Source: Kyrpidia tusciae DSM 2912 (lineage in GTDB: Bacteria > Bacillota > Bacilli > Kyrpidiales > Kyrpidiaceae). Taken from it: a DNA stretch of 64,000 nucleotides. The position numbers and the translations under genes are program-made. The stretch's first letter is position 1. The number at the start of each line of letters is the position of its first letter. Location of the stretch: the NCBI RefSeq assembly GCF_000092905.1, contig NC_014098.1:1178001-1242000 (forward strand). The letters are read 5' to 3'. The notes beneath the pieces are model-generated. The model saw nothing but the letters and a program-made list of their open reading frames with translations. It searched no databases and had not been told where the DNA came from. This document shows, in pieces, positions 1 through 64,000 of this stretch.

Positions 1-731
1 AGATACGGGCTGGCTGTACCCTGATGACGGCTGGCCTTGACGTACACAAGAGCTTCCGCGGGCAATCTGACCCCGTCAAGGACCAGATCGTGGCTGGATG
101 TTCCGCGCATTCCGACCATGTTCCAGGTCGGATCAATCCTCACCCCCGGCGTCTCACGCTGGACGAGAAATTCCGCATGTTCCTCCGTGCCTTCAATCGT
201 TGCCGTAACGATAAAATAGTCCACCACAGGGGCCAGGGTCGTGAACGTCTTGCGGCCGCGAAGTTCGTAACCGTCCTGTTTCCGTATTGCGACCGTCTGC
301 GGCTTCCCGCCCCGGGACGGACTGCCGGTCGCACGTTCTGTCGCCGCACGGTTCACAAGTGCTCCCTTTTCCACGACCTCCTTGCAAAGCTGCCGGAAGA
401 CGGCATCCGGCCACGAGCGTTTCTCCCTCAAATCGTAAATGATGCCCAAATGCCATCCGATCCCCAATGCGATCGACGCATCCCCTTGCGCCAAACGTTC
501 CTGGTAGAGCACCCATTCATAAAGGCCGATCCCGAGTCCCCCCCATTCGCGAGGTACTGTGAACGCGGGATAGTGGATCGCTTTTAGGGCTTCGATCGCT
601 GCAAGGGAGAGTTGATTCCGCTCGTCGGCGACGTGTGCGTCAACCGCCAGCCGATCGGACAATCGGCCGATTTGCGAAAGTCGTTCCCTTTGGAGAGGTG
701 TTTTTGCAAAATAGTCGCGAATCGTGCCCAT
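1..731 (-). CDS. acyl-CoA dehydrogenase, C-terminus beyond the window
   Basis: Reads from an ATG at 731, preceded by GGCGAGGAGGTG, leftward out of the window, giving 243 residues of a flavin-dependent acyl-CoA dehydrogenase. Seen: an N-terminal helical part with PREWGGLGIGLYEWV, then the middle beta domain with GYELRGRKTFTTLAP and the NMVGMRGTSSHDLVLDGVRLP signature just before the left edge. The FAD-binding C-terminal helices lie outside the window. The family oxidises acyl-CoA thioesters (first step of beta-oxidation) or related substrates; the sequence recalls Bacillus YdbM. The substrate cannot be told. It is transcribed away from the ogt-like remnant to its right. Confidence 0.85.
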   Translation of the reverse strand, partial: MGTIRDYFAKTPLQRERLSQIGRLSDRLAVDAHVADERNQLSLAAIEALKAIHYPAFTVPREWGGLGIGLYEWVLYQERLAQGDASIALGIGWHLGIIYDLREKRSWPDAVFRQLCKEVVEKGALVNRAATERATGSPSRGGKPQTVAIRKQDGYELRGRKTFTTLAPVVDYFIVTATIEGTEEHAEFLVQRETPGVRIDPTWNMVGMRGTSSHDLVLDGVRLPAEALVYVKASRHQGTASPY

Positions 732-946
732 CCGGCTCACCTCCTCGCCTCACCGTCATCCATGTTCATTTTACCAGAGAGCGTTTTCTTTTTGCTGTCT
801 GCGTGTTGATTTTCTCTTGCTGCCGCAACTTTGTGGACCCTTTTGTTTTCCCCCTGGATACGCGATAGAGTGAGCGTGCAATGTGAGAATTCAGGACTTG
901 ACCAAAGATTGGCCAACTGGAAGTTCAAAGGTGAGGAGGCGCCGGG

Positions 947-1048
947 ATGCCCGTTTATGATGTGCTTGAAACGCCGGTCGGAACGGTCCGGGTGGTGGTG
1001 GATCGGGCGAGAGTGAGCCGGGTGACGCTGACCGAGGAAAATTGGTAA
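947..1048 (+). pseudogene. N-terminal remnant of methylated-DNA--cysteine methyltransferase (ogt-like)
   Basis: A 33-codon reading frame with a good ribosome binding site (GGTGAGGAGG). Its translation, MPVYDVLETPVGTVRVVVDR followed by ARVSRVTLTEENW, lines up with the N-terminal domain of Ogt-type O6-alkylguanine-DNA alkyltransferases (pattern ETPLG...ITRLFLSQEDW in Bacillus Ogt). It stops at TAA. No PCHR active-site region follows in the next 200 bases, so it cannot repair DNA. The rest of the 732-1226 interval shows no other gene. A functional 33-residue peptide cannot be excluded. Confidence 0.45.
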
Positions 1049-1196
1049 TAAATGGTACTGATAGTTGCCGGAATATCTGTCTAAACCTATCCAGAAACCG
1101 TTGTTGGCCTGACCTTTGTCTTCTTCCTTCCGGAAGGGAGCCGCCCTCCCTCCCAAAAGGAGAGAGAGCATGCATTTTACGGGTCCCATTATAGCA

Positions 1197-1223
1197 GTCA
1201 AGGGGGCTTTTTGCCCCCTTGAC
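1197..1223 (-). terminator. hairpin after the yhfH-like gene
   Basis: A perfect 11-bp stem (GTCAAGGGGGC / GCCCCCTTGAC) with a five-base loop lies 3 bases past the stop of the small zinc-ribbon gene on the minus strand. There is no strong T-run after it in that direction, so termination efficiency is uncertain. Confidence 0.55.
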
Positions 1224-1226
1224 TCG

Positions 1227-1364
1227 TTATTCCTCGGCCTGCACGTGGTTGATGCAGTGTTCACACTCAGTGGCATAGGATTCGCATTGTTCTTCAAATT
1301 CCTTCCCACACACAGTACACTGTTTCTTTGGGATTTTCGTATAAAATTCCATCACCGCGATCAT
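1227..1364 (-). CDS. yhfH: YhfH-family small zinc-ribbon protein
   Basis: 45 residues starting MIAVMEFYTKIPKKQCTVCG, with an ATG preceded by GGAGGGGACC. Two CxxC pairs (QCTVCGK and ECEHCIN) predict a single zinc ribbon. Size, the N-terminal VMEFYTKIPKKQC pattern and the Cys spacing match the YhfH family of Bacillus, whose function is not known. An upstream reading frame in phase would extend it to 76 residues, but that region contains the promoter and lacks a ribosome site, so the shorter start is preferred. It stands alone between a sigma-A-type promoter and a hairpin. Confidence 0.7.
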   Translation of the reverse strand: MIAVMEFYTKIPKKQCTVCGKEFEEQCESYATECEHCINHVQAEE

Positions 1365-1400
1365 CTTGGTCCCCTCCGGTCGTTCTCTTTTGTTGACTGT

Positions 1401-1429
1401 AGTATAACACCGTCGAAGAGATTCGTAAA
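1401..1429 (-). promoter_or_regulatory. sigma-A-type promoter of the yhfH-like gene
   Basis: Read on the minus strand: TTTACG, 17 bases, TATACT, about 35 bases before the ATG at 1364. Four and five of six bases match the consensus boxes. Confidence 0.6.
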
Positions 1430-1593
1430 GTGTAGTACAACAGAAAAACCCGCCCAAATCTGTGACGATTCCGTGGCATCAGGGCCGCGGCTACGGGCCA
1501 GGCTGGCTATTAAAACTTTTGCGGTCCAGAAGGTCCGATGTCGATTTGCTGGCGGTATGTTGATCTGATGGAGGAGCTTGTGCAGAAAAAGGG

Positions 1594-1770
1594 ATGCCCG
1601 CAAAACTTACGGACCGTCGGCTTCTCGGCGTGGCAGACTGGATCCACCGCCGCGGCGGGGTTGCGACGTCACGGGATGTCCAAACAAACAAGGTGGCTGG
1701 AGGGAAAAAACGCCGAGGAAGCGAAGCAGCTTCTTCATGTGATGAGGGCGCCTGTCCGCCAGGTCACCCC
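1594..1770 (+). pseudogene. frameshifted remnant of a phage primase-type winged-helix domain
   Basis: Frame one reads RRLLGVADWIHRRGGVATSR DVQTNKVAGG; after a run of As near 1707-1713 the next frame continues KNAEEAKQLLHVM. Together this resembles the C-terminal winged helix of DUF3987/primase-like phage proteins (pattern LDWIRRxGGxVTxRDLxR...AEEAxxLL). No start, no upstream domain and one frameshift mark it as debris. The 1458-1841 interval holds nothing else I can name. The assignment is from memory of the family and is tentative. Confidence 0.33.
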
Positions 1771-1841
1771 CCTGCCTGCCCCGCATATACATAAACCGGA
1801 GCCTTTTCGCGCCGGGTTCCCAGGGGACGGGAGGTGGTCCG

Positions 1842-2558
1842 GTGGCCGGATTGACGGCGCTGTTGGCCCTGTTGGTGCGGGAGATTGCCCTGTTTGTCTC
1901 CTATATCAAGAATAGTGCGTTTCCCCATCCACTGTCTGAAGAAGAAGAAGAACAATACCTAAAACAGATGGCCGAGGGAGACGAACGGGCGCGCAACCTG
2001 CTGATCGAGCACAATTTGCGGCTTGTGGCCCATATAGTCAAGAAATTCGAAAACACCGGCGAGGACACCGAAGATTTGATTTCCATCGGCACAATCGGGC
2101 TGATCAAAGCCATTGAAAGTTTTCAACCCCACAAAGGGACAAAATTGGCCACTTATGCTGCCCGCTGCATCGAAAACGAGATCCTCATGCATCTCCGAGC
2201 CCTGAAGAAAACGCGCAAGGATGTGTCCCTCCACGACCCCATTGGAACGGATAAAGAGGGCAATGAAGTGACGCTGTTGGATATTCTGAGCAGTGATGCC
2301 GATGATGTTGTGGACATTGTCGAGATGAAGCTAGAGAAACATCAGATTTACGAAAAGCTGCAAGAATTGGATGAAAGGGAGCAGGAAGTGATCCGCGGCC
2401 GGTTCGGCCTTCAAAACGGCGAAGAAAAAACCCAACGGGAGATTGCTGAGGAACTGGGGATTTCCCGTTCCTACGTGTCGCGGATCGAGAAGCGTGCGCT
2501 TATGAAGCTGCTGCATGATCTGCGGCCGAGGCGGAGAACCACCGGGGACGACCGCTGA
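1842..2558 (+). CDS. sigK: RNA polymerase sigma-K factor precursor (intact)
   Basis: 238 residues from a GTG behind GGGAGGTGG. Late mother-cell sporulation sigma factor, made as an inactive membrane-associated precursor. Residues 1-20 form the hydrophobic pro-sequence cleaved by SpoIVFB; the mature part begins near [12 protein letters not shown]. Region 2 ([20 protein letters not shown], then [17 protein letters not shown] and [10 protein letters not shown]) and region 4.2 ([20 protein letters not shown]) are complete and close to Bacillus sigma-K. Unlike B. subtilis it is not split by a skin element. The gene is monocistronic, with a strong terminator 170 bases downstream. It would drive late spore-coat genes, possibly those of the 8-30 kb locus. 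Confidence 0.95.
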
Positions 2559-2730
2559 AGGCGGGGGGCGCGGCGGCCGGGACTTGACGGGGCTAGCCTC
2601 ACCTTCGATCATCGGGTGGTGGACGGGCGCCGGCCGCCCAGTTCTTGGCCACGGTGAAACGTGGATTGGAGCACCCGTTGGATCTCCTCGTTGGGTGACG
2701 GCTGACCATTGATCGAGCGCTCGGAGCCAG

Positions 2731-2769
2731 GGAGGACCCGTAAGATCTACGGGTCCTCCCCGGCTTTTT
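2731..2769 (+). terminator. rho-independent terminator after sigK
   Basis: A perfect 12-bp stem GGAGGACCCGTA / TACGGGTCCTCC around a five-base loop, followed within 6 bases by five Ts. It lies between sigK and the convergent thioesterase gene and may serve both. Confidence 0.8.
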
Positions 2770-2814
2770 CGCGACCCGAAACACCGGTCCTGGGCCAGTT
2801 TCCAAGGCTGCACG

Positions 2815-3264
2815 TCATCGGTCGGGGTCGAGGTTGACCGGCGTCAGTCCCTCTAGTCCCATCGACTGGAGCTGGGTGTGATTGAGCACCATCATCTTGG
2901 CGTGCGCCCGGGCCTTCGGGACCCCGTCCAAGCTGGTGATCTGGGCCTCCGCTTCAATCAGCCGGCGGGTCTTTCGCACGGGAAACGCCACGACGCGCAC
3001 CGTCTCCCCAGAGTGGATGGGGTTTTGGAACTCCACATCGAGTTTAGCAGTGACCGTAATCAGCCCCAGATTATTGGCCACATAAGCGGCCGCTTCGTCC
3101 AAGAGCGCACAGGTGATGCCCCCGTGTTGAATCCCCGGCCAGCCGCCGTGCCATTCTTCAGAGTTGAATTCTGCGGTGACTCCTTCCTCGCCATATTTTT
3201 CAAAATGCAGATGAAGGCCCTTGGGGTTCTCGGCGCCGCACACGTAACACCGCTCGTATCCCAC
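2815..3264 (-). CDS. PaaI/YigI-type hotdog-fold thioesterase
   Basis: 149 residues; the GTG at 3264 is chosen because AAGGAG lies 10 bases upstream and the protein then starts at MGYERCYVCGAENPKGLHL, typical of the family. The hotdog core is visible: WHGGWPGIQHGGITCALLDE (the HGG...DE active-site helix) and the VEFQNPIHSGETVRVVA strand. These enzymes hydrolyse acyl-CoA thioesters; the N-terminal CxxCG pair is common in this subfamily and may bind a metal. The substrate is unknown. A longer frame upstream to 3456 has no ribosome site and low-complexity content. Confidence 0.8.
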   Translation of the reverse strand: MGYERCYVCGAENPKGLHLHFEKYGEEGVTAEFNSEEWHGGWPGIQHGGITCALLDEAAAYVANNLGLITVTAKLDVEFQNPIHSGETVRVVAFPVRKTRRLIEAEAQITSLDGVPKARAHAKMMVLNHTQLQSMGLEGLTPVNLDPDR

Positions 3265-3447
3265 TCCTTTACATCTCCTTACGTGCTTCGGTTGGCAATC
3301 CGCCGGTCGGTGAACACCAGACGGACGTTCGAAAATCAGTTCTATTATAACAATCTGCCGGCGGGGTGGGGCAAGGGGGCGGAGTGCGGCAAGACAGATC
3401 AAAATTTTATGGTACAATGGGACTAGTCGGAACCTGGAGGTGGGAAC

Positions 3448-3657
3448 ATGCGCCATTGCCGCGAGGCGGTGGAGGGTTTCGTGGAACGGCTGATTGCAGA
3501 AGGGGTCAATGCGGATCTATGGCGGGAATTGCGCGATCTGGAGATCGTGTTTGGTTCGGCGGACGACCTGGATGCCGCCGTGTATGCCAGCTTGGTGCGG
3601 CGGAATTGCGAAGATCGATATGCGGAATACCTTCAGGCTGCGGCGATGTGTGACTAG
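3448..3657 (+). CDS. small protein of unknown function
   Basis: 69 residues beginning MRHCREAVEGFVERLIAEGV, with a good ribosome site (CCTGGAGGTGGG) before ATG and a plausible TACAAT -10 about 30 bases upstream. It is predicted mostly alpha-helical and acidic, with one N-terminal and two C-terminal cysteines (NCEDRY and AMCD). I do not recognise a family. It lies directly upstream of the decayed acyl-CoA ligase. The translation signals make it likely to be real. Confidence 0.55.
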   Translation: MRHCREAVEGFVERLIAEGVNADLWRELRDLEIVFGSADDLDAAVYASLVRRNCEDRYAEYLQAAAMCD

Positions 3658-3689
3658 GGGGCGATGAGGTGCGGGAGTGGCTGGATCGG

Positions 3690-4004
3690 GTGCGGTTTAT
3701 GCACAGAATAACCCGCAATTTTTAATCGCCCAATACGGGGCTTGGAAACGCGGGGCCAAGGGGTGGAATACCATCTCCGGGACTCCGGGGCCAAAGTTCT
3801 CGTGGCTTTGGATTCGCTCTACGCGGCCTATTCTGAAAAAGTGATCGGGTTTCATCATTTTGATGCCGCTGTGGCCCTTGACATGATGGAGCAGCGGCGG
3901 CGCATAACTATCCGCGACTGGTGGAGTTCCTCCCCGAGATTCCAAAAACTGCGACGGGGAAGTTCCTGCGCAGGGAGCTTCGGGAGCGCTCTGCAGGGTC
4001 GTGA
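3690..4004 (+). pseudogene. decayed long-chain acyl-CoA ligase (AMP-binding enzyme)
   Basis: Three fragments in different frames keep the order of an AMP-dependent acyl-CoA synthetase. First AQNNPQFLIAQYGAWKRGA (N-terminal domain), then after a shift VEYHLRDSGAKVLVALDSLY, then after a large deletion YPRLVEFLPEIPKTATGKFL RRELRERSAGS up to a TGA at 4002. The last piece is the C-terminal catalytic lysine motif (PKTATGK). The central ATP-binding motifs are gone, so several hundred codons were lost and the gene cannot be active. Flanking genes act on acyl-CoAs, so it probably once belonged to this group. Confidence 0.75.
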
Positions 4005-4027
4005 GGGAGGAAAGGTCGAACGATCGG

Positions 4028-4753
4028 ATGAACAGAGTGTACCTGTGGACGGCTAAAGAACAGATCGACCCGGATCGCCTCCGGGGGGCCGGGGCGGTGG
4101 TGATGGACGTGCTCCTGGCGACCACCACCATGATCACGATGATGGAGCGGGGGGCTCGTCGGGTGTTTCCGGCCCGGGACCTGGCCGACGCCCTGGAGTT
4201 GAAAAGAACGTGGATGTCCCCGCGTCTTCTGACCGGCGGGGAGGAGGACGGTCGGGAGGTTCCCGGGTTTGATCTGGGGCCGTTTCCCGAGGAGTATACC
4301 GAAGAGGGGATCGCCGGTCGGGACGTGGTGTTTTTGACCACCAACGGCACCCCGGCCCTGCGCCGGGCGGAGGGTGCGGAGCGGGTTCTTCTGGCTTCGC
4401 TGCGCAATGCCCCGGCGGTGGCGAAGTATGTACAGGAGGCGAACCTTGCGGTGGTCTACCTCATCTGCGCCGGATCAAAAGGGCGCCAGTCGCTGGAAGA
4501 TGCCCTCTGTGCCGGGGTGATCGCCGACCGGCTCGGCACAGCGGGTTGGGAATTGGATGACGGCGCGATCCTGGCCCGGGACGCGGCCCGGATGCACGAC
4601 GGCCGGATGGTGGAGGCGCTGAGCCTGGGCCGGGTGGGTCGTTGGTTCACGAGCGTCGGCCGCCGCCATACCCTGGAGTTCGCCGGTGCCGTGGGGGCGA
4701 GTACGGCCGTGGTCGGGCTGGAGGATGGCCGGTTACGCCTGTTCGGCACCTGA
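4028..4753 (+). CDS. 2-phosphosulfolactate phosphatase (ComB/YitC family)
   Basis: 241 residues from the ATG at 4028; a GTG at 4001 is also in frame. Family enzymes remove phosphate from 2-phosphosulfolactate to give sulfolactate, a coenzyme M precursor in archaea and a spore metabolite in bacilli. Family segments visible: AVVMDVLLATTTMITMMERG near the N-terminus, LTGGEEDGREVPGFDLGPFP in the middle, and FLTTNGTPALRRAEGAERVL. Length matches the family (about 230-240). It starts right after the ligase remnant; no other sulfolactate gene is in the window, so the physiological role is uncertain. Confidence 0.8.
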   Translation: MNRVYLWTAKEQIDPDRLRGAGAVVMDVLLATTTMITMMERGARRVFPARDLADALELKRTWMSPRLLTGGEEDGREVPGFDLGPFPEEYTEEGIAGRDVVFLTTNGTPALRRAEGAERVLLASLRNAPAVAKYVQEANLAVVYLICAGSKGRQSLEDALCAGVIADRLGTAGWELDDGAILARDAARMHDGRMVEALSLGRVGRWFTSVGRRHTLEFAGAVGASTAVVGLEDGRLRLFGT

Positions 4754-4797
4754 TTCAACCAACGGAGCAATCCAATGACTCCAACGAGGTGAGAGCC

Positions 4798-5985
4798 GTG
4801 TTTGATTTTTCCCCGACACCGGAACAACAATCGGTGCTTGATCGCACAAACGAGATCATGGAACGGTACATTTATCCCGCCGAACGGGATTTTCATGAAG
4901 AAGAAGGGTTGCCCGAAGAGAAGATGCGCGGGCTCCAGAAGCGGGTGAAAGAGGCCGGGTTGTGGGCGCCGCATCTGCCGAAAGAAGCGGGAGGCCTTGG
5001 CATGGGTTATGTGACCTTGGGACTGATGAACGAGATCCTCGGCCGCAGTCCGATCGCCCCCCGGGCGTTCGGCACCAATGCGCCGGACACCGGCAACCAG
5101 GAGATCCTGTGGCTGGCCGGGACGCAGGCGCAGAAGGAACGATACCTGAAGCCTTCGGTGGCCGGGGAGATTTATACGGCGTTCGCCATGACCGAACCGG
5201 AGGTCTCGGGGTCGGACCCGACGTTGCTGCGGACCACCGCCCGCCGGGACGGGGACGGCTGGGTGATCGACGGGCATAAATGGTTCGCCACCGGGGGATC
5301 CCGGGCGGCGTTTTTCATCGTGATGGCGGTCACCGACCCCGATGCCGACCCTCACCGCCGCGCGAGCATGTTCATCGTGGAGGCGGGGACGCCGGGGCTG
5401 GAGATCGTCCGGGATGTGCCGGTGATGGGCGACACCCTCGGAGGGCACACGGAGCTGTGGTTCCGGAATTGCCGGATCCCGGGCGAGAACTTGCTGGGGG
5501 AGGTAGGGGACGGCTTCCGGCTGGCTCAGCTTCGTTTGGGGCCCGGGCGGATCACCCATGCCATGCGCTGGATCGGCGTGATGCGGCGCAGTTTCGAGAT
5601 GATGCTGGACTACGTGCAGCGCCGGGAGACCCGAGGGCAGAAACTGGCCGATTTTCAAACGGTGCAGAACGACATTGCCGAGTCCTACGCGGACATTGAG
5701 ACCTCGAGGTTTCTCACGCTTCATGCCGCTTGGAAAATGGACCAGGGGCTCGATGCGCGAAAAGAGATTTCGCTGATCAAATTCTACGGGGCGAATGCGC
5801 TCCACCGGGTGATCGACCGGGCCATCCAGGTGCACGGCGCCCTCGGGTTCTCCAAAGACACGCCCTTGGAAGGGTTTTATCGGGAGGCCCGGGCGGCGCG
5901 GATTTACGACGGTGCGGACGAAGTGCACCGGGTGGTGGTGGCGAAGCGGATCATGAGAGAGTTTCGGGAGAGGCGATCGTTGTGA
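4798..5985 (+). CDS. acyl-CoA dehydrogenase, ACAD10/11 type
   Basis: 395 residues from a GTG behind GAGGTGA. Complete acyl-CoA dehydrogenase: N-terminal helical domain, AFAMTEPEVSGSDPTLL signature, the beta domain, and a C-terminal FAD domain with QVHGALGFSKDTPLEGFYRE ending in ARIYDGADEVHR, the variant typical of ACAD10/ACAD11 relatives. Its stop overlaps the GTG of the next gene (GTGA), so both are translated together. Together they resemble a split ACAD11 or the Pseudomonas LvaA/LvaC pair for 4-hydroxyacyl-CoA breakdown. That reaction is inferred from pairing and family only. Confidence 0.85.
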   Translation: MFDFSPTPEQQSVLDRTNEIMERYIYPAERDFHEEEGLPEEKMRGLQKRVKEAGLWAPHLPKEAGGLGMGYVTLGLMNEILGRSPIAPRAFGTNAPDTGNQEILWLAGTQAQKERYLKPSVAGEIYTAFAMTEPEVSGSDPTLLRTTARRDGDGWVIDGHKWFATGGSRAAFFIVMAVTDPDADPHRRASMFIVEAGTPGLEIVRDVPVMGDTLGGHTELWFRNCRIPGENLLGEVGDGFRLAQLRLGPGRITHAMRWIGVMRRSFEMMLDYVQRRETRGQKLADFQTVQNDIAESYADIETSRFLTLHAAWKMDQGLDARKEISLIKFYGANALHRVIDRAIQVHGALGFSKDTPLEGFYREARAARIYDGADEVHRVVVAKRIMREFRERRSL

Positions 5986-7067
5986 CGGCGGAAGCAAGTC
6001 GCCCGGGCCGCGGACGGGGCACCATTCCCGTTCGGCCCGGAGAAGAACTGGATGTCGACGCGGTGCGCCGGTTTTTGTCGGGGCACATCGAGGGGCTGGG
6101 GGATTGCCCGGTGGAGGTCGAGCAGTTTCCCTCCGGGGCATCGAACCTCACGTACTGGATTCGGTGTGGAGCGTGGGAGGCGGTGCTGCGGCGGCCACCC
6201 TTCGGGCCGCTGCCGCCGAAGGCCCACGACATGAAGCGGGAATCCTCGTTTTTGAGTCGGTTGCATCGGGTGTTTCCGTTGGCCCCGCGGCCCTACGCGT
6301 TTTGCGAGGATCCCGAGGTGCTCGGGGCGCCGTTTTACGTGATGGAGTACCGGCGGGGAGCGGTATTGGACGATAAGTTCCCGCCGGGCGTGGAGGCGAC
6401 GCCGGAATTGTGTCGGCGGATTTCCTATGCGGTGGTGGACACGCTGGCGGAGCTGCACGCGGTCGATTATCGAGAGGCGGGCCTGGGGGAGTTCGGCCGA
6501 CCGGAGGGCTTTTTGCAGCGGCAGGTCGGCGGATGGATCGACCGGTACCACCGGGCGAAGACGGACGACATTCCCCAGGTGGATCGGATCACCCGCTGGC
6601 TGGGGGATCATCTTCCGGCGTCGCCGGCGGCGACGATCATTCATAACGACTACAAGTTAAATAACCTGCTGCTGGACCCGGGCGACCTCTCCCGGATTGT
6701 CGCCGTGGTGGACTGGGAAATGGCAACGATCGGCGACCCGCTGTTCGATTTGGCGGTGTCTCTCAGTTACTGGGCCGAGGAGACGGACCCGGAGCTGCTC
6801 AAAGAGGTATTGCCGACGGTGACCAAATACGGCGGATTTCTCAGTCGAGACGAGTTCGTGGAGCGCTATTGGCGCCGGAGCGGACGGGATGTATCGTCCC
6901 TGGATTTTTATATGGTGTTTGCCTACTTTAAGTTGGCGGTGATTCTCCAGCAGATCTATGTGCGGTGGAAACGGGGACAGACCCAGGATCCGAGGTTTGC
7001 CGGTTTTGGGCTCCGGGTGAGGCGACTGTTGGAGTACGCTGACGGGTGCATTCCCGGCCGGGCGTGA
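5982..7067 (+). CDS. APH-fold phosphotransferase paired with the acyl-CoA dehydrogenase
   Basis: 361 residues, GTG start overlapping the upstream stop by 4 bases. Aminoglycoside-phosphotransferase/choline-kinase fold: substrate-binding N lobe with GASNLTYWIRC, then the catalytic loop IIHNDYKLNNLL (Asp and Asn in place) and the metal-binding VDWEMATIGDPLFDLAVSLS. In animals this domain is fused to an acyl-CoA dehydrogenase (ACAD10/11), where it phosphorylates 4-hydroxyacyl-CoA; LvaA is the bacterial counterpart in levulinate use. Here the two parts are separate but coupled. An antibiotic-resistance role is unlikely given the partner gene. Confidence 0.8.
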   Translation: MTAEASRPGRGRGTIPVRPGEELDVDAVRRFLSGHIEGLGDCPVEVEQFPSGASNLTYWIRCGAWEAVLRRPPFGPLPPKAHDMKRESSFLSRLHRVFPLAPRPYAFCEDPEVLGAPFYVMEYRRGAVLDDKFPPGVEATPELCRRISYAVVDTLAELHAVDYREAGLGEFGRPEGFLQRQVGGWIDRYHRAKTDDIPQVDRITRWLGDHLPASPAATIIHNDYKLNNLLLDPGDLSRIVAVVDWEMATIGDPLFDLAVSLSYWAEETDPELLKEVLPTVTKYGGFLSRDEFVERYWRRSGRDVSSLDFYMVFAYFKLAVILQQIYVRWKRGQTQDPRFAGFGLRVRRLLEYADGCIPGRA

Positions 7068-7090
7068 GGTGAACCCTGCACAGCGATCGG

Positions 7091-7315
7091 TTAGAGGATG
7101 CGGTAAAACCACTGGGTGATGGGGCCGAAGACAGCTTCCAAGGGAGCCAGAGGGTTAAACTGCAGGTAGACCTGCCACTGGACCATGGCTGCCATAACGA
7201 GGGCCAGCGCGAGTAACGTTCCGTGAACAGCCAACTCTCTGCGCTGGCCGGCCCGCCACATGGCGGGCCATTCCAACAGCGCAGCGGCGACGAACAAGAT
7301 GGCCAGCCAGAACAT
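7091..7315 (-). CDS. small two-helix membrane protein, unknown function
   Basis: 74 residues starting MFWLAILFVAAALLEWPAMW, with two hydrophobic segments (about residues 2-18 and 30-46). The ATG at 7315 is preferred because GGAGG lies 10 bases before it. An in-frame ATG at 7342 overlaps the stop of the histidine kinase gene (ATGA) and would add nine residues through translational coupling. It is co-transcribed with that kinase. No family is recognised; it may be a membrane accessory of the kinase. Confidence 0.6.
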   Translation of the reverse strand: MFWLAILFVAAALLEWPAMWRAGQRRELAVHGTLLALALVMAAMVQWQVYLQFNPLAPLEAVFGPITQWFYRIL

Positions 7316-7338
7316 GGTCGCTCTTCCTCCGAGTTTCC

Positions 7339-8250
7339 TCATGGGTTGACCTTATGTTGGCCTCGGAAACCCGCGATTATACGGCTGGACAGGGCTCTCC
7401 GTCGCCTGGAGACGGAGTCGCCGGTGGTGCCGCCCGGCGTCAGGCGAATGCGGAGCCCGGTGAGCGTCCGCTCAAAGCGAACTTCCGTCCCAATGGAGGC
7501 GGCCCGCTGGTGCATGAGTGTTACGCCGTAATGCCCCTCTTTTTGTCCGCGATCCCAACTTTCCTCCTGTTGCCCGTCGTCAGTGATGATCAACTCCCAC
7601 CGTCCTCCGGACCGGGTCCAAGTGAGAAACACCCGCCGTGCTGCTCCGTGTTTGACGGCGTTCACCACTGCTTCCCGGCAGATGGCTGCGAGAACCGGCC
7701 ACGCGACGGGAGCCAGTTCCGGCGCATCGCCGGCGATCACGACCTGTGCGCCGAAACCGGCGGCGAACTCCTCGAGATGGGTTTTCCACGTGTGTTCATC
7801 CACCGAGTCGCCAATCCCAGGCCGCAGATCGAGGATCGTTTTGCGCAGTTCACTGTCGACCTCCCGGAGGGCGTCTTCGATCTCCCCCAGGTGTACACTG
7901 GCCGGATGTCCGGCCGGAAGTTTTATTCGGGCATGGTTCAGTTGCACGCCGATAAAAAAGAGGGTTTGCCCAATGTCGTCGTGAAGTTTCTCGGCCATTC
8001 TCTTATGCTCGGATGCGACGAGCTCCCGTTCCCGTGCCTGGGCGATCTCGTCATGCAAGGCGTCCAGCCTGGCAAAAAGCCGCCTGGAAATGAGGGCCGT
8101 AACCAAACCTGCAAGGACGGCGGTAATCCAGTTGGAGGTTTCCATGGGAAGAAGGCTGAGCACCCAAGGAGTATGTCGAATCAGTTCAAAAAGGGCGACG
8201 ACCACGGCGGGGACGATGAGCAAGGCACGCCGAACAGCGCGTTCGTTCAC
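7339..8250 (-). CDS. HPK7-type sensor histidine kinase (orphan)
   Basis: 303 residues, GTG start behind GAGAGGTGATC. Two membrane segments (about 8-24 and 40-56), a short coiled region, then the dimerisation/phosphoacceptor motif KRMAEKLHDDIGQTLFFIGV with the likely phospho-histidine at H90. The ATPase domain has REAVVNAVKHGA (N box), ITDDGQ and HYGVTLMHQRA. This is the NarL/DesK-partner class. A response regulator normally sits beside such kinases; none is seen here. The short outside loop suggests sensing in or at the membrane. It is followed by the small membrane protein. Confidence 0.85.
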   Translation of the reverse strand: MNERAVRRALLIVPAVVVALFELIRHTPWVLSLLPMETSNWITAVLAGLVTALISRRLFARLDALHDEIAQARERELVASEHKRMAEKLHDDIGQTLFFIGVQLNHARIKLPAGHPASVHLGEIEDALREVDSELRKTILDLRPGIGDSVDEHTWKTHLEEFAAGFGAQVVIAGDAPELAPVAWPVLAAICREAVVNAVKHGAARRVFLTWTRSGGRWELIITDDGQQEESWDRGQKEGHYGVTLMHQRAASIGTEVRFERTLTGLRIRLTPGGTTGDSVSRRRRALSSRIIAGFRGQHKVNP

Positions 8251-8384
8251 GGGGGATCACCTCTCTTGCTCGAACAGGCTTCTCCTGTATTGTGAGGGAT
8301 CCGGGAAGGTTTCGCAAGGGAGTGGAAAGACGGTTAATGTGGCGTGGGGCTAGGCAGTCGAACATTCCTCAGTGCTGCCACACT

Positions 8385-8392
8385 CATACATT
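8385..8392 (+). promoter_or_regulatory. candidate sporulation-type -10 element (sigma-E-like)
   Basis: CATACATT matches the sigma-E -10 pattern CATACAnT, 28 bases before the ATG at 8421. No convincing -35 is at the usual distance, so this is only a hint that the glycosyltransferase operon is made in the mother cell. Confidence 0.25.
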
Positions 8393-8420
8393 GGAAGGAA
8401 GGTGGAGGGAGGGGCGAAGA

Positions 8421-9611
8421 ATGAAGGTGGTGGCTTTTGGATCGGAGACACTTTCCCGTTTTCCCTATCGCGACCTGTTGGAGGTGCTCCCGGCCGAATG
8501 CCGGTATTATGTGGGCGCAGGTTCCGACTCGGGCGGTTCAGGTCTCGACAAGTATGCCGATGTGGAGGATGTCGTTCGTGACATCTCTGTTGAGGATTGC
8601 CGGCGACTGCCCGCGGATGAAACCACGGCCATCGTGACCGAACCGCTGTGGGTGTCTGCCTTCGGGGGTTGGCGCCCGGAGCGCATGGTCGCCGTGATGG
8701 CTGATCTTTCTTTCAGCACGGCTGCCCAGCGCCGCTGGGCGAACCTCGTTGCGGCTGTTGCAGACGCTGTATTTGTTCGATCGGAAACTCAGTATCTTCA
8801 ATGGTGCTTTCAGCGGCCAACGGTATTTTTTTGGGATCCATACCGCTGCCGGCAAGAAGCGGTGCACTGGGCGTCGCGGGTTATAGGGGCGCTGGAGGAT
8901 CCTGAGGAACTCAGAGGACTGGAAAAGGAACAGTGGCACTCGCGACTGAAGGAATATCAAGGCTTTGTGGGGCGGGAAGAAATCGCCGAAAAGGCTCTCT
9001 ATTTCTCGGCGGCCTACCGGTACCTCTTGGAGGATCCCGCGGCCCGGGAGGACCTTCTTGCTTCTTTTGAACGGGCCGTGGCGTCGGGGCGTGCCGATTG
9101 CCTCGTCACGCATTACCGGTTTTTGTCCGCTATTCTGGCGAAGCAGGGGCGTTTGGAGGAGGCGGTTCAGGCCTACGGGGTGACTGCGCTGGACCAAGCT
9201 GCCAAATGGGAGTATGAACGTTTGCTGACGTGGCTGGAGGATGGACGGCAGGCGCTGGTCCGGGCCCGGCTCTTTCTGCTCAATGATGACCTGCGTTCGG
9301 CCCGGGAAGTGCTGAGTGAAACAGATGGGGAGGAAGCGGGACGACTCCGATTGGAAATCGCTTGGCGGACAGGTTATCCGGACCAGGCTTTTCGCGAGGT
9401 CGCGCCGGCGGATTGCAAAACCCATTCGCTGCCCCAAGCGGTCGAGATTCTTGAGGGCCTTTTCCACTGGCTTCAAGGAGACCGCCCCGGGGCGATTCAC
9501 CATTTTCTCCGGGCCGCCGCCGAAGACCCCAACGCCCTTGGTTACATTCTTGAAATGGACGAGGCGGAAAGTCTTCTTGAGCAAATCCGCCGGGGAGAAA
9601 GAGCGTCATGA
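8421..9611 (+). CDS. glycosyltransferase-like N domain fused to a TPR-like helical domain
   Basis: 396 residues, ATG behind GGAGGGAGGGG. The first 150 residues look like the N-terminal half of a GT-B transferase (TAIVTEPLWVSAFGGW, VAVMADLSF, ADAVFVRSE), but no donor-binding C-terminal Rossmann domain follows. From about residue 170 the protein is an all-helical repeat region (EEIAEKALYFSAAYRYLLED, EEAVQAYGVTALDQAA, AIHHFLRAAAEDPNALGY) typical of TPR-like superhelices. It is the first gene of a three-gene operon with two glycosyltransferases, coupled by ATGA overlaps. It may position an acceptor rather than catalyse transfer. The function is inferred from context. Confidence 0.55.
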   Translation: MKVVAFGSETLSRFPYRDLLEVLPAECRYYVGAGSDSGGSGLDKYADVEDVVRDISVEDCRRLPADETTAIVTEPLWVSAFGGWRPERMVAVMADLSFSTAAQRRWANLVAAVADAVFVRSETQYLQWCFQRPTVFFWDPYRCRQEAVHWASRVIGALEDPEELRGLEKEQWHSRLKEYQGFVGREEIAEKALYFSAAYRYLLEDPAAREDLLASFERAVASGRADCLVTHYRFLSAILAKQGRLEEAVQAYGVTALDQAAKWEYERLLTWLEDGRQALVRARLFLLNDDLRSAREVLSETDGEEAGRLRLEIAWRTGYPDQAFREVAPADCKTHSLPQAVEILEGLFHWLQGDRPGAIHHFLRAAAEDPNALGYILEMDEAESLLEQIRRGERAS

Positions 9612-10339
9612 TTCGCCCGGTGCGCAGATCCTCCGGTAATCGCTTGACGGCCATGATGCAGGTTCGCAATGAAGCGGACCGCTATTTGGACACCGTGCTT
9701 CGGTGCCTGTCGGAATTTGTCGATGACGTGGTAATCGTGGATGACGCCAGTACCGACGGGACCCCCGAGCTTTGTCGCGATTTTAAGAAAGTCGTCAAAT
9801 TAGTCGTTCTACCCGAATCTCAATTTCGGCGGGAGTGGAAATTGCGTGCCCTGCTCTGGGATGTGGCCGTCTCCATCCACCCGGATTGGCTGCTCGCCGT
9901 GGATGCGGACGAATTATATGAGGACCGCGCGAAGGAAGAGATCCGGGCTCTGATCGATCAGGACCAGTACGATTGGGTGGCTTTCCGGATGTTCGACATG
10001 TGGGGAGGCCTGACCCATTACCGAGAGGACGAACATTGGAACCTTCACAAACGTTACACCGTTACCTTGGTCCGTTTCCTCCCGGGGTATCATTACTTTT
10101 TTCCGCCGATGGATCTACACGTCCCCCGCGTTCCCCTATCCTATGGCCCCCTTCCTGGCCTGTGTTCGCCGATTCGGATCAAACACCTCGGGTGGGTGGG
10201 CTCCGGGGAGTATCTTCAGCAAAAATATGAGCGCTATATGGCCCTGGATCCCGACGGCCGCTGGGGAAGCCTTGCCCAGTACCGCTCGATCCTCGAACCG
10301 AATCCCCGTTTGGTGGAGTGGAGGGAAGACGGAGAATGA
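9608..10339 (+). CDS. family 2 glycosyltransferase
   Basis: 243 residues, ATG overlapping the previous stop (ATGA). GT-A fold: LTAMMQVRNEADRYLDTVLR, VIVDDASTDGTPELC (nucleotide binding) and LLAVDADELYED (DxD metal site). The C-terminal part has VTLVRFLPGYHYFF and IKHLGWVGSGEYLQQKYERY, common in enzymes that work on cell-surface glycans. It would add a sugar from an NDP donor in the cytoplasm; acceptor unknown. It is coupled on both sides in the 8421-11475 operon. Confidence 0.8.
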   Translation: MIRPVRRSSGNRLTAMMQVRNEADRYLDTVLRCLSEFVDDVVIVDDASTDGTPELCRDFKKVVKLVVLPESQFRREWKLRALLWDVAVSIHPDWLLAVDADELYEDRAKEEIRALIDQDQYDWVAFRMFDMWGGLTHYREDEHWNLHKRYTVTLVRFLPGYHYFFPPMDLHVPRVPLSYGPLPGLCSPIRIKHLGWVGSGEYLQQKYERYMALDPDGRWGSLAQYRSILEPNPRLVEWREDGE

Positions 10340-11475
10340 GAGTGGGGATTCTGACGCACAGCTTTGTTGACGGGTACAATGGCCGATTTGAAAGGGTTTT
10401 TGCGGGCGGGTTGGAACGCTACATGTTTGATCTGGCTCTTTTGCTTCAGGACTTGGGAATGCGGCCGGAAATCCACCAACTGTCCTTTCAAGGTGCATTT
10501 TCCAGTCAGGTCGGTGGGATTGACGTCTATGGACACGCATGTGGCCCCGACGATGCCGTGAAGGTGTTTGAACAGATGGCGGATGCCGTGGATGGGCCTG
10601 TGATTTATGCCAGTTTCCTCTGGCATCCCCTTCGCTTCCGCCCCCACAGTATTGGAATTTGTCATGGAATCAACTGGGATCGGGGCGACGGCTCCGCCCA
10701 GGAGAAAGCCCAGGTGGCCGGTGCCATCCAAGGGGCGTTAGATCATCTGCAGCGGATCGTGTCCGTGGATTCACAGTTTGTGACCTACTGCCGGTCGGTG
10801 TGCACTTTTAACGATCCGCGAAAATTGGTGTTTATCCCGAATCATGTGGATACTCGCCGGTTTCGCCCTGACCCCGGGATGCGGCGGGCTGATCAAGTGC
10901 GGGTACTATTTCCTCGGCGCATCAGCTGGGAGCGGGGCGTGATTCCCATGATGATTGTGGCGGACCGGATTCTGGCCCGGCATCCGGATGTGGTGGTGGA
11001 GTTTGCGGGGGATGTGGTGGAAGGTAATCCCATAACCCGGGTGTTTCGATTCTGGATGAAAGAACACCCCCACCGCCATCGCCTCCTTCACCATGTGCTG
11101 TCCTTTTCGGAGATGGTCCGCGCCTATCAAAAGGCCGACATCGTGGTGATCCCCAGCATTTTTTCCGAGGGAACTTCGTTTTCTTGTTTAGAAGCCCTCA
11201 GTTGCGGGGCGGCGGTGGTGGCCACCGATGTCGGGGGGTTGAACGATCTGGTGATCGACGGGTATAACGGCCTGTTGGTGCCGCCGGATTTTGAAGCGTT
11301 GGAAGCGGCGGTGGGGCGCTGCATTGAGAATCGGGGCCTGCGTAGAGCTCTGGGGCGCAAAGCCCGGGAGACGGCCCGGGCTTTTGACCGGTCTCGCTGG
11401 CGGCTCCGGTGGAGCCGGGTGCTCAGACCATGGTTGGCCGATTGGGCCGCCCGGTCTCCCGGGGCCGTGGATTGA
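10336..11475 (+). CDS. family 4 glycosyltransferase
   Basis: 379 residues, ATG overlapping the previous stop. GT-B fold with an N-terminal acceptor domain (LTHSFVDGYN, GGLERYMFDLALLLQDLG), VFIPNHVDTRRFRPD at the domain joint, and the donor-binding EGTSFSCLEALSCGAAVVAT signature with its two glutamates 8 residues apart, followed by DVGGLNDLVIDGYNGLLVPP. It transfers a sugar from a nucleotide donor with retention. It is the last gene of the plus-strand operon and ends 8 bases from the convergent TPR-glycosyltransferase operon. Confidence 0.85.
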   Translation: MRVGILTHSFVDGYNGRFERVFAGGLERYMFDLALLLQDLGMRPEIHQLSFQGAFSSQVGGIDVYGHACGPDDAVKVFEQMADAVDGPVIYASFLWHPLRFRPHSIGICHGINWDRGDGSAQEKAQVAGAIQGALDHLQRIVSVDSQFVTYCRSVCTFNDPRKLVFIPNHVDTRRFRPDPGMRRADQVRVLFPRRISWERGVIPMMIVADRILARHPDVVVEFAGDVVEGNPITRVFRFWMKEHPHRHRLLHHVLSFSEMVRAYQKADIVVIPSIFSEGTSFSCLEALSCGAAVVATDVGGLNDLVIDGYNGLLVPPDFEALEAAVGRCIENRGLRRALGRKARETARAFDRSRWRLRWSRVLRPWLADWAARSPGAVD

Positions 11476-11483
11476 AGCGTCTT

Positions 11484-13037
11484 CTAAAACGGGGGTTCGG
11501 AGAGGGCGGCCAGGAGCTGTCGGCTGTGGAGGGCCCACGGCAGGGGTTCCGGGAGAACTCTGGCTGCCACGTCGGGGACAAGGCGCTGGAAGGTGCGCAC
11601 CGCCGCCAGGAATCGCCCAACCCGGGGTGCAACCCGATGGGGGTACATCCCCGCGGCGAGGGCGAACCATTTGGCAGCCAGGGTGTCGAGGTCGCTTTCC
11701 AGAGCCAACCATCCGGCCAAAAGGGCTTCCTGGTACGTCGGCTCGGAGGAAAGGCTCAAATACTGCCGGGCCCACGTGGCGATTTGTTCGCGGGGAACGC
11801 TCAGCAGATGCAACGGCCTGGGAGGGAGAAGGTCTATTGAAGGATCCGCAGATCCCCGGTCGGGAGGGGGCACCGGAGCCCCCACGTCCGCATTTTTCAT
11901 AGGCACCGACTGATTTCCACCTTGAGCGCTGTTCATATCGAACAAACATTTCAATTCGGCCAGCCGGCGCCCCGCCGGTTCATAGCCGGGGTGAGTCTGG
12001 AGAGCCCGTTGATAATGGTCCATCGCCTCCTCCCATAACCACAACCGTTCACAGGCGATACCGGCCAGATAATGACTTCGATACGTTCCCGCCCCGGACG
12101 CCGAACTGTAGCGGCCGTCACAAGGGCCCAACGCCAGGCAATGGTCCAGGAGGGGCAGAGCCAGGTCCGCCCGATCGTCGTCCAGGTGCAGGATGGCCCT
12201 CCACTCGAAAAGATCGACAAAATCGCGGTAAAAAGCGGCCGCTTCCCGGAGCAGTTGTGCGGCCTCCCGCCGGCGGCCCAGTTCACGGAGGCAGTAAGCC
12301 GTTTTCATCACCAAGTCTGACGTGTACCCCGTAAAGACGGGGGCTGACTCCAGGGCCCGCTCAAAGGCTGTCAGTGCTTCCTTATAACGGGCTTGTTGGA
12401 ACTGCTCCGTTCCCCAGGCGTAAAGGAGCACGGGATCCTCGGGACGCTGAGCCAGGGCTCTTTTCAACAGGCGCTCGTTGCGCTCATTTTTCTTTCTCCT
12501 GCGGATCACCTCATCGACATACCCCTCGTGCCAAAGGACCAGGTCGGAGAACCGAATCCCATCGCCGTACGCCGCCCGGATGGCAGAGGCGGTTTCCTCG
12601 TGGATGACCCCTTGAAATCGAATCTGCGGGTCATTCCGGAACAGGCGGCAGGCCGCATCCGTCACATATTCGCCTGAAGAACCGTCCCCGATCCGATGGC
12701 GGATCTGCAAAAAATATCCTTTTACATCTCGGTCCGCCAGGAGGCGGCCCAGGTACCCCGAATCCGGAGGCACGAGGGTTTCATCGGCGTCCATTACCAG
12801 AATCCACGGCATCCGAGCGGCTTCCAGCCCCGCGTTGCGAGCTTGGGAAAAATCGTCCGCCCAGGGGATGTCGAGAATCTTCGCTCCGAAGGAAGCGGCG
12901 ATCTCCCGGGTCCGGTCTGTAGATCCGGTGTCCACCATGATGATCTCTGACACGTAGGGGGCGACGGAAGTCAGGCAGCGTGGCAAAAAGTCTTCTTCAT
13001 TGCGCACAATCATGCAGAGCGAGATGTCAAAGGGCAT
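11484..13037 (-). CDS. TPR-containing family 2 glycosyltransferase (third of three paralogues)
   Basis: 517 residues. The N-terminal GT-A domain (about 1-220) has SLCMIVRNEEDFLPRCLTSV, IIMVDTGSTDRTREIA, the WADDFSQARNAGLEAA motif, and ILVMDADETL (DxD). TPR-like helices follow (EALTAFERALESAPVFTGY, EAMDHYQRALQTHPGYEPAG), then a Pro-rich linker near residues 385-410 and a further helical region. This GT2-TPR arrangement is shared by SunS-like and other protein-modifying transferases. Its start overlaps the upstream paralogue's end by 11 bases. The acceptor is probably the repeat protein at the head of the operon. Confidence 0.8.
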   Translation of the reverse strand: MPFDISLCMIVRNEEDFLPRCLTSVAPYVSEIIMVDTGSTDRTREIAASFGAKILDIPWADDFSQARNAGLEAARMPWILVMDADETLVPPDSGYLGRLLADRDVKGYFLQIRHRIGDGSSGEYVTDAACRLFRNDPQIRFQGVIHEETASAIRAAYGDGIRFSDLVLWHEGYVDEVIRRRKKNERNERLLKRALAQRPEDPVLLYAWGTEQFQQARYKEALTAFERALESAPVFTGYTSDLVMKTAYCLRELGRRREAAQLLREAAAFYRDFVDLFEWRAILHLDDDRADLALPLLDHCLALGPCDGRYSSASGAGTYRSHYLAGIACERLWLWEEAMDHYQRALQTHPGYEPAGRRLAELKCLFDMNSAQGGNQSVPMKNADVGAPVPPPDRGSADPSIDLLPPRPLHLLSVPREQIATWARQYLSLSSEPTYQEALLAGWLALESDLDTLAAKWFALAAGMYPHRVAPRVGRFLAAVRTFQRLVPDVAARVLPEPLPWALHSRQLLAALSEPPF

Positions 13038-14370
13038 GACTTGCCACCTCCCCGAGTTGTATCTGAGCGATCTCCAGGCGAACGGCGAGGATCAGGGATT
13101 GAAAGGGTGTAGAGTCTGTTATCCTGCACAGGTGCCGCTCCGCATCCGCCAGACGCCGGCTTACCCCGGGTGATAAAGTCGTGGAACCGATCCTCCTTGT
13201 TTGCCGGCCCTTCGGATCGCCTGCGGCCCAGGTGGCCCAAAAATCCGAAGCCGCCTTTTCCCCCCGGATGACACGGAGAATAGCCGCGATTCGAAGGGCG
13301 GCCGGCCGCAGGGCCGGCTGAAAGGTCAGCGCGGCTTTAAACCACATCAGGGCGGCGTCGTATACCCGGAGTTGTTCCGCGGCGGCACCGAGGGCGAAAC
13401 AGGGAAGATACGTTCCCATTCTTTCTTCTCGATGGAACATCGAAGGAGCAGGGCCGAGCTCCACAGCCTTGCGCAGAAATTCTGTGCCCGCCCCCCACCG
13501 GCCCAGGTCCAGAGCAATGAGGCCGGCCAGGCAGTATAAATCTGTATACTTCGGAAATAGCCGCAGACCTTCCTGAATGAGGGCGAGGGCATCCCCGGGC
13601 TGGCCGGCGGCGTAGAGACACCGGGCTTCGGTTTTATACAGAAGGTGCGCCCAGGGGGTCCGCTCCGGTTCGATCCCCCGCCTCGCCCGGCGGAAACAGG
13701 CCAGAGCCCGCGGCAGTCTTCCGGATCGCACGTATTCGACCCCGAGATTGTACCAATGAAAGGGGCGGTCCGGGTGGTCGCGGATCTCCAGGCGAAGAAG
13801 CCTCAAGTTCCGGGCGACCTTGTTGCGGCTGTTCACCGTTTCCGGGTGGTAGCCCAGGTGGCGAACTCGGACTTCACTGACGATAAAGCGGGCTTCCGGC
13901 CGGGCCCGGCAGATGGAAGGAGTGATCTGTTCGTGAACCCTGCCTTCGAATCGGTATTCCGGCCGGTTCCGGAACAAACGAACCACCGGGTTGATGACGG
14001 TGGGCTCTTGACCGGGGCCGGGCTCATGACAGATTTGGATCAGCACAGCCTCGGCCTCCGGCTCTTGTGCCACGGTGCGCAGCCCGGCCGCACCGCCGGG
14101 CTCCAGGCGCTCATCCGCATCGAGCACGAGAATCCAGTCGCCCCGGGCCCGGTCGAGACCGGCATTTCGGGCCCGGGCAAAGTCGTCCCGCCAGGGTTTA
14201 CGGATCACCCGCGCCCCGTGGCGCATGGCCAACTCAGCGCTGCCGTCATCCGAACCGGTATCCACCACGATGATTTCGTCCACGGCGCCCCGAACGCTGG
14301 TGAGACAGGCGTCCAGGTACTCTGTCTCATTCTTGACGATCATGCAGAGGGAGATCTGCGGCCGACTCAT
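13027..14370 (-). CDS. TPR-containing family 2 glycosyltransferase (second of three paralogues)
   Basis: 447 residues; ATG at 14370 follows AAGGAGGAATCGAC. GT-A domain: QISLCMIVKNETEYLDACLT, IIVVDTGSDDGSAELA, WRDDFARARNAGLDRARGDW and ILVLDADERL (DxD). The domain ends with VRHLGYHPETVNSRNKVARN LRLLRLEI, as in its upstream neighbour. TPR-like repeats follow (PRALACFRRARRGIEPERTP, DALALIQEGLRLFPKYTDLY). The start lies 44 bases inside the upstream gene and the end overlaps the downstream one, so the three are translated as a unit. Confidence 0.8.
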   Translation of the reverse strand: MSRPQISLCMIVKNETEYLDACLTSVRGAVDEIIVVDTGSDDGSAELAMRHGARVIRKPWRDDFARARNAGLDRARGDWILVLDADERLEPGGAAGLRTVAQEPEAEAVLIQICHEPGPGQEPTVINPVVRLFRNRPEYRFEGRVHEQITPSICRARPEARFIVSEVRVRHLGYHPETVNSRNKVARNLRLLRLEIRDHPDRPFHWYNLGVEYVRSGRLPRALACFRRARRGIEPERTPWAHLLYKTEARCLYAAGQPGDALALIQEGLRLFPKYTDLYCLAGLIALDLGRWGAGTEFLRKAVELGPAPSMFHREERMGTYLPCFALGAAAEQLRVYDAALMWFKAALTFQPALRPAALRIAAILRVIRGEKAASDFWATWAAGDPKGRQTRRIGSTTLSPGVSRRLADAERHLCRITDSTPFQSLILAVRLEIAQIQLGEVASHAL

Positions 14371-16351
14371 GTCGATTCCTCCTTGTCCGGCCCCGCCAGT
14401 GGGTGTGCCACCCGATTCCATCGAGAAGTTCCAATGCCCGCCCGACAGCCCTGCGCTCCTCCGCGAACCCACCCCTTTTCGGTCGGAGAGCCTCGGCTTC
14501 TTCCAGCATCCTCTTGGCGGACTGAAGGGCGGCCGCGGCAGCGGCCGGCCGGGCCCGGGAAAACCCGAGACCTGCACTTTGCTCGAACAATTCCGCCGCC
14601 TGATCCCAATGTCCCTTGTCGTAGAGCATCTCTCCCAACAGAAACAGCCCCTCGGCGTCCAACTCGCGCCGGGTAAGAAGACGGAGCAAGCGGTCTGCGG
14701 CGAGATAGACCCATCCTTCACGGTACAGGGTCTTGGCGAGAAACAGATCCATCCCGTTGCTGTGGAGGGCGGCCAGATCTTCCGCCAAGGGAATCAAGCG
14801 GTGTTGAACCGCCCGTTGGATCAGGGGCCGAAGGATGTCCGGTCCAATTGCCGCGTGGCTTTGAGTGTCCGGGGATGCGGGGCTCCCCATGAGCCTGGCG
14901 TCGATGCTTTGATAGACCGGGGGAAGTTCCAGTCTGCGGTCGAGGGATTGATCCTGAGCCCACCGGGCCAAGGCGTAATCCATGATCTCCTCCTCGCTCA
15001 GAGGGACCGGCCGGTCTCCCGAATGGATACTGAGTTCCACGATCCGGCACGCCTCCCGCCATTGACCCAAAGCCACGAGACATTGAACTCGCAGCGGCCG
15101 GTTTTCACTGCCGAGAGAGGTGTCTTCAGAATCCAGGAGCCCGATGACCTCGCCGTAGGCCCCAATATGCAGTAGCGCCCGCACCAGGCTCCGCTGGTCC
15201 GGCGGTGTTCCGGCACAGGAGGCCAATGATTTGACGAGATCGCCCTCTGGTACATCCCGGGCCGCGAGAATTTCGGCCAGCGTTTCCAAGGCCGGCTCCC
15301 ACCCCGGCCGGGCCGCCAGGGCCTGGCGTACCGACTGCTCTGCCTCTTGCAACCGCCCGAGGTCCAGGCACAGCTGGGCCGCCGCGTGGAGGGGGCGGAA
15401 GCTGTTGATCCCCGCGCTGCCGACGTGGGCACCGGGGGGAGGACAGGCCGCTGCCTGCAGATACGCCTTCAGCGCCTCCTCCCGCAACCCTTGAGCCCGC
15501 AGGGCGTCGGCGAATATCACAAAAAGATCGGCGTACTCCGGGTAGCGCTCGAGCTCCGGCCGCAGTGTCAACTCGACGTCGCGAAATTTCCCCAGGGCGA
15601 GCCAGACCATCCCCAGGTCTCGAAAGAGGGTGGGGCGGTACGGCGCCTGAAGGGGTGTCAACGAGGCCGCTCGGCTGAGCCACAGGGCAGCCCGGTCCAG
15701 GCGGCCGGCCTGGCACCAGGTGACCCCGACTTGATACGTGTAAAACGGGTGCCGGGGGTGATCCCGAAGCGCAAGCCTTAAAAGCCGGAGATTGCGCCGG
15801 ACCTTATCCCGCCGGGCGATGATCTCGGGACGATACCCATGGTGGACAATCCGCCAAGGGGCTGCAACAGCCTGGGTGGATTCCGAAAAACCTTCTTTGA
15901 CCCAAACGATTTGTTCATGAATGCGCCCTTGAAAATACACTCCGGGCTCTCGCCGAAACAGCCGAATCACCCGGTGGATCAACCGGTCGTCCATCGATGG
16001 GCCGAGGAGATTTTCAACATCGAGCCAAAAGCTTTTCGCCTCTGTATGACGGAGCACCTCCAGCCAACTCGAATCCGCGTCCCTCAGTTCCTCGTCGGCG
16101 TCCAGCCACAGGACCCACTCGGCCCGGACATGGGCGAGGCCCGCATTGCGCGCCTTCGAGAAATCGTCCTCCCAGGGGACGTGAATCACCCGGGCTCCAA
16201 AGCTCCTGGCCACCTCCGCCGTTCGGTCCCGGGATCCGGTGTCCACCACGATCCATTCGTCAGCCACACTGCGGGTGCTTTCCAGACTTTGCAAAATCGT
16301 ATCTTCCTCATCTTTTGCCAACATCATCACGCCGAGGAAGGGTTTGCTCAC
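14327..16351 (-). CDS. TPR-containing family 2 glycosyltransferase (first of three paralogues)
   Basis: 674 residues, ATG at 16351 with GGAGGGATGCCGGG upstream. GT-A domain: LGVMMLAKDEEDTILQSLES, WIVVDTGSRDRTAEVA, WEDDFSKARNAGLAHVRAEW and VLWLDADEEL (DxD). The remaining 450 residues are a long TPR-like superhelix, including EALKAYLQAAACPPPGAHVG, EAEQSVRQALAARPGWEPAL and DQAAELFEQSAGLGFSRARP. It is the longest of the three paralogues. It begins 30 bases after the end of the Thr-rich repeat protein gene, which supports that protein as its acceptor. Sugar and linkage are unknown. Confidence 0.8.
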   Translation of the reverse strand: MSKPFLGVMMLAKDEEDTILQSLESTRSVADEWIVVDTGSRDRTAEVARSFGARVIHVPWEDDFSKARNAGLAHVRAEWVLWLDADEELRDADSSWLEVLRHTEAKSFWLDVENLLGPSMDDRLIHRVIRLFRREPGVYFQGRIHEQIVWVKEGFSESTQAVAAPWRIVHHGYRPEIIARRDKVRRNLRLLRLALRDHPRHPFYTYQVGVTWCQAGRLDRAALWLSRAASLTPLQAPYRPTLFRDLGMVWLALGKFRDVELTLRPELERYPEYADLFVIFADALRAQGLREEALKAYLQAAACPPPGAHVGSAGINSFRPLHAAAQLCLDLGRLQEAEQSVRQALAARPGWEPALETLAEILAARDVPEGDLVKSLASCAGTPPDQRSLVRALLHIGAYGEVIGLLDSEDTSLGSENRPLRVQCLVALGQWREACRIVELSIHSGDRPVPLSEEEIMDYALARWAQDQSLDRRLELPPVYQSIDARLMGSPASPDTQSHAAIGPDILRPLIQRAVQHRLIPLAEDLAALHSNGMDLFLAKTLYREGWVYLAADRLLRLLTRRELDAEGLFLLGEMLYDKGHWDQAAELFEQSAGLGFSRARPAAAAAALQSAKRMLEEAEALRPKRGGFAEERRAVGRALELLDGIGWHTHWRGRTRRNRHESAADLPLHDRQE

Positions 16352-16381
16352 CCGGCATCCCTCCTATGGAACGCCCGGGGA

Positions 16382-17158
16382 TCAGGTTCCCTGGGCGTTG
16401 AAAAATACGTCAATGGTGGTGGAGGCCCCGGTCGTCGCCGAAGCGTACGATAGCCGCGTGTATTTTAAGAAACGGCTGGGAACGAGCACGTCTACAGACC
16501 CAGCAGCCAAGCCGGGGGAAGAAACATCGATATACCAGTTGGTCCCATTCGCGCTGATCTCAACGTTTAGATTGGCGGGGTTGGGGCCGGCGTTATAAAC
16601 AAAGAAAGAGTAGGTTCCCAGATTTGCCGTCGTCACGGGAGGCAGGGGTGTAAGGGCGTCCGCCGTGGGCGTGGAAGGGTAATCGATCTCGGTGAAACTC
16701 TTTTGCGATATCGAGGTGACGCTGCTCAAGGTCCCGGCGGTGATCGTCGCCCCCAGAAGGTTAGAGATGGTGCCGTCCAGGAGGTTGGACAATGTACCTG
16801 CGGTCACCGTGGCTCCAAGAACGCTGGAGATGGTTCCTGCGAGCAGGTTGCTCAGAGTTCCGGCGGTGATGGTGGCACCAAGAATGTTTGTAAGGGTCCC
16901 GTCCAGGAGGTTGGAGAGCGTTCCCGCCGTGACGGTTGCTCCCAGGACAGAGGAAATGGTGCCGTTCAAGAGATTGTTGATGGTTCCTGCGGTGACCGTT
17001 GTGCCGAGGACGCTGGCGATGGTGCCGTCCAAGGCCACGGTGGTGAGGTTGCCCGAGGGGTCGGTGGCGAGGATCCGGCTGGTATTGGTGGTATCTCGCC
17101 CGAAAATCAGTGCCCGAAGGTCGTCGGGATTTGGGTTAAAAACAGCGAAGTTTGGCAA
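16382..17158 (-). CDS. DUF6385-type protein with five 21-residue Thr-rich repeats
   Basis: 258 residues from a TTG (AAAGGA 9 bases upstream); this start gives MPNFAVFNPNPDDLRALIFG, the usual N-terminus of the family. Residues 45-149 are five tandem 21-residue repeats of the form GTISSVLGATVTAGTLSNLLD, with about five Thr/Ser each. The C-terminal domain (about 170-258: YSFFVYNAGPNPANLNVEIS, VDVLVPSRFLKYTRLSYAS) is a beta-sandwich-like module shared with the protein at 17375. There is no signal peptide. The repeats suggest an elongated beta structure and a good O-glycosylation target. It heads the operon of three TPR glycosyltransferases. Its role as acceptor is inferred. Confidence 0.7.
   Translation of the reverse strand: MPNFAVFNPNPDDLRALIFGRDTTNTSRILATDPSGNLTTVALDGTIASVLGTTVTAGTINNLLNGTISSVLGATVTAGTLSNLLDGTLTNILGATITAGTLSNLLAGTISSVLGATVTAGTLSNLLDGTISNLLGATITAGTLSSVTSISQKSFTEIDYPSTPTADALTPLPPVTTANLGTYSFFVYNAGPNPANLNVEISANGTNWYIDVSSPGLAAGSVDVLVPSRFLKYTRLSYASATTGASTTIDVFFNAQGT
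16712..17026 (-). repeat. five tandem 63-bp in-frame repeats
   Basis: Five direct repeats of 63 bp code for 21-residue units. Units 2 and 4 are identical in protein sequence and units 3 and 5 share GATITAGTLS, so there is also a 126-bp higher-order period. The copies differ at many third codon positions, which shows they are maintained by selection on the protein and are not a recent slippage product. Confidence 0.85.
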
Positions 17159-17311
17159 AACAATCGATCCTTTCCCTGAAAGTCGATGGTGGAGAGCCAT
17201 CGCTGGGAGACAGGATACGGAAGCATGTTCATAAAGGTGTGGACGAACACCGCCCGAACCGAAAATGTGCACATGGTCTGGGAGGGCATAAACCGGTGAA
17301 ATGCAAGGGTC

Positions 17312-17337
17312 ACGGGGGTGCAAAGGGACATAGCATA
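17312..17337 (+). promoter_or_regulatory. candidate sigma-K-type promoter
   Basis: CATAGCATA at 17329-17337 fits the sigma-K -10 pattern CATAnnnTA, with an AC dinucleotide (in GTCACG) 15 bases upstream as a possible -35; the spacing is one or two bases short. It would drive the small DUF6385 gene at 17375 late in the mother cell. Confidence 0.35.
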
Positions 17338-17374
17338 AATGGAAGTCTGATTCTCGATAAACGAGGGGATTTAC

Positions 17375-17683
17375 ATGTTCCGCCAGTTCGTTGAAACGTA
17401 CACAACTTCCGACCAACTCACGGGGTCCAATTTTATTGAGCTGGCAGGCCTCAATATCTACACCTTTGTGGTGATCAACGCGGGTACGGCCCCCGCCACC
17501 GTGGGCGTCCAAGTGAGTCCCGATCAAGGGACGCTGATTGCGGACGGCCTGTTGGAGAGTGTAGCTCCTCAAGGGGCGGTGGCCCTGGTTCCCAGGCTTT
17601 TTCTGCGCTACGCCCGGGTGGTGTTTCAATCCGCCGAACCCGGGCGGCCCACTGACGTGATCATCGTTTTTAACGGCCAGTGA
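17375..17683 (+). CDS. small stand-alone DUF6385-type protein
   Basis: 102 residues, ATG behind GAGGGGATTTAC. It consists of only the C-terminal module of the neighbouring repeat protein: YTFVVINAGTAPATVGVQVS, then VALVPRLFLRYARVVFQSAE and DVIIVFNGQ. The repeat protein has the equivalents YSFFVYNAGPNPANLNVEIS, VLVPSRFLKYTRLSY and IDVFFNAQG. It is divergently transcribed from it across 216 bases. There is no signal peptide. It may be a structural subunit of the same surface layer. Function unknown. Confidence 0.65.
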   Translation: MFRQFVETYTTSDQLTGSNFIELAGLNIYTFVVINAGTAPATVGVQVSPDQGTLIADGLLESVAPQGAVALVPRLFLRYARVVFQSAEPGRPTDVIIVFNGQ

Positions 17684-17696
17684 TGCCAAGTCCAGG

Positions 17697-18221
17697 TCAA
17701 CGGACAAGCTCCGAGTCGATGTCTCCCACATCCACCACCCAGGAGGCCAGCCACCCGTGCTCAATGGCGGTTTCACCCCAGATCTCGAGCAAAACGGATC
17801 GCAGGCGGGTATCCTTCGTTCCGTCGATGATCCGCTCGTACACGGCGAACAGGTGGGCCCAGGTCACATCAGAGATCTCCGATGGACCGGGTCGCACCTG
17901 GACCTCGGGCTCGCCCATCCGGCGCATCTGCCGGCGCAGCCGCCGCCCGTGTGCCTCGAGCCGCTGTTTCATGCGCTGCCAGCCGAGCCGCGTCTCATCG
18001 TGGGGCGCCCGATTCAGCGGCCGATCCAATTGCCGAATCAAGCGCTCTAACATTTCGGCGGCCAGAGCCAGGGCATAGATCGTTTCCTCCGGGGTGAGGG
18101 GGAGGTGGCGGCGTATGTCGGCGATCTGATCCCGGGTGATGAGAGGAGGCGAGGCCGGGCGAGGGGCTGCCGAGGAGCGGGCGCGAGCACGATCCTGCCG
18201 AATTCCCTTCTTTCGAATCAC
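17697..18221 (-). CDS. unknown protein coupled to the glutamate-synthase-like gene
   Basis: 174 residues; the GTG at 18221 follows GGAGGGAGCGATC and overlaps the upstream stop (GTGA). An alternative ATG at 18269 would overlap the upstream gene by 52 bases. The first 30 residues are basic and probably disordered. The rest is helical, with LTPEETIYALALAAEMLERL IRQLDRPLNR, several Arg-rich stretches (GRRLRRQMRRMGEP) and a final WGETAIEHGWLASWVVDVGD. I do not recognise a family. It is the third gene of an operon with a diiron-type membrane protein and an FMN protein. Confidence 0.6.
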   Translation of the reverse strand: MIRKKGIRQDRARARSSAAPRPASPPLITRDQIADIRRHLPLTPEETIYALALAAEMLERLIRQLDRPLNRAPHDETRLGWQRMKQRLEAHGRRLRRQMRRMGEPEVQVRPGPSEISDVTWAHLFAVYERIIDGTKDTRLRSVLLEIWGETAIEHGWLASWVVDVGDIDSELVR

Positions 18222-19690
18222 GATCGCTCCCTCCAGCCTGGGCTTTTCGGCGACCATACATTCTCGCACCTCCGGGTTCGATCTTTCCGGTACCGATCCC
18301 AGCGGGCCTCCCCGGCGTAGCGGATGCCCGCCGTTCGGGCCACTTCCGGATCCAGGGCAAACAGGTCCGAGGCGCTGACTTCCCGGATGGACATTTTCCC
18401 CATGGCCCGAATGCCCATGGCCATCTCATCGGCACAGGATTTGAGGAACAGGGCGAGAGAACGGGCCCCCTCCAGGGGATCGAACCGGTTTGTGCGTTTT
18501 CCCACCATGAGCACCAGTTCGGTGGGAGGTTCGAAAGGCAGGGCTTTCTGGAGTTGGCCATGGCTTGCCGCGTAGAGGGCGGGGGATCCGATAGCCACGG
18601 CCGTGGCGCCAAGGGCGATCGCTTTTAAAAAATGTCCCGGGGTGGCGAGTCCGCCGGATATAATGAGGCTGACGTCCTTGACCCGGTGCGCGTCAAAATA
18701 TCGCCTGGCCCGGCTCAAGGCGAAAAAGGTGGGCAGGCCAAAGTCATCCTCGGCGATGGGCTCGCTGCCTTTGGTACCGGCCTGGGCACCGTCGATGGTG
18801 ATAAAATCCACGTCGCACTCCAGCAGCGCCTCCAGGCAGACTTCGATGTCGTCGCCCGGAGCGATTTTGGCCCCGATGGGCACCCCGCCGGACATTTCCC
18901 GCAGGAACGCAACCATGCGCGAAAGATCCCGCACTCCTTGCACCCCCGGAAATTGCTCGCCGATGCGCGCCCATTCCCGAGGTCCAAGCTTCATGGCAGA
19001 TCGGGCTTCTTTTAACTCTTCCGGCGGAATGTGAATCCCAAGCCCCGTGGAGGCCCCTTGGCCGAAATGAATCTCCACTGCGGAGGAGGCCCGGACCAAC
19101 TCCGGTTCTTTGGCCCAGTGGGCCCGGCTCCATTGAAGAATAAATCGCCCGCCGGCCGCATCGACGTCCTCGAGGTAGACGACCCCTTCCCCGGTGTTGA
19201 CCACCGTCCCCATCGCCGTGGCCCCGCCGAGCAAGGCGCTCCACGCTTGCCGGGTGATGCCGACGCCGTACCCCATGCCACCGATCAGGATGGGGATGGC
19301 GAGGTGAAGCGGACGCCGGGCGCGGGGGCCGATGGCCACCGACAGGTCGATGACCCCCGCAGAGGCCGCCCGGGTGACCTGGGCCGGGGTGAAGCCGATG
19401 GCGTCGAATTGGGGGGAGGGTTTGGGAGAGCCCATGGGCCGTTTGATCACTTCGCCGGTGGCGGCCCGCATGCTGTTCTCAATGAGAAGCTGGACGCCGC
19501 TCCGCCGGCTGGCGCTGATAAACTCCCAGAGATTATGACGGTAGGGATCCGTCACAAGAATGCCCAGCGTCCGGTCCGCCACAAGATCGATCCAGCGACG
19601 CCCCTTGCGCCAGAGGACGAGAACGACAAGCAACACAGTGACGAGGCTGCCCACCAGGGAAGCGCTCAAAAAAACCAGCCACACATTCAT
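18218..19690 (-). CDS. membrane-anchored FMN-dependent glutamate-synthase-like protein
   Basis: 490 residues; the ATG at 19690 overlaps the stop of the upstream gene (ATGA). One N-terminal membrane segment (about 5-28) is followed by the FMN-binding domain of glutamate synthase large subunits (PF01645, YerD-like): PILIGGMGYGVGITRQAWSA, TVVNTGEGVVYLEDVDAAGG, IGAKIAPGDDIEVCLEALLE, DFITIDGAQAGTKGSEPIAE and VSLIISGGLATPGHFLKAIA. The glutaminase domain and the full ferredoxin-like parts of GltB are missing, so it is a stand-alone TIM-barrel oxidoreductase. The substrate is unknown. The ferritin-like gene before it suggests an electron-transfer or redox role at the membrane. Confidence 0.8.
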   Translation of the reverse strand: MNVWLVFLSASLVGSLVTVLLVVLVLWRKGRRWIDLVADRTLGILVTDPYRHNLWEFISASRRSGVQLLIENSMRAATGEVIKRPMGSPKPSPQFDAIGFTPAQVTRAASAGVIDLSVAIGPRARRPLHLAIPILIGGMGYGVGITRQAWSALLGGATAMGTVVNTGEGVVYLEDVDAAGGRFILQWSRAHWAKEPELVRASSAVEIHFGQGASTGLGIHIPPEELKEARSAMKLGPREWARIGEQFPGVQGVRDLSRMVAFLREMSGGVPIGAKIAPGDDIEVCLEALLECDVDFITIDGAQAGTKGSEPIAEDDFGLPTFFALSRARRYFDAHRVKDVSLIISGGLATPGHFLKAIALGATAVAIGSPALYAASHGQLQKALPFEPPTELVLMVGKRTNRFDPLEGARSLALFLKSCADEMAMGIRAMGKMSIREVSASDLFALDPEVARTAGIRYAGEARWDRYRKDRTRRCENVWSPKSPGWRERS

Positions 19691-20274
19691 CGGGCATGCA
19701 ACTCCCATTTTTTGAACAACTGCCGGTGAGAGCGCTCATCCGCGGCGTGTTCCAGAAACATTTTCCGCACCGCCGGCTCGGTGGTTTGGCGAACCACCCG
19801 CTCGTAGTGGGCGATGGCCAGCTGCTCCGTCCAGGCGTCCCATTTGGCCATCCATCGTTCGGGTAAGACCATGCTCATGGCGATGGTCACCCATCCGGCC
19901 ACGTGGCCGAGGCGGTTTGGGGCGGAGCGCCTGTAAAGGTGATGGTACAGGGAGCGAAGACGGCGCACATGCACGTGCTCGATTCGGGCGGCCGCGTCGA
20001 GAACCGCCACCAGGTAGTCGGAGCTCCCGGCCCGATGAAGCTTGAAGGCTTGGTAGTGGAACATTTTGACCTGCTCCACCTCCAGGCCGATCATAAATTT
20101 AAAATTGTGGTTGATTTCCTTTTTCTTGAGGGGCACGTTCGGTTCGTGAAATTTAAATTTATAGCTCGACATGTACCCCCGCCACCATCGCCACGCCACA
20201 AATCCACCGATGGCGAGAACCGCGATGAGCAGCAGGGCGAGGATTGTCCCTCCGATCCACCATACAAGAGGCAT
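19687..20274 (-). CDS. membrane-anchored ferritin-like diiron protein
   Basis: 195 residues with an N-terminal membrane helix (about 6-28) and a four-helix bundle. The spacing of possible iron ligands fits a COQ7/ferritin-like diiron carboxylate site: E65/E67 in GLEVEQVKMFHYQ, E99xxH102 in ARIEHVHVRR, E150 in WTEQLAIAHYERV, and E180xxH183 in AADERSHRQLF. Such proteins store iron or activate oxygen. It is the first gene of the operon with the FMN protein and the unknown 174-residue protein, each coupled by 4-base overlaps. I infer a membrane redox module; the reaction is unknown. Confidence 0.65.
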   Translation of the reverse strand: MPLVWWIGGTILALLLIAVLAIGGFVAWRWWRGYMSSYKFKFHEPNVPLKKKEINHNFKFMIGLEVEQVKMFHYQAFKLHRAGSSDYLVAVLDAAARIEHVHVRRLRSLYHHLYRRSAPNRLGHVAGWVTIAMSMVLPERWMAKWDAWTEQLAIAHYERVVRQTTEPAVRKMFLEHAADERSHRQLFKKWELHAR

Positions 20275-20438
20275 GATCGCTCACCGCCCGTTTCCTTTTT
20301 TAGACAAAGGTTCTGGGTCTAGTCTGGCCAAGCTCGATTCCGGGTAAAACCTGCACAGCCGCCCAGTATCCGGCGTACAGATAAAAGTGACACGGCCGGT
20401 GGTGGGAAAATGGCGGCTGGCGGGCAGCGTCTGGGGGG

Positions 20439-21248
20439 GTGTTTGATCTTGCGCGCAGGATTTGGGAAGCCCGGGGCGGGCGGACCGGGGGGACCGGGGT
20501 GAAACGCCGGAAAAAGGCCCCAGGTCTCTGGCTGCAGCGATTTGTCCAGATCCGCGGCGACGGGGGGGCCCCGGGCGACGATGGGTTTCGCCTGGCTCCT
20601 GGGGACCCCCGGGTGGTGGAAGTGGGGGAAGGAGAGGCTGCCGATGGGGGAAAGGACGGCCTCATGGGCCGGGTGAGGCCTGCGGTTCTGTATCGGTGGC
20701 AGGAGGGTACCACGCGGTGGACGGCGGCCGACATGTTGGAACAGGTCTGGCAAGTCGACTGGCTGGCTCCGTTGTCCGGCGTCCGGGGGGAGATCGGTGA
20801 AAGGGCACAGTGGGAGGCGGAGGTCGAGGTCCAAAGGGCCACCCCTCGTTTCGGCAGCGGAGTGCGTGTGGAAGGGACCCTTCGAGTGACGGCGGTGGGC
20901 CCCGCCCCGGGGGAAGTCTCACTTGAATCCGCACCCCTTTACTACGAACGCCGGAAAATTCCCTTTACGCTGATCCTGGGGGAAGAGGTGTTCCCGGGAG
21001 ATCAGAGACGTGCACCTCTCACGGCCAATCTTCCGAAGGTAGGGCGGGCTTCTTCGGGTGGGTGGGGCGGCCCCGAGGATCTATTTGGGTTCGATGAGCC
21101 CAGGCACGTCACCACCTCCGACTGGAAGGCGCAGGTCCTGATATATTCACTTCCCGGGCGGCATGCCGGGGGATCGCCGACAGTTTGGATTCGGGTGACG
21201 GGGCGAGTGGCGTTATGGATCCGGGTGATCAGTCCGATGCCAGGGTAG
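20439..21248 (+). CDS. unknown protein, possibly SPOCS-like (spore envelope)
   Basis: 269 residues from a GTG at 20439; a GTG at 20499 (MKRRKKAPGLWLQRF) is also possible. It is predominantly beta, with a repeating organisation: LYRWQEGTTRWTAADMLEQV, then AEVEVQRATPRFGSGVRVEG TLRVTAVG, and later WKAQVLIYSLPG...WIRVTGRVALWIRVI. The RVEGTLRVTAVG and IRVTGRV strands recall the v..GtL...y pattern of SPOCS (DUF3794) spore-coat domains, but the match is weak. The N-terminus is Gly/Arg-rich. It is followed 16 bases later by a family 4 glycosyltransferase. It may be another acceptor or a scaffold of the locus. Confidence 0.5.
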   Translation: MFDLARRIWEARGGRTGGTGVKRRKKAPGLWLQRFVQIRGDGGAPGDDGFRLAPGDPRVVEVGEGEAADGGKDGLMGRVRPAVLYRWQEGTTRWTAADMLEQVWQVDWLAPLSGVRGEIGERAQWEAEVEVQRATPRFGSGVRVEGTLRVTAVGPAPGEVSLESAPLYYERRKIPFTLILGEEVFPGDQRRAPLTANLPKVGRASSGGWGGPEDLFGFDEPRHVTTSDWKAQVLIYSLPGRHAGGSPTVWIRVTGRVALWIRVISPMPG

Positions 21249-21264
21249 CGACGGGGGGTTGAAC

Positions 21265-22266
21265 ATGCGGGTTACGGTGGCGGCGAAGGATCTCGGATAT
21301 GGCGGCCATGCCCGTACGGTGATCGAGCTGGCACATGGACTTCAAAGCGCCGGTCATCGGGTGACCCTGGCGGTGCCGGAGTCGGCGGCGGTGGACTGGC
21401 CGGTGCAGTGTCCACTGGTCCGGATCGCTCCAGGCGGACCGAATAACCTTCCGGGGTCGGAGGTGGCCGTGGCCGCAGACACCGAATCCTTCGATATCGC
21501 CGCCCGTTGTGCCGGGGGTCGGGTGATCCGCTTTCTGGGGCGATTTGACCCTTCCTACGCCCCGGACCCGGCGGCCGCCGACCGCAGTATCCGGGAGGCA
21601 GCGGCGGTGTGGGCGACGTCGGAATCGATCGGAGCCCGTGTGCGGTCCCGATTCGGGAAAGTCGCAGCGGTGTTGCATCCGGGGGTCGATCCCTCGGTGT
21701 TTCGAGGGCGCCCGGAGCGTCGCCCGGCGGGTGTCGGCCAGAAGGTCTTGCTTCTTGTCGCTCCCGAAGGCCCGGGATTGCCGCCCCGGGACCTGGGCGT
21801 CGCGTATGCCGCCCTGGATCGGGTGAGATCGGTGTTACCTGGAATCCAGTGTCACGCCCTCTGCCGGGGGGGCGTCCGGCCCCCCGGAGAAGGCTGGGTC
21901 TTGCACGGCCGGCTGCCCGATCACCAGCTGGCCTTCCTGTACAACTCCGTGGACCTGTTCATTCATCCGGCGAGTGGCGAAAGGGCTCCGATTTCCGTCC
22001 TGGAAGCGATGGCCTGCGGCACCCCGGTGGCCGGCGTGTATGGAGACGGTATGAACGAAATCGCCGTGTCCGGGTACAACGCCGTGCTCGCCCCACCTGG
22101 CGATGTCGAGAGGCTGGCCCGGATGATCCAACTTGCCCTCACAGACCTCACGCTGCGAACCCACTTAATCGCCGGAGGGTTGGAAACCTCCCGGGAGGCC
22201 CACTGGACCCGATTGTATCAAGAGGCGGCCAAGGCGGTGGTGAGGGCGGCGTCCACTTGGCGATAA
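21265..22266 (+). CDS. family 4 glycosyltransferase
   Basis: 333 residues from the ATG at 21265 (GGGGGGTTG upstream). GT-B fold: GYGGHARTVIELAHGLQSAG, VLHPGVDPSVFRGRP at the domain joint, VLHGRLPDHQLAFLYNSVDL and the donor-site ERAPISVLEAMACGTPVAG with two glutamates. It is about 40 residues shorter than typical family members but keeps all motifs. It is in tandem with the SPOCS-like unknown gene and overlaps the end of the opposite GT4 gene by 49 bases. Confidence 0.8.
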   Translation: MRVTVAAKDLGYGGHARTVIELAHGLQSAGHRVTLAVPESAAVDWPVQCPLVRIAPGGPNNLPGSEVAVAADTESFDIAARCAGGRVIRFLGRFDPSYAPDPAAADRSIREAAAVWATSESIGARVRSRFGKVAAVLHPGVDPSVFRGRPERRPAGVGQKVLLLVAPEGPGLPPRDLGVAYAALDRVRSVLPGIQCHALCRGGVRPPGEGWVLHGRLPDHQLAFLYNSVDLFIHPASGERAPISVLEAMACGTPVAGVYGDGMNEIAVSGYNAVLAPPGDVERLARMIQLALTDLTLRTHLIAGGLETSREAHWTRLYQEAAKAVVRAASTWR

Positions 22267-23213
22267 AAACGCTGCCAAGTCCACTGGGCGGCGGTGCGAA
22301 GCCCCGCCCGGCGCAACCGCTCCCGGAGAAAATCGTTGCTGAGTACCCGTAGGATCGCCCGGGCCAAAAGTTCCGGGGACCGGGGCGGGACCATGAGGCA
22401 GTTCTCGCCCGGCACGGCAAAATCCCTCACCCCTCCGGAATCGGTGGTGACGACGGGGGTCCCGCAGGCCATGGCCTCAAGGGCGGGCAGGCACAAAGCC
22501 TCAAACCAGGACGCCGAGACGAACAGGTCGCTCCCTGCATAAAGCTCGGCCATATCCCGGTCGGTGTCCGCCCGGGCCAGGGTGAAGGGTAAATCGGTCT
22601 GAATCTCGACCCCGTCCGTGGATACCATCACGATCTCCACGTCCGGGATCACCCGGCGCACGATGTCCATCGCTTGAAAGAAATCTGCCGATCCTTTATA
22701 GAAATAGCCGTGACTCTCGGCCCGATAGATGAAAAAGACCCGGTGCCTGCGCCGGGGAATCTCGGGGTAGGGCCGAAATACCGATGGGTCGACCCCGGGC
22801 TGGACGAGATAACTGGAGCGACCCACCGCCTGCCGGATTTGCTGCTGGAGCACCCGGGAGATGGCCAGGACGGGAACGGGGAGCCGGTACGTTTCCAGGG
22901 CGGCTCCTTTATCCGGAACCCACAGGGGTTCGTAGCCGTTGGACAGGCGCACGACCCGAGCTTTTCCCGCTTGATAAGCGGGCATGACGGTCGGGTAAAA
23001 ATTTGGAATGTAAACGTCCGCTTCCGGCAGGACTTCCGGGATCAGGGCCGGCACGCGGATGATCGGCACCCGGACGTCGTAAGCCAGCTCTGCATTCTGC
23101 AACAGTACGATGGACACCCGGTGGCCATAGGCCTGCAAGCCATTGGCCATTTCGGCGATCACCCGGCATCCCCCGCCCCGGTGAAGGCTCATCACCGGGA
23201 TGACGATATTCAC
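22218..23213 (-). CDS. family 4 glycosyltransferase, end of the sugar-nucleotide operon
   Basis: 331 residues; ATG at 23213 overlaps the stop of the GT2 gene upstream (ATGA). GT-B fold: HRGGGCRVIAEMANGLQAYG, YLVQPGVDPSVFRPYPEIP, ESHGYFYKGSADFFQAMDIV (an extra loop after the joint) and the EALCLPALEAMACGTPVVTT donor site with DSGGVRDFAVPGENCLMVPP. It shares architecture with the convergent GT4 gene, so the two may be diverged copies. It is the last of six genes beginning with the sugar-nucleotide dehydrogenase, so its donor is probably made by that operon. Confidence 0.85.
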   Translation of the reverse strand: MNIVIPVMSLHRGGGCRVIAEMANGLQAYGHRVSIVLLQNAELAYDVRVPIIRVPALIPEVLPEADVYIPNFYPTVMPAYQAGKARVVRLSNGYEPLWVPDKGAALETYRLPVPVLAISRVLQQQIRQAVGRSSYLVQPGVDPSVFRPYPEIPRRRHRVFFIYRAESHGYFYKGSADFFQAMDIVRRVIPDVEIVMVSTDGVEIQTDLPFTLARADTDRDMAELYAGSDLFVSASWFEALCLPALEAMACGTPVVTTDSGGVRDFAVPGENCLMVPPRSPELLARAILRVLSNDFLRERLRRAGLRTAAQWTWQRFYRQVDAALTTALAAS

Positions 23214-23953
23214 GACGTACCACCTCCAAACTGTTGTCTTCGACGGGCAGCCCGTTGTCGCACGAGATTACTGTAGTAGCGGTCGGCGGCGGGGTTGGCG
23301 CTCATGTTCGACCCGTGCCACCGGTAGGACAAGAGCGGTTCCGGGATGTATCCCACCGTGTATCGTTCCACCAGCCGCAGCCAGAGGTCATAATCGTGAC
23401 CTTGAACCAGTGCCGGATCGAATCCCCCGACTTGGAAAAAGGCATCTTTCCGCACGATCGTGGTGGAGCCGTTAATGAAACAACCTTCCAATAAGATGGC
23501 ATAGAGGCGGTTTCGGTCCGAATCCCAGGGTGACTCCACCGTATACTGGCGGACGCCGTGGGCGTCGATCACATGAAACGACGTATAGCACAGGGCCGAA
23601 TAGGGGTGACGGGTGACGTATTGCCACTGAGCGGCGAGTTTTCCCGGCTCAAACCGGTCGTCTGAGGATAACCAGCATACGTAGGGCGCCCGGGCGGCGG
23701 CGAACCCCCGATTCAGCGCGGTGGCGGCGCCGGATCTGCGCTGGCGAATCACCTGGATCCGGGACCCAAAGGTTTGCAGAATGAGCGGCGTCCGGTCGGT
23801 GGAGCCGTCGTCCACCACCACCACTTCAAAGGGCGGAGCCCCCTCTTGCATCAGAGCGCTGTCCACGCACTCAAAGATATAGCGCTCGTGGTTGTACACC
23901 GGCACCACCACGCTGATGAGCGGACTCCCCGTTCCGGCTCCCACCGCACTCAC
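23210..23953 (-). CDS. family 2 glycosyltransferase
   Basis: 247 residues; the GTG at 23953 overlaps the stop of the epimerase gene (GTGA). A start eight codons earlier is possible. GT-A fold: ISVVVPVYNHERYIFECVDS, VVVVDDGSTDRTPLIL, ALNRGFAAARAPYVCWLSSD DRF (metal-binding acidic pair) and GSTTIVRKDAFFQVGGFD. It ends with a short helical tail. These enzymes extend glycans from NDP sugars in the cytoplasm. It is coupled to the epimerase before and the GT4 after. Confidence 0.85.
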   Translation of the reverse strand: MSAVGAGTGSPLISVVVPVYNHERYIFECVDSALMQEGAPPFEVVVVDDGSTDRTPLILQTFGSRIQVIRQRRSGAATALNRGFAAARAPYVCWLSSDDRFEPGKLAAQWQYVTRHPYSALCYTSFHVIDAHGVRQYTVESPWDSDRNRLYAILLEGCFINGSTTIVRKDAFFQVGGFDPALVQGHDYDLWLRLVERYTVGYIPEPLLSYRWHGSNMSANPAADRYYSNLVRQRAARRRQQFGGGTS

Positions 23954-24864
23954 ACGTGATACACCTGCCGCATCCACTCCAAAGTCAAAGGGAGGCCTTC
24001 GTCCAGGGTGATCTTCGGATCGTGGCCGAGATCCCGCTCGGCCCTGGCGATGTTCGGGCGCTTGTTGACCGTGTTGTGCGCATCTTCGGGGAGATAGGTC
24101 ACAAGATCTTCCGACGCCCCGGTGAGGGCGAGAATTTTGTCGCTCAATTCATGCACGCTTCGGTATTCCCGTCCGCCGATGTTGTACACCTCTCCGGGGC
24201 GGAATCGATCGATGCACCGGACCAACGTCGCGATCAGGTCGTCCACATACATGAAGACCCGGTGGTAGCCTTTATACACGGTATACGGGAGCCGGTGGAG
24301 GGCCCGGTACAGGAACAGGCACACCACACTGCGGTAGGGGTGATAAAATTCTCCTGGGCCGTAGGCGTTGAACAGGCGCAACCGCATGACGGGCACCTCG
24401 TAACGCTGTTCAAAATTCATGATCTGCACTTCATTCACCCATTTGGTCATGGCGTAGTCGTTATGGGGAATGACCGGCTGGCGAGTCGGCAGATCTTCAT
24501 CAAGGACTGGCTCCCGGCTTTGCCCGTAGATCTCCGAGGAACTGGCAAAGATGAGCTTAAATCCCTTTTTCCGCTGAAATTCCAAGATATTCCGAGTGCC
24601 CACGACATTGGTCTGCCACAGGGTGTCGTAATACTCCTCGCCATTGATTCGCCCGAATTCTGCAGCCAAGTGGTAAACGAAGTCGTAATCCTGCTCGAAC
24701 ACCCGCTCCAGTTGGCGATAATTGCCCACGTCAGCGCGAAAATATTGAGGCTCAGCGGTGTGGTGCAGGTCGCACTGCCACACATCGTGACCAGTTTGCC
24801 GCAAGGCCGAGACGAGGCGTTTGCCGAGGGTTCCCCGGCTTCCCGTCACCAACACGGTGCTCAC
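23950..24864 (-). CDS. NAD-dependent sugar epimerase/dehydratase (extended SDR)
   Basis: 304 residues, GTG start behind GGAGTGAACC. Rossmann motif TGSRGTLGKRLVSAL, catalytic FASSSEIYGQ and YAMTK (Tyr-Lys pair), then LRLFNAYGPGEFYHPYRSVV and VYNIGGREYRSVHELSDKIL, all typical of nucleotide-sugar epimerases and 4,6-dehydratases. The exact sugar cannot be told. Together with the dehydrogenase, second SDR and nucleotidyltransferase upstream it makes up the donor-synthesis set of this locus. Confidence 0.8.
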   Translation of the reverse strand: MSTVLVTGSRGTLGKRLVSALRQTGHDVWQCDLHHTAEPQYFRADVGNYRQLERVFEQDYDFVYHLAAEFGRINGEEYYDTLWQTNVVGTRNILEFQRKKGFKLIFASSSEIYGQSREPVLDEDLPTRQPVIPHNDYAMTKWVNEVQIMNFEQRYEVPVMRLRLFNAYGPGEFYHPYRSVVCLFLYRALHRLPYTVYKGYHRVFMYVDDLIATLVRCIDRFRPGEVYNIGGREYRSVHELSDKILALTGASEDLVTYLPEDAHNTVNKRPNIARAERDLGHDPKITLDEGLPLTLEWMRQVYHV

Positions 24865-24870
24865 GACGGT

Positions 24871-25593
24871 TCACTCCTTTCGTTTCACCTTGGATGGGGA
24901 CGGCAAAAAACGGCCCTTGTCGGCCGCGAACAGTTTTTGCGCCCGCCTAAAGTCTTCCATTCGCCCGACATCGATCCATACGCCGGATAGCGGGTAGTGG
25001 CATACCCGGCGGCCTTCGGCGATCAGGCGGCCGATGAGGTCGGTCATGTCGCAACGCCCATCCGGAACCATGGCCAAGGCGTCCGGGGAGAGTACGTAGA
25101 TCCCGGTGCTGACCAGGGCCGGAAGACGCGGCTTTTCCTCCACCCGGAGCACGCGCTCTCCTTGGGTGTGAAGGACGCCAAAATCCACGGGAATCTCCGA
25201 TGGGTAGGAAACCAGGGTCAACGCAGCACCGTATTCCTCGTGTTTGGCGGCGATGTCACAAAATCCCGCCGTGGTCAGGATGTCGCCGTTGACGACGAGC
25301 AGCGGCTGATCGGCAGGCAACTGGCTGAGGCCGCCGGCAGTACCCCGGGGTTCCGTTTCTTCGATATAGGTGATGCGGGCGCCGAAGGCTTCGCCGCCGC
25401 CCAGGTAGGTGCGGAGAAGATCGGCCCGGTAGCCGACGGTCAAGACCAGGTCGTCAAAACCCTGGGACTTAAGTTGCCGGATCAGGATTTCGACCATGGG
25501 AACCCCGTCCAAGGGGAGGAGGGGCTTGGGAATGACGTCGGTGAGCGGGCGCAGCCGCTGACCCCGGCCTCCCGCCATAATGACCGCTTTCAC
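24871..25593 (-). CDS. sugar-phosphate nucleotidyltransferase
   Basis: 240 residues; GTG start behind GGGGGGGAG giving MKAVIMAGGRGQRLRPLTD. The NTP-binding AGGRGQRLRPLT, the PKPLLPL sugar-phosphate loop, LLVVNGDIL (metal-binding Asp) and VEEKPRLPALVSTGIYVLSP are present. It forms NDP-sugars from NTP and sugar 1-phosphate; it resembles glucose-1-phosphate thymidylyl- and mannose-1-phosphate guanylyltransferases in the N-domain, without the C-terminal hexapeptide domain. Metal and nucleotide preference are not visible. It is 6 bases upstream of the epimerase gene. Confidence 0.85.
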   Translation of the reverse strand: MKAVIMAGGRGQRLRPLTDVIPKPLLPLDGVPMVEILIRQLKSQGFDDLVLTVGYRADLLRTYLGGGEAFGARITYIEETEPRGTAGGLSQLPADQPLLVVNGDILTTAGFCDIAAKHEEYGAALTLVSYPSEIPVDFGVLHTQGERVLRVEEKPRLPALVSTGIYVLSPDALAMVPDGRCDMTDLIGRLIAEGRRVCHYPLSGVWIDVGRMEDFRRAQKLFAADKGRFLPSPSKVKRKE

Positions 25594-25606
25594 AGGTCTC
25601 CCCCCC

Positions 25607-26596
25607 TCACACGACATAGTTGTCGCCGGGAAACCGGTCCAGGTGGTCGTTGACCCATGCCAGCGTTCGTTCGAGCCCTTCCCGAAGGTCGACCTGGGGG
25701 CGCCAACCCAGGATTCTCGCGGCTTTCGAGGAGTCCGCCCACAGTCGGCGCACTTCGCTCCGGGTCGGCCGCAGCCGCTTGGCCTCCTGTTCCACCGGCA
25801 GCCTTCGCCCGGTGATCGAAAAGACTTCCTCAACGAGATCGCCGATGGTGATTTCCCGGCCGCTCCCGATGTTGAAAACTTCTCCCACGGCCTCATCCAC
25901 CTCCGCGGCCCGGACGAAGCCGGCAGCGGTGTCCACAACATAGGTAAAATCCCTTTTTGTCGACAAATCGCCCAGTTGAATCCGGTCCCGGGTCAGGGCC
26001 TGCACGAGAATGGTGGGAATGACAGCCCGGAGGGATTGGCGAGGCCCATAGGCGTTAAAGGGCCGCACGGTGACCACCGGAAGCTCATAAGAGCAAAAAA
26101 AGCTCTCGGCCAATTTGTCGGCCCCGATTTTGCTCGCCGAATATGGCGATTGGCCCTGAAGGGGATGATTTTCATCGATGGGGACAAACCGTGCGGTTCC
26201 ATAGACCTCGCTGGTGGACGTGTGGATGACCCGCCGGACGCCCAGGTCCCGGGCGGCGGTGAGAATGTTCAGGGTGCCGATCAGGTTGGTCTCCACCACT
26301 TCCCGGGGGTGAGCGTAGGAGTAGGGAATCGAAATCATTGCCCCGAGGTGAAAAATCACTTCCATCCCCTGGGCGGCTTGAAGAACGGCCTCGGCATCGC
26401 CCAGATCGCCGGCCACCACATCCAATTCCTGCTGGATGGCCGGGTCGAGGTGGGCGAGCCACCCGAGATTGCGGGTGGAGTTATACCGGACAAAGGGCCT
26501 CACCCGGGCTCCGCGCCGGACCAAAAGCTCTGTCACGTGACTTCCGATAAATCCTGCGGCCCCGGTGACGAGAACGGGTACTCCATTCCAGTTCAC
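25607..26596 (-). CDS. NAD-dependent nucleotide-sugar 4,6-dehydratase/epimerase (extended SDR)
   Basis: 329 residues; the GTG at 26596 has AGGAGGAG upstream and overlaps the previous stop (GTGA). Motifs: TGAAGFIGSHVTELLVRRGA, HTSTSEVYGTARFVPIDE, YSASKIGADKLAESFF and VRPFNAYGPRQSLRAVIPTI. The RPFVRYNSTRNLGWLAHLDP segment resembles LegB-type UDP-GlcNAc 4,6-dehydratases, but no other legionaminate gene is nearby, so that name is not given. The product presumably feeds the downstream transferases. Confidence 0.8.
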   Translation of the reverse strand: MNWNGVPVLVTGAAGFIGSHVTELLVRRGARVRPFVRYNSTRNLGWLAHLDPAIQQELDVVAGDLGDAEAVLQAAQGMEVIFHLGAMISIPYSYAHPREVVETNLIGTLNILTAARDLGVRRVIHTSTSEVYGTARFVPIDENHPLQGQSPYSASKIGADKLAESFFCSYELPVVTVRPFNAYGPRQSLRAVIPTILVQALTRDRIQLGDLSTKRDFTYVVDTAAGFVRAAEVDEAVGEVFNIGSGREITIGDLVEEVFSITGRRLPVEQEAKRLRPTRSEVRRLWADSSKAARILGWRPQVDLREGLERTLAWVNDHLDRFPGDNYVV

Positions 26597-27636
26597 GGCG
26601 TGCTCCTCCTTTCCTCCCATTTACCCCGCCAATACACCACGTCCACGTCCACGCCGTCCTTGTAGGGAAGAAAGCCGAGCTTCTTGAGCTGGTCCTCGGT
26701 GAGAAGGGGATCTTGGGCGAACACTTCCACGCCCTGTTGCTGCAGCTGCCGGCCAAGCTCCACCGCCCGGCTTCCCTCCACCACCGGGACCCCGGGCTTA
26801 TAGGTGAGTCCCGCTAAAAGGGCGGCCCGCCTGCCCTGGGCGATCTTCACCAGGTGGCGCCGGTACGCCTGGTCCGTTTTGGCGGCAGCTTCAAGGAGAG
26901 GGGCGTTGAGCCATTGCTGCAGAAAGTCAAGGTCCTTGGGCAGGCACTCCCCGCCAATGCCATAATCGACATCCGCCAGTCGGACGTTACCTTTGGTGCC
27001 CACGGCCAGACGCAATTCGTCAAAATCGAGACCCCCGGCGTCACATCCCATTTTCAGGGCTTCGGCAAAAGCGATCTCCATGTACCGGGCGGAGTTTTCG
27101 ACGAGTTTGGCCAGCTCGGCGATCTCCGGGCGGCTGACGGGAAAAAGGGGAATTTGGCAAGCGGTATAAAAATGGATCCCCGCCTGAAGGCTGGTCTCCG
27201 TGACTCCTGCGATCACCCGGGTGGTGCCGGTGGGGTCTTCGTCTACCCCAAACAACACCCGGTGAGGGACATGGGTGAGATAAAAATCTTTTCCGGGGGT
27301 GTATCCCCGGGCGCGAAACCTCTCCGCCGCTTTCGCCGTGGTTCCCACGGGAAGGGTGGATTCGATGCTCACCAGGGCTCCGGGTTTCGGGCGCACGCCG
27401 TCCAGGGCTTGAAAGAGCCAGGACAGCCCGGGCCCGGTGGAGACGCAGACAATCCACACGTCGACCTGGTCGGGATCCCGACAAATGCCGTCTGCAGAAA
27501 TGCCCTGCTCTCGCAGGGCGGCTACTTTATCGGGATCGATGTCCACCGCCGTGAGAACGTCGGCGGGTCGAACGCTTCTCAGGTGAGTGAGAACGTGCTG
27601 CCCGATATGGCCCGCGCCGATCACACAGATGTGCAC
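26593..27636 (-). CDS. UDP-glucose/GDP-mannose-type sugar-nucleotide dehydrogenase
   Basis: 347 residues; GTG at 27636 behind GGAGGTGG. N-terminal NAD domain (ICVIGAGHIGQHVLTHL), central domain with GTKGNVRLADVDYGIGGECL PKD containing the catalytic Cys, and a C-terminal substrate domain with LLAGLTYKPGVPVVEGSRAV. It oxidises the C6 alcohol of an NDP-hexose to a uronic acid using two NAD. About 80 residues shorter than WecC or TuaD. It is the first gene of the six-gene minus-strand operon and so probably sets supply of an acidic sugar. Confidence 0.8.
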   Translation of the reverse strand: MHICVIGAGHIGQHVLTHLRSVRPADVLTAVDIDPDKVAALREQGISADGICRDPDQVDVWIVCVSTGPGLSWLFQALDGVRPKPGALVSIESTLPVGTTAKAAERFRARGYTPGKDFYLTHVPHRVLFGVDEDPTGTTRVIAGVTETSLQAGIHFYTACQIPLFPVSRPEIAELAKLVENSARYMEIAFAEALKMGCDAGGLDFDELRLAVGTKGNVRLADVDYGIGGECLPKDLDFLQQWLNAPLLEAAAKTDQAYRRHLVKIAQGRRAALLAGLTYKPGVPVVEGSRAVELGRQLQQQGVEVFAQDPLLTEDQLKKLGFLPYKDGVDVDVVYWRGKWEERRSTP

Positions 27637-27821
27637 GGGGCACCACCTCCAAGGGATGAGGTGTTGCCAGTGTATGAGAGACGGGCAGCCCGCCGTGTGG
27701 ACGTGTGCGGAAAGGGAGAAAACAGGGCGACGGCCTTGGACAGGGGCCGATTCGTTTCGCGAATCTCGGCCATACCATTGTGGTGAATCCCGATTCTGAA
27801 AGAAGGGGGAGGAGATCAGAA

Positions 27822-28643
27822 ATGAGTAGAACACGTAGCCGGCTCGGCTCCCGGAATGCCGACGTCGATGTACTCGGGATTCGTTCGGAGTGCCGAGAGG
27901 CGGAGGTGTTGGAGGCCAGAACGCCTCCTGAGGCGCCGAGCACGCCGGTGACCCCTGTGCCCACCGTGGGTCCTGTGACGATCAAGGCCCCGGTGCTGTT
28001 GGCGCAACTCACCATGCAGATCGACCTGGACGCCTCGATCCGGCTGCCGGATCCGGCCACCGACATCCTTCGCATCGACAAAACGGTCTTCCTGGATCGA
28101 TGCGACCTGCTGATGCCCACCAATCGGCTGTTTGTCCGCGGACGGGTTCGGGAGGATATCCAGTACGGGACGGCTTCTCGGGTGACCCGGAGAGCCGTGA
28201 GCGGAGATGTGCGCCATACCATCGTGGATATCCCCTTTGAAAGCGTCACGGCGGTCACCTTCCTGACGCCGCCCATCGAGCCCACTCCGGAAATCTACGA
28301 GGAGTTCCAAATGGTGGGGCGGTTTGGCCGGCCGCTTCGGGAAACGGACTCCCTGACCATCGTTGACTATGACAGCAAGCCCTATTGCGAATTGGTGAGC
28401 GCCGCCGTGCTCCAGGCGGATGTCCCTCGCCTCTACGGGGAAGGCAGCCATTCGCCCGGCGGGGAACGCGGCTTCCAGGCAGGGGACCCGCCCATCGGGG
28501 AACGGAGCTTCCGCACCTTCCGGGAGCAGATGATGGTGCTGCTGACCATCCAAGTGTTGCAGCGCCAACTGGTGCTCGATCCGGCTCCTCCGGTGGGACC
28601 AACGCCGACGCCGACGACACTGCCGCCTCTGCCGCCGGTCTGA
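27822..28643 (+). CDS. SPOCS-like (DUF3794) spore-envelope protein with Pro/Thr-rich tail
   Basis: 273 residues, ATG behind GGGGGAGGAGAT. After a 60-residue Pro/Thr-containing N-terminal part, the core reads TVFLDRCDLLMPTNRLFVRG RVREDIQYGT...HTIVDIPFESVTAVTFL, which follows the SPOCS pattern of a strand, GxVxExIxY, then the IPFxxxI strand, as in spore coat proteins such as SipL and CsxA. The last 20 residues (PAPPVGPTPTPTTLPPLPPV) are mucin-like. It diverges from the sugar operon and converges with a transferase bearing GalNAc-transferase motifs. The assignment rests on pattern recognition and needs a profile search. Confidence 0.55.
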   Translation: MSRTRSRLGSRNADVDVLGIRSECREAEVLEARTPPEAPSTPVTPVPTVGPVTIKAPVLLAQLTMQIDLDASIRLPDPATDILRIDKTVFLDRCDLLMPTNRLFVRGRVREDIQYGTASRVTRRAVSGDVRHTIVDIPFESVTAVTFLTPPIEPTPEIYEEFQMVGRFGRPLRETDSLTIVDYDSKPYCELVSAAVLQADVPRLYGEGSHSPGGERGFQAGDPPIGERSFRTFREQMMVLLTIQVLQRQLVLDPAPPVGPTPTPTTLPPLPPV

Positions 28644-28660
28644 AACGTTTGCCGGCTATC

Positions 28661-28693
28661 GGGGGCCGCTCGGGAGCGACCGAAGCGGCCCCC
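28661..28693. terminator. GC-rich hairpin between convergent genes
   Basis: A perfect 10-bp stem (GGGGGCCGCT / AGCGGCCCCC) with a 13-base loop sits between the SPOCS-like gene and the convergent glycosyltransferase. There is no T-run, so it may be a weak bidirectional terminator. Confidence 0.4.
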
Positions 28694-28772
28694 GCAGGAG
28701 GGGCGGGGCGCGAACCGTGGGAATCGTCGGCGGGCAACGGAGATCATGAGGGCACATGACGGAGCATCGCCG

Positions 28773-29732
28773 TTATTGCAAAGGCAGCGCGAAGGTTTGG
28801 ACAAGCCACTCGTCGCTCCGGACCCGGATCTTGAATAGTTCCTGACGGCGCTCCAGCGTACCGTCCGAAAGGACCGCCGTCAACAGGTCGAAACGCATGG
28901 GGTGTGTGGACAGCCCCCGTAGGAGCCGGGCCAATCGGGGTCCGCTAAAATGGCTGAGTGCCATTCGAGCCAAGTTGTAGTAGTAATCGTAGGAGGGAAC
29001 GGCGTAGGGATGAGCTTTGCGGAACACGTGGCGAACCACGGTGTTCGGTGTCGTGCCGAGGCGATATCCCGTGAGCCACATCCGAATGGACCATTCGATG
29101 TCTTCAAACCCCCAGGTGCGAAGTCCGTCGTCGAAGCCGCCGACCTGTCGAAAAACCTCTGAGGAAACGGCGATGCAAGCCCCGGGGAGAATCGGTACTG
29201 CCTGCGGCCTTTCGGGCTTTGGCAGCCAGCGAATCTCTCCGGACCCGGACAACGACTGCCCGAATCCCGCCAAGTCCGTCCGGTCGTGGGCAGCAATCCC
29301 CGGACACACCGCATCCCAGTCTCCGGAGCGCAGTAACTGTACCAACTCGTCCAGCCAGCCATCCTCAACAAACACATGGGCGTCACAGAAGACGAGAATT
29401 CGCCCCCGGGCCGCTTCGGCACCGACATTTCTTGCCCTGGCCGCTCCGATACCGCCGGTGTGAATCACGTTCGGGGCTAGGGCGGGCGCCCTTTCGTGCG
29501 CGTGTGGGACATGCACTTTTGGACCTTCCGGGCTTCCTTGGGCCCTTTCGCCGGGCCGCGCCGCGTGGGCGAGGCTATCGGCGATCTCCGGCGTGGTATC
29601 GCTGGAACCGTCCTCCACCACAATCACTTCATAAGTCACGCCGGTTCGAGCCCCCCAAATCGACCGAACCGTTTGTTCCAGATGATCCCGTTCGTTTCGG
29701 GCAGGCAGGACAATGCTGACCTCGGGGTCCAC
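28773..29732 (-). CDS. family 2 glycosyltransferase with polypeptide GalNAc-transferase-type motifs
   Basis: 319 residues; GTG at 29732 with GGGAGGGG five bases upstream. GT-A fold: SIVLPARNERDHLEQTVRSI, VIVVEDGSSDTT, then ILVFCDAHVFVEDGWLDELV. The metal site at 117-119 is DAH, the DxH form of eukaryotic polypeptide GalNAc-transferases, not the usual DxD. Further on, GGFDDGLRTWGFEDIEWSIR MWLTG (199-222) and NTVVRHVFRKAHPY (230-243) match the Gal/GalNAc-transferase consensus (WGxExxExxxRxWxxG...GHxFRK). The lectin domain is absent. It lies next to the SPOCS-like protein with a PTPTPTT tail, a plausible Ser/Thr acceptor. Confidence 0.8.
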   Translation of the reverse strand: MDPEVSIVLPARNERDHLEQTVRSIWGARTGVTYEVIVVEDGSSDTTPEIADSLAHAARPGERAQGSPEGPKVHVPHAHERAPALAPNVIHTGGIGAARARNVGAEAARGRILVFCDAHVFVEDGWLDELVQLLRSGDWDAVCPGIAAHDRTDLAGFGQSLSGSGEIRWLPKPERPQAVPILPGACIAVSSEVFRQVGGFDDGLRTWGFEDIEWSIRMWLTGYRLGTTPNTVVRHVFRKAHPYAVPSYDYYYNLARMALSHFSGPRLARLLRGLSTHPMRFDLLTAVLSDGTLERRQELFKIRVRSDEWLVQTFALPLQ

Positions 29733-29766
29733 CGCAACCCCTCCCGTGGGCAAAAATGGCACGGGA

Positions 29767-29775
29767 TAGTATATG
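29767..29775 (-). promoter_or_regulatory. candidate sigma-K-type -10 element
   Basis: On the minus strand CATATACTA fits CATAnnnTA exactly, 35 bases before the GTG at 29732. No clear -35 is visible at the right distance. Confidence 0.35.
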
Positions 29776-29893
29776 AGGGGGAAAGCGGTGGGGGACCTGA
29801 GTGAGAAAGCAAACATCTGCCGACTCGGCGCTGATGGGGCAAGTTTTTCGCGATTCGTTCGCGGCCGCTGTGCGGCCCGCAAACTGAAATTCT

Positions 29894-31714
29894 TCACCTC
29901 CCCCCGCCGGACTGGGGGGCGCCGTCCGTCTGGGCGTTTCCGGCGTGCGCCAGGGCGTTGACGATGTCGAGAACGATGGGTTCGGGGTAGCGCAGTCCCG
30001 AACTGTCGGGGATGTCCAGAGCGTCCACGGCGATGGCGTAACGGGGGTGATCGTAGGGAAAATACCCCACAAACCACTGATTGACCCGGTGGGGTTGGCC
30101 GGTCTGGGCCGTGCCGGTCTTCCCCGCCACCGGCCAGGCCGCCTGGGCGAGAAGGTGCCCGGTGCCCTGGGGGGAAGCGATGACCTCCCGCATCCACTGA
30201 CCGACTTCTTTGGCCACCCCCGGATTGATGGCCTGAACCGGAGACTGGATGGGAAATGTCCGATACGGATCTCCCTGGGCGGTGGCGAGTCTCATCACCA
30301 GCCGGGGGACGGGTCGTTTCCCGTCCGCGGCGATGGTGGCGGCCATCACCGCCGCCTGAAGGGGACTGATGCGGACATTTTCCTGCCCGATCCCGGTGTT
30401 GGCCAATAAGCGCAGTGCACTGCCCGGCCCGACAAAGATCGAACCCGGGTCTTCCTCATCGAACACATCCCGGCCGTCCACCACCTGCCCCTGCCTTTGG
30501 GCCAGGCCAAAGGCCTTGGCGTAGTCCTCCATGTTCTGACGCCCCAGCTTCATAGAAATCTGGGCAAAGGCCACGTTGCAGGACTGGGCGAAAGCTTCCT
30601 CCGCCGTCTCATGCCCGTGCACCTGCCAACAGTTGAGCACCCCATCCCCAATTTGGATCGAGCCCGTGCAGTTGAAAGGAGTGTTGGCGGCGAGCTGCCC
30701 TTTGTCCAGGGCGGCGGTGGCATCGACGATTTTAAACACTGAGCCGGGAAAATCGGCCTCCACCGCGAGATTTTTCGGGTAGTTGGCGGCCCCGGACGGG
30801 ATGTGGTTCTGGTCAAAATTTGGCCGGGAGGCCATGGCCAGGATGTCGCCGGTATGCACGTCCATTACCACCGCGGCGCCTCGGGGCAGCGCCACTTTGT
30901 CCATGGCCGACTCCACGATCTTTTGCAACCCCATGTCCAGGGTCGTCTGGACGTTCAGCCCGGTATCCGGCCGGGTCGCTTCTCGGATCCCCAGCCCCGG
31001 CAAGGGCCGGCCTTCCCCATCCACATAAAAATGAAGGGTTCGAGCGGGGCCGTTCCCGCGAAGATCCTCCTGGAACACGCTCTCCAGGCCCATTTTGCCC
31101 ACCGGCTCGTTAAGAGGGTAGCGCCCATCGTAAACCTGGGTGACGAGATTGGGGTCCTCCCCGATGAACCCGACGACGTGGCGGGCCAGAGATTGATTGT
31201 TGTATCTCACCGTGACTTGGCGGGGCAGGATCCCGTCTATTCCCAGAGATTGAACGGCGGCCGCCTGGGCGTCGGTCAATTCGATGGGCGTGGAAGTCCC
31301 ACCGGGGCTGGGCAGGCTGAGCAGGCCCGGCTGTTTCATGGAAGCCAGGGCGGCCTGGATCTGGTTCACCGGGCGTCCCAGGATGGCGGCCAGCCGCCCC
31401 AGATTCGGATCGTGGAGGTCGGGGTGCCAAGGCGGCAGGACCACCAGGCCGAGGAAGGTGTGTCCGGTCAGGGACCGCCCGTTTCGGTCAAGGATGTTGC
31501 CCCGACCCGAGTCCACCACAAACTGTTCCCTGCGCTGTTCCACCGACAGGGCCACGAGATCGTGGCCTTCGTAGTGGCGGGCATCGGCCACCTGAATAAA
31601 AAACAGTCGCCCGGCGAGGAGTGCCACCAGGCCGGTCCATACCCCGGTCCAAATGAACAAGCGGCGGCTGTGCCTCCAGCGTTTCAAGGTCATCCCTCCC
31701 CGCCCCTTCACCAT
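29894..31714 (-). CDS. class B penicillin-binding protein (transpeptidase)
   Basis: 606 residues; the ATG at 31714 is chosen because GAGGG lies 9 bases upstream, while the next ATG (31693) has its purine run with no spacer. Domains: cytoplasmic Arg-rich tail, a membrane anchor (RRLFIWTGVWTGLVALLAGR LFFIQV), a PBP dimerisation domain (RGNILDRNGRSLTGH), then the transpeptidase domain with FPGSVFK (active Ser), QSCN (SxN) and KTGTAQTG (KTG). No PASTA repeats, so it resembles PbpA/MrdA-type enzymes more than SpoVD. It cross-links peptidoglycan outside the membrane. It stands alone between the glycan locus and yqeG. Confidence 0.85.
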   Translation of the reverse strand: MVKGRGGMTLKRWRHSRRLFIWTGVWTGLVALLAGRLFFIQVADARHYEGHDLVALSVEQRREQFVVDSGRGNILDRNGRSLTGHTFLGLVVLPPWHPDLHDPNLGRLAAILGRPVNQIQAALASMKQPGLLSLPSPGGTSTPIELTDAQAAAVQSLGIDGILPRQVTVRYNNQSLARHVVGFIGEDPNLVTQVYDGRYPLNEPVGKMGLESVFQEDLRGNGPARTLHFYVDGEGRPLPGLGIREATRPDTGLNVQTTLDMGLQKIVESAMDKVALPRGAAVVMDVHTGDILAMASRPNFDQNHIPSGAANYPKNLAVEADFPGSVFKIVDATAALDKGQLAANTPFNCTGSIQIGDGVLNCWQVHGHETAEEAFAQSCNVAFAQISMKLGRQNMEDYAKAFGLAQRQGQVVDGRDVFDEEDPGSIFVGPGSALRLLANTGIGQENVRISPLQAAVMAATIAADGKRPVPRLVMRLATAQGDPYRTFPIQSPVQAINPGVAKEVGQWMREVIASPQGTGHLLAQAAWPVAGKTGTAQTGQPHRVNQWFVGYFPYDHPRYAIAVDALDIPDSSGLRYPEPIVLDIVNALAHAGNAQTDGAPQSGGGR

Positions 31715-31928
31715 CGGTATCGTCCCTCGACTTTTCCAGTATCGCCCGGTTTTTCGCGGGGGAAACCCTAGCGATTCCCCGTCGAATCTGCCACCTGTAG
31801 CACCTTGGTTCAAAGGCGGCGCCGAAGGACGGCTTTTTTTCGCTTGGATCGCGGGTTGGAATGTGGTACCATTCCAGGTTGACAGGATGCGATGGAACGA
31901 CTGCAATTCGCGGCGGGGAGTGGAAGCT

Positions 31929-32456
31929 GTGCTGCGCCTTTTTGTGCCAGATGCATACGTGCCGTCGATCTACGCCGTGAATGCCGAGGCGTTGGTTCGC
32001 AAAGGCTTGCTCGGAGTGGTCACAGATTTGGACAATACGCTGGTGGCTTGGAACGAGCCCGAGGCGCCGGACAAGTTGGTCCATTGGCTGGACGATTTGC
32101 GGGATCGGGGCTTGAAGGTATGCATTGTCTCGAACAACAAAGAGGTTCGGGTTCGCCCTTTTGCGGAACAGTTGAATATCCCGGCGGTCCACGAAGCCGG
32201 GAAACCGCGCATGCGGGCTTTCATGAAGGCTTTGGAGATTACCGGCACCCACCCCCGGCAAACGGCGATGATCGGGGACCAGTTATTTACGGACATCGCA
32301 GGAGGAAACCGGATGGGGATGTATACGATTCTCGTGGTGCCGATTTCCGATAAGGAATGGGTGGGGACCCGGGTGATGCGGCTCTTCGAACGCCGGGTGC
32401 TGCGCTTTATTGCCCCGTCCCTGCATCGGATCTCTGAGGGGGAGCATCGAGGATGA
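31929..32456 (+). CDS. yqeG: HAD-superfamily phosphatase YqeG
   Basis: 175 residues, GTG behind GGGGAG. IIIA-type HAD phosphatase: VVTDLDNTLVAWNEPEAPDK (motif I, nucleophile in DLDNT), CIVSNNKEVRVRP (motif II) and MIGDQLFTDIAGGNRMGMYT (motif IV). Length and pattern are those of Bacillus YqeG. The stop overlaps yqeH by 4 bases, as usual in this conserved operon. Its substrate in bacteria is not settled. It opens the yqeGH-aroE-nadD-yqeK-rsfS group. Confidence 0.92.
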   Translation: MLRLFVPDAYVPSIYAVNAEALVRKGLLGVVTDLDNTLVAWNEPEAPDKLVHWLDDLRDRGLKVCIVSNNKEVRVRPFAEQLNIPAVHEAGKPRMRAFMKALEITGTHPRQTAMIGDQLFTDIAGGNRMGMYTILVVPISDKEWVGTRVMRLFERRVLRFIAPSLHRISEGEHRG

Positions 32457-33544
32457 AGGTCTGCAGTGGTTGCGGGGAGGAACTTCAAAGCGAGGACCCG
32501 GGAAAAGCCGGCTACGTCCCGGCCCATCGCATCGATGAACCCGGGGTGCTGTGCCGACGCTGCTATCGCATCATCCATTATCAGGAAATCGCCCCTGCTG
32601 CGGTGCCGCCCGAGCGCCTTCGGGGTGTCTTGGCCCGGGCGAAACAGGAGCGGGCCCTGGTGGTTCAGGTGGTGGATATTCTCGATTGGACGGGTACGCG
32701 AATCCCGGACCTGAACGACGTGGCCGGGGAGCGGCAATGGCTGGTGGTCCACAAAATCGACCTCTTGCCTCGGGAAACCAATTACGATCGGGTCAGGCGG
32801 TGGTTTGAACGGCAGCTCAGGCGGGAAGGCTTTCGCGCGCAACGCGTGTATTTGGCCAGCGCCCACAAAGGGATCGGGATCCCCGGGTTGCTCGCCGATC
32901 TGAACCGGGTCGACGGAGCGGTGTATTTTATGGGCGCCGCCAACACGGGAAAATCGAGCTTGCTCAACGCGTTGATGGGAGCCGCCGAAATCTCGTCGGA
33001 TCGCCCCCTCACCACGTCCCGGGTGCCGGGCACGACTTTGAACGCGGTGACCATCGACCGCGGGGAAGGGCGAAAATGGGTGGACACCCCCGGCATCACG
33101 GCGGGCTACCGAGTGGTGGATCGGTTGTGTCCGACGTGCCTTCGGGCGGTGGTGCCTGTTCAGCCGATTCGGCCCCGGGTCTATTCGTTGGAGACCGGAC
33201 AAAGTATTTGGCTGGGGGGATTGGCCCGGTTGGACGTACTGGAGGGGGATCGACAACCTTTTGTTTGCTTTCTTTCCAACCGGGTTCCCATCCATCGGAC
33301 GAATGTACTCCGGGCCCAGCCTTTCTTTGAAAAGCACGCCGGCAAGGACCTGGTCCCTCCCTGTGAGCGCTGTCTGGCGGGAGTTATGACCATGGCGCGC
33401 ACCGAGTGGAAACTCGAGGCCGGAGAGAAAGTCGACCTGGCGGTGGCTGGCCTGGGATGGGTCTCGGCCCGGGGACGGGTTGCCCGGGTGGGCCTTTCTG
33501 TGCCCGAGGGGGTTGAAACGGAGTTGCGCCCGGCCTTGGTTTGA
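32453..33544 (+). CDS. yqeH: circularly permuted ribosome-assembly GTPase YqeH
   Basis: 363 residues, ATG overlapping the yqeG stop. N-terminal zinc finger (CSGCGEE...CRRC), then GTPase motifs in permuted order G4-G5-G1-G2-G3: VVHKIDLLP (G4), GAANTGKSSLLNAL (G1), PGTTLNAVTI and WVDTPGITAGY (G3). A C-terminal region with CERCLAG completes the YqeH family layout. It helps mature the 30S ribosomal subunit. It is a normal-length member (B. subtilis 366). Confidence 0.95.
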   Translation: MKVCSGCGEELQSEDPGKAGYVPAHRIDEPGVLCRRCYRIIHYQEIAPAAVPPERLRGVLARAKQERALVVQVVDILDWTGTRIPDLNDVAGERQWLVVHKIDLLPRETNYDRVRRWFERQLRREGFRAQRVYLASAHKGIGIPGLLADLNRVDGAVYFMGAANTGKSSLLNALMGAAEISSDRPLTTSRVPGTTLNAVTIDRGEGRKWVDTPGITAGYRVVDRLCPTCLRAVVPVQPIRPRVYSLETGQSIWLGGLARLDVLEGDRQPFVCFLSNRVPIHRTNVLRAQPFFEKHAGKDLVPPCERCLAGVMTMARTEWKLEAGEKVDLAVAGLGWVSARGRVARVGLSVPEGVETELRPALV

Positions 33545-33606
33545 GTATAGGGGTGAAAACTTCCGCATATGGCTTGAGTAAGATCGTCGGTGAGGAGGTT
33601 GCCCCT

Positions 33607-33828
33607 TTGGAGACGTTGCGGAGGCGCAGGGTGGTTCGGGTCCTGTCGTTGCCCTCGGTTTCTTCCCAGCCGATCACCTTCGATGTTGACGGTTGGCTCG
33701 ATTGGTTGCGCCGGGAGGTCCAACGGGCGCGGGAGAGTGAGCCGGAGTTGCAGGATTATCATCTCCACGATCTCCACATCGCCTTTGAGGGCACGAATGT
33801 CAAACTCAGAATGGATTTTCGAAAATAG
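33607..33828 (+). CDS. small unknown protein between yqeH and aroE
   Basis: 73 residues from a TTG behind GTGAGGAGG. It has a basic start (METLRRRRVVRVLSLP), then a mixed alpha/beta part (DVDGWLDWLRREVQRARESE, DYHLHDLHIAFEGTNVKLRM DF). I do not recognise a family. In this operon B. subtilis also has a small gene here (yqeI, an RNA-binding protein), but it lies after aroE and is not similar. A longer in-frame start at 33541 overlaps yqeH. Confidence 0.5.
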   Translation: METLRRRRVVRVLSLPSVSSQPITFDVDGWLDWLRREVQRARESEPELQDYHLHDLHIAFEGTNVKLRMDFRK

Positions 33829-33896
33829 CCGTTCTCCCGCTGCTCATGGTATGATGGGGGAAAGAGAGGGGCCGTACGGGAAAGCGGGGGCAGGGA

Positions 33897-34769
33897 ATGG
33901 TACAGGTGGAAGGCCGCGTGGCCTTGATCGGTCATCCGGTGGGGCATTCTCTATCGCCCGTGATGCACAACCGGGCCTTCGAGCGGCTCGGGTTGGCGTG
34001 GCGGTATAGTGCCTTCGATGTTCAACCCAAAGATCTCCCCGACGCGATGCGAGGCCTTCGAGCGCTGGGGTTCCGGGGATGGAACATCACAGTCCCCCAT
34101 AAAGAGGCGGCGTGCCGTCTGGTGGACGAGCTGTCCGATGAGGCCGCGGAGATTGGAGCCGTGAACACCGTGCTCGTTCAGGAGGGGCGGTTGACGGGTT
34201 ATAATACGGATGGTTGGGGTTATGTGGAAGCCCTGCATGCGGAGACCGGTTTGACGGTGGAAGGGAAGGTCTCTGTCGTGGTTGGCGCCGGGGGGGCTGC
34301 CCGAGGCATTGCCCACGCCTTGGTGCGGGAGGGGGCCTTGGTGCGAGTGGTGGCCCGGCGCCCGGCGCAGGCCGAGAGGCTCGCCGACGAGTTCAGCCGC
34401 CTGGGACCCGGTCGAATTCAGGCCGGGGGCTGGGACAAACTGCAGGTTTGGCTTCGGGAAGCGGACCTCTGCGTCAACACGACACCGGTCGGGATGAGCC
34501 CGGACACGGGCGCAATGCCCTTCGATCCGGGGTGGACCCGGGAGGGCTGTGTGGTCAGCGATATCGTCTACAACCCAAGGGAGACCCTGTTGTTGAAGCG
34601 CGCCCGGGAGTTGGGAAGGTCCACCTGTGACGGGGTGGGCATGTTTGTCTTTCAGGGTGCTGCGGCCTTCCGGATTTGGACGGGACTGGCGGCGCCGGTG
34701 GCGGACATGCGGGCGGTGGTGGAAGAAGGGTTGGACGACGGGGCGGTCAAAGGGGGCTCCGATATATGA
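33897..34769 (+). CDS. aroE: shikimate dehydrogenase
   Basis: 290 residues. Reduces 3-dehydroshikimate to shikimate with NADPH in aromatic amino acid synthesis. Seen: substrate loop GHPVGHSLSPVMHNRAFERL, the catalytic Lys in NITVPHKEAA, IGAVNTVL, NTDGWGYVEAL (catalytic Asp), and the NADP-binding VVGAGGAARGIAHALV, then CVNTTPVGM. Length is normal. Its stop shares bases with the nadD start (ATGA). Confidence 0.95.
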   Translation: MVQVEGRVALIGHPVGHSLSPVMHNRAFERLGLAWRYSAFDVQPKDLPDAMRGLRALGFRGWNITVPHKEAACRLVDELSDEAAEIGAVNTVLVQEGRLTGYNTDGWGYVEALHAETGLTVEGKVSVVVGAGGAARGIAHALVREGALVRVVARRPAQAERLADEFSRLGPGRIQAGGWDKLQVWLREADLCVNTTPVGMSPDTGAMPFDPGWTREGCVVSDIVYNPRETLLLKRARELGRSTCDGVGMFVFQGAAAFRIWTGLAAPVADMRAVVEEGLDDGAVKGGSDI

Positions 34770-35377
34770 AACGGATCGGGCTCTTCGGAGGCACCTTTGA
34801 TCCCGTTCATATTGGACATATTGTCGCGGCGGAATACGTATTGGATGCCTGTGGTTTAGAACGCGTGCTCTTTGTTCCAACCCGAATTCCGCCACACAAA
34901 GAGGCGCCGGATACGCCGGCCGAAGATCGGTTTCACATGGTTGAAGTTGCCGTGGCTGACCGTCCGGGCCTCGGGGTGAGCCGGGTGGAACTCGACCGGG
35001 AAGGGCCATCGTATACCGTGGATACCCTTCGTTATCTGAGGACCCGGCACCCGGATGTGCGATTCGCATGGATTGTCGGCGCGGATCAACTCCTGGGATT
35101 CCCGATGTGGAAATCCCCCGAAGAGATTGTTTCTTTAGCCGACTTGATTGCGGTGGTCCGGCCGGGGTATAACGAGCATAAGGGGATGGACGTCGTTCGA
35201 AAGCAATTTCCCAGAGCTGCTCTCGAGGTGGTGGAGATGCCCCGGCTGGAGGTTTCATCTTCAGAACTTCGCGCTCGGCTGGAGGCAGGGAGAACGGTCA
35301 GTGTATTGGTGCCCCAAGCTGTTCAGGAACTGATCCGAGCAAAAGGGTTGTATAAAAGGGCGGGGCGGGTGCGATGA
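34766..35377 (+). CDS. nadD: nicotinate-nucleotide adenylyltransferase
   Basis: 203 residues. Transfers AMP from ATP to nicotinate mononucleotide in NAD synthesis. The nucleotidyltransferase HxGH motif is in GLFGGTFDPVHIGHIVAAE, with FVPTRIPPHKE and the C-terminal SSSELRARLEAG (ISSTxIR-like) motif. The start overlaps aroE and the end overlaps yqeK, as in other Bacillales. Confidence 0.95.
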   Translation: MKRIGLFGGTFDPVHIGHIVAAEYVLDACGLERVLFVPTRIPPHKEAPDTPAEDRFHMVEVAVADRPGLGVSRVELDREGPSYTVDTLRYLRTRHPDVRFAWIVGADQLLGFPMWKSPEEIVSLADLIAVVRPGYNEHKGMDVVRKQFPRAALEVVEMPRLEVSSSELRARLEAGRTVSVLVPQAVQELIRAKGLYKRAGRVR

Positions 35378-35949
35378 CGGAAGAACAGATCAAAGAGAAG
35401 GTCAAAGGGGCCCTGAGCCCGGCGCGATTCGCTCACGTGGAGGGCGTGGTGGCGGAAGCCGAACGACTGGCCAAGCGCTATGGGGCAGACGGGGATAAAG
35501 CGCGCCTGGCGGCTTGGATCCACGATTGGGCCCGGGAATGGCCCGCCGATCGTCTGGAAGAGGAAGCTCGGCGACTGGGGGTCGATCGGGAGCTCTTTGG
35601 ACCCGTGGCCGTCTTGCACGGACCCATCGCCGCCGCCAAACTCGGGCAGGAATTCGGGGTGGAAGATGACGAAGTTGCAGATGCCGTCCGTTATCACACC
35701 ACCGGGCGCCCGGGGATGGGGCTTTTGGAAAGGGTGGTGTGTCTGGCCGACGCTGTGGAGCCCGGGCGGGCTTATCCCGGAGTGGATCGGCTTCGCCAAT
35801 TGGCCAGTCAGGATTTGGACAGGGCTCTGGCGGAGATGTTTGATGCCAGCCTGCGGGATCTTCTCGATCGCGGGAGACCGGTGGCTGTACTGACGGTGTT
35901 GGCGAGAAACGAATGCTGGTCCCGGGTCCGCGGTGGGCGGAGCCGATAG
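35374..35949 (+). CDS. yqeK: HD-domain phosphohydrolase YqeK (Ap4A hydrolase family)
   Basis: 191 residues, overlapping nadD by 4 bases. HD domain ligands: SPARFAHVEGVVAEAERLAK (first His), AAWIHDWARE (HD), LHGPIAAAKL, RYHTTG and CLADAVEPGR. Proteins of this family split diadenosine tetraphosphate symmetrically into two ADP. The position after nadD is conserved. Confidence 0.92.
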   Translation: MTEEQIKEKVKGALSPARFAHVEGVVAEAERLAKRYGADGDKARLAAWIHDWAREWPADRLEEEARRLGVDRELFGPVAVLHGPIAAAKLGQEFGVEDDEVADAVRYHTTGRPGMGLLERVVCLADAVEPGRAYPGVDRLRQLASQDLDRALAEMFDASLRDLLDRGRPVAVLTVLARNECWSRVRGGRSR

Positions 35950-35987
35950 TGGGGCAAGGCCAGCAATCCGACAGGGGAGGCGTGGGA

Positions 35988-36338
35988 ATGAGTGCACAGA
36001 TGGCCAGTTTAGCGCGCCTGGCGGCGGATGCCGCAGCGGACAAAAAAGCCGGGAATGTGGTGATCCTCGATATTGGAGAACTCTCCATCATCGCCGATTA
36101 CTTCGTCATTTGCAGCGGTCAGTCCAGAACCCAGGTGCAGGCCATCGCAGATCATGTGCGCGAAAAAATGGAGGAACACGGGGCGGTGCTCCAAGGTCTC
36201 GAAGGACGTGATGAAGCCAGGTGGGTTCTGCTCGACTTTGGGGATGTGGTGGTGCACGTGTTCCGAGAGGAGGAACGGGAGTTTTATCAGCTGGAACGAC
36301 TCTGGGGCGATGCCCCAATGTTGTCCCAGTCCTCGTGA
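35988..36338 (+). CDS. rsfS: ribosomal silencing factor RsfS
   Basis: 116 residues, ATG behind GGGGAGG. RsfS binds ribosomal protein uL14 on the 50S subunit and blocks subunit joining under starvation. Family motifs: VVILDIGELSIIADYFVICS GQSRTQVQAIADHV, then GRDEARWVLLDFGDVVVHVF and REFYQLERLWGDA. Length is usual (about 115). Confidence 0.95.
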   Translation: MSAQMASLARLAADAAADKKAGNVVILDIGELSIIADYFVICSGQSRTQVQAIADHVREKMEEHGAVLQGLEGRDEARWVLLDFGDVVVHVFREEEREFYQLERLWGDAPMLSQSS

Positions 36339-36354
36339 CATCTCCGACAACAAA

Positions 36355-36383
36355 TTGACACCTTTTGTCGATCCATGTATAAT
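36355..36383 (+). promoter_or_regulatory. consensus sigma-A promoter of leuS
   Basis: TTGACA, 17 bases, TATAAT: a perfect consensus promoter 17 bases after the rsfS stop. Transcription would start near 36390 and leave a 229-base leader before leuS. Confidence 0.9.
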
Positions 36384-36389
36384 GTAGCA

Positions 36390-36587
36390 TACAATTGGCA
36401 GTCGATCGCAGGGAATTTCAGTGTAGATTTCGCCCCAAACAGGCAACCAGCGGCGGGTGAGGGTTGATTCTTTTGGATACCTTCCGGTGTCCGTGGAACG
36501 CGACTCCAAGGGTGTGTGCGCGGTGACGGCCTCACCGCGGTGGGCAAGGGCCTCTCGTCCCTGGCACGAGCCGGGGCGAGAGGCTTT
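36390..36587 (+). ncRNA. T-box-like leader with attenuator before leuS
   Basis: The leader ends in a 12-bp terminator stem (36550-36561 with 36572-36583) followed by four Ts. The left arm contains CTCTCGTCCCT, which is typical of the right side of T-box antiterminators, and AAGGGTG near 36509 could be its partner. The T-box bulge itself is degenerate (GTGTGTGCGCGG rather than GTGGNACCGCG). Stem I and the leucine specifier were not identified. Leucine-tRNA-dependent control of leuS is therefore likely but unproven. Confidence 0.5.
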
Positions 36588-36618
36588 TGTGATGAGTGGC
36601 GTCAAGGAGGGGTACGTC

Positions 36619-39081
36619 GTGACCGAACTACAGTATGTGCCGGCAGAGATCGAACCCAAGTGGCAGAATCTGTGGGAGGAGACCGGGCTGTATCGCACCC
36701 GGGAGGATGCAAACCGCCCGCATTACTATTGCCTGGAGATGTTTCCTTACCCCTCGGGCAAGTTGCACATGGGCCATGTTCGGGTTTACTCCATCGGCGA
36801 TGTGGTGGCCCGGGTGAAACGGATGCAAGGGTACAATGTTCTTCATCCCATGGGGTGGGATGCTTTTGGCATGCCCGCGGAGAATGCGGCAATCCAGCAC
36901 GGTGTCCATCCCCGGCTGTGGACCTACGAGAATATCGACCACATGCGGCAGCAGCAGAAACGCCTCGGGGTCAGCTACGACTGGGAGAGGGAAGTGACGA
37001 CCTGCGCGCCGGATTATTACAAGTTCACCCAGTGGATGTTCTTGCTTTTCTACCACCGCGGGCTCGCCTATAGGAAAAAAGCGGCGGTGAACTGGTGCCC
37101 ACATTGTGTCACCGTGCTGGCCAACGAACAGGTGGAGAACGGGAGATGCTGGCGCTGTGGCACGGAGGTCACAAAGCGGGAGCTGGAGCAGTGGTTTCTG
37201 AGGATTACTGATTATGCTGATCGGTTATTGGAGGATTTGGATCAGCTCGACCGCTGGCCGGAACGGGTTAAAGTGATGCAGCGCAACTGGATCGGGCGCA
37301 GCACCGGCGCGGAAGTGGAGTTCGCACTGGAGGGACGGCCGGAGACGATCCGGGTGTTCACCACCAGGCCGGACACGCTGCTCGGGGTGACGTACATGGT
37401 TCTCGCTCCCGAGCACCCGTTGGTGCCGGCGCTCATCGAACACTCGAGTGAGAGGAATCGGGTGGAGGCCTTCGTAGAGGAGATGCGCAAGGCTTCGGAG
37501 GTGGAACGCACCGCGGCGGAGGGGGAAAAGCGCGGGGTTTTCACCGGCACTTATGCGATTCATCCCCTCACCGGGGACAGAGTGCCGATCTGGGTGGCGA
37601 ATTATGTACTTCTGGATTACGGGACCGGCGCTGTGATGGGTGTGCCTGCCCACGACGAACGGGATTTTGCCTTTGCCAAAAAATACAACCTTCCGATCCG
37701 GGTCGTGATTCGACCGGAAGATCGAGAACTTCCCACGCCCCCTGTCGAAGCCTATGTGGAAGACGGAGTTCTCGTAAACTCCGGTCGGTGGGACGGGATG
37801 CACAATCGCGAGGCGATCCACGCCATCACCGCCCACCTGGAGGAGATGGGAAAAGGGCGTTTTGCCACTTCTTACCGCATCCGAGACTGGCTCATCTCCC
37901 GGCAACGCTACTGGGGAGCGCCGATTCCCATCGTGTACTGCGATCATTGCGGCATTGTGCCGGTGCCCGAAGATCAGTTGCCCGTCCGGTTGCCGGAAGA
38001 TGTCTCTTTCGAGCCGGGGACGGTATCGCCTTTGGCGACCAATGAGGATTTCGTCCAAACCACTTGCCCGAAGTGCGGAGGACCGGGCCGGAGAGAAACG
38101 GACACCATGGACACCTTTATGTGTTCATCGTGGTACTATTTTCGCTATACCAGCCCGAAGGAAACCGCTCGCCCCTTCGATCCCGAAGCGGTTCGCAAAT
38201 GGTTGCCAGTGGACGATTATATCGGCGGCATTGAGCACGCGGTGTTGCACCTTCTTTACTCGCGATTTTTCACCAAAGTCCTCCAAGACGCCGGGTGGGT
38301 CGATTTTTCCGAGCCATTCCGCCATCTTTTAACCCAGGGGATGGTGATCAAGGAAGGGGCGAAGATGTCCAAATCCAAGGGCAATGTGGTGTCTCCGGAT
38401 GACATCATCAACCGGTATGGCGCCGACACGGCCCGGTTGTTTATCCTGTTCGCCGCCCCGCCCGACCGGGACCTGGAGTGGAATGACCAAGGCGTGGAAG
38501 GTAGCCACCGGTTTCTCCATCGCGTCTGGCGGCTCGTCAACCAGAATCGAGAGGTGTTTCACGCTCCGGCCGGAGACCGGATGGCGCCCGCAGCCAGGGA
38601 TCTGCGCCGCAAGACCCACGCCACGATCAAAAAGGTGACCGAAGACTTCGCGCAGCGGTACACGTTTAACACCGGGATCAGCGCCATCATGGAATTGGTA
38701 AACGCCATCTACGCCTACCCGGCGGAGGCGGATCCCTTCACCAAGGCGGCGGCCATCCGGACCGTGTTGCTCCTGCTCGCCCCAGCCGCACCCCATATCT
38801 GCGAAGAGTTGTGGAGCCAGATTGGAGGAACGGGCAGCGTGCACGAACAGCCGTGGCCGACCTATGATCCTGCGGAACTGGTGACCGACGAAGTGGAGTA
38901 TGCGGTGCAGGTCAACGGTAAGGTCAGAGATCATATCGTCGTCTCAGCTTCGGCGGGGGAGGAAGAAGTCCGCCAGACAGCTTTGGGTGCGGAAAAAATC
39001 CAGGAATGGACAGGTGGAAAACGAGTGGTCAAGGTGATCGTTGTCCCCAAGAAATTGGTCAATATTGTGGTGAAAGGGTAA
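36619..39081 (+). CDS. leuS: leucyl-tRNA synthetase
   Basis: 820 residues, GTG behind AAGGAGGGG. Class I synthetase charging tRNA-Leu. The HIGH motif appears as KLHMGH (residues 48-53), the CP1 editing domain follows in the middle ([35 protein letters not shown]), and [14 protein letters not shown] is the second ATP-binding motif. Paired cysteines near 510-560 form the usual zinc-like modules. The C-terminus has the [11 protein letters not shown] tRNA-binding domain. Length is normal. Confidence 0.97.
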
Positions 39082-39147
39082 ACCGCAGTTCATCGAAACG
39101 CTACACGGGAGATCGGGGTGCCGATGGCGCTCCATTACCGCTTCCTG

Positions 39148-39175
39148 CGGCCGGACAAACGAGGTCCGGCCGTTT
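39148..39175 (+). terminator. rho-independent terminator after leuS
   Basis: Stem CGGCCGGAC / GTCCGGCCG with a 7-base loop, followed by three Ts. It lies between leuS and the convergent mntR gene and may serve both. Confidence 0.7.
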
Positions 39176-39188
39176 CACGTGCTTCATG

Positions 39189-39653
39189 TCATTCATCCAT
39201 CACTTTTAGATTTTCTGTGGAGCGATCTTCGGCCGTTCCGGCCTGTAACCGGCGAAAGCGTTCGAATGCTCGTTGATATTCCGGATACTCCTGAAAGAAC
39301 AGGACGAGGCTCTGCAAGGAACGCATGGTGCTGGGGCTAATGTGGTGTTCAATGCCTTCCACATCTTTACGAATCGTGCTCTCCCCCACCCCGAGCAGGC
39401 GCAGGAAGTCCTCTAACATCCGGTGGCGCTGTTTCATATTCCGACCGAGCTGTTCCCCTTCCGGGGTCAGGACCAGACCGCGATATTTCTCATACGTCAC
39501 AAAATTCTTTTCGTCCAATTTCTGAATCATCTTTGTGACGGACGAAGGCTGCACGGCGAGGATTGTCGCAATATCCGATACCCGGGCGTAGCCTTTTTCC
39601 TTCATGAGTTCATAGATGGTTTCCAAATAGTCTTCCATGCTGGGTGTTAGCAT
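39189..39653 (-). CDS. mntR: manganese-dependent transcriptional regulator MntR
   Basis: 154 residues, starting MLTPSMEDYLETIYELMKEK as in Bacillus MntR (an ATG 13 codons upstream is also possible). DtxR/MntR family: a winged helix with ARVSDIATILAVQPSSVTKM IQKL, then the metal-binding dimerisation domain with GVGESTIRKDVEGIEHHISP (Glu/His ligands). It represses manganese uptake when Mn(II) is high. No SH3 domain, as in MntR. No manganese transporter is in the window. Confidence 0.92.
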   Translation of the reverse strand: MLTPSMEDYLETIYELMKEKGYARVSDIATILAVQPSSVTKMIQKLDEKNFVTYEKYRGLVLTPEGEQLGRNMKQRHRMLEDFLRLLGVGESTIRKDVEGIEHHISPSTMRSLQSLVLFFQEYPEYQRAFERFRRLQAGTAEDRSTENLKVMDE

Positions 39654-39808
39654 GCGACAGGCCCCGCTTTCCAAAGGGTTCTGTTCCATTTTACTATTGC
39701 ACTCCCCGATGTTGCAAACAAACCTTGTGCCTTCAATCAAGATGAAGGATTTCAAAACAAGGCACCGGACGGCCTCTGTCGAATTGGACCTGACGGAGGT
39801 GATGAGGG

Positions 39809-40516
39809 TTGGAGGGAATCCGCAGGGTTTGGGGCCGAAGCCTGGCAAGGGTGGTGCAAAAGGGTTGGTGGATCGTTCCGCTGGTGCTCCTGGCGGGGGT
39901 GTGGTTTCTGTGGAGCGAAAGGAGTCGGTCCCACTCTGATGCCGTGCCGGTTTCGGCCGCCGTTGAAACGGAGCTCCTGGCCGGGCGGGGGCCGGGTGCC
40001 CCGAGCTCCCGAACGATCGCCGTGGACGTGAAGGGGGCGGTTCAAACGCCGGGGGTGTACCAATTGCCGCCTGGCTCTCGGGTAAAGGAGGCCCTGGATG
40101 CGGCGGGGGGAGCTCTGGAATCCGCGGAACTGAGGGGCATCAATCTCGCGGCCAAACTGGAGGACGGCGCCATGGTGGTGGTGCCCGTCAAGCCGTCTGC
40201 GGCCACCGAGGCGGGTAACTCTTCCTTGTCGCGGGAGGGCCTCCGGGGCGGACAAGCGGGGCCAGCCGGCCAAACCGCGGGGACCCCGGTGGGGTCAGGG
40301 CCGACAGCCCCGGCGTCGGGCGGGATGGTTCATATCAATTCGGGCAGTGTGGAGGATATCGATCGCCTTCCCGGCATCGGGAGGAGTAAAGCCGAAGCGA
40401 TTGTGCAGTATCGTTTAGAGCACGGGCCGTTTTCTTCTGTCGATCGCCTGGAGGACGTGCCGGGCATTGGGCCGAAACTGGTGGAGCGAATCCGGCCACA
40501 GGTTGATTTGCAGTGA
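39809..40516 (+). CDS. comEA: DNA-uptake receptor ComEA
   Basis: 235 residues from a TTG behind GGAGGTGATG. A short cytoplasmic tail, one membrane anchor (about 20-35), an SLBB domain (IAVDVKGAVQTPGVYQLPPG SRVKEALDAAGG), a Gly/Ser/Pro linker, and a C-terminal double helix-hairpin-helix domain (INSGSVEDIDRLPGIGRSKA, LEDVPGIGPKLVERI) that binds double-stranded DNA outside the membrane. It hands DNA to ComEC, whose gene overlaps by 4 bases. Confidence 0.95.
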   Translation: MEGIRRVWGRSLARVVQKGWWIVPLVLLAGVWFLWSERSRSHSDAVPVSAAVETELLAGRGPGAPSSRTIAVDVKGAVQTPGVYQLPPGSRVKEALDAAGGALESAELRGINLAAKLEDGAMVVVPVKPSAATEAGNSSLSREGLRGGQAGPAGQTAGTPVGSGPTAPASGGMVHINSGSVEDIDRLPGIGRSKAEAIVQYRLEHGPFSSVDRLEDVPGIGPKLVERIRPQVDLQ

Positions 40517-42651
40517 CTCCGCTTCCGACAACCCAGCTGTTTCCACTGTTTGGTGTGTGGACCGCCGCATGGGCAGTCCTGGGGCAGTCAGCCTCTTGGC
40601 AGTGGAGCGGGATGGCCTTGTTGGTCGCGGTTCTCATGTGGGGATGGCGGATGGAGGGGCTCCGCCGCCGGACCTGGGTCCGGCCTGAGGGTGTTGGGCA
40701 CTGGATGCGTTTTTACGTGTATCGCCGCGAAAGTGTGGCCGTCGGTCTGGCGGTGGTCGCGTGTTTCGCAGGAGGCCGGGTGTCCGGCACCGAAGTTCCA
40801 CCGTTGGATGGGTGGATCGGCGAACCTGTCGATGTGGAAGCGCGGGTCGTTGCAGTTTTGCCCCGGATCCCCGGTGCCGATCCCGTCGTGGAGGCGGAAT
40901 TGGTGCGACTCTTTCCCAGCAGGGGTTCTGCCGAATCGTGCAATGGGGTGCGGGTGCGAATGGGGATGCCTGTGCCCGTGGTTGAAGGGGACTGGATCGA
41001 GGCCCGGATCCGTCTCAGTCCCCCTCCAGCGCCCAGGGCTCCATTTCCTCATGGAGTAGCAGACCCGTGGGAACGGGCGGAACTGTTCTATCGGGCGGAA
41101 CTGGAGTCACCCCCTATCGTGCGGTCGACTTGGCGCAGTGTGCCTGGGAAGGTTCGCAGTGCTTTCGAACAGGTGTGGTCGGGAAAGGTGAACTCTTCCT
41201 CGGAACCACTCCTTAAAGCCATGGTGTTGGGAGACACCGGGGATCTGGATCCGGCGCTCAGTGAGGCCTTTGCTTTGACCGGCGTGGCCCACGTGGTGGC
41301 CGTCTCCGGCGCGCACCTGCACGTGGTGCTATGGCCTCTCAGGCGCTGGCTGGAAGGGCGCACATCTGCCCGGGTACGGTTTTGTTGGCTTGTCGGCACA
41401 GCTTTTTGCTATGCCGTCCTCACCGGTGGAAGCCCTTCGGCGATGCGGGCGGCGGCCATGGTCACCTATGCGGGGATGGGGGAGGTCCTGGGGCGGCGTC
41501 CGGATCCGCTCCATGCCTGGGGGGTCACTCTAGCCGCGGAATCCCTTTTGCACCCAGAGTGGGTCTTTGATCTCGGGTTTCAGCTTTCATACGCGGCCAC
41601 GTGGGGCATCTTTGTTCTGACGCCCGCCCTGCGCAGCGCTATGGGACAAAGGCCCCGCCGGGTCCTCGAGCTTCTTGCTGTGGCCGGCGCTGCAGAGATC
41701 GCCACCTGTCCGATTTCGTTTTCCAGGTTCTATGTCTGGAACGGATGGACGTTGTTGGCGAATCTCTGGGTTCCCATGGCGGGGGCTCTGCTCCTGGGAG
41801 TGGGTCTTCTATCGCTTCTCACAGCCCCCGTCCCTGTACTCGGTGATGGACTCATCTGGATTGCCGACCTGTTGGCCCAAAGTATCATCGGAGGTGTCAC
41901 GGCCATGGACGGCGACCGGCGCTGGCTTTTCCGGCTGGGTGAACTTCCGCTATGGATCTGGGCCCTGTACGGGGGCGGGGTATTGTGGGCATTGAGCCGC
42001 TGGGGAAAGGGCCGGCGCACGGGCCGATTTTGTACGGTCGTTTTCTGTGCTGTGGTGGTCCTTTCCGCCCGGGCGGTGTCGGAGCAAATGGTGGTCTTTG
42101 CCCTGGACGGCGGTTCGGCAATCTTTCTGGAATCGCAAGGAGTTCGGGAATTAATCTGCAGGGACGACCGAGGGGATCTCGAGATGGTGATTGTCCCGTA
42201 TCTCCGTCGGTTGGGCGTGTACAAGTTGGACCGGGTGTGGCTGGCTACTTTTGAAGAGTCCGGGGGAACTCGGAGTTCCGGATCGGGGTTAGAGGTTCTC
42301 AAACGTCGACTGGCTCCGGAGCGAGTGTTACCCTGGGATAGGAATCACTCGATGCGCGTCGAGATCGGCGACCACCCGATATGGGTGGGCGGCTGGCCGC
42401 CCCAGATTCTTGTTCCGGGTCGATTTGTGGTGGATGTTCACCCCGAGGAGCCCTTGCCCGGGTTTACGGGGCTAGAGCGCCGGTGGTCGACAAAGGCCGA
42501 TTCAGGTCTTCTCATTCAGAGCGAGGGTCGGGGAAACGTGGCCATACGCGGAATCCGAGGGACCATTTCAACGCCTTCCCACGGGTTCAACCCGGCGTTT
42601 CCCCTGGATCTGCCGCTCTTCCGGCCGCGTTTTAACCTGAACGGCTTGTAG
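40513..42651 (+). CDS. comEC: DNA-uptake channel ComEC with degenerate metallo-beta-lactamase domain
   Basis: 712 residues, GTG overlapping the comEA stop. An N-terminal membrane part, an OB-like domain (about 70-190), then the multi-helix competence channel (GVAHVVAVSGAHLHVVLWPL, GGSPSAMRAAAMVTYAGMGE) to about residue 510. The C-terminal domain keeps the position of the beta-lactamase-like nuclease, but DVGQGDS is replaced by ALDGGSA (near 529) and the SHPHxDHxGG metal site by ATFEESGGTRS (near 577). It therefore cannot bind zinc and is probably not a nuclease. The last 28 codons overlap the end of ku. Confidence 0.9.
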   Translation: MTPLPTTQLFPLFGVWTAAWAVLGQSASWQWSGMALLVAVLMWGWRMEGLRRRTWVRPEGVGHWMRFYVYRRESVAVGLAVVACFAGGRVSGTEVPPLDGWIGEPVDVEARVVAVLPRIPGADPVVEAELVRLFPSRGSAESCNGVRVRMGMPVPVVEGDWIEARIRLSPPPAPRAPFPHGVADPWERAELFYRAELESPPIVRSTWRSVPGKVRSAFEQVWSGKVNSSSEPLLKAMVLGDTGDLDPALSEAFALTGVAHVVAVSGAHLHVVLWPLRRWLEGRTSARVRFCWLVGTAFCYAVLTGGSPSAMRAAAMVTYAGMGEVLGRRPDPLHAWGVTLAAESLLHPEWVFDLGFQLSYAATWGIFVLTPALRSAMGQRPRRVLELLAVAGAAEIATCPISFSRFYVWNGWTLLANLWVPMAGALLLGVGLLSLLTAPVPVLGDGLIWIADLLAQSIIGGVTAMDGDRRWLFRLGELPLWIWALYGGGVLWALSRWGKGRRTGRFCTVVFCAVVVLSARAVSEQMVVFALDGGSAIFLESQGVRELICRDDRGDLEMVIVPYLRRLGVYKLDRVWLATFEESGGTRSSGSGLEVLKRRLAPERVLPWDRNHSMRVEIGDHPIWVGGWPPQILVPGRFVVDVHPEEPLPGFTGLERRWSTKADSGLLIQSEGRGNVAIRGIRGTISTPSHGFNPAFPLDLPLFRPRFNLNGL

Positions 42652-43395
42652 GCTGGCCTGTAGGGCCTCCATGAGGTCGACCACATTTTTTTCGGGAGGC
42701 CGCACCTGGACCACTTCGTGTGCAGAGACGCGGGAAGCGATATATTCCCGAAGAGCTTCCCCGTACTCGTTGTGGAACGCTTCGGGATGAAAGGGGCTCG
42801 CCAGCCGATTGATCAGCTCTTTGGCCATGTCGAGCTCAGCCGCTTTCACTTCAATGCCGGATAAATTTGGAAGTTCCGCTGCAGATCGCAGTTCATCGGG
42901 GAAGTGAAGCATCGACAGGGCGAGCACATGGTTATAACAGCGAAGGATGGCCAAGTGTTCTTTGCTGCGCAGGGCGATTTTGGCCAGGGCGGCGAGACCG
43001 GTCTCTTGCATGGCTCGGTGCAGCAACTGGTAGGGCTTTTCGCCGAATTCCTGGGGCGATAGATAATACGTTCTTTCGAAATAGATGGGGTCCACTTCGT
43101 CGACTCGCACAAACTGAGTGATTTCAACGGTGTGCAGGCTCGGAAGGGGCAGGTGCGCAAGGTCGTCGTCGGTGAGAATCACAAACTCACCCGGCCTCCA
43201 CTCGTACCCGCGGACGATCTGGTCCGCGGTGACCGTCTCGTTACAGTGCACACACCATTTTTTATACTGAATGGGTGTTTTGCACCGGTTGTGCAATTGT
43301 CGGAAATGGATGTCCCGATCTTCGACCACCGCATACAACTTGATGGGAATATTGACCAAACCAAAAGAGATACTGCCTTTCCACAAAGCGCGCAC
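42568..43395 (-). CDS. ku: DNA end-binding protein Ku
   Basis: 275 residues; the GTG at 43395 gives MRALWKGSISFGLVNIPIKL, the invariant bacterial Ku start (GGAGGGATCCCC upstream). The Ku core continues with KTPIQYKKWCVHCNETV, ERTYYLSPQ and MAKELINRLASPF. It forms a homodimeric ring on DNA ends for non-homologous end joining with LigD, a pathway used by spores during germination. The basic C-terminal tail is short. No ligD is seen in the window. Its end overlaps comEC by 84 bases. Confidence 0.93.
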   Translation of the reverse strand: MRALWKGSISFGLVNIPIKLYAVVEDRDIHFRQLHNRCKTPIQYKKWCVHCNETVTADQIVRGYEWRPGEFVILTDDDLAHLPLPSLHTVEITQFVRVDEVDPIYFERTYYLSPQEFGEKPYQLLHRAMQETGLAALAKIALRSKEHLAILRCYNHVLALSMLHFPDELRSAAELPNLSGIEVKAAELDMAKELINRLASPFHPEAFHNEYGEALREYIASRVSAHEVVQVRPPEKNVVDLMEALQASLQAVQVKTRPEERQIQGKRRVEPVGRR

Positions 43396-43430
43396 CGGGG
43401 ATCCCTCCAGTTCCGGAGACTGAACCACTT

Positions 43431-43976
43431 TTATTGTGCCGCCGACGGATCGATTTCCAACCACGTACTTTGCTCCAAATGTTGGGGGTCGTTGTGGTTC
43501 GTTGAAGAGAGGAAGGATGTAAAAGCATCCACAGAATCCTGGGAAAGTACACTTAGCGATGCCTTCCGCAAGGTGTCAGAACCCAGGGAGGCTCCCAGTA
43601 ACGGACGGGTGTTCCGGGTGATCAGTATCGTGGCGTTGCCAACAGGGACCCCGCTCCGGTAGATGGCTGTGATCACTTTTTGTGCCGTACTTTTTGCCGT
43701 TTGGATCGGATTCGGATCGTCCACATCGACGAAAGCCGTGGTGTAGACGATGACCCGACCTTGATCATCTTTCTCCATGTACACTTCATCCAGGTTTCCG
43801 ATGGCTTTCAGTTGAGCGAGAATCGGATCGGCCTCGGCGTTCGAAACGTCTTGAAGGGGGGCATGAGCCGGCACCGTGACCCGGGGGGCCGCCGATGCGT
43901 AGGTGATGATGAGGAGGATCAGGACGACCACGGGAATGGCGAGCCTGCGGGTTAACCGCTTCGGACGGGTTTTCAA
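43431..43976 (-). CDS. unknown membrane-anchored or secreted protein
   Basis: 181 residues; TTG at 43976 (AAGGAG 10 bases upstream) preferred over GTG at 43985, which has no spacer. A basic N-terminus and one hydrophobic segment (about 11-30, RRLAIPVVVLILLIITYASA) form a signal peptide or anchor. The external part carries EVYMEKDDQGRVIVYTTAFV and KSTAQKVITAIYRSGVPVGN ATILITR. I do not recognise the family. It is 35 bases upstream of ku and likely co-transcribed. Confidence 0.6.
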   Translation of the reverse strand: MKTRPKRLTRRLAIPVVVLILLIITYASAAPRVTVPAHAPLQDVSNAEADPILAQLKAIGNLDEVYMEKDDQGRVIVYTTAFVDVDDPNPIQTAKSTAQKVITAIYRSGVPVGNATILITRNTRPLLGASLGSDTLRKASLSVLSQDSVDAFTSFLSSTNHNDPQHLEQSTWLEIDPSAAQ

Positions 43977-44101
43977 TGGCGGCACGCTCCTTTTCGGATT
44001 CTGATAAACTCTATGGCTTGGCCACCCTTCCTATGATTACTACGGCATAAAAGGCGCTGAGCCGACCATACTAGGCTCGAAATCAAGGGGGTGGCGCGGG
44101 G

Positions 44102-45277
44102 ATGGAGAAGCAAATTTTGATTCTCGGTGCGGGTTACGGCGGTGTAAAAACGGCATGTGGGCTGCAACGCCAGGACATACCTTTTACACTCGTGAACGAT
44201 CAACCGTACCACCAATTTACGACTTTAATGCACGAAGTCGCGGGCGGCCGGGATCACCCCGACGATTACCGGATCGCGCTCCATGATTTGATCGACCCCC
44301 GGGTAGGCAAGATTCGCATCGGCACCGTTTCCGCCATCGATTGGAAGGGGCGGAGGGTACAAGTGGACGGGGCCTCGTTGGAATATGATGTGCTGGTGGT
44401 AGCCCTGGGCAGTGAAACCGAATTTTTTGGGATTCCTGGACTGCAAAAGTACAGTGTCCAGTTGTGGGGGTTCGATTCGGCCCTGGATATTCGACGGCGG
44501 ATGGTGGAGTTGGTGAAAAAAGCGACGGCGGAGCATCCCGTGAACGTGATCGTCGGCGGTGGCGGGTTAACCGGAGTGGAACTCACGGGGGAATTGGCAG
44601 ATTGGATTCCCCATCTTTCTCGTCAGTACGGCGTGCGCCCGGAACATGTTCACCTGATCTTGATTGAAGCCATGGAGACAATTCTACCCATGCTCGATGT
44701 TGAACTGCAGCGGCGGGCGAAGCAGGTCTTGGAGCAAAAAGGCGTTCAGGTGAGAACGGGCACAAAAGTGGCAGAAGTGAAGGACGGACAAGTGATCGTC
44801 GACGGTCATCCCCCCTTGAGTTATTCCTTGTTTATTTGGACCGGCGGGGTTCGAGGCAATCGCCTGCTCGGGGAAAATGGTTTCCCGGTGGACCGAAAGG
44901 GGCGGGTCCCCGTGGATCCCGTATTTCATCCGAAGGGCATATCCGATGTGTTCGTGATCGGGGACTGCGCGGCTTTCCCAGGTCCGGATGGGCGTCCTCT
45001 TCCACCGACGGCACAATTGGCGACCCAGATGGGCGACCATTTGGCTCAAAACATCGGGCATCTCCTCAAGGGGACGCCGTTGAATGCCTTTCACCCGCAT
45101 TTGAGAGGGACACTTGCTTCTCTGGGCCGCGGCCAAGGCATTGGAAAGGTGGGGAATTGGAAGTTGGCGGGCGCAACGGCGAGATTTTTAAAAGAAGCCA
45201 ATAAAGCGCGGTATTTGTGGAGCATTGGGGGATGGAAAACGTTCTCTCGCAAACGCGGACAGATCCGCTTGGCGTGA
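44102..45277 (+). CDS. ndh: type II NADH dehydrogenase-like FAD oxidoreductase
   Basis: 391 residues. Two dinucleotide-binding folds: FAD (ILILGAGYGGVKTACGLQ) and NADH (VNVIVGGGGLTGVELTGELA). The C-terminal part has VFVIGDCAAFPGPDGRPLPP TAQLATQMGDHLAQNI, the usual FAD/quinone region. The enzyme passes electrons from NADH to menaquinone without pumping protons. It matches the Bacillus YumB/YjlD length. The quinone-binding AQxAxQ element appears as TAQLATQ. It is monocistronic. Confidence 0.85.
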   Translation: MEKQILILGAGYGGVKTACGLQRQDIPFTLVNDQPYHQFTTLMHEVAGGRDHPDDYRIALHDLIDPRVGKIRIGTVSAIDWKGRRVQVDGASLEYDVLVVALGSETEFFGIPGLQKYSVQLWGFDSALDIRRRMVELVKKATAEHPVNVIVGGGGLTGVELTGELADWIPHLSRQYGVRPEHVHLILIEAMETILPMLDVELQRRAKQVLEQKGVQVRTGTKVAEVKDGQVIVDGHPPLSYSLFIWTGGVRGNRLLGENGFPVDRKGRVPVDPVFHPKGISDVFVIGDCAAFPGPDGRPLPPTAQLATQMGDHLAQNIGHLLKGTPLNAFHPHLRGTLASLGRGQGIGKVGNWKLAGATARFLKEANKARYLWSIGGWKTFSRKRGQIRLA

Positions 45278-45320
45278 TCTGTGCTTTCCCCTGTGTTATG
45301 CTGGGTTTGAGGTGGGGCGT

Positions 45321-46409
45321 ATGTATTGGGATTCGTGGATTCGAGAGATCCGCGGTGGCACGCTGGCACCGGTCTACGTCTTGGGGGGGCCCGAGACATA
45401 CGTGGCCCGCATGGTCGTCGAGGAATTGGAAAACGCCTGCGGGTTGTCGGTTCCGGAATTGAATCTGGGCCGGTACGATCTGTCCGAAACGCCGATTCAG
45501 CAGGTCGCCCTTGAGGCGCGCACCCCCCCGTTTTTTGGTGATCGCCGTCTCGTGATCGCGACCGGAGGCGAAGCCCTTTCCGGTCGGTCGAAAGTGCCTC
45601 ACGATCTCACAAGTTGGGAAGAGTATGTGGCTGACCCCTCCCCGACGGCGGTCGTCGTGCTCCTTCTCGGCGATCACAAAATGGATGAGCGGAAAAAATG
45701 GGTCCGCAGAGTGAAGGAAACGGGACGCTGGTGGATGTGTCCTTCCCCAAAGGAATCAGAGCTGACCGCCTGGGTGAACAAAGAGGTCCAGCGCCGGGGT
45801 TTTCGCATGGGAGCGGACGCCGTCAACCGATTGATTCTCATGTCGGGCGGCCATTTGGCATTGATCGCTGGAGAATTGGACAAATTATCCTTGTACGCGC
45901 CGGGACAAACGATTTCTCGAGAAGATGTCGACCTATTGGTCGTTCCTTTCCCCGAACAGGATATTTTCCGATGGGTGGACGATGTGGTCCGTCTGGACAT
46001 GGACCGGGCTTTAACCGGATTGGACCGACTTCTCAAGCAGAAGGAAAATCCCTTTAAGCTCTTGATGCTCCTGGCCAGGCAGTTTCGACTGATGTATCAC
46101 GCCTTAAATGAATACAAATCCGGACATGTTAACACCGACCTATCCGCGGAGCTCGGCGTTCGACCTTATGCGTTGAAAATAGCTCTGGAGCAAGGGCGCC
46201 GTTATACACTGCGGCAACTGAGCGATGTGCTGCAATGGCTGGCCGACGCCGACGCGGACATCAAAACGGGGCGCCGTACCGATCGCGCCGCATTGAATGA
46301 TTTCGTTGTCACCCTGCCAATTCGATTGAAAGGAGGAGAGTGGAATGCCCCGAAGACGTCGAATCCTCGTGCCGGAAGCCCGTCCCGCCCTGGATCGGTT
46401 AAAGCGTGA
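45321..46409 (+). CDS. holA: DNA polymerase III delta subunit
   Basis: 362 residues from the ATG at 45321 (GAGGTGGGG upstream). AAA+-like clamp-loader subunit; it opens the beta clamp. Family pattern: APVYVLGGPETYVARMVVEE, FFGDRRLVIATGG, VVLLLGDHKMDERKKWVRRV, then SGGHLALIAGELDKLSLYA and ENPFKLLMLLARQFRLMY in the C-terminal collar domain. This is YqeN of Bacillus and lies after comEC as usual, here separated by ku and ndh. It overlaps the small spore protein gene by 65 bases. Confidence 0.92.
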   Translation: MYWDSWIREIRGGTLAPVYVLGGPETYVARMVVEELENACGLSVPELNLGRYDLSETPIQQVALEARTPPFFGDRRLVIATGGEALSGRSKVPHDLTSWEEYVADPSPTAVVVLLLGDHKMDERKKWVRRVKETGRWWMCPSPKESELTAWVNKEVQRRGFRMGADAVNRLILMSGGHLALIAGELDKLSLYAPGQTISREDVDLLVVPFPEQDIFRWVDDVVRLDMDRALTGLDRLLKQKENPFKLLMLLARQFRLMYHALNEYKSGHVNTDLSAELGVRPYALKIALEQGRRYTLRQLSDVLQWLADADADIKTGRRTDRAALNDFVVTLPIRLKGGEWNAPKTSNPRAGSPSRPGSVKA

Positions 46410-46683
46410 TTTGATGGGAGAAGAAGGGCTTGCATCAAACCAGGGAAGCGACCAACCTCTTGAAGAGGAGGTGGCGGGCCAGTTAGGCATTCCCTTGGGG
46501 AAAGGCGATGACGGGGAGTTGACCACTCGTCAGGCCGGCAAGGTCGGGGGAGCCATGGGGGGACCCCTGGTCCGCAAACTCATCGAAATGGCGCAACAGC
46601 AGCTGGTGGAAACGGTCCAGGACATGCCAGAAGCAAATGGGAAGAGTCCCCCTCCGGGGACGCCGGGCCGCTCGGACCTGTAG
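46345..46683 (+). CDS. atypical alpha/beta-type small acid-soluble spore protein
   Basis: 112 residues, ATG behind GGAGGAG. The C-terminal half has the DNA-binding SASP pattern: EEEVAGQLGIPLG (compare YEIAQEFGVQLG), then GELTTRQAGKVGGAMGGPLV RKLIEMAQQQL. The N-terminus RRRRILVPEARPALDRLKRD L matches the first SASP helix (LLVPGAEQALDQMKYEI), but a 17-residue insert separates the two and a 25-residue tail follows. Typical members have 60-75 residues. It would coat spore DNA and be degraded by Gpr, whose gene is 600 bases on. It begins inside holA. Confidence 0.8.
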   Translation: MPRRRRILVPEARPALDRLKRDLMGEEGLASNQGSDQPLEEEVAGQLGIPLGKGDDGELTTRQAGKVGGAMGGPLVRKLIEMAQQQLVETVQDMPEANGKSPPPGTPGRSDL

Positions 46684-46730
46684 CGGGGCGGTAGAGCCAA
46701 GGGTCTTGGCTCAACCCCGAGCCCAAAAGA

Positions 46731-46756
46731 AAAAGCCTCCGAGTCGAGGCTTTTTT
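46731..46756. terminator. bidirectional terminator between the SASP gene and rpsT
   Basis: Stem AAAAGCCTC / GAGGCTTTT with a 6-base loop and T-runs on both strands, placed between convergent genes. Confidence 0.85.
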
Positions 46757-46760
46757 ACGT

Positions 46761-47051
46761 TCAGGCCGTTTGTTGAGTCTGCCGTTCCTTCACCGCTGCC
46801 TGGAACTTTCGCGTCAAACGGGATTTCTTCCTCGCTGCCGCATTCCGGTGCAGAATTCCCTTTGTCACGGATTTATCGATGCGCCGGATGGCTTCCCGCA
46901 GTTGACGTTCCGCAGCCTCGAGATCCCCGCTCTGCAGCGTCACGTGGAATTTTTTAATTGCCGTCCGCAGCATCGATTTCAACGAGGCGTTACGAAGCGT
47001 GCGCTTCCGAGTGATCTGTACCCGCTTGATGGCAGATTTAATGTTCGGCAA
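46761..47051 (-). CDS. rpsT: 30S ribosomal protein bS20
   Basis: 96 residues from a TTG behind GGAGGGCAAATC, giving MPNIKSAIKRVQITRKRTLR. Highly basic, all-helical; NASLKSMLRTAIKKF and AAARKKSRLTRKF fit bS20. It binds the 5' domain of 16S rRNA. Opposite in strand to the neighbours, as in Bacillus. Confidence 0.95.
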   Translation of the reverse strand: MPNIKSAIKRVQITRKRTLRNASLKSMLRTAIKKFHVTLQSGDLEAAERQLREAIRRIDKSVTKGILHRNAAARKKSRLTRKFQAAVKERQTQQTA

Positions 47052-47214
47052 AGATTTGCCCTCCTTTCCCTCGCCCTTTGCGGCGCCGTTTTCAAGGCCG
47101 CCCACATACAGACAGAAAGTATTCTACCACGCCACTCAGCCTGGTGCAAGACGTGGGCGTCCGGAAAACGCGCATATCCCCAGGCTTGAGCAGGGTCGAA
47201 CACGCCGCCCGGGG

Positions 47215-47221
47215 CATACTA
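47215..47221 (+). promoter_or_regulatory. candidate sigma-G/F-type -10 of gpr
   Basis: CATACTA matches the forespore -10 pattern (CATnMTA) 48 bases before the gpr start. The -35 is not clear. In B. subtilis gpr is read by sigma-F and sigma-G. Confidence 0.35.
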
Positions 47222-47268
47222 TGGGCAACTTCAGCTGCTTCAGCCATTAGCCTCGAGGAGGGAAGGAC

Positions 47269-48324
47269 GTGCATAGAACGAACCCCTATACTTGGAGGCG
47301 GTTTGGTGAGTTTGTGGAGTGGACCCATCGGGGGCAAGCGCCGAAATCTCAAGGGGAACAGCGGGCATCGGACCCCCGGGTGGACCTGGCGGTGGAAGCC
47401 CACGAGTTGGCCGGCGGCGGCGACATCCCCGGGGTGGATGTGGAAACGTGGTCCGAGGAAGGAATCACGGTGACCCGGATGCACGTGCGGGATGAGCAGG
47501 CCGCCAGGCGGGTCGGCAAAGAACCGGGACGGTACAGCACCCTTGAGGTGCCGGGCCTCCGCAAGCGGGACCCCGACTTGCAAGAGCGGGTGTCGGCCCG
47601 GATGGCGGAGGAGTTGGCGAGGTTCATCGAACTGCCCGACACCGAGTCCGCCCTGGTGGTCGGCCTTGGCAACTGGAATGTTACGGCGGACTCCCTCGGT
47701 CCCCTGGTGGTGGAAAAACTATTTGTCACCCGCCATCTTTTCCACCATATCCCCGATCTCATGGGAGACGGATACCGAAGCGTCAGCGCGGTGGCGCCCG
47801 GAGTGCTCGGCATCACGGGCATTGAGACGATGGAGATTGTCCGGGGCATTGTCGAACACGTTAAACCCAAACTGGTGGTGGCCGTGGACGCTTTGGCTTC
47901 CCGGTCGACCAAACGGGTGAATACCACGATTCAAATTGCGGATACCGGGGTCCACCCCGGATCGGGAGTGGGAAATCGACGGAAGGGCCTGACCCGGGAA
48001 ACCCTCGGTGTGCCGGTCATCGCCATCGGCGTCCCCACGGTGGTGGAAGCCACCACGATTATTCACGATGCGTTGGATTACCTGTTGCAACGACTAAGTC
48101 GGGAGGTTTCCGACCAGTTGCGCCCGGCATTGAACGCCTTCGACGTGGCAGAGAAACAAGAATGGATCACGGATATTCTCGATCCTTTGGGAGACAACCT
48201 GGTGGTCACGCCAAAGGAGATCGATGCCTTTGTGGACGATGCCGCCCACATCGTGGCGACAGGATTAAACGTGGCCTTCCATCCCGCCATTAGTCTGGAA
48301 GACGCTGCGCTGTTTACGCACTAA
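47269..48324 (+). CDS. gpr: spore protease GPR
   Basis: 351 residues, GTG behind GAGGAGGGAAGGAC. Aspartic-type protease that degrades SASPs at germination; made as a zymogen and self-processed in the forespore. Family regions: AHELAGGGDIPGVDVETWSE EG (near the processing site), VVGLGNWNVTADSLGP, SAVAPGVLGITGIETMEI, VVAVDALASRSTKRVNTTIQ IADTGVHPGSGVGN. Length fits (about 350-370). The atypical SASP gene nearby is a likely substrate. Confidence 0.95.
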   Translation: MHRTNPYTWRRFGEFVEWTHRGQAPKSQGEQRASDPRVDLAVEAHELAGGGDIPGVDVETWSEEGITVTRMHVRDEQAARRVGKEPGRYSTLEVPGLRKRDPDLQERVSARMAEELARFIELPDTESALVVGLGNWNVTADSLGPLVVEKLFVTRHLFHHIPDLMGDGYRSVSAVAPGVLGITGIETMEIVRGIVEHVKPKLVVAVDALASRSTKRVNTTIQIADTGVHPGSGVGNRRKGLTRETLGVPVIAIGVPTVVEATTIIHDALDYLLQRLSREVSDQLRPALNAFDVAEKQEWITDILDPLGDNLVVTPKEIDAFVDDAAHIVATGLNVAFHPAISLEDAALFTH

Positions 48325-48403
48325 GACCGGGCCTTTCGGCAGGGCGGGAACCGCGCCCGACCGCTTCTGGCTCCGTCTGTGAATCCATTGACCATGGCAT
48401 AGA

Positions 48404-48444
48404 CCCGTCCATCCGGGCATAGCTTGTACCGAGGGATGGACGGG
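48404..48444 (+). promoter_or_regulatory. hairpin touching the spoIIP ribosome binding region
   Basis: Perfect 11-bp inverted repeat CCCGTCCATCC / GGATGGACGGG with a 19-base loop, ending 11 bases before the spoIIP ATG. The right arm takes in the GGACGGG part of the purine-rich stretch GGACGGGGGG that would be the Shine-Dalgarno site. Confidence 0.6.
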
Positions 48445-48455
48445 GGGTATCGGCC

Positions 48456-49577
48456 ATGCGCAAATCGCCTTTCCGAATTGTGACATTTCACACGCCCCGA
48501 AGGGGGTTGAAATTCTCCGTCACCGCGTGGCTTGTCGTGGCTTCCGCGGCTCTTCTGGCTGCCGCATTGTGGTTTCTTCCGGGATCCACCGGAGGCTCTG
48601 GCCTGCTCGGCGCCGTGGACGCCCAAACCTGGTCCTCGGTGGTGCGCCAAGGCATGCCGCTGATGGATCGATCCGCTGCCCCCGCCCAGGTGGCCGGTGA
48701 ACCATCCTGGGCCGCCTCTCTTTTTTATCACCTGACTGACGTCGATCCGACCCGCCCAACTGGCATTCTGGGATGGACGGTACCCGGCATGGCTTTTACC
48801 GACTACCCCATCGCTGTCGATGGTCGGACAGTTGACCTGCGTCCTCCTGAGGACGGGGCTCCCTCCCCCGGACTTTTTCAACACGAACAGCCCACCTCCG
48901 GCTCTTCCTCCACGGCGCCCAACCTTTCGTCGACGTCGTCGGATCCGTTGGTTTACGTGTATCACACCCACAATCGGGAATCCTTTTTGCCCATGCTTCC
49001 TGGGCGCACCAGTTTTGACGACGCCTATGACAAGGCGAAAAACATCACCCTCATCGGGACGGCCTTGGTGGATGACCTGAAAAAATTGGGCATTCCCGCG
49101 ATCCACACCACGGTGGACTACTGGCCAATGGGGGATTACAGCAAAATGTACGTTTTCTCCAGGAAAACGGTCAAAGAAGTGCTGCAAAAATACCCGGGTC
49201 TTAAGCTCATCATCGACATGCACCGGGACTCCGACCCCCGGGATTTGACCACTGCGACAATCAACGGTCAGACCTATGCGAAAATCCGCCTCATCATCGG
49301 CGGCAATAATCCTGATTACCAGGACAACGAGCGACTTGCCGAGATGCTGAAAGGAGAACTCGACCGCCTGTATCCTCATCTGGTCCGGGACATCTGGGCC
49401 AAGCGCAGCACCACCTACGACGCCACTTACAATCAGGACCTTTCTCCCAACATGCTGCTGATCGAAATCGGCGGTCCGGAAAACACCGAGGCTGAATTGG
49501 ATCGCACGGCAACGTGTCTCGCAAACGGCATCGCGGCGTTGCTGAAAGACCGGGGAGATCTGCGTTTAGCCCGCTGA
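48456..49577 (+). CDS. spoIIP: stage II sporulation protein P
   Basis: 373 residues. An N-terminal membrane anchor (about 20-42), a Ser/Pro-rich linker, then the amidase/endopeptidase domain with VYVYHTHNRESFLPMLPG (zinc ligands His and Glu), LKLIIDMHRDSDPRD (His), and LIEIGGPENTEAELDRTA (Glu). It degrades septal peptidoglycan during engulfment together with SpoIID and SpoIIM. Length is normal. Confidence 0.95.
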   Translation: MRKSPFRIVTFHTPRRGLKFSVTAWLVVASAALLAAALWFLPGSTGGSGLLGAVDAQTWSSVVRQGMPLMDRSAAPAQVAGEPSWAASLFYHLTDVDPTRPTGILGWTVPGMAFTDYPIAVDGRTVDLRPPEDGAPSPGLFQHEQPTSGSSSTAPNLSSTSSDPLVYVYHTHNRESFLPMLPGRTSFDDAYDKAKNITLIGTALVDDLKKLGIPAIHTTVDYWPMGDYSKMYVFSRKTVKEVLQKYPGLKLIIDMHRDSDPRDLTTATINGQTYAKIRLIIGGNNPDYQDNERLAEMLKGELDRLYPHLVRDIWAKRSTTYDATYNQDLSPNMLLIEIGGPENTEAELDRTATCLANGIAALLKDRGDLRLAR

Positions 49578-49613
49578 GCGCCCTGACCATACTGGAGGGT
49601 GGAGGGATGTGCG

Positions 49614-49898
49614 GTGCGAGGGTTTATCGGTCGTTTGCTGACCTATGCGGCGCTTTTGCTCATGTGCGCAGGAGTAATCGCCATCGGCTTCGACATCGCC
49701 CAGAGGGGAATGAATGCCCTGGCCGGGGATCCGCCCCCGTCCCCCCCTTGGACACCCGCGGGTGAACGGCTCAACCAGCGCATTGAGACCGCGGCCAGTG
49801 ATGTGTCGGTGGCGGTGGAACAAGTGGGTGTGGCGGCGGGCAGTTGGATGAAAGGTCAAACGCGCAACTTGTTGCTCAAGATGTTCGCTGATCGCTGA
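49614..49898 (+). CDS. yqxA: YqxA-family (DUF3679) small membrane protein
   Basis: 94 residues; GTG at 49614 follows GGAGGG by seven bases. An N-terminal membrane segment (about 7-27) and a helical tail (ERLNQRIETAASDVSVAVEQ VGVAAGSW). The order gpr-spoIIP-yqxA-lepA is conserved in Bacillales. Role unknown, possibly sporulation-linked. Confidence 0.75.
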   Translation: MRGFIGRLLTYAALLLMCAGVIAIGFDIAQRGMNALAGDPPPSPPWTPAGERLNQRIETAASDVSVAVEQVGVAAGSWMKGQTRNLLLKMFADR

Positions 49899-49982
49899 TG
49901 CCGCCCTGAGGAGGTCCCTTGCCCGCTCCGTCGGCACAGCGTATAATTCGGGATGATGCTGGCGGACAGGAGGAGGGGGCAC

Positions 49983-51791
49983 TTGGATCCCCGGGACAGA
50001 CAGAAAAGAATTCGCAACTTTTGCATTATCGCCCATATCGACCACGGCAAATCGACGTTGGCGGACCGGATCCTGGAGTATACCGGTGCCCTAACTGCCC
50101 GGGAGATGCACGATCAGGTCCTCGATCAGATGGATCTGGAACGGGAGCGGGGGATCACCATCAAACTTCAGGCGGTCCGTTTGGAATACCGCGCATCTGA
50201 CGGAGAGACGTATATTCTGCATCTCATTGACACTCCGGGCCACGTGGATTTCAGCTATGAAGTGTCCCGAAGCCTGGCGGCTTGCGAAGGGGCCCTTTTG
50301 GTGGTGGACGCCGCCCAAGGCATCGAAGCCCAGACCCTGGCCAATGTGTATCTGGCCCTGGAAAACGATCTGGAGATCATCCCGGTGATCAACAAGATCG
50401 ATCTGCCCAGCGCCGAGCCGGATCGGGTCAAACGGGAGATCGAAGAGGTTATCGGCCTGGATGCCGAAGGCGCGATTCTCGCCTCGGCCAAGGAAGGGAT
50501 CGGCATTCGGGAGATCCTCGAAGCCATCGTCCACTCCGTCCCAGCTCCCGCAGGAGATCCCGATGCGCCTTTGCAGGCGCTGATTTTTGACTCCCACTAT
50601 GACGCCTATAAAGGGGTTATCATTTACGTCCGGGTGGTGAACGGAACGCTGCGCCCCGGGATGAAGATCCGGATGATGGCTACCGGGGCGGAATTCGAAG
50701 TGGTCGAGGTGGGAACTTTCCGGCCGAAGATGACATCGGTCCCGGAATTGTCCGTGGGGGACGTGGGTTTCGTCGCCGCGGCCATCAAAAACGTGCGGGA
50801 CGCCCGCGTGGGGGATACGGTCACCGACGCCCTGCGGCCGGCCCAGGAGCCCTTGCCGGGATATCGCAAAATCCACCCCATGGTGTTCTGCGGACTGTAC
50901 CCGGTGGACTCGAATGATTACCAAGATCTGCGGGAGGCCCTGGAGAAGCTGGAGCTGAACGATGCCTCCCTCAGCTATGAACCCGAAACCTCCGGGGCTT
51001 TGGGCTTCGGGTTCCGGTGCGGGTTTCTCGGTTTGCTTCACATGGAAATCGTCCAGGAGCGGCTGGAGCGGGAATACGGGCTCCAACTCATCACCACGGC
51101 GCCCAGCGTGATCTACCATGTGTACACCACCGCCGGGGAGATGATCCCCGTGGATAATCCCAGCCGGATGCCGGATGCGTCTCGGATCGAGCGCATTGAG
51201 GAGCCCTATGTGAAAGCTTCGATTATCGTCCCCAAAGATTTTGTCGGGACGGTGATGGAGCTGTGCCAGGAAAAACGCGGAGAATTCCAGGACATGCAAT
51301 ATTTGGACGAGAATCGTGCGACCTTGGTGTACAATCTTCCGCTGACGGAAATCGTCTACGATTTTTTTGATCGTCTCAAATCGAGCACCAAAGGCTATGC
51401 GTCCTTTGACTATGAACTGGCCGGTTATCGCCCCTCTGACCTGGTGCGCATGGATATTTTGATCAACGGAGAACCGGTGGACGCGCTGTCGTCCATCGTC
51501 CACCGGGACCGGGCTTACCAACGGGGCAGGGCGCTGTGCGAGCGATTGAAAGAGTTGATCCCCCGGCAATTGTTCGAGGTGCCGATCCAGGCTTCCATCG
51601 GCAATCGGGTGATCGCCCGGGAAACCATCCGGGCCATGCGCAAGAACGTGTTGGCCAAATGTTACGGAGGCGACATTACCCGCAAGCGCAAGCTGCTGGA
51701 GAAACAACGGGAAGGTAAAAAGCGGATGAAGCAAGTGGGAAACGTGGAGATTCCCCAAGAGGCCTTCATGGCAGTGCTCAAAATGGAATGA
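49983..51791 (+). CDS. lepA: elongation factor 4 (LepA)
   Basis: 602 residues from a TTG behind AGGAGGAGGGGG. Ribosome-bound GTPase: [10 protein letters not shown] (G1), RERGITI (G2), DTPGHVDF (G3), NKIDLP (G4), then domains II, III and V, and the LepA-specific C-terminal domain ([20 protein letters not shown]). Normal length (about 600). Thought to assist translation under stress and 30S assembly. Confidence 0.97.
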
Positions 51792-51849
51792 CGGCGCGCG
51801 GCCCATCCGGTCGAGCGCCGTTCCAATCTCGGTGGGAGGCGGTGAGAAC

Positions 51850-53013
51850 GTGAACCGGCTGCCGGTGAAGGCCTTGTACCTGCACGTTCCATTCTGTGCG
51901 CGCAAATGTTATTACTGTGATTTTAATACCTATGTCGCCAAGCCGGAAGTGTGGGAACGGTTCGTTCAGGCGTTGGTTCGGGAAATCCGCGCCCTTGGCC
52001 GCCTCTATCCGGATACGGTCCTCGAGACAGTGTACGCCGGCGGGGGAACGCCGAGTCTCCTGTCTTGCCGCCAGTGGCAACAGATTTTTGAAGCGCTGCG
52101 GGGTTCGTTTCACCTCGCCTCGGATGCCGAGATTAGCCTGGAGGCCAACCCGGGAACGGTGGATTGTGAAAAATTGCAAGTTCTCCGGGAGCTCGGGGTC
52201 AATCGGCTGAGCATTGGGGCGCAAAGCTTCAACCGGGAATTGCTCCGGAAGCTGGGCCGGTCTCACGGGCCGGAGGCGATTGTTCACAGCGTGGAGCTCG
52301 CCCGCTCGGTTGGGGGATTTTCCCTCAACCTCGATTTGATGTTCGGCATTCCGGGTCAGACTATGGAAGATTGGCGCCAGAGCTTGGCGGCGGCGGTGGA
52401 GCTCGGCCCGGATCACCTGTCCGCTTATGGCTTAAAAGTAGAAGAAGGGACGCCTTACAGCCGGTGGTACGACCAAGGGGTTCTCGACCTGCCTTCCGAA
52501 GATCTCGAGGCGAAGATGTATACCGCATTGATGGAATTCATGGATAAAACCGGGTATGAGCAGTACGAGATCAGCAATTTTGCCCGGCCGGGAGCGCGCT
52601 GCCGCCACAACTTGGTGTACTGGAACAATGAGCCGTACCTGGCCGTCGGTCCGGGAGCCCACGGGTATGTCGACGGGGTGCGGTACGTCGTCGTCCGGAA
52701 CGTACCCGTTTACATGGAGCTCGCCTGGGAGGGGAGCTCGACGGTCGAGGAGCGCCATGAGGTCTCCGACGAAGAAGAAATGGAGGACACCATGATTCTG
52801 GGGCTGCGGCTGTTGGAAGGGGTGGGGGATGATCGCTTCGCCCAGCGCCACGGCCGGTCGCTGTTCGACGTTTTTTCCGAGCCGGTGGAGCGGTATTTGC
52901 GCTCTGGGCTCCTCGTTCAGGAAGGCTCTCGGGTTCGGTTGGCCCGGGAGGCGCTTTGGATCAGCAATGAAGTGCTCCAATCCTTTCTGGCCCTATCCAT
53001 TGACAAAGTCTGA
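51850..53013 (+). CDS. hemW: HemW, heme chaperone of radical-SAM type
   Basis: 387 residues from a GTG behind GGAGGCGG. The radical SAM cluster motif CARKCYYC (CxxxCxxC) near residue 17 is followed by TVYAGGGTPSLLS, SLEANPG, RLSIGAQSFN and DLMFGIPGQT. The C-terminal HemN-like domain (YEQYEISNFARPGARCRHNL VYW) is present. It lacks the extra N-terminal Cys of true HemN oxidases, so it probably delivers heme and is not coproporphyrinogen oxidase. Position between lepA and hrcA is conserved. Confidence 0.92.
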   Translation: MNRLPVKALYLHVPFCARKCYYCDFNTYVAKPEVWERFVQALVREIRALGRLYPDTVLETVYAGGGTPSLLSCRQWQQIFEALRGSFHLASDAEISLEANPGTVDCEKLQVLRELGVNRLSIGAQSFNRELLRKLGRSHGPEAIVHSVELARSVGGFSLNLDLMFGIPGQTMEDWRQSLAAAVELGPDHLSAYGLKVEEGTPYSRWYDQGVLDLPSEDLEAKMYTALMEFMDKTGYEQYEISNFARPGARCRHNLVYWNNEPYLAVGPGAHGYVDGVRYVVVRNVPVYMELAWEGSSTVEERHEVSDEEEMEDTMILGLRLLEGVGDDRFAQRHGRSLFDVFSEPVERYLRSGLLVQEGSRVRLAREALWISNEVLQSFLALSIDKV

Positions 53014-53029
53014 CCATCTCTGGTATTTT
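53000..53029 (+). promoter_or_regulatory. sigma-A promoter of the hrcA operon
   Basis: TTGACA, 18 bases, TATTTT, beginning in the last codons of hemW and just ahead of CIRCE. Confidence 0.7.
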
Positions 53030-53043
53030 CATCGTATGGAGGT

Positions 53044-53070
53044 TTAGCACTCATGGTGCAGGAGTGCTAA
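53044..53070 (+). promoter_or_regulatory. CIRCE operator for HrcA
   Basis: TTAGCACTC, nine bases, GAGTGCTAA: a perfect CIRCE inverted repeat 9 bases before hrcA. HrcA binds it to repress the operon until heat shock occupies GroEL. Confidence 0.97.
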
Positions 53071-53079
53071 CAGGCGGGG

Positions 53080-54114
53080 GTGTCAGAGGTGCTCACTGAA
53101 CGGCAACAACTGATCCTGCGGTTGATTGTCGACGATTATATCCGTTCTGCCGAACCCGTCGGTTCTCGTACGATATCGAAACGGATGGAGACACATTTAA
53201 GCCCGGCCACCATTCGGAATGAAATGAGTGATCTGGAGGAGATGGGATACCTGGAGCAACCGCACACCTCAGCGGGACGGGTCCCTTCTCATAAAGGATA
53301 TCGCTTTTATGTCGACCATCTGATGCAACCGCCTATGCTCAACGACCGGGAAGTTGCCGTGATTCGGCGACTGTTTCAGGAACGGTTGGAAGCCATGGAG
53401 CATGTGGTCAGACAGACGGCGGGAATTCTGTCCACGTTGACCAACTACACGGCTTTTGTGCTGGGCCCCATGGGCGAGGATGCCAAGTTGCGCCATATTC
53501 AGGTGGTGCCCTTGGGAGAGTGGGCGGCGGTGGCCATCCTTGTGACGGACACGGGTCACGTGGAGAAGAAAACGGTGATTCTTCCGGATCCGGCAGACCT
53601 GGCGGACATCGAGCGATTGGTGGAGGTGCTCAACCGCCGTTTAATCGGGGTGTCCATCAGTGAGTTGAAGGAAAAACTGGAACAGGAGATCGGCCTGGAA
53701 TTGCGCCGGCACTTGGATCGGTTTGAACGCGGGTTGGCGCTGGTCGATGAACTGACGGCTTCGTCCGAGGAGAAAGTGTATGTGGGGGGCACGTCCAAGA
53801 TCCTGGAACAGCCGGAGTTTCGGGATCTGGAGAAGTTAAAACCCCTGTTGGTCATGTTGGAAGACGCCCACGGTGTGGCCCGATTGGTGGGTGTGCCGCA
53901 GAAACAAGGTGTACAGGTTCGCATCGGGTACGAGAACGAACTGTCCGCGGTTCACGCGTGCACCGTGGCAACGGCCACGTACCGATCTTACGGCGGACGG
54001 ATCGGAGTGATCGGCGTCGTGGGGCCCACGCGAATGGCGTACAGACGGGTGATCGGTGTATTGAATGTGTTATCCCATGTGTTGAGCGATCTCTTCAATC
54101 GGGAAGGCGCTTGA
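53080..54114 (+). CDS. hrcA: heat-inducible transcription repressor HrcA
   Basis: 344 residues, GTG start. An N-terminal winged helix (LTERQQLILRLIVDDYIRSA, SPATIRNEMSDLEEMGYLEQ PHTSAGRVPS) and the GAF-like core with RIGYENELSAVHACTVATAT Y and GRIGVIGVVGPTRMAYRRVI G are all standard. It represses its own operon through CIRCE. First gene of hrcA-grpE-dnaK-dnaJ-prmA. Confidence 0.97.
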   Translation: MSEVLTERQQLILRLIVDDYIRSAEPVGSRTISKRMETHLSPATIRNEMSDLEEMGYLEQPHTSAGRVPSHKGYRFYVDHLMQPPMLNDREVAVIRRLFQERLEAMEHVVRQTAGILSTLTNYTAFVLGPMGEDAKLRHIQVVPLGEWAAVAILVTDTGHVEKKTVILPDPADLADIERLVEVLNRRLIGVSISELKEKLEQEIGLELRRHLDRFERGLALVDELTASSEEKVYVGGTSKILEQPEFRDLEKLKPLLVMLEDAHGVARLVGVPQKQGVQVRIGYENELSAVHACTVATATYRSYGGRIGVIGVVGPTRMAYRRVIGVLNVLSHVLSDLFNREGA

Positions 54115-54192
54115 TGATGGGGAAAGAACCACCGGGTGTGGCGGAGGTTGAACTCTGCCCGCCCGTATTTTTGGAAATCTAAAGGAGTGTGG

Positions 54193-54903
54193 ATGCGAGT
54201 GGAAGATCAGCGGCGAAGGGAGGCGGATTCCGGCCGGGAGTCCAGCGGGGGCGCAAACCGTCCCGAGGCGGGGACAGGCCCGGGACGAGAGGCGCAGCCC
54301 CAGGGATCAGAAAACCGCCGGGAAGCCGGGCAGGAAGAGCGCAGCGAAACCAGCGCCGGCGAAGAGATGGGTCAGCGGCATGACGAAGGGGAAACGGGCC
54401 AGGGTCCCGAGACCGGGGAGGGGGGCGGGGCCGATGTGGCTGCGGAGATGGAGCGACTCCGGGAGGAGGTTGAGTCCTGGCGGGGACGGGCGCTGAGGAT
54501 GCAGGCGGATTTTGAGAACTTCCGGCGCCGGACCCGGCAAGAGCGGGAAGAGTGGGCGGACTCGGCGACGATGGGCGTCATCGAGCGGCTGTTGCCGGTG
54601 CTGGACCATCTGGAGCTGGCTCTCCAGTCCGGCCAGCAGTCCACAGATGTGCAGTCGCTTCTTCAGGGGGTCGAGATGGTGGTGCGCCAATTTCGCGAGA
54701 TCCTGGAAGGGGAAGGCGTCCGGATCATTGAGACTGTCGGCATGCCTTTTGACCCGAATGTCCATGAGGCCGTCGCCCAGGTGCCCGATTCCGGGCAGCC
54801 GCCGGGCACGATTATAGAGGAATTTCGCAAGGGATATCGGTATAAAGATCGCGTGTTGCGGCCTGCGATGGTGAAAGTCAGCGGAGACACAGGAGGGAAC
54901 TAG
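54193..54903 (+). CDS. grpE: nucleotide exchange factor GrpE
   Basis: 236 residues, ATG behind AAAGGAG. The first 90 residues are Glu/Gly/Arg-rich and disordered, longer than usual. Then the coiled coil ([32 protein letters not shown]), and the beta-wing domain with [22 protein letters not shown] and [18 protein letters not shown]. It releases ADP from DnaK. Confidence 0.95.
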
Positions 54904-54905
54904 AG

Positions 54906-56747
54906 ATGGGAAAAGTCATCGGCATTGACCTGGGTACCACCAACTCGTGCGTGGCGGTCATGGAGGGCGGTGAGCCCGTGGTCATCCCCAATGCCGAAGG
55001 GGGCCGCACCACGCCGTCGGTGGTGGCGTTTACGAAAACTGGAGAACGGTTGGTGGGGGACGTCGCCAAACGTCAAGCCATCACCAACCCGGATCGGACC
55101 ATCATTTCCATCAAACGTCATATGGGGTCCGATTACCGGGTGACGATCGATGACAAATCTTACACACCCCAGCAGATCTCGGCGATGATCCTGCAGAAAT
55201 TGAAAGCGGATGCCGAGGCGTATCTCGGAGAGACCGTCACCCAAGCGGTGATCACCGTGCCGGCGTATTTTAATGACAGCCAGCGCCAGGCCACGGTGGA
55301 TGCCGGCAAAATCGCCGGCCTGGATGTGTTGCGGATCGTCAACGAGCCGACGGCGGCCTCCCTGGCCTACGGCTTGGACAAAGAAGAAGATCAGACCATC
55401 CTCGTGTTCGACCTGGGTGGCGGCACTTTCGACGTGTCGATCCTCGAACTGGGGGACGGCGTGTTTGAGGTCAAGGCCACCAGTGGGAACAACCGTTTGG
55501 GGGGAGACGACTTCGATCAGAGAATCATCGATTATCTGATCGATCAGTTCAAAAAAGAGACGGGGATTGATCTGGGTCAAGACCGGATGGCTCTTCAGCG
55601 GCTGAAAGACGCGGCGGAAAAGGCGAAAAAAGAGCTATCCAGCGCCTTGACCACGACGATCTCCCTGCCTTTTATCTCGGCGGATGCCACGGGGCCGAAA
55701 CATTTGGAGGTCAACCTCACCCGGGCCAAATTCGAAGAGTTGACGGCTGACCTCGTGGAGATGACCCTGGGGCCCACCCGCCAGGCCTTGGCCGATGCGG
55801 GCCTGAACCCTTCGCAAATTGACAAAGTCATCCTGGTGGGTGGATCCACCCGCATTCCGGCGGTACAGGAAGCGATTCGGAAATTTATCGGCAAAGAGCC
55901 GTCCAAGGGCGTAAACCCGGACGAAGTGGTGGCGGTTGGGGCGGCCATCCAGGCCGGAGTGTTGACCGGCGAGGTCAAGGACATCGTGTTGTTGGATGTC
56001 ACCCCTCTGTCCCTGGGGATTGAAACGTTGGGTGGGGTGTTCACGAAGCTGATCGAGCGCAACACGACGATCCCCACCTCGAAGAGCCAGGTGTTCACCA
56101 CTGCGGCGGATAACCAGACGTCGGTGGAGATCCACGTGCTCCAAGGCGAGCGAGAGATGGCCCGGGACAACAAGACGTTGGGTCGCTTTACATTGTCCGA
56201 TATTCCTCCCGCGCCCCGGGGGGTGCCCCAGATCGAGGTGACCTTCGACATCGATGCGAATGGGATCGTGAATGTCTCCGCCAAAGATCTGGGGACGGGA
56301 AAAAGCCAAAAGATCACGATCACGGCGTCCAGCGGGCTGTCCAAAGAGGAAGTGGAGCGGATGGTGAAGGAAGCCCAGGCCCACGCCGAAGAAGACCGCA
56401 AGCGCCGGGAAGAAATCGAGATCCGCAACCAGGCGGATTCCCTGGTTTATAGCACGGATAAAACCCTTAAAGATATCGGGGACAAAGTGGACAAATCTGA
56501 CGTGGAACGGGCCGAGGCGGCGAAGCAAAAGGTGAAGGACGCTCTGGCCGGAAACGATATAGAAGCAATCAAGAAAGCCATGGACGAATTGCAACAGGTC
56601 GTCCAGCAATTGTCGGTGAAACTGTACCAACAGACATCGGCGAATACCGCCCAAACGGGTTCTGCGACCGGCGGGGCCGCGGGCGGCGGGAAAGAGGAAA
56701 AAGTGGTGGACGCCGATTACACTGTGGTGGACGACGACAAAAAGTGA
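54906..56747 (+). CDS. dnaK: chaperone DnaK (Hsp70)
   Basis: 613 residues. ATPase domain motifs [38 protein letters not shown] and [17 protein letters not shown], the linker [18 protein letters not shown], and a substrate domain with [18 protein letters not shown]. Ends [14 protein letters not shown], the usual acidic C-terminus. Two bases separate it from grpE. Confidence 0.98.
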
Positions 56748-56834
56748 GCGATAACCGCCCGGGAAGCGATGAGAGGGAGAAGATGGCTTCTAAAGGAGTA
56801 GGCCGCTGAGAAGCTCCGGGGAGGGGGTGTTCCG

Positions 56835-57989
56835 GTGAGCAAGCGCGATTATTATGAGGTGCTCGGCGTTGAGCGGGGGGCATCCGCCGAGGAGATTAAA
56901 AAGGCCTATCGGAAACTGGCGCGCCGTTATCACCCCGATGTGAACAAAGAGGATCCCCAGGCGGCCGATAAATTCAAGGAGATCAACGAAGCTTACGAGG
57001 TTCTATCCGACCCGGAAAAAAGAAGCCGATACGACCAGTTTGGCCACGCGGGGGTCGGGCAGGGGGCAGGCTTTGAAGGCGGTCCGGGAGGCCCGGGGGG
57101 AACCGGGTTTGATTTTGGGGATTTTGGCGGATTCGGGGATATCTTTGACATGTTCTTCGGCGGGGGCCGGCAGCGGGCCGGTCCGCAGCGAGGGACGGAT
57201 TTGGAATACGACCTCTCCCTCGAATTCCGGGAAGCGGCCTTCGGGGTGGAGAAGGAAATTCGCGTGCCAAGGACGGAGGCCTGCGACCGCTGCGGAGGCA
57301 GCGGTGCCCGGCCCGGGACCCGGGTGGAACGTTGCCCGGTGTGCGGAGGGACGGGTCAACAGGAAAATGTCGTCAATACCCCCTTGGGCCGGATGGTTAC
57401 CCGAAGGCCGTGTTCCCGCTGTAAAGGGGAAGGGCGGATTATCCCGGATCCTTGCCCAAAATGCCAAGGCCGCGGTCAGATACGGGTGGTGCGCACAGTG
57501 AGCGTCAAAGTCCCCGCCGGCGTGGATACGGGCAACCGCATTCGGATGGCGGGCCACGGGGAGCCGGGCACCCGGGGCGGCCCGCCCGGCGATTTGTTTA
57601 TCGTGATCCACGTCCGCCCGGATCCGGTGTTTCAGCGGGACGGGTTCGACGTGCATTGCCAGGTCCCCATTACTTTTGTCCAGGCGGCTCTCGGGGACGA
57701 TATCGAGGTGCCGACTCTGGAGGGTCGTGCACAGTTGAGGATACCTCCGGGCACCCAGACGGGCACTGCGTTTCGCCTCAAAGGTCAGGGCATTCCCCGG
57801 CTGCGAGGTGGGGGACGGGGCGATGAACACGTCCAGGTGTTCGTGGTCACGCCGACCCGCCTTTCCGACCGAGCCCGGCGTTTGTTGCGGGAGTTGGGCG
57901 AGGAGTTGGGGGAGGACATCCACGAACAAAACCAGACCTTTTTCGAGCGCATGAAAAGCGCCTTTGGCCGGGATGGGCGGAACGGCTGA
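56835..57989 (+). CDS. dnaJ: chaperone DnaJ (Hsp40)
   Basis: 384 residues, GTG start. J domain with YHPDV (HPD), a Gly/Phe-rich linker, four zinc-binding repeats ([32 protein letters not shown]), and the substrate-binding C-terminal domains. It stimulates the DnaK ATPase. Confidence 0.98.
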
Positions 57990-58086
57990 AGGCCGTGATG
58001 GCCTACGGATCTATCCGCTTCGGATCGAGCGGCCAGGGTGGGTTAACACCCGAGTAAACAAAAAATGGTAGGTTGCGGAAGCGGGG

Positions 58087-59133
58087 ATGGAAGCGGTGAA
58101 TGATCTGTGGACCGTGGTGGAGTTGCGCACGACGAAAGAGGCCGTCGAGGCGGTGACGGCGAAGATGCGGGATCTCGGGGCGCAGGGGGTGGCCGTTGAG
58201 GAGGCCGACCCCTTGGGCCCTGATTTTGTGCCTAAATTCGGCGAGATCTACGAGCCAGAACAAACGGCGGGAAGACCAGGGATGGGCAACAAGGATGCAG
58301 CCTCGGAGAGTCCCGGGGCTCTCAGGTGGGCGGAGGTCGCCGACTCGGCGGTGGGGCCCGGTGAGGCGGTGGTCACGGGGTATTGGCCCGGGGGACCGGA
58401 TCAATGGCGGCATATCTCCGCTCTCCTCAAAAATTGGTTGGACTTGCTCCCCACATGGGGTCTCGATTCCGGCAAGGGCGACATCGCCGTCCGCACCGTA
58501 CGGGAGGCGGACTGGGCCGATGCGTGGAAACAGTATTATCACCCGGTGACGGTCAGGGGCCGGGAGGGTGTCCTCACCGTCTGTCCGGCATGGGAGACCT
58601 ATATGCCGGAGCTTGGAGAAGTGGTGGTCCGAATCGATCCCGGCGTGGCCTTTGGCACCGGCACCCACGAAACAACCCGTCTGTGCCTGGGATGGCTCTT
58701 GGACGAAGTCACCCCGGGGTGTCGGGTGTTGGACGTGGGGTGCGGGTCTGGTATTCTCTCGGTCTCGGCGGCGGCTCTCGGTGCCGGGCGGGTTCTGGCT
58801 GTGGATCTGGACTCCCTGGCGGTGGACGCGGCCCGGCACAATGTAGAGGTGGCCGGCGTGGCGGATCGGGTAGAAGTGCGGCGGGGAGACCTGCTGGACG
58901 GCATTGAGGAGCGCGGGGACCTGATCGTAGCGAACCTTTTGGCTGACCTTGTCGAGCGATTGCTGCCCGATGTCCCGAGGTGCTTGACAGCCGAGGGGCG
59001 GTTTCTCGCCTCCGGGATTCTTGTGGAACAAGAGGATCGGGTGGCCCGGGCGATGGAGGCTGCGGGCCTGGCGGTTCGAGAGATCCGCCGGGAGGGAGCT
59101 TGGTGTGCCTTGTCGGGTGAACTTTTCCGGTGA
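58087..59133 (+). CDS. prmA: ribosomal protein L11 methyltransferase
   Basis: 348 residues; a GTG nine bases on (58096) is an alternative start with GGGGATGG before it. An N-terminal substrate-recognition domain precedes the Rossmann methyltransferase: IDPGVAFGTGTHETTRLCL, VLDVGCGSGILSVSAAALG (SAM loop) and LIVANLLADLV. An insert near residues 55-90 makes it longer than most (about 310). It trimethylates L11. The position after dnaJ is conserved. Confidence 0.93.
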   Translation: MEAVNDLWTVVELRTTKEAVEAVTAKMRDLGAQGVAVEEADPLGPDFVPKFGEIYEPEQTAGRPGMGNKDAASESPGALRWAEVADSAVGPGEAVVTGYWPGGPDQWRHISALLKNWLDLLPTWGLDSGKGDIAVRTVREADWADAWKQYYHPVTVRGREGVLTVCPAWETYMPELGEVVVRIDPGVAFGTGTHETTRLCLGWLLDEVTPGCRVLDVGCGSGILSVSAAALGAGRVLAVDLDSLAVDAARHNVEVAGVADRVEVRRGDLLDGIEERGDLIVANLLADLVERLLPDVPRCLTAEGRFLASGILVEQEDRVARAMEAAGLAVREIRREGAWCALSGELFR

Positions 59134-59265
59134 AGGCGAAACATTCGGGTCGCGAATCGTCTTTTAGAAAAGAATCACCCGGTTGATACACGATCTTTAA
59201 GCGAAACGTGCCACTCGCATCTACAATACAGCCAGGACAAACTTTTTCGATGGGCGGTGTTGTGG

Positions 59266-61413
59266 ATGCGAGGAAAGAAGCAGAAACCGGTCAAATGGAT
59301 GGGGCCTTTGCTGGGTCTTGCCCTGGTATTTCCACTCATTCCCATAGCCGATGCGGCCTCGGGGGAGGCGGCGATCCGGTCGGTGGAGTTTGAAGGGATG
59401 GAAGCCCCAAAAACTGCGGAGGATATGGCCAGAGTTTATACCACGGCGAAAGTCAAAGTGACCTATGCCGACCGCTCTGTAAAGATTTTCCCTCTCACGT
59501 ACAAGCCCCTCTTTAAAAGCACCGACGCCGTGGGAGGCACGGTGGCGGGGATCGCAGTGGATGCCAACGGAAAACCCATCATGGATACCAGCAACCCCGA
59601 CAAGCCGGTGCCTTACGTGTCAGATGCCCCGGACGCCAACAGTCTCTTCCAGGTGCCCGGAGCTCCCCCCACCGGCCTTGGCGGGAACCCTTTGTCCCTC
59701 GTGACTCACTACGAGTATGTGACCAGCGATCAGGCCGGGAACTCGGCCTATGGGTTGGTGCCCGCCAGTATGAGCCACACGGTGATCGATCAGAACCGGG
59801 AAACCGGGGAGTTGACGCCGGTGAAGTTGGACAAAATCGATTTTTCCGGGGTGGGCGGACTGTGGATCCCCTGTAACGGATCCCTGACCCCCTGGAACAC
59901 CCATCTGGGCAGTGAAGAATACGACCCGGACGCCCGGGCTTTTGAGGCGGACCCGACAGAGACTTTTGTCGGTCCTTTCGTCCGGGCCTATTATCAGGAT
60001 CCGGACAAGAAGGGGAATCCTTATGCCTACGGCTACGTGCCCGAGGTGATCGTGCGCCCGGACCAGTCCACCACGGTGGTGAAGCATTACAGTCTCGGCC
60101 GATTCTCTCACGAGCTGGCCAAGGTGGCTCCGGACATGAAGACGGTGCTGTTCGGGGATGACGGCGCTTATACGATGTTGTTCATGTACGTTGCGGACCG
60201 CCCCAGGGATTTGTCCTCGGGAACCCTTTATGCCGCCAAATGGATCCAGAAGGCTTCGGATAACGGCGGGGCTGCAGACCTGAAGTGGATCCGCCTCGGC
60301 CATGCCACGGACAGCGAGATCAAAGGGTACATCGACCGGGGCATTGCCTTCAGCGACATGTTCGAGAGCTCGGACGGGCCGGCTGAGGGCTTTCAGGCGG
60401 TGAAGACCTATCCTTCCGGGAAAATCGAATATCTCAAAGTGAAGCCCGGGATGGAGCAGGCGGCGGCGTTCTTGGAGCCTCGCCGGTACGGAGCGCTGCT
60501 CGGAGCGACATCGGAGTTTAACAAGATGGAGGGCGTAACCGTCAACGCGGCGGACGGCAAGCTGTACGTGGCCATGTCGTCGGTGGAGAAGTCCATGGAA
60601 AGCAGCAGCAAAGACCCGGTGGACGATATTCACGTCAATAAAATCAAGTCTGGCGCCGTCTATGAACTGCCCTTTGCCGCAGGGCAGAAAGATGCCGATG
60701 GGGCGCCCATTCGAAGTGCCTATGTCCCGACATCGATGAAAGGGCTGGTGGTGGGCCGGGACCTCCCGGCTCCGGATGCCAAGGGAGGCACCGCCGACGA
60801 TAACTGGGTGGCCAACCCCGACAATCTGTCGTACTCCGAAGCCCTGCGGACCCTCTTTATCGGTGAAGACAGCGGAATGCACGCCAACAATTACGTCTGG
60901 GCGTACCAGATCGACTCAGGGCGGCTTTCGAGGATCCTGTCGGTGCCCGCCGGAGCGGAAGCGACCGGGCTTCAAGCGGTGGACAACCTGAATGGATTTA
61001 GCTACGTCATGAGTAATTTCCAACACCCCGGAGATGAAATGATCCTGCCGGAACCCTTGAAGAGCGAAGTGGAAAATTACATTACGCGGGATTTTGACAA
61101 CAAAAAAGCGGGGATGGTGGGGTACATCGCCGGCCTGCCGACGATAGGGGCGCAAGACCGCGGACTTCCGGGGCTGGGGAATGTCCTCGTAGAGTTGCGC
61201 CGGGCCGCTGAAGCGGCGGGGGCGGACATCCGGTGGAATGAGATCACCCGGGAAGTGACCCTCGAGTACCGCGGCCACCGTCTGCAGTTTCGGGTCGGGG
61301 AGATGGCCGCTTGGATGGACGGCCGACAAGTGGACCTGCCCCATCCCCCGGAACTACGAGATGGCCGGATGATGGTCCCTCAGCGGATTTTGGAGCAATT
61401 CTTGGCTCGGTAA
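59266..61413 (+). CDS. phoX: PhoX-like phosphatase fused to a copper-amine-oxidase-type N domain
   Basis: 715 residues from the ATG at 59266 (GTG 59257 and TTG 59260 are also in frame; no strong ribosome site is seen). Basic tail and hydrophobic core with an ADA-AS-like cleavage site predict Sec secretion; there is no twin-arginine motif. The bulk is the PhoX/DUF839 domain (VGGLWIPCNGSLTPWNTHLG SEEYDPD, GRFSHELAKVAPD, LFGDDGAYTMLFMYVADRP). About 78 C-terminal residues (RWNEITREVTLEYRGHRLQF RVG, DGRQVDLPHPPELRDGRMMV PQRILEQFL) form a copper-amine-oxidase N-terminal domain, a wall-binding or dimerising module in Firmicutes. Presumably an extracellular phosphatase. Confidence 0.8.
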   Translation: MRGKKQKPVKWMGPLLGLALVFPLIPIADAASGEAAIRSVEFEGMEAPKTAEDMARVYTTAKVKVTYADRSVKIFPLTYKPLFKSTDAVGGTVAGIAVDANGKPIMDTSNPDKPVPYVSDAPDANSLFQVPGAPPTGLGGNPLSLVTHYEYVTSDQAGNSAYGLVPASMSHTVIDQNRETGELTPVKLDKIDFSGVGGLWIPCNGSLTPWNTHLGSEEYDPDARAFEADPTETFVGPFVRAYYQDPDKKGNPYAYGYVPEVIVRPDQSTTVVKHYSLGRFSHELAKVAPDMKTVLFGDDGAYTMLFMYVADRPRDLSSGTLYAAKWIQKASDNGGAADLKWIRLGHATDSEIKGYIDRGIAFSDMFESSDGPAEGFQAVKTYPSGKIEYLKVKPGMEQAAAFLEPRRYGALLGATSEFNKMEGVTVNAADGKLYVAMSSVEKSMESSSKDPVDDIHVNKIKSGAVYELPFAAGQKDADGAPIRSAYVPTSMKGLVVGRDLPAPDAKGGTADDNWVANPDNLSYSEALRTLFIGEDSGMHANNYVWAYQIDSGRLSRILSVPAGAEATGLQAVDNLNGFSYVMSNFQHPGDEMILPEPLKSEVENYITRDFDNKKAGMVGYIAGLPTIGAQDRGLPGLGNVLVELRRAAEAAGADIRWNEITREVTLEYRGHRLQFRVGEMAAWMDGRQVDLPHPPELRDGRMMVPQRILEQFLAR

Positions 61414-61447
61414 GTGATTTGGCCGCGTCAGGCTGATGCCGCGACAG

Positions 61448-61490
61448 GCCATCCGGAGGTCGCCGCCGCGACCCCGGGTGGCTTTGTTTT
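61448..61490 (+). terminator. terminator after the PhoX-like gene
   Basis: A 15-bp stem with one bulged A (left arm 61448-61463, right arm 61468-61482) is followed by TTTGTTTT. Confidence 0.8.
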
Positions 61491-61562
61491 GTATATCCAA
61501 GACCGCCGGGCCTTGTCGCCCTCTTGAACCAAAGGTAAAGTGAAGGCAAAGGGGGACTTGTC

Positions 61563-62399
61563 ATGAGGGTGCACAGGCGTGTGACGAAACGACGGGTGGA
61601 GGGCGGGGGCGGACTTTGGCTCTACGTGGAGGAAAGCGGAAATCCCTCGGGTCGACCCATCGTGTTTTTCCACGGTTATTCCCAGAATCACTTGGTCTGG
61701 CTGAAACAGACCCATTCCGATCTGGCGGAAGAATTCCGTCTGATCGCGGTGGATCTCCGGGGCCACGGGAGATCCGACAAGCCTCAGGGGGTATACGGCG
61801 ATTCTCGGCTTTGGGCGGAGGATGTGGCTGGGATTCTCCGGGCTTTGGAGCTGGCCCAGCCGGTTCTTGTAGGATGGTCGTACAGCGGACTTGTGCTCTG
61901 CGATTATGTGCGGCATTACGGCCAGGAGGCGATCGGTGGCCTGGTTTTCGTCGGCGCCGTGACCCGGACTGGGGTTAAAGAGTCTTTTGCGGATTTGGGA
62001 GATGAGTTTGTGGCCCTGGTTCGGCCTTCCTTTTCAAACGTGGTAACCGAAAGACAGTCCGCCATGGAGCAATTGATCCATCTCACCATGAACGGGTTAC
62101 TGTCCGAAGAAGAATTCTATCTTTTTCTCGGCTTTAACGGGGTGGTTCCGCCTCATGTCCGGGAGGGAATGATGAAGAGGAAGCTGTCCAATGATGATCT
62201 TTTGCCAACCCTTCAAAAACCGGTGTTGATCGTGCACGGAAGTGAAGACCAGGTCGTGCTCCCGGCGGCGGCGGAGCGGCACGCGGGCATGATCCCCAAG
62301 GCCCGGCTCCGGATCTATCCCCGCGCCGGACACAGTCCCTTCTGGGAAGATCCCGGACGATTTAACGAGAATTTACGGGAATTTGTCCGATCCATTTGA
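61563..62399 (+). CDS. alpha/beta-fold hydrolase
   Basis: 278 residues. Catalytic pieces: oxyanion loop FFHGYSQNH, strand IAVDLRGHGRSDKP, nucleophile elbow GWSYSG (Ser), acid in IVHGSEDQVV (Asp), and AGHSPFWEDP (His). Length fits esterases, haloperoxidase-like and lipase-type enzymes; the cap region gives no substrate hint. It has its own start region after the PhoX terminator and lies before the paa promoter. Confidence 0.75.
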   Translation: MRVHRRVTKRRVEGGGGLWLYVEESGNPSGRPIVFFHGYSQNHLVWLKQTHSDLAEEFRLIAVDLRGHGRSDKPQGVYGDSRLWAEDVAGILRALELAQPVLVGWSYSGLVLCDYVRHYGQEAIGGLVFVGAVTRTGVKESFADLGDEFVALVRPSFSNVVTERQSAMEQLIHLTMNGLLSEEEFYLFLGFNGVVPPHVREGMMKRKLSNDDLLPTLQKPVLIVHGSEDQVVLPAAAERHAGMIPKARLRIYPRAGHSPFWEDPGRFNENLREFVRSI

Positions 62400-62468
62400 G
62401 GCCGGGGCGGTTGCCCGGCTCGCTTAAATGGGCCGGTGATCGCCTTATTTCTCAGGCCGTTTGCGGTA

Positions 62469-62497
62469 TTGACACGGCCAAGAAGATGCGCTATATT
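62469..62497 (+). promoter_or_regulatory. sigma-A promoter of the paa operon
   Basis: TTGACA, 17 bases, TATATT, 53 bases before the paaA start. Confidence 0.88.
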
Positions 62498-62503
62498 GAA
62501 AAC

Positions 62504-62519
62504 AAGCAAGCGCTTGCTT
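62504..62519 (+). promoter_or_regulatory. 16-bp palindromic operator (TetR-type candidate)
   Basis: AAGCAAGCGCTTGCTT is a perfect palindrome that overlaps the predicted transcription start of paaA. Its size and position fit a TetR-family repressor such as PaaR or FadR, whose gene is not in the window. Confidence 0.65.
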
Positions 62520-62550
62520 AAATAGTGCGGGGATGAAGGAGGCGGCGACG

Positions 62551-63501
62551 GTGAGCGAAGAAGCGAAGATGCAGCAATTTATGGAACGCATCAACCGCGG
62601 CGAGCGGATTGAAGCCACGGACTGGATGCCGGATGAGTACCGGCACTTGGTGCTCAAGCAGATCCACATGCACGGGATCAGCGAGGTGATGGGGGCATAC
62701 CCGGAGAAGGAGTGGGTCCCTAAGGCCCCGACCTTGCGGCGCAAGTTGGCAATTATGGCCAAGGTTCAGGATGAAGTCGGCCATGGGCAATTACTGCTGA
62801 GGGTGGCGGAGGATATCGCAGCTCCCTGGGGGAAAGTCCGGGATGACATGATCGAGGATCTGTTTGTCAACAAGGTCAAGTTTCATAATGTCTTCCATAT
62901 GGAGGCCCGAACCTGGGCGGATGCTGGGCTGATCGGATGGCTGGTGGACGGATCGGCGATTATCACCCAGGTTTCTTTGCTGGGGTCGTCTTACGGGCCG
63001 TATGCCCGGGTTCTGAAGCGCATTGCGGCGGAAGAGAGTTTTCACATGCAGCACGGGGAATCGATTTGCCTGGCTTTGGCGAACGGAACTCCGGCCCAGA
63101 AAGAGATGCTGCAGGATGCCCTCAACCGCTGGTGGGAATCTCTCATGTTTTTCTTTGGGCCTCCGCTGATGTCTTCGGCGGCTCAGAAGATGATGGATTA
63201 TCGCATCCGCACGAAGACCAACGAACAGTTGCGGCAGAAGTTTTTGACCAGGTATGTACCGCGGATTCGGGCACTTGGACTGGAGATTCCAGATCCGGCC
63301 CTTCGCTATGACGAAGAGAAAAAGGTCTGGAGCTACACCCAGCCCGATTGGGAGAAGTTCTACCACATCGTGAAACACAACGCCGGGCCCAAGTCCCAAG
63401 AGCGGTTGGCGCTGCGGAAACAGGCTCATGAAGGCCAGCGCTGGGTGCGAGAAGCGATGAGTCGGACCCGGGAAAAAGAGAAAGATTTGGCCGTGGTCTG
63501 A
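62551..63501 (+). CDS. paaA: phenylacetyl-CoA epoxidase subunit PaaA
   Basis: 316 residues; GTG at 62551 follows AAGGAGG by eight bases (an ATG at 62533 is also in frame). The catalytic diiron subunit: VLKQIHMHGISEVMGAYPEK EW and KLAIMAKVQDEVGHGQLLLR (ExxH), then RIAAEESFHMQHGE (ExxH). With PaaB, C and E it adds oxygen to phenylacetyl-CoA to give the 1,2-epoxide. First gene of paaABC. Confidence 0.97.
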   Translation: MSEEAKMQQFMERINRGERIEATDWMPDEYRHLVLKQIHMHGISEVMGAYPEKEWVPKAPTLRRKLAIMAKVQDEVGHGQLLLRVAEDIAAPWGKVRDDMIEDLFVNKVKFHNVFHMEARTWADAGLIGWLVDGSAIITQVSLLGSSYGPYARVLKRIAAEESFHMQHGESICLALANGTPAQKEMLQDALNRWWESLMFFFGPPLMSSAAQKMMDYRIRTKTNEQLRQKFLTRYVPRIRALGLEIPDPALRYDEEKKVWSYTQPDWEKFYHIVKHNAGPKSQERLALRKQAHEGQRWVREAMSRTREKEKDLAVV

Positions 63502-63523
63502 CGGTGCAGAGGGGGGAGAGCAG

Positions 63524-63862
63524 ATGCAGTTGAACGGTTCAGCCGGGGATTACGAGGTTTATGAAGTCTTTGTTCAGTACGATCCCCTGGAGCACCACGT
63601 GCACGTGGGGAGTGTGGTGTCTTCCTCGGGAGAAATGGCCCTTCAGGTGGCCCGGGAGAATTTTCTCCGCCGGGACGACGCGGTAAATCTTTGGGTCGTG
63701 CCCCGGGGCCAGGTGTTTGCCACCTCTTATGAAGATGCGGACTTTTTCGCCAAGGAAATGGATCATTCTTATCGGGAAGCCAGCGGGTATCCCGAGAACG
63801 CGAAGTTGTGGAAATCGTTCAAACAACGGGCCATTGAGCTGGAGGATCTGATTCGAGACTGA
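63524..63862 (+). CDS. paaB: phenylacetyl-CoA epoxidase subunit PaaB
   Basis: 112 residues, ATG behind GGGGGAGAG. YEVFVQYDPLEHHVHVGSVV SS, MALQVARENFLRRDDAVNLW VV and EDADFFAKEMDHSYREASGY match PaaB. It bridges the PaaA-PaaC heterodimers in the complex. Confidence 0.95.
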   Translation: MQLNGSAGDYEVYEVFVQYDPLEHHVHVGSVVSSSGEMALQVARENFLRRDDAVNLWVVPRGQVFATSYEDADFFAKEMDHSYREASGYPENAKLWKSFKQRAIELEDLIRD

Positions 63863-63875
63863 GGAGGGTTGGGGG

Positions 63876-64000
63876 ATGAGGGTGGAGGATGCCGCCGCGG
63901 CGCGCGGGAATGAGGGATACCGCCGGGTGTTGACAGATTTTTTGTATCAATTGGCAGACGATGATCTGGTGCTGGGTCATCGGGATTCGGAGTGGCTGGG
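63876..64000 (+). CDS. paaC: phenylacetyl-CoA epoxidase subunit PaaC, cut by the window end
   Basis: 41 residues visible, ATG behind GGAGGGTTGGGGG. VLTDFLYQLADDDLVLGHRD SEWLG is the PaaC N-terminus; the second (non-catalytic) diiron-fold subunit. The gene continues beyond the right edge. Confidence 0.9.
   Translation, partial: MRVEDAAAARGNEGYRRVLTDFLYQLADDDLVLGHRDSEWL

Follow-up and report, generated by a model that had tools for sequence, protein, structure and literature searches.

A gene of Kyrpidia tusciae DSM 2912 raises the question of whether a bacterium may place sugars directly on a spore-surface protein with an enzyme resembling those that initiate mucin O-glycosylation in animals. 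According to a 2014 review, bacterial counterparts of the mucin-initiating enzymes had yet to be identified (PMC4202792), and a structure-based listing for a gut archaeon includes a predicted ppGalNAcT (PMC10939349). In the open literature, outside of which most subscription journals lie, we found no papers on the transferase family described here. The gene is located in a stretch of 64,000 nucleotides (contig NC_014098.1, positions 1,178,001 to 1,242,000; hereafter, the window), for which a first-pass annotation had noted signatures of polypeptide GalNAc-transferases next to a protein with a Pro/Thr tail. The features concerned are listed below in window coordinates.

28773..29732 (-): GT-A glycosyltransferase of 319 aa, start GTG at 29732
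29469..29564 (-): disordered insert of ~30 residues (57-88) in the transferase, pLDDT <50
29767..29775 (-): CATATACTA, similar to the -10 element of sporulation promoters used in the mother cell (sigma E/K)
27822..28643 (+): CsxC-family spore-surface protein, convergent with the transferase (NF045794, 158.6 bits against a cut-off of 135, E 2e-46)
28587..28640 (+): Pro/Thr tail PPVGPTPTPTTLPPLPPV of the CsxC-family neighbour, proposed O-glycosylation site
21259..27699 (.): sugar cluster with two GT4, one GT2, two epimerase/dehydratase, one nucleotidyltransferase, and one nucleotide-sugar dehydrogenase genes (Pfam and NCBIfam)

The transferase and its relatives

The GTG start of the transferase (frame 29732..28773(-)) is preceded by GGGAGGGG, which is a good Shine-Dalgarno sequence. 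Two Pfam domains were found above their cut-offs, namely, PF00535 Glycos_transf_2 (83.4 bits) and PF02709 Glyco_transf_7C (32.2 bits). The Pfam search identified no domains of other kinds, with neither a lectin nor a TPR match, and the chain stops where the catalytic domain stops. No hydrophobic N-terminus or membrane anchor was seen by inspection, and the protein is presumably cytoplasmic. The top NCBIfam match is the mycofactocin glycosyltransferase MftF (TIGR03965), yet the transferase is not a member of that family; its score of 92 bits is far under the cut-off of 280, and it was therefore left without a specific name. Nearly 20 further GT2 matches are present in the same genome, among which no second close relative was found. 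The disordered insert is absent from the relatives outside the genus.

Three motifs were located: FCDAHVF (D117, H119), RTWGFEDIEWSIRMWLTG (W207-G222), and RHVFRKAHPYAV (H235). D117-x-H119 and H235 are predicted to be Mn ligands, D211 of WGFED is predicted to be the catalytic base, and R238/K239/Y243 are predicted to belong to an acceptor-peptide loop.

Taking E values up to 1e-40 as strong matches, we found the transferase in 40 of the 398 Bacilli genomes searched, mostly as a single copy, or in 36 after exclusion of four degenerate paralogues. A search of the phylum outside Bacilli added 24 genomes among about 240. The outgroup consisted of distant GT2 domains among the matches listed. Every core relative read keeps the DxH, the xED Asp, and the C-terminal His, namely, 26 of 26 from Bacilli (including one partial frame) and 24 of 24 non-Bacilli sequences, which come from 20 loci. 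The peptide-loop motif HxFRxxHPY is likewise kept across the core relatives read. We also considered whether DxH might be widespread among bacterial GT2 enzymes and rejected this, as none of 140 other bacterial and archaeal GT2 domains from many phyla has it, and one apparent case (L057) proved to be DxD. Because all core members retain D117, H119, D211, and H235 and DxH does not occur in those 140 domains, the motif likeness goes beyond chance.

The four degenerate paralogues belong to one Bacilli genus (L155:7683-8591, L156:7731-8639, L157:7611-8519, and L158:7816-8751). Their frames are open, yet the WGxED motif, the C-terminal His, and the first of the two DxH metal residues (Asp) are gone, and they are probable pseudo-glycosyltransferases judging from these losses. 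At L234, L235, L237, and L238, the transferase occurs as tandem pairs, and in two genomes, MGLED replaces WGxED in one copy. Only one plasmid record with a transferase gene was found.

The element upstream of the gene resembles the sigma E/K -10 consensus. A relaxed form, CATANNNT[AG], which was picked after the first result had been seen, is present no more than 75 bases upstream of the transferase in 16 of 26 relatives, compared with 0.8 expected, although these relatives are not independent. From this pattern, we infer that the transferase is expressed in the mother cell during sporulation. Because the mother-cell cytoplasm, in which coat proteins are synthesized, also provides nucleotide sugars, a soluble enzyme could act before coat assembly.

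Likeness to animal polypeptide GalNAc-transferases

In a search of solved structures with the transferase sequence alone, the animal polypeptide GalNAc-transferases (GT27) rank first (T12, E 3.1e-20), and with a profile of eight relatives, the GT27 match spans profile positions 4-235 (E 1.4e-32). The motifs of the transferase align one to one with FLDxH, WGGEN/WGGEQ, and HVFRKxxPY of GalNAc-T1, T2, T4, T10, T12, and TgGalNAc-T3. Consistent with the first-pass annotation, the metal site is DAH (a DxH) rather than DxD, with D117 and H119 aligned to FLDxH. The motif order and spacing claimed there are also borne out by this alignment, except that the transferase has WGFED, whereas true GalNAc-transferases have WGGEN.

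The AlphaFold2 model of the transferase (pLDDT 85.8) points in the same direction. The best 50 Foldseek matches are GT27 chains throughout. With VIA-align, the model superposes on GalNAc-T2 with Z 30.4 and 2.6 A over 282 of 319 residues, reaching the last residue, compared with Z 22.3 over 185 residues for the best non-GT27 chain. An independent model of a relative belonging to a different bacterial family (pLDDT 93.8) gave Z 32.1 for GT27 and 22.8 for the best non-GT27 chain. In GalNAc-T2, the Mn ligands are D224/H226/H359 and the peptide contacts include E334/R362/K363/Y367 (PMC4432651); these residues align with D117/H119/H235 and E210/R238/K239/Y243 of the transferase, respectively. Since the Mn-ligand residues match, the DAH maps by alignment onto the donor metal site in solved structures. 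Neither of the results that the first-pass annotation had named as refuting, a DAH away from the donor site or close relatives acting on lipid-linked glycans, was found.

The transferase thus shares with GT27 a whole-length GT-A fold (in the predicted model), the DxH together with the third, C-terminal His, and the HVFRKxxPY loop. The differences are at the xED position, where GT27 has Asn or Gln (WGGEN/WGGEQ) and the transferase family keeps an Asp (WGFED, WGYED, WGFTD, and others), and in the C-terminal ricin-type lectin domain of GT27, which the transferase lacks. Compared with GT27, the transferase is also bacterial, presumably cytoplasmic, and 22-27% identical, with no membrane anchor seen. 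Because of the xED Asp and the missing lectin domain, we kept it out of GT27. According to a survey of GT-A enzymes by Taujale and others (PMC7185993), the xED Asp serves inverting enzymes as the catalytic base and varies among retaining enzymes, and DxH is singled out as a trait of GT27 and GT60. With DxH on the one hand and the Asp of inverting enzymes on the other, the family unites one feature from each side of clade 5 in that survey. Given that the Asp base typical of inverting enzymes is kept, the linkage formed by the transferase is more likely to be beta (inverting) than alpha. The inverting side of clade 5, represented by the A1 domain of the chondroitin polymerase K4CP and GT7, resembles the transferase in WGxED with an Asp base and in the C-terminal His; it differs in having a DxD metal site, a glycan acceptor, and a fold Z of about 21, compared with 30 for GT27.

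In an unrooted tree, the family and GT27 are set apart from 45 other GT2 sequences (support 96/86). After the motif columns were removed and K4CP was added, K4CP grouped with other GT2 and the attachment point of GT27 lacked resolution, such that the tree was rejected as proof of kinship with GT27. Common descent with GT27 is likely based on the fold and on the sequence search, and the tree is no proof of it.

Spore-surface neighbours and Pro-Thr tracts

The convergent neighbour of the transferase belongs to the CsxC family, in agreement with its earlier description as a spore protein, and the Pro/Thr tail reported for it is indeed present, with APPVGPTPTPTTLPPLPPV at its C-terminal end. CsxC is known from the exosporium of Clostridium sporogenes (PMC4942563). 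In the sister genome, the tail is longer (PTPTPTPTPTPT; L133:8932-9771) than in the window (28599-28640). The two closest genomes thus differ in the number of repeats, as would be expected if the repeat changes fast.

Across genomes, the transferase has neighbours on the spore surface that come from three or more unrelated protein families, including CsxC, BMQ_0737, and SipL/LysM. CsxC as a fixed partner was rejected, as it is found in only 15 of 35 transferase-bearing genomes, with BMQ_0737 or SipL proteins in the others. In other Bacilli families, it is replaced by a coat protein of the BMQ_0737 family, which is an outermost coat/spore protein in B. megaterium (PMC4656864). BMQ_0737 is present in 28 of the 36 genomes with the transferase and 33 of the 362 without it (398 genomes; p 4e-19, a statistic that ignores relatedness), and in 26 of those 28, about 4 kb or less separates it from the transferase. 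In an independent record, that of Cytobacillus spongiae, the transferase is near cotE and a BMQ_0737 protein bearing GSQTPTPTPTG and GPTPTPTG. Outside Bacilli, the sporulation protease YabG is among the neighbours, as are proteins that combine SipL and LysM domains and have long PTPTPT linkers.

Tracts of PTPTPT were searched as a codon pattern that has few occurrences per genome. Of 34 genomes, many of which share a genus, 21 have such a tract no more than 3 kb from the transferase, compared with 0.18 expected; the idea that the tail is a quirk of one genome was rejected accordingly. Among BMQ_0737 proteins, the tract occurs in 15 of 17 copies linked to the transferase, mostly from one genus, and in 1 of 29 copies from genomes without it. 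Counted by taxonomic family, the contrast is 6/7 linked vs. 1/11 unlinked (p 0.002). Part of this contrast comes from a BMQ_0737 subfamily of short proteins (220-270 aa), none of which is linked; in long unlinked copies, the tract is rare too. At non-Bacilli loci picked blind to their neighbours, a strict count gave tracts in 5 of 20 and in 1 of 16 random stretches, which is in the same direction and not significant alone. Two CsxC copies located elsewhere in transferase-bearing genomes also carry Pro-Thr runs. Several Bacilli genomes have the transferase and no clear tract nearby (e.g., G026, G082, G126, G138, and G361), and Pro-Thr runs also serve as ordinary linkers.

CsxC carries the tract at its C-terminal end and BMQ_0737 close to its N-terminus, and in SipL-type proteins the tract separates domains. 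As both the position of the tract and the carrier family vary, it is the tract, not the protein, that follows the enzyme. The comparative genomics therefore makes the Pro/Thr tract a likely substrate, as the first-pass annotation had proposed in calling the tail mucin-like, while the enzyme class implied there, GT27, was not supported given the xED Asp and the missing lectin domain. We propose PAPPVGPTPTPTTLPPLPPV and QLPTPTPTATPP as candidate acceptor peptides for the window enzyme.

Proposed function and alternative explanations

Because a GT27-like enzyme recurs beside such spore-surface proteins, it is probable that sugar is put directly on Pro-Thr proteins. We consider the transferase to be, with fair though incomplete confidence, a direct peptide O-glycosyltransferase of Pro-Thr tracts on spore-surface proteins; by sequence and model, it would be an enzyme of GT27 shape that is not classed as GT27. 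From the observed sequence, predicted fold, conservation, and linkage between gene and tract, we infer its acceptor, donor, stereochemistry, and reaction as follows. The enzyme would be made in the mother cell during sporulation and act in the cytoplasm in a nucleotide-sugar- and Mn-dependent manner. A UDP-sugar and Mn would be bound through D117-x-H119 and H235, and a Pro-Thr strand (here the tail of the CsxC-family protein) would cross the active site, in a groove closed by the HVFRKAHPY loop. D211 of WGFED would probably be the base that takes the Thr proton. One sugar would then be transferred to Thr hydroxyls, more likely in beta than in alpha linkage.

Three other explanations have to be weighed, all of them improbable in our assessment. 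The foremost is an ordinary spore-coat polysaccharide glycosyltransferase acting on a lipid-linked or growing glycan, for which the adjacency to coat-protein genes would reflect mother-cell co-expression only. Most bacterial GT2 enzymes have glycan or lipid acceptors, seven sugar-polymer genes lie just past the CsxC gene in the window, and other GT2/GT4 genes are found near several relatives. However, the surroundings vary elsewhere while the Pro/Thr-bearing coat protein persists, the HxFRxxHPY peptide-loop motif is conserved, and the predicted fold is much nearer to the peptide-acting GT27 than to polysaccharide synthases. A point against direct peptide glycosylation is the sugar cluster itself, which includes a LegB-like dehydratase and resembles ytcABC of B. 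subtilis. It is a possible source of the donor or of chain-extending enzymes, but nucleotide-sugar genes are no constant companion of the enzyme elsewhere, and the donor sugar is not settled by those nearby in the window.

Ranked below this explanation is a true bacterial GT27, retaining and forming alpha-GalNAc-Thr as in mucins. All top sequence and fold matches are GT27, and DxH is particular to GT27 and GT60 (PMC7185993); against this, the xED Asp, tied to inversion in the same survey, stands in place of the Asn or Gln of GT27 in every core member, and there is no lectin domain. We regard as least probable that the transferase lengthens a sugar set on the coat protein by another enzyme instead of starting the chain. 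The tandem transferase pairs in several genomes would suit stepwise chains, as would the further transferases nearby, but at most loci, the transferase is the sole family member and the recurring partner of the tract.

A precedent for a spore protein being glycosylated directly on Thr is offered by SgtA of C. difficile, which adds beta-O-GlcNAc onto Thr of BclA3 and is encoded by a gene adjacent to that of BclA3 (PMC7157674). Both SgtA and the transferase are GT-A enzymes encoded beside a spore-surface protein. They differ in that SgtA is WcaA-like with C-terminal TPR repeats and a collagen-like target region (PMC7157674), whereas the transferase has no TPR and would act on Pro-Thr coat tracts. 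A broader interpretation, which we advance tentatively and with less than even confidence, is that this previously unnamed family of Bacillota spore-formers combines the DxH and peptide loop of the mucin enzymes with an inverting Asp base, glycosylates Pro-Thr tracts of unrelated coat proteins, and represents a living intermediate between the inverting and retaining members of clade 5. By predicted fold and metal site, the family would be near the mucin-initiating enzymes. It is directly testable, since it is small and lectin-free and many genomes supply a short, natural candidate acceptor. If active, it would account for how many spore coats may get glycosylated, provide a simple tool to put sugars onto Pro-Thr linkers, and make the inverting-to-retaining change of a GT-A enzyme testable.

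Several other genes recur near the transferase. A protein of ~400 aa that matches nothing in Pfam adjoins it, in most cases divergently transcribed, at about 15 loci (e.g., L136:2950-4173, L138:6607-7923, L149:6120-7331, and L210:6612-7817), and an M67/JAB-type metallopeptidase lies a few kb away at 14 loci (e.g., L136:8276-8722, L138:11711-12253, and L210:9998-10483). In two families, a DUF7164 protein, possibly another glycosyltransferase, directly adjoins the transferase (L137:6783-7631 and L150:720-1565). Outside Bacilli, a Cys-rich family (ELECRPVLKDVxCxFGEKCFH) with only weak matches to CotE/SipL adjoins it repeatedly (L221:7064-7819, L223:5267-5989 and 7082-7864, L229:8410-9531, and L237:7831-8508), and one copy carries the tract PPTTKPPTTQPPTT.
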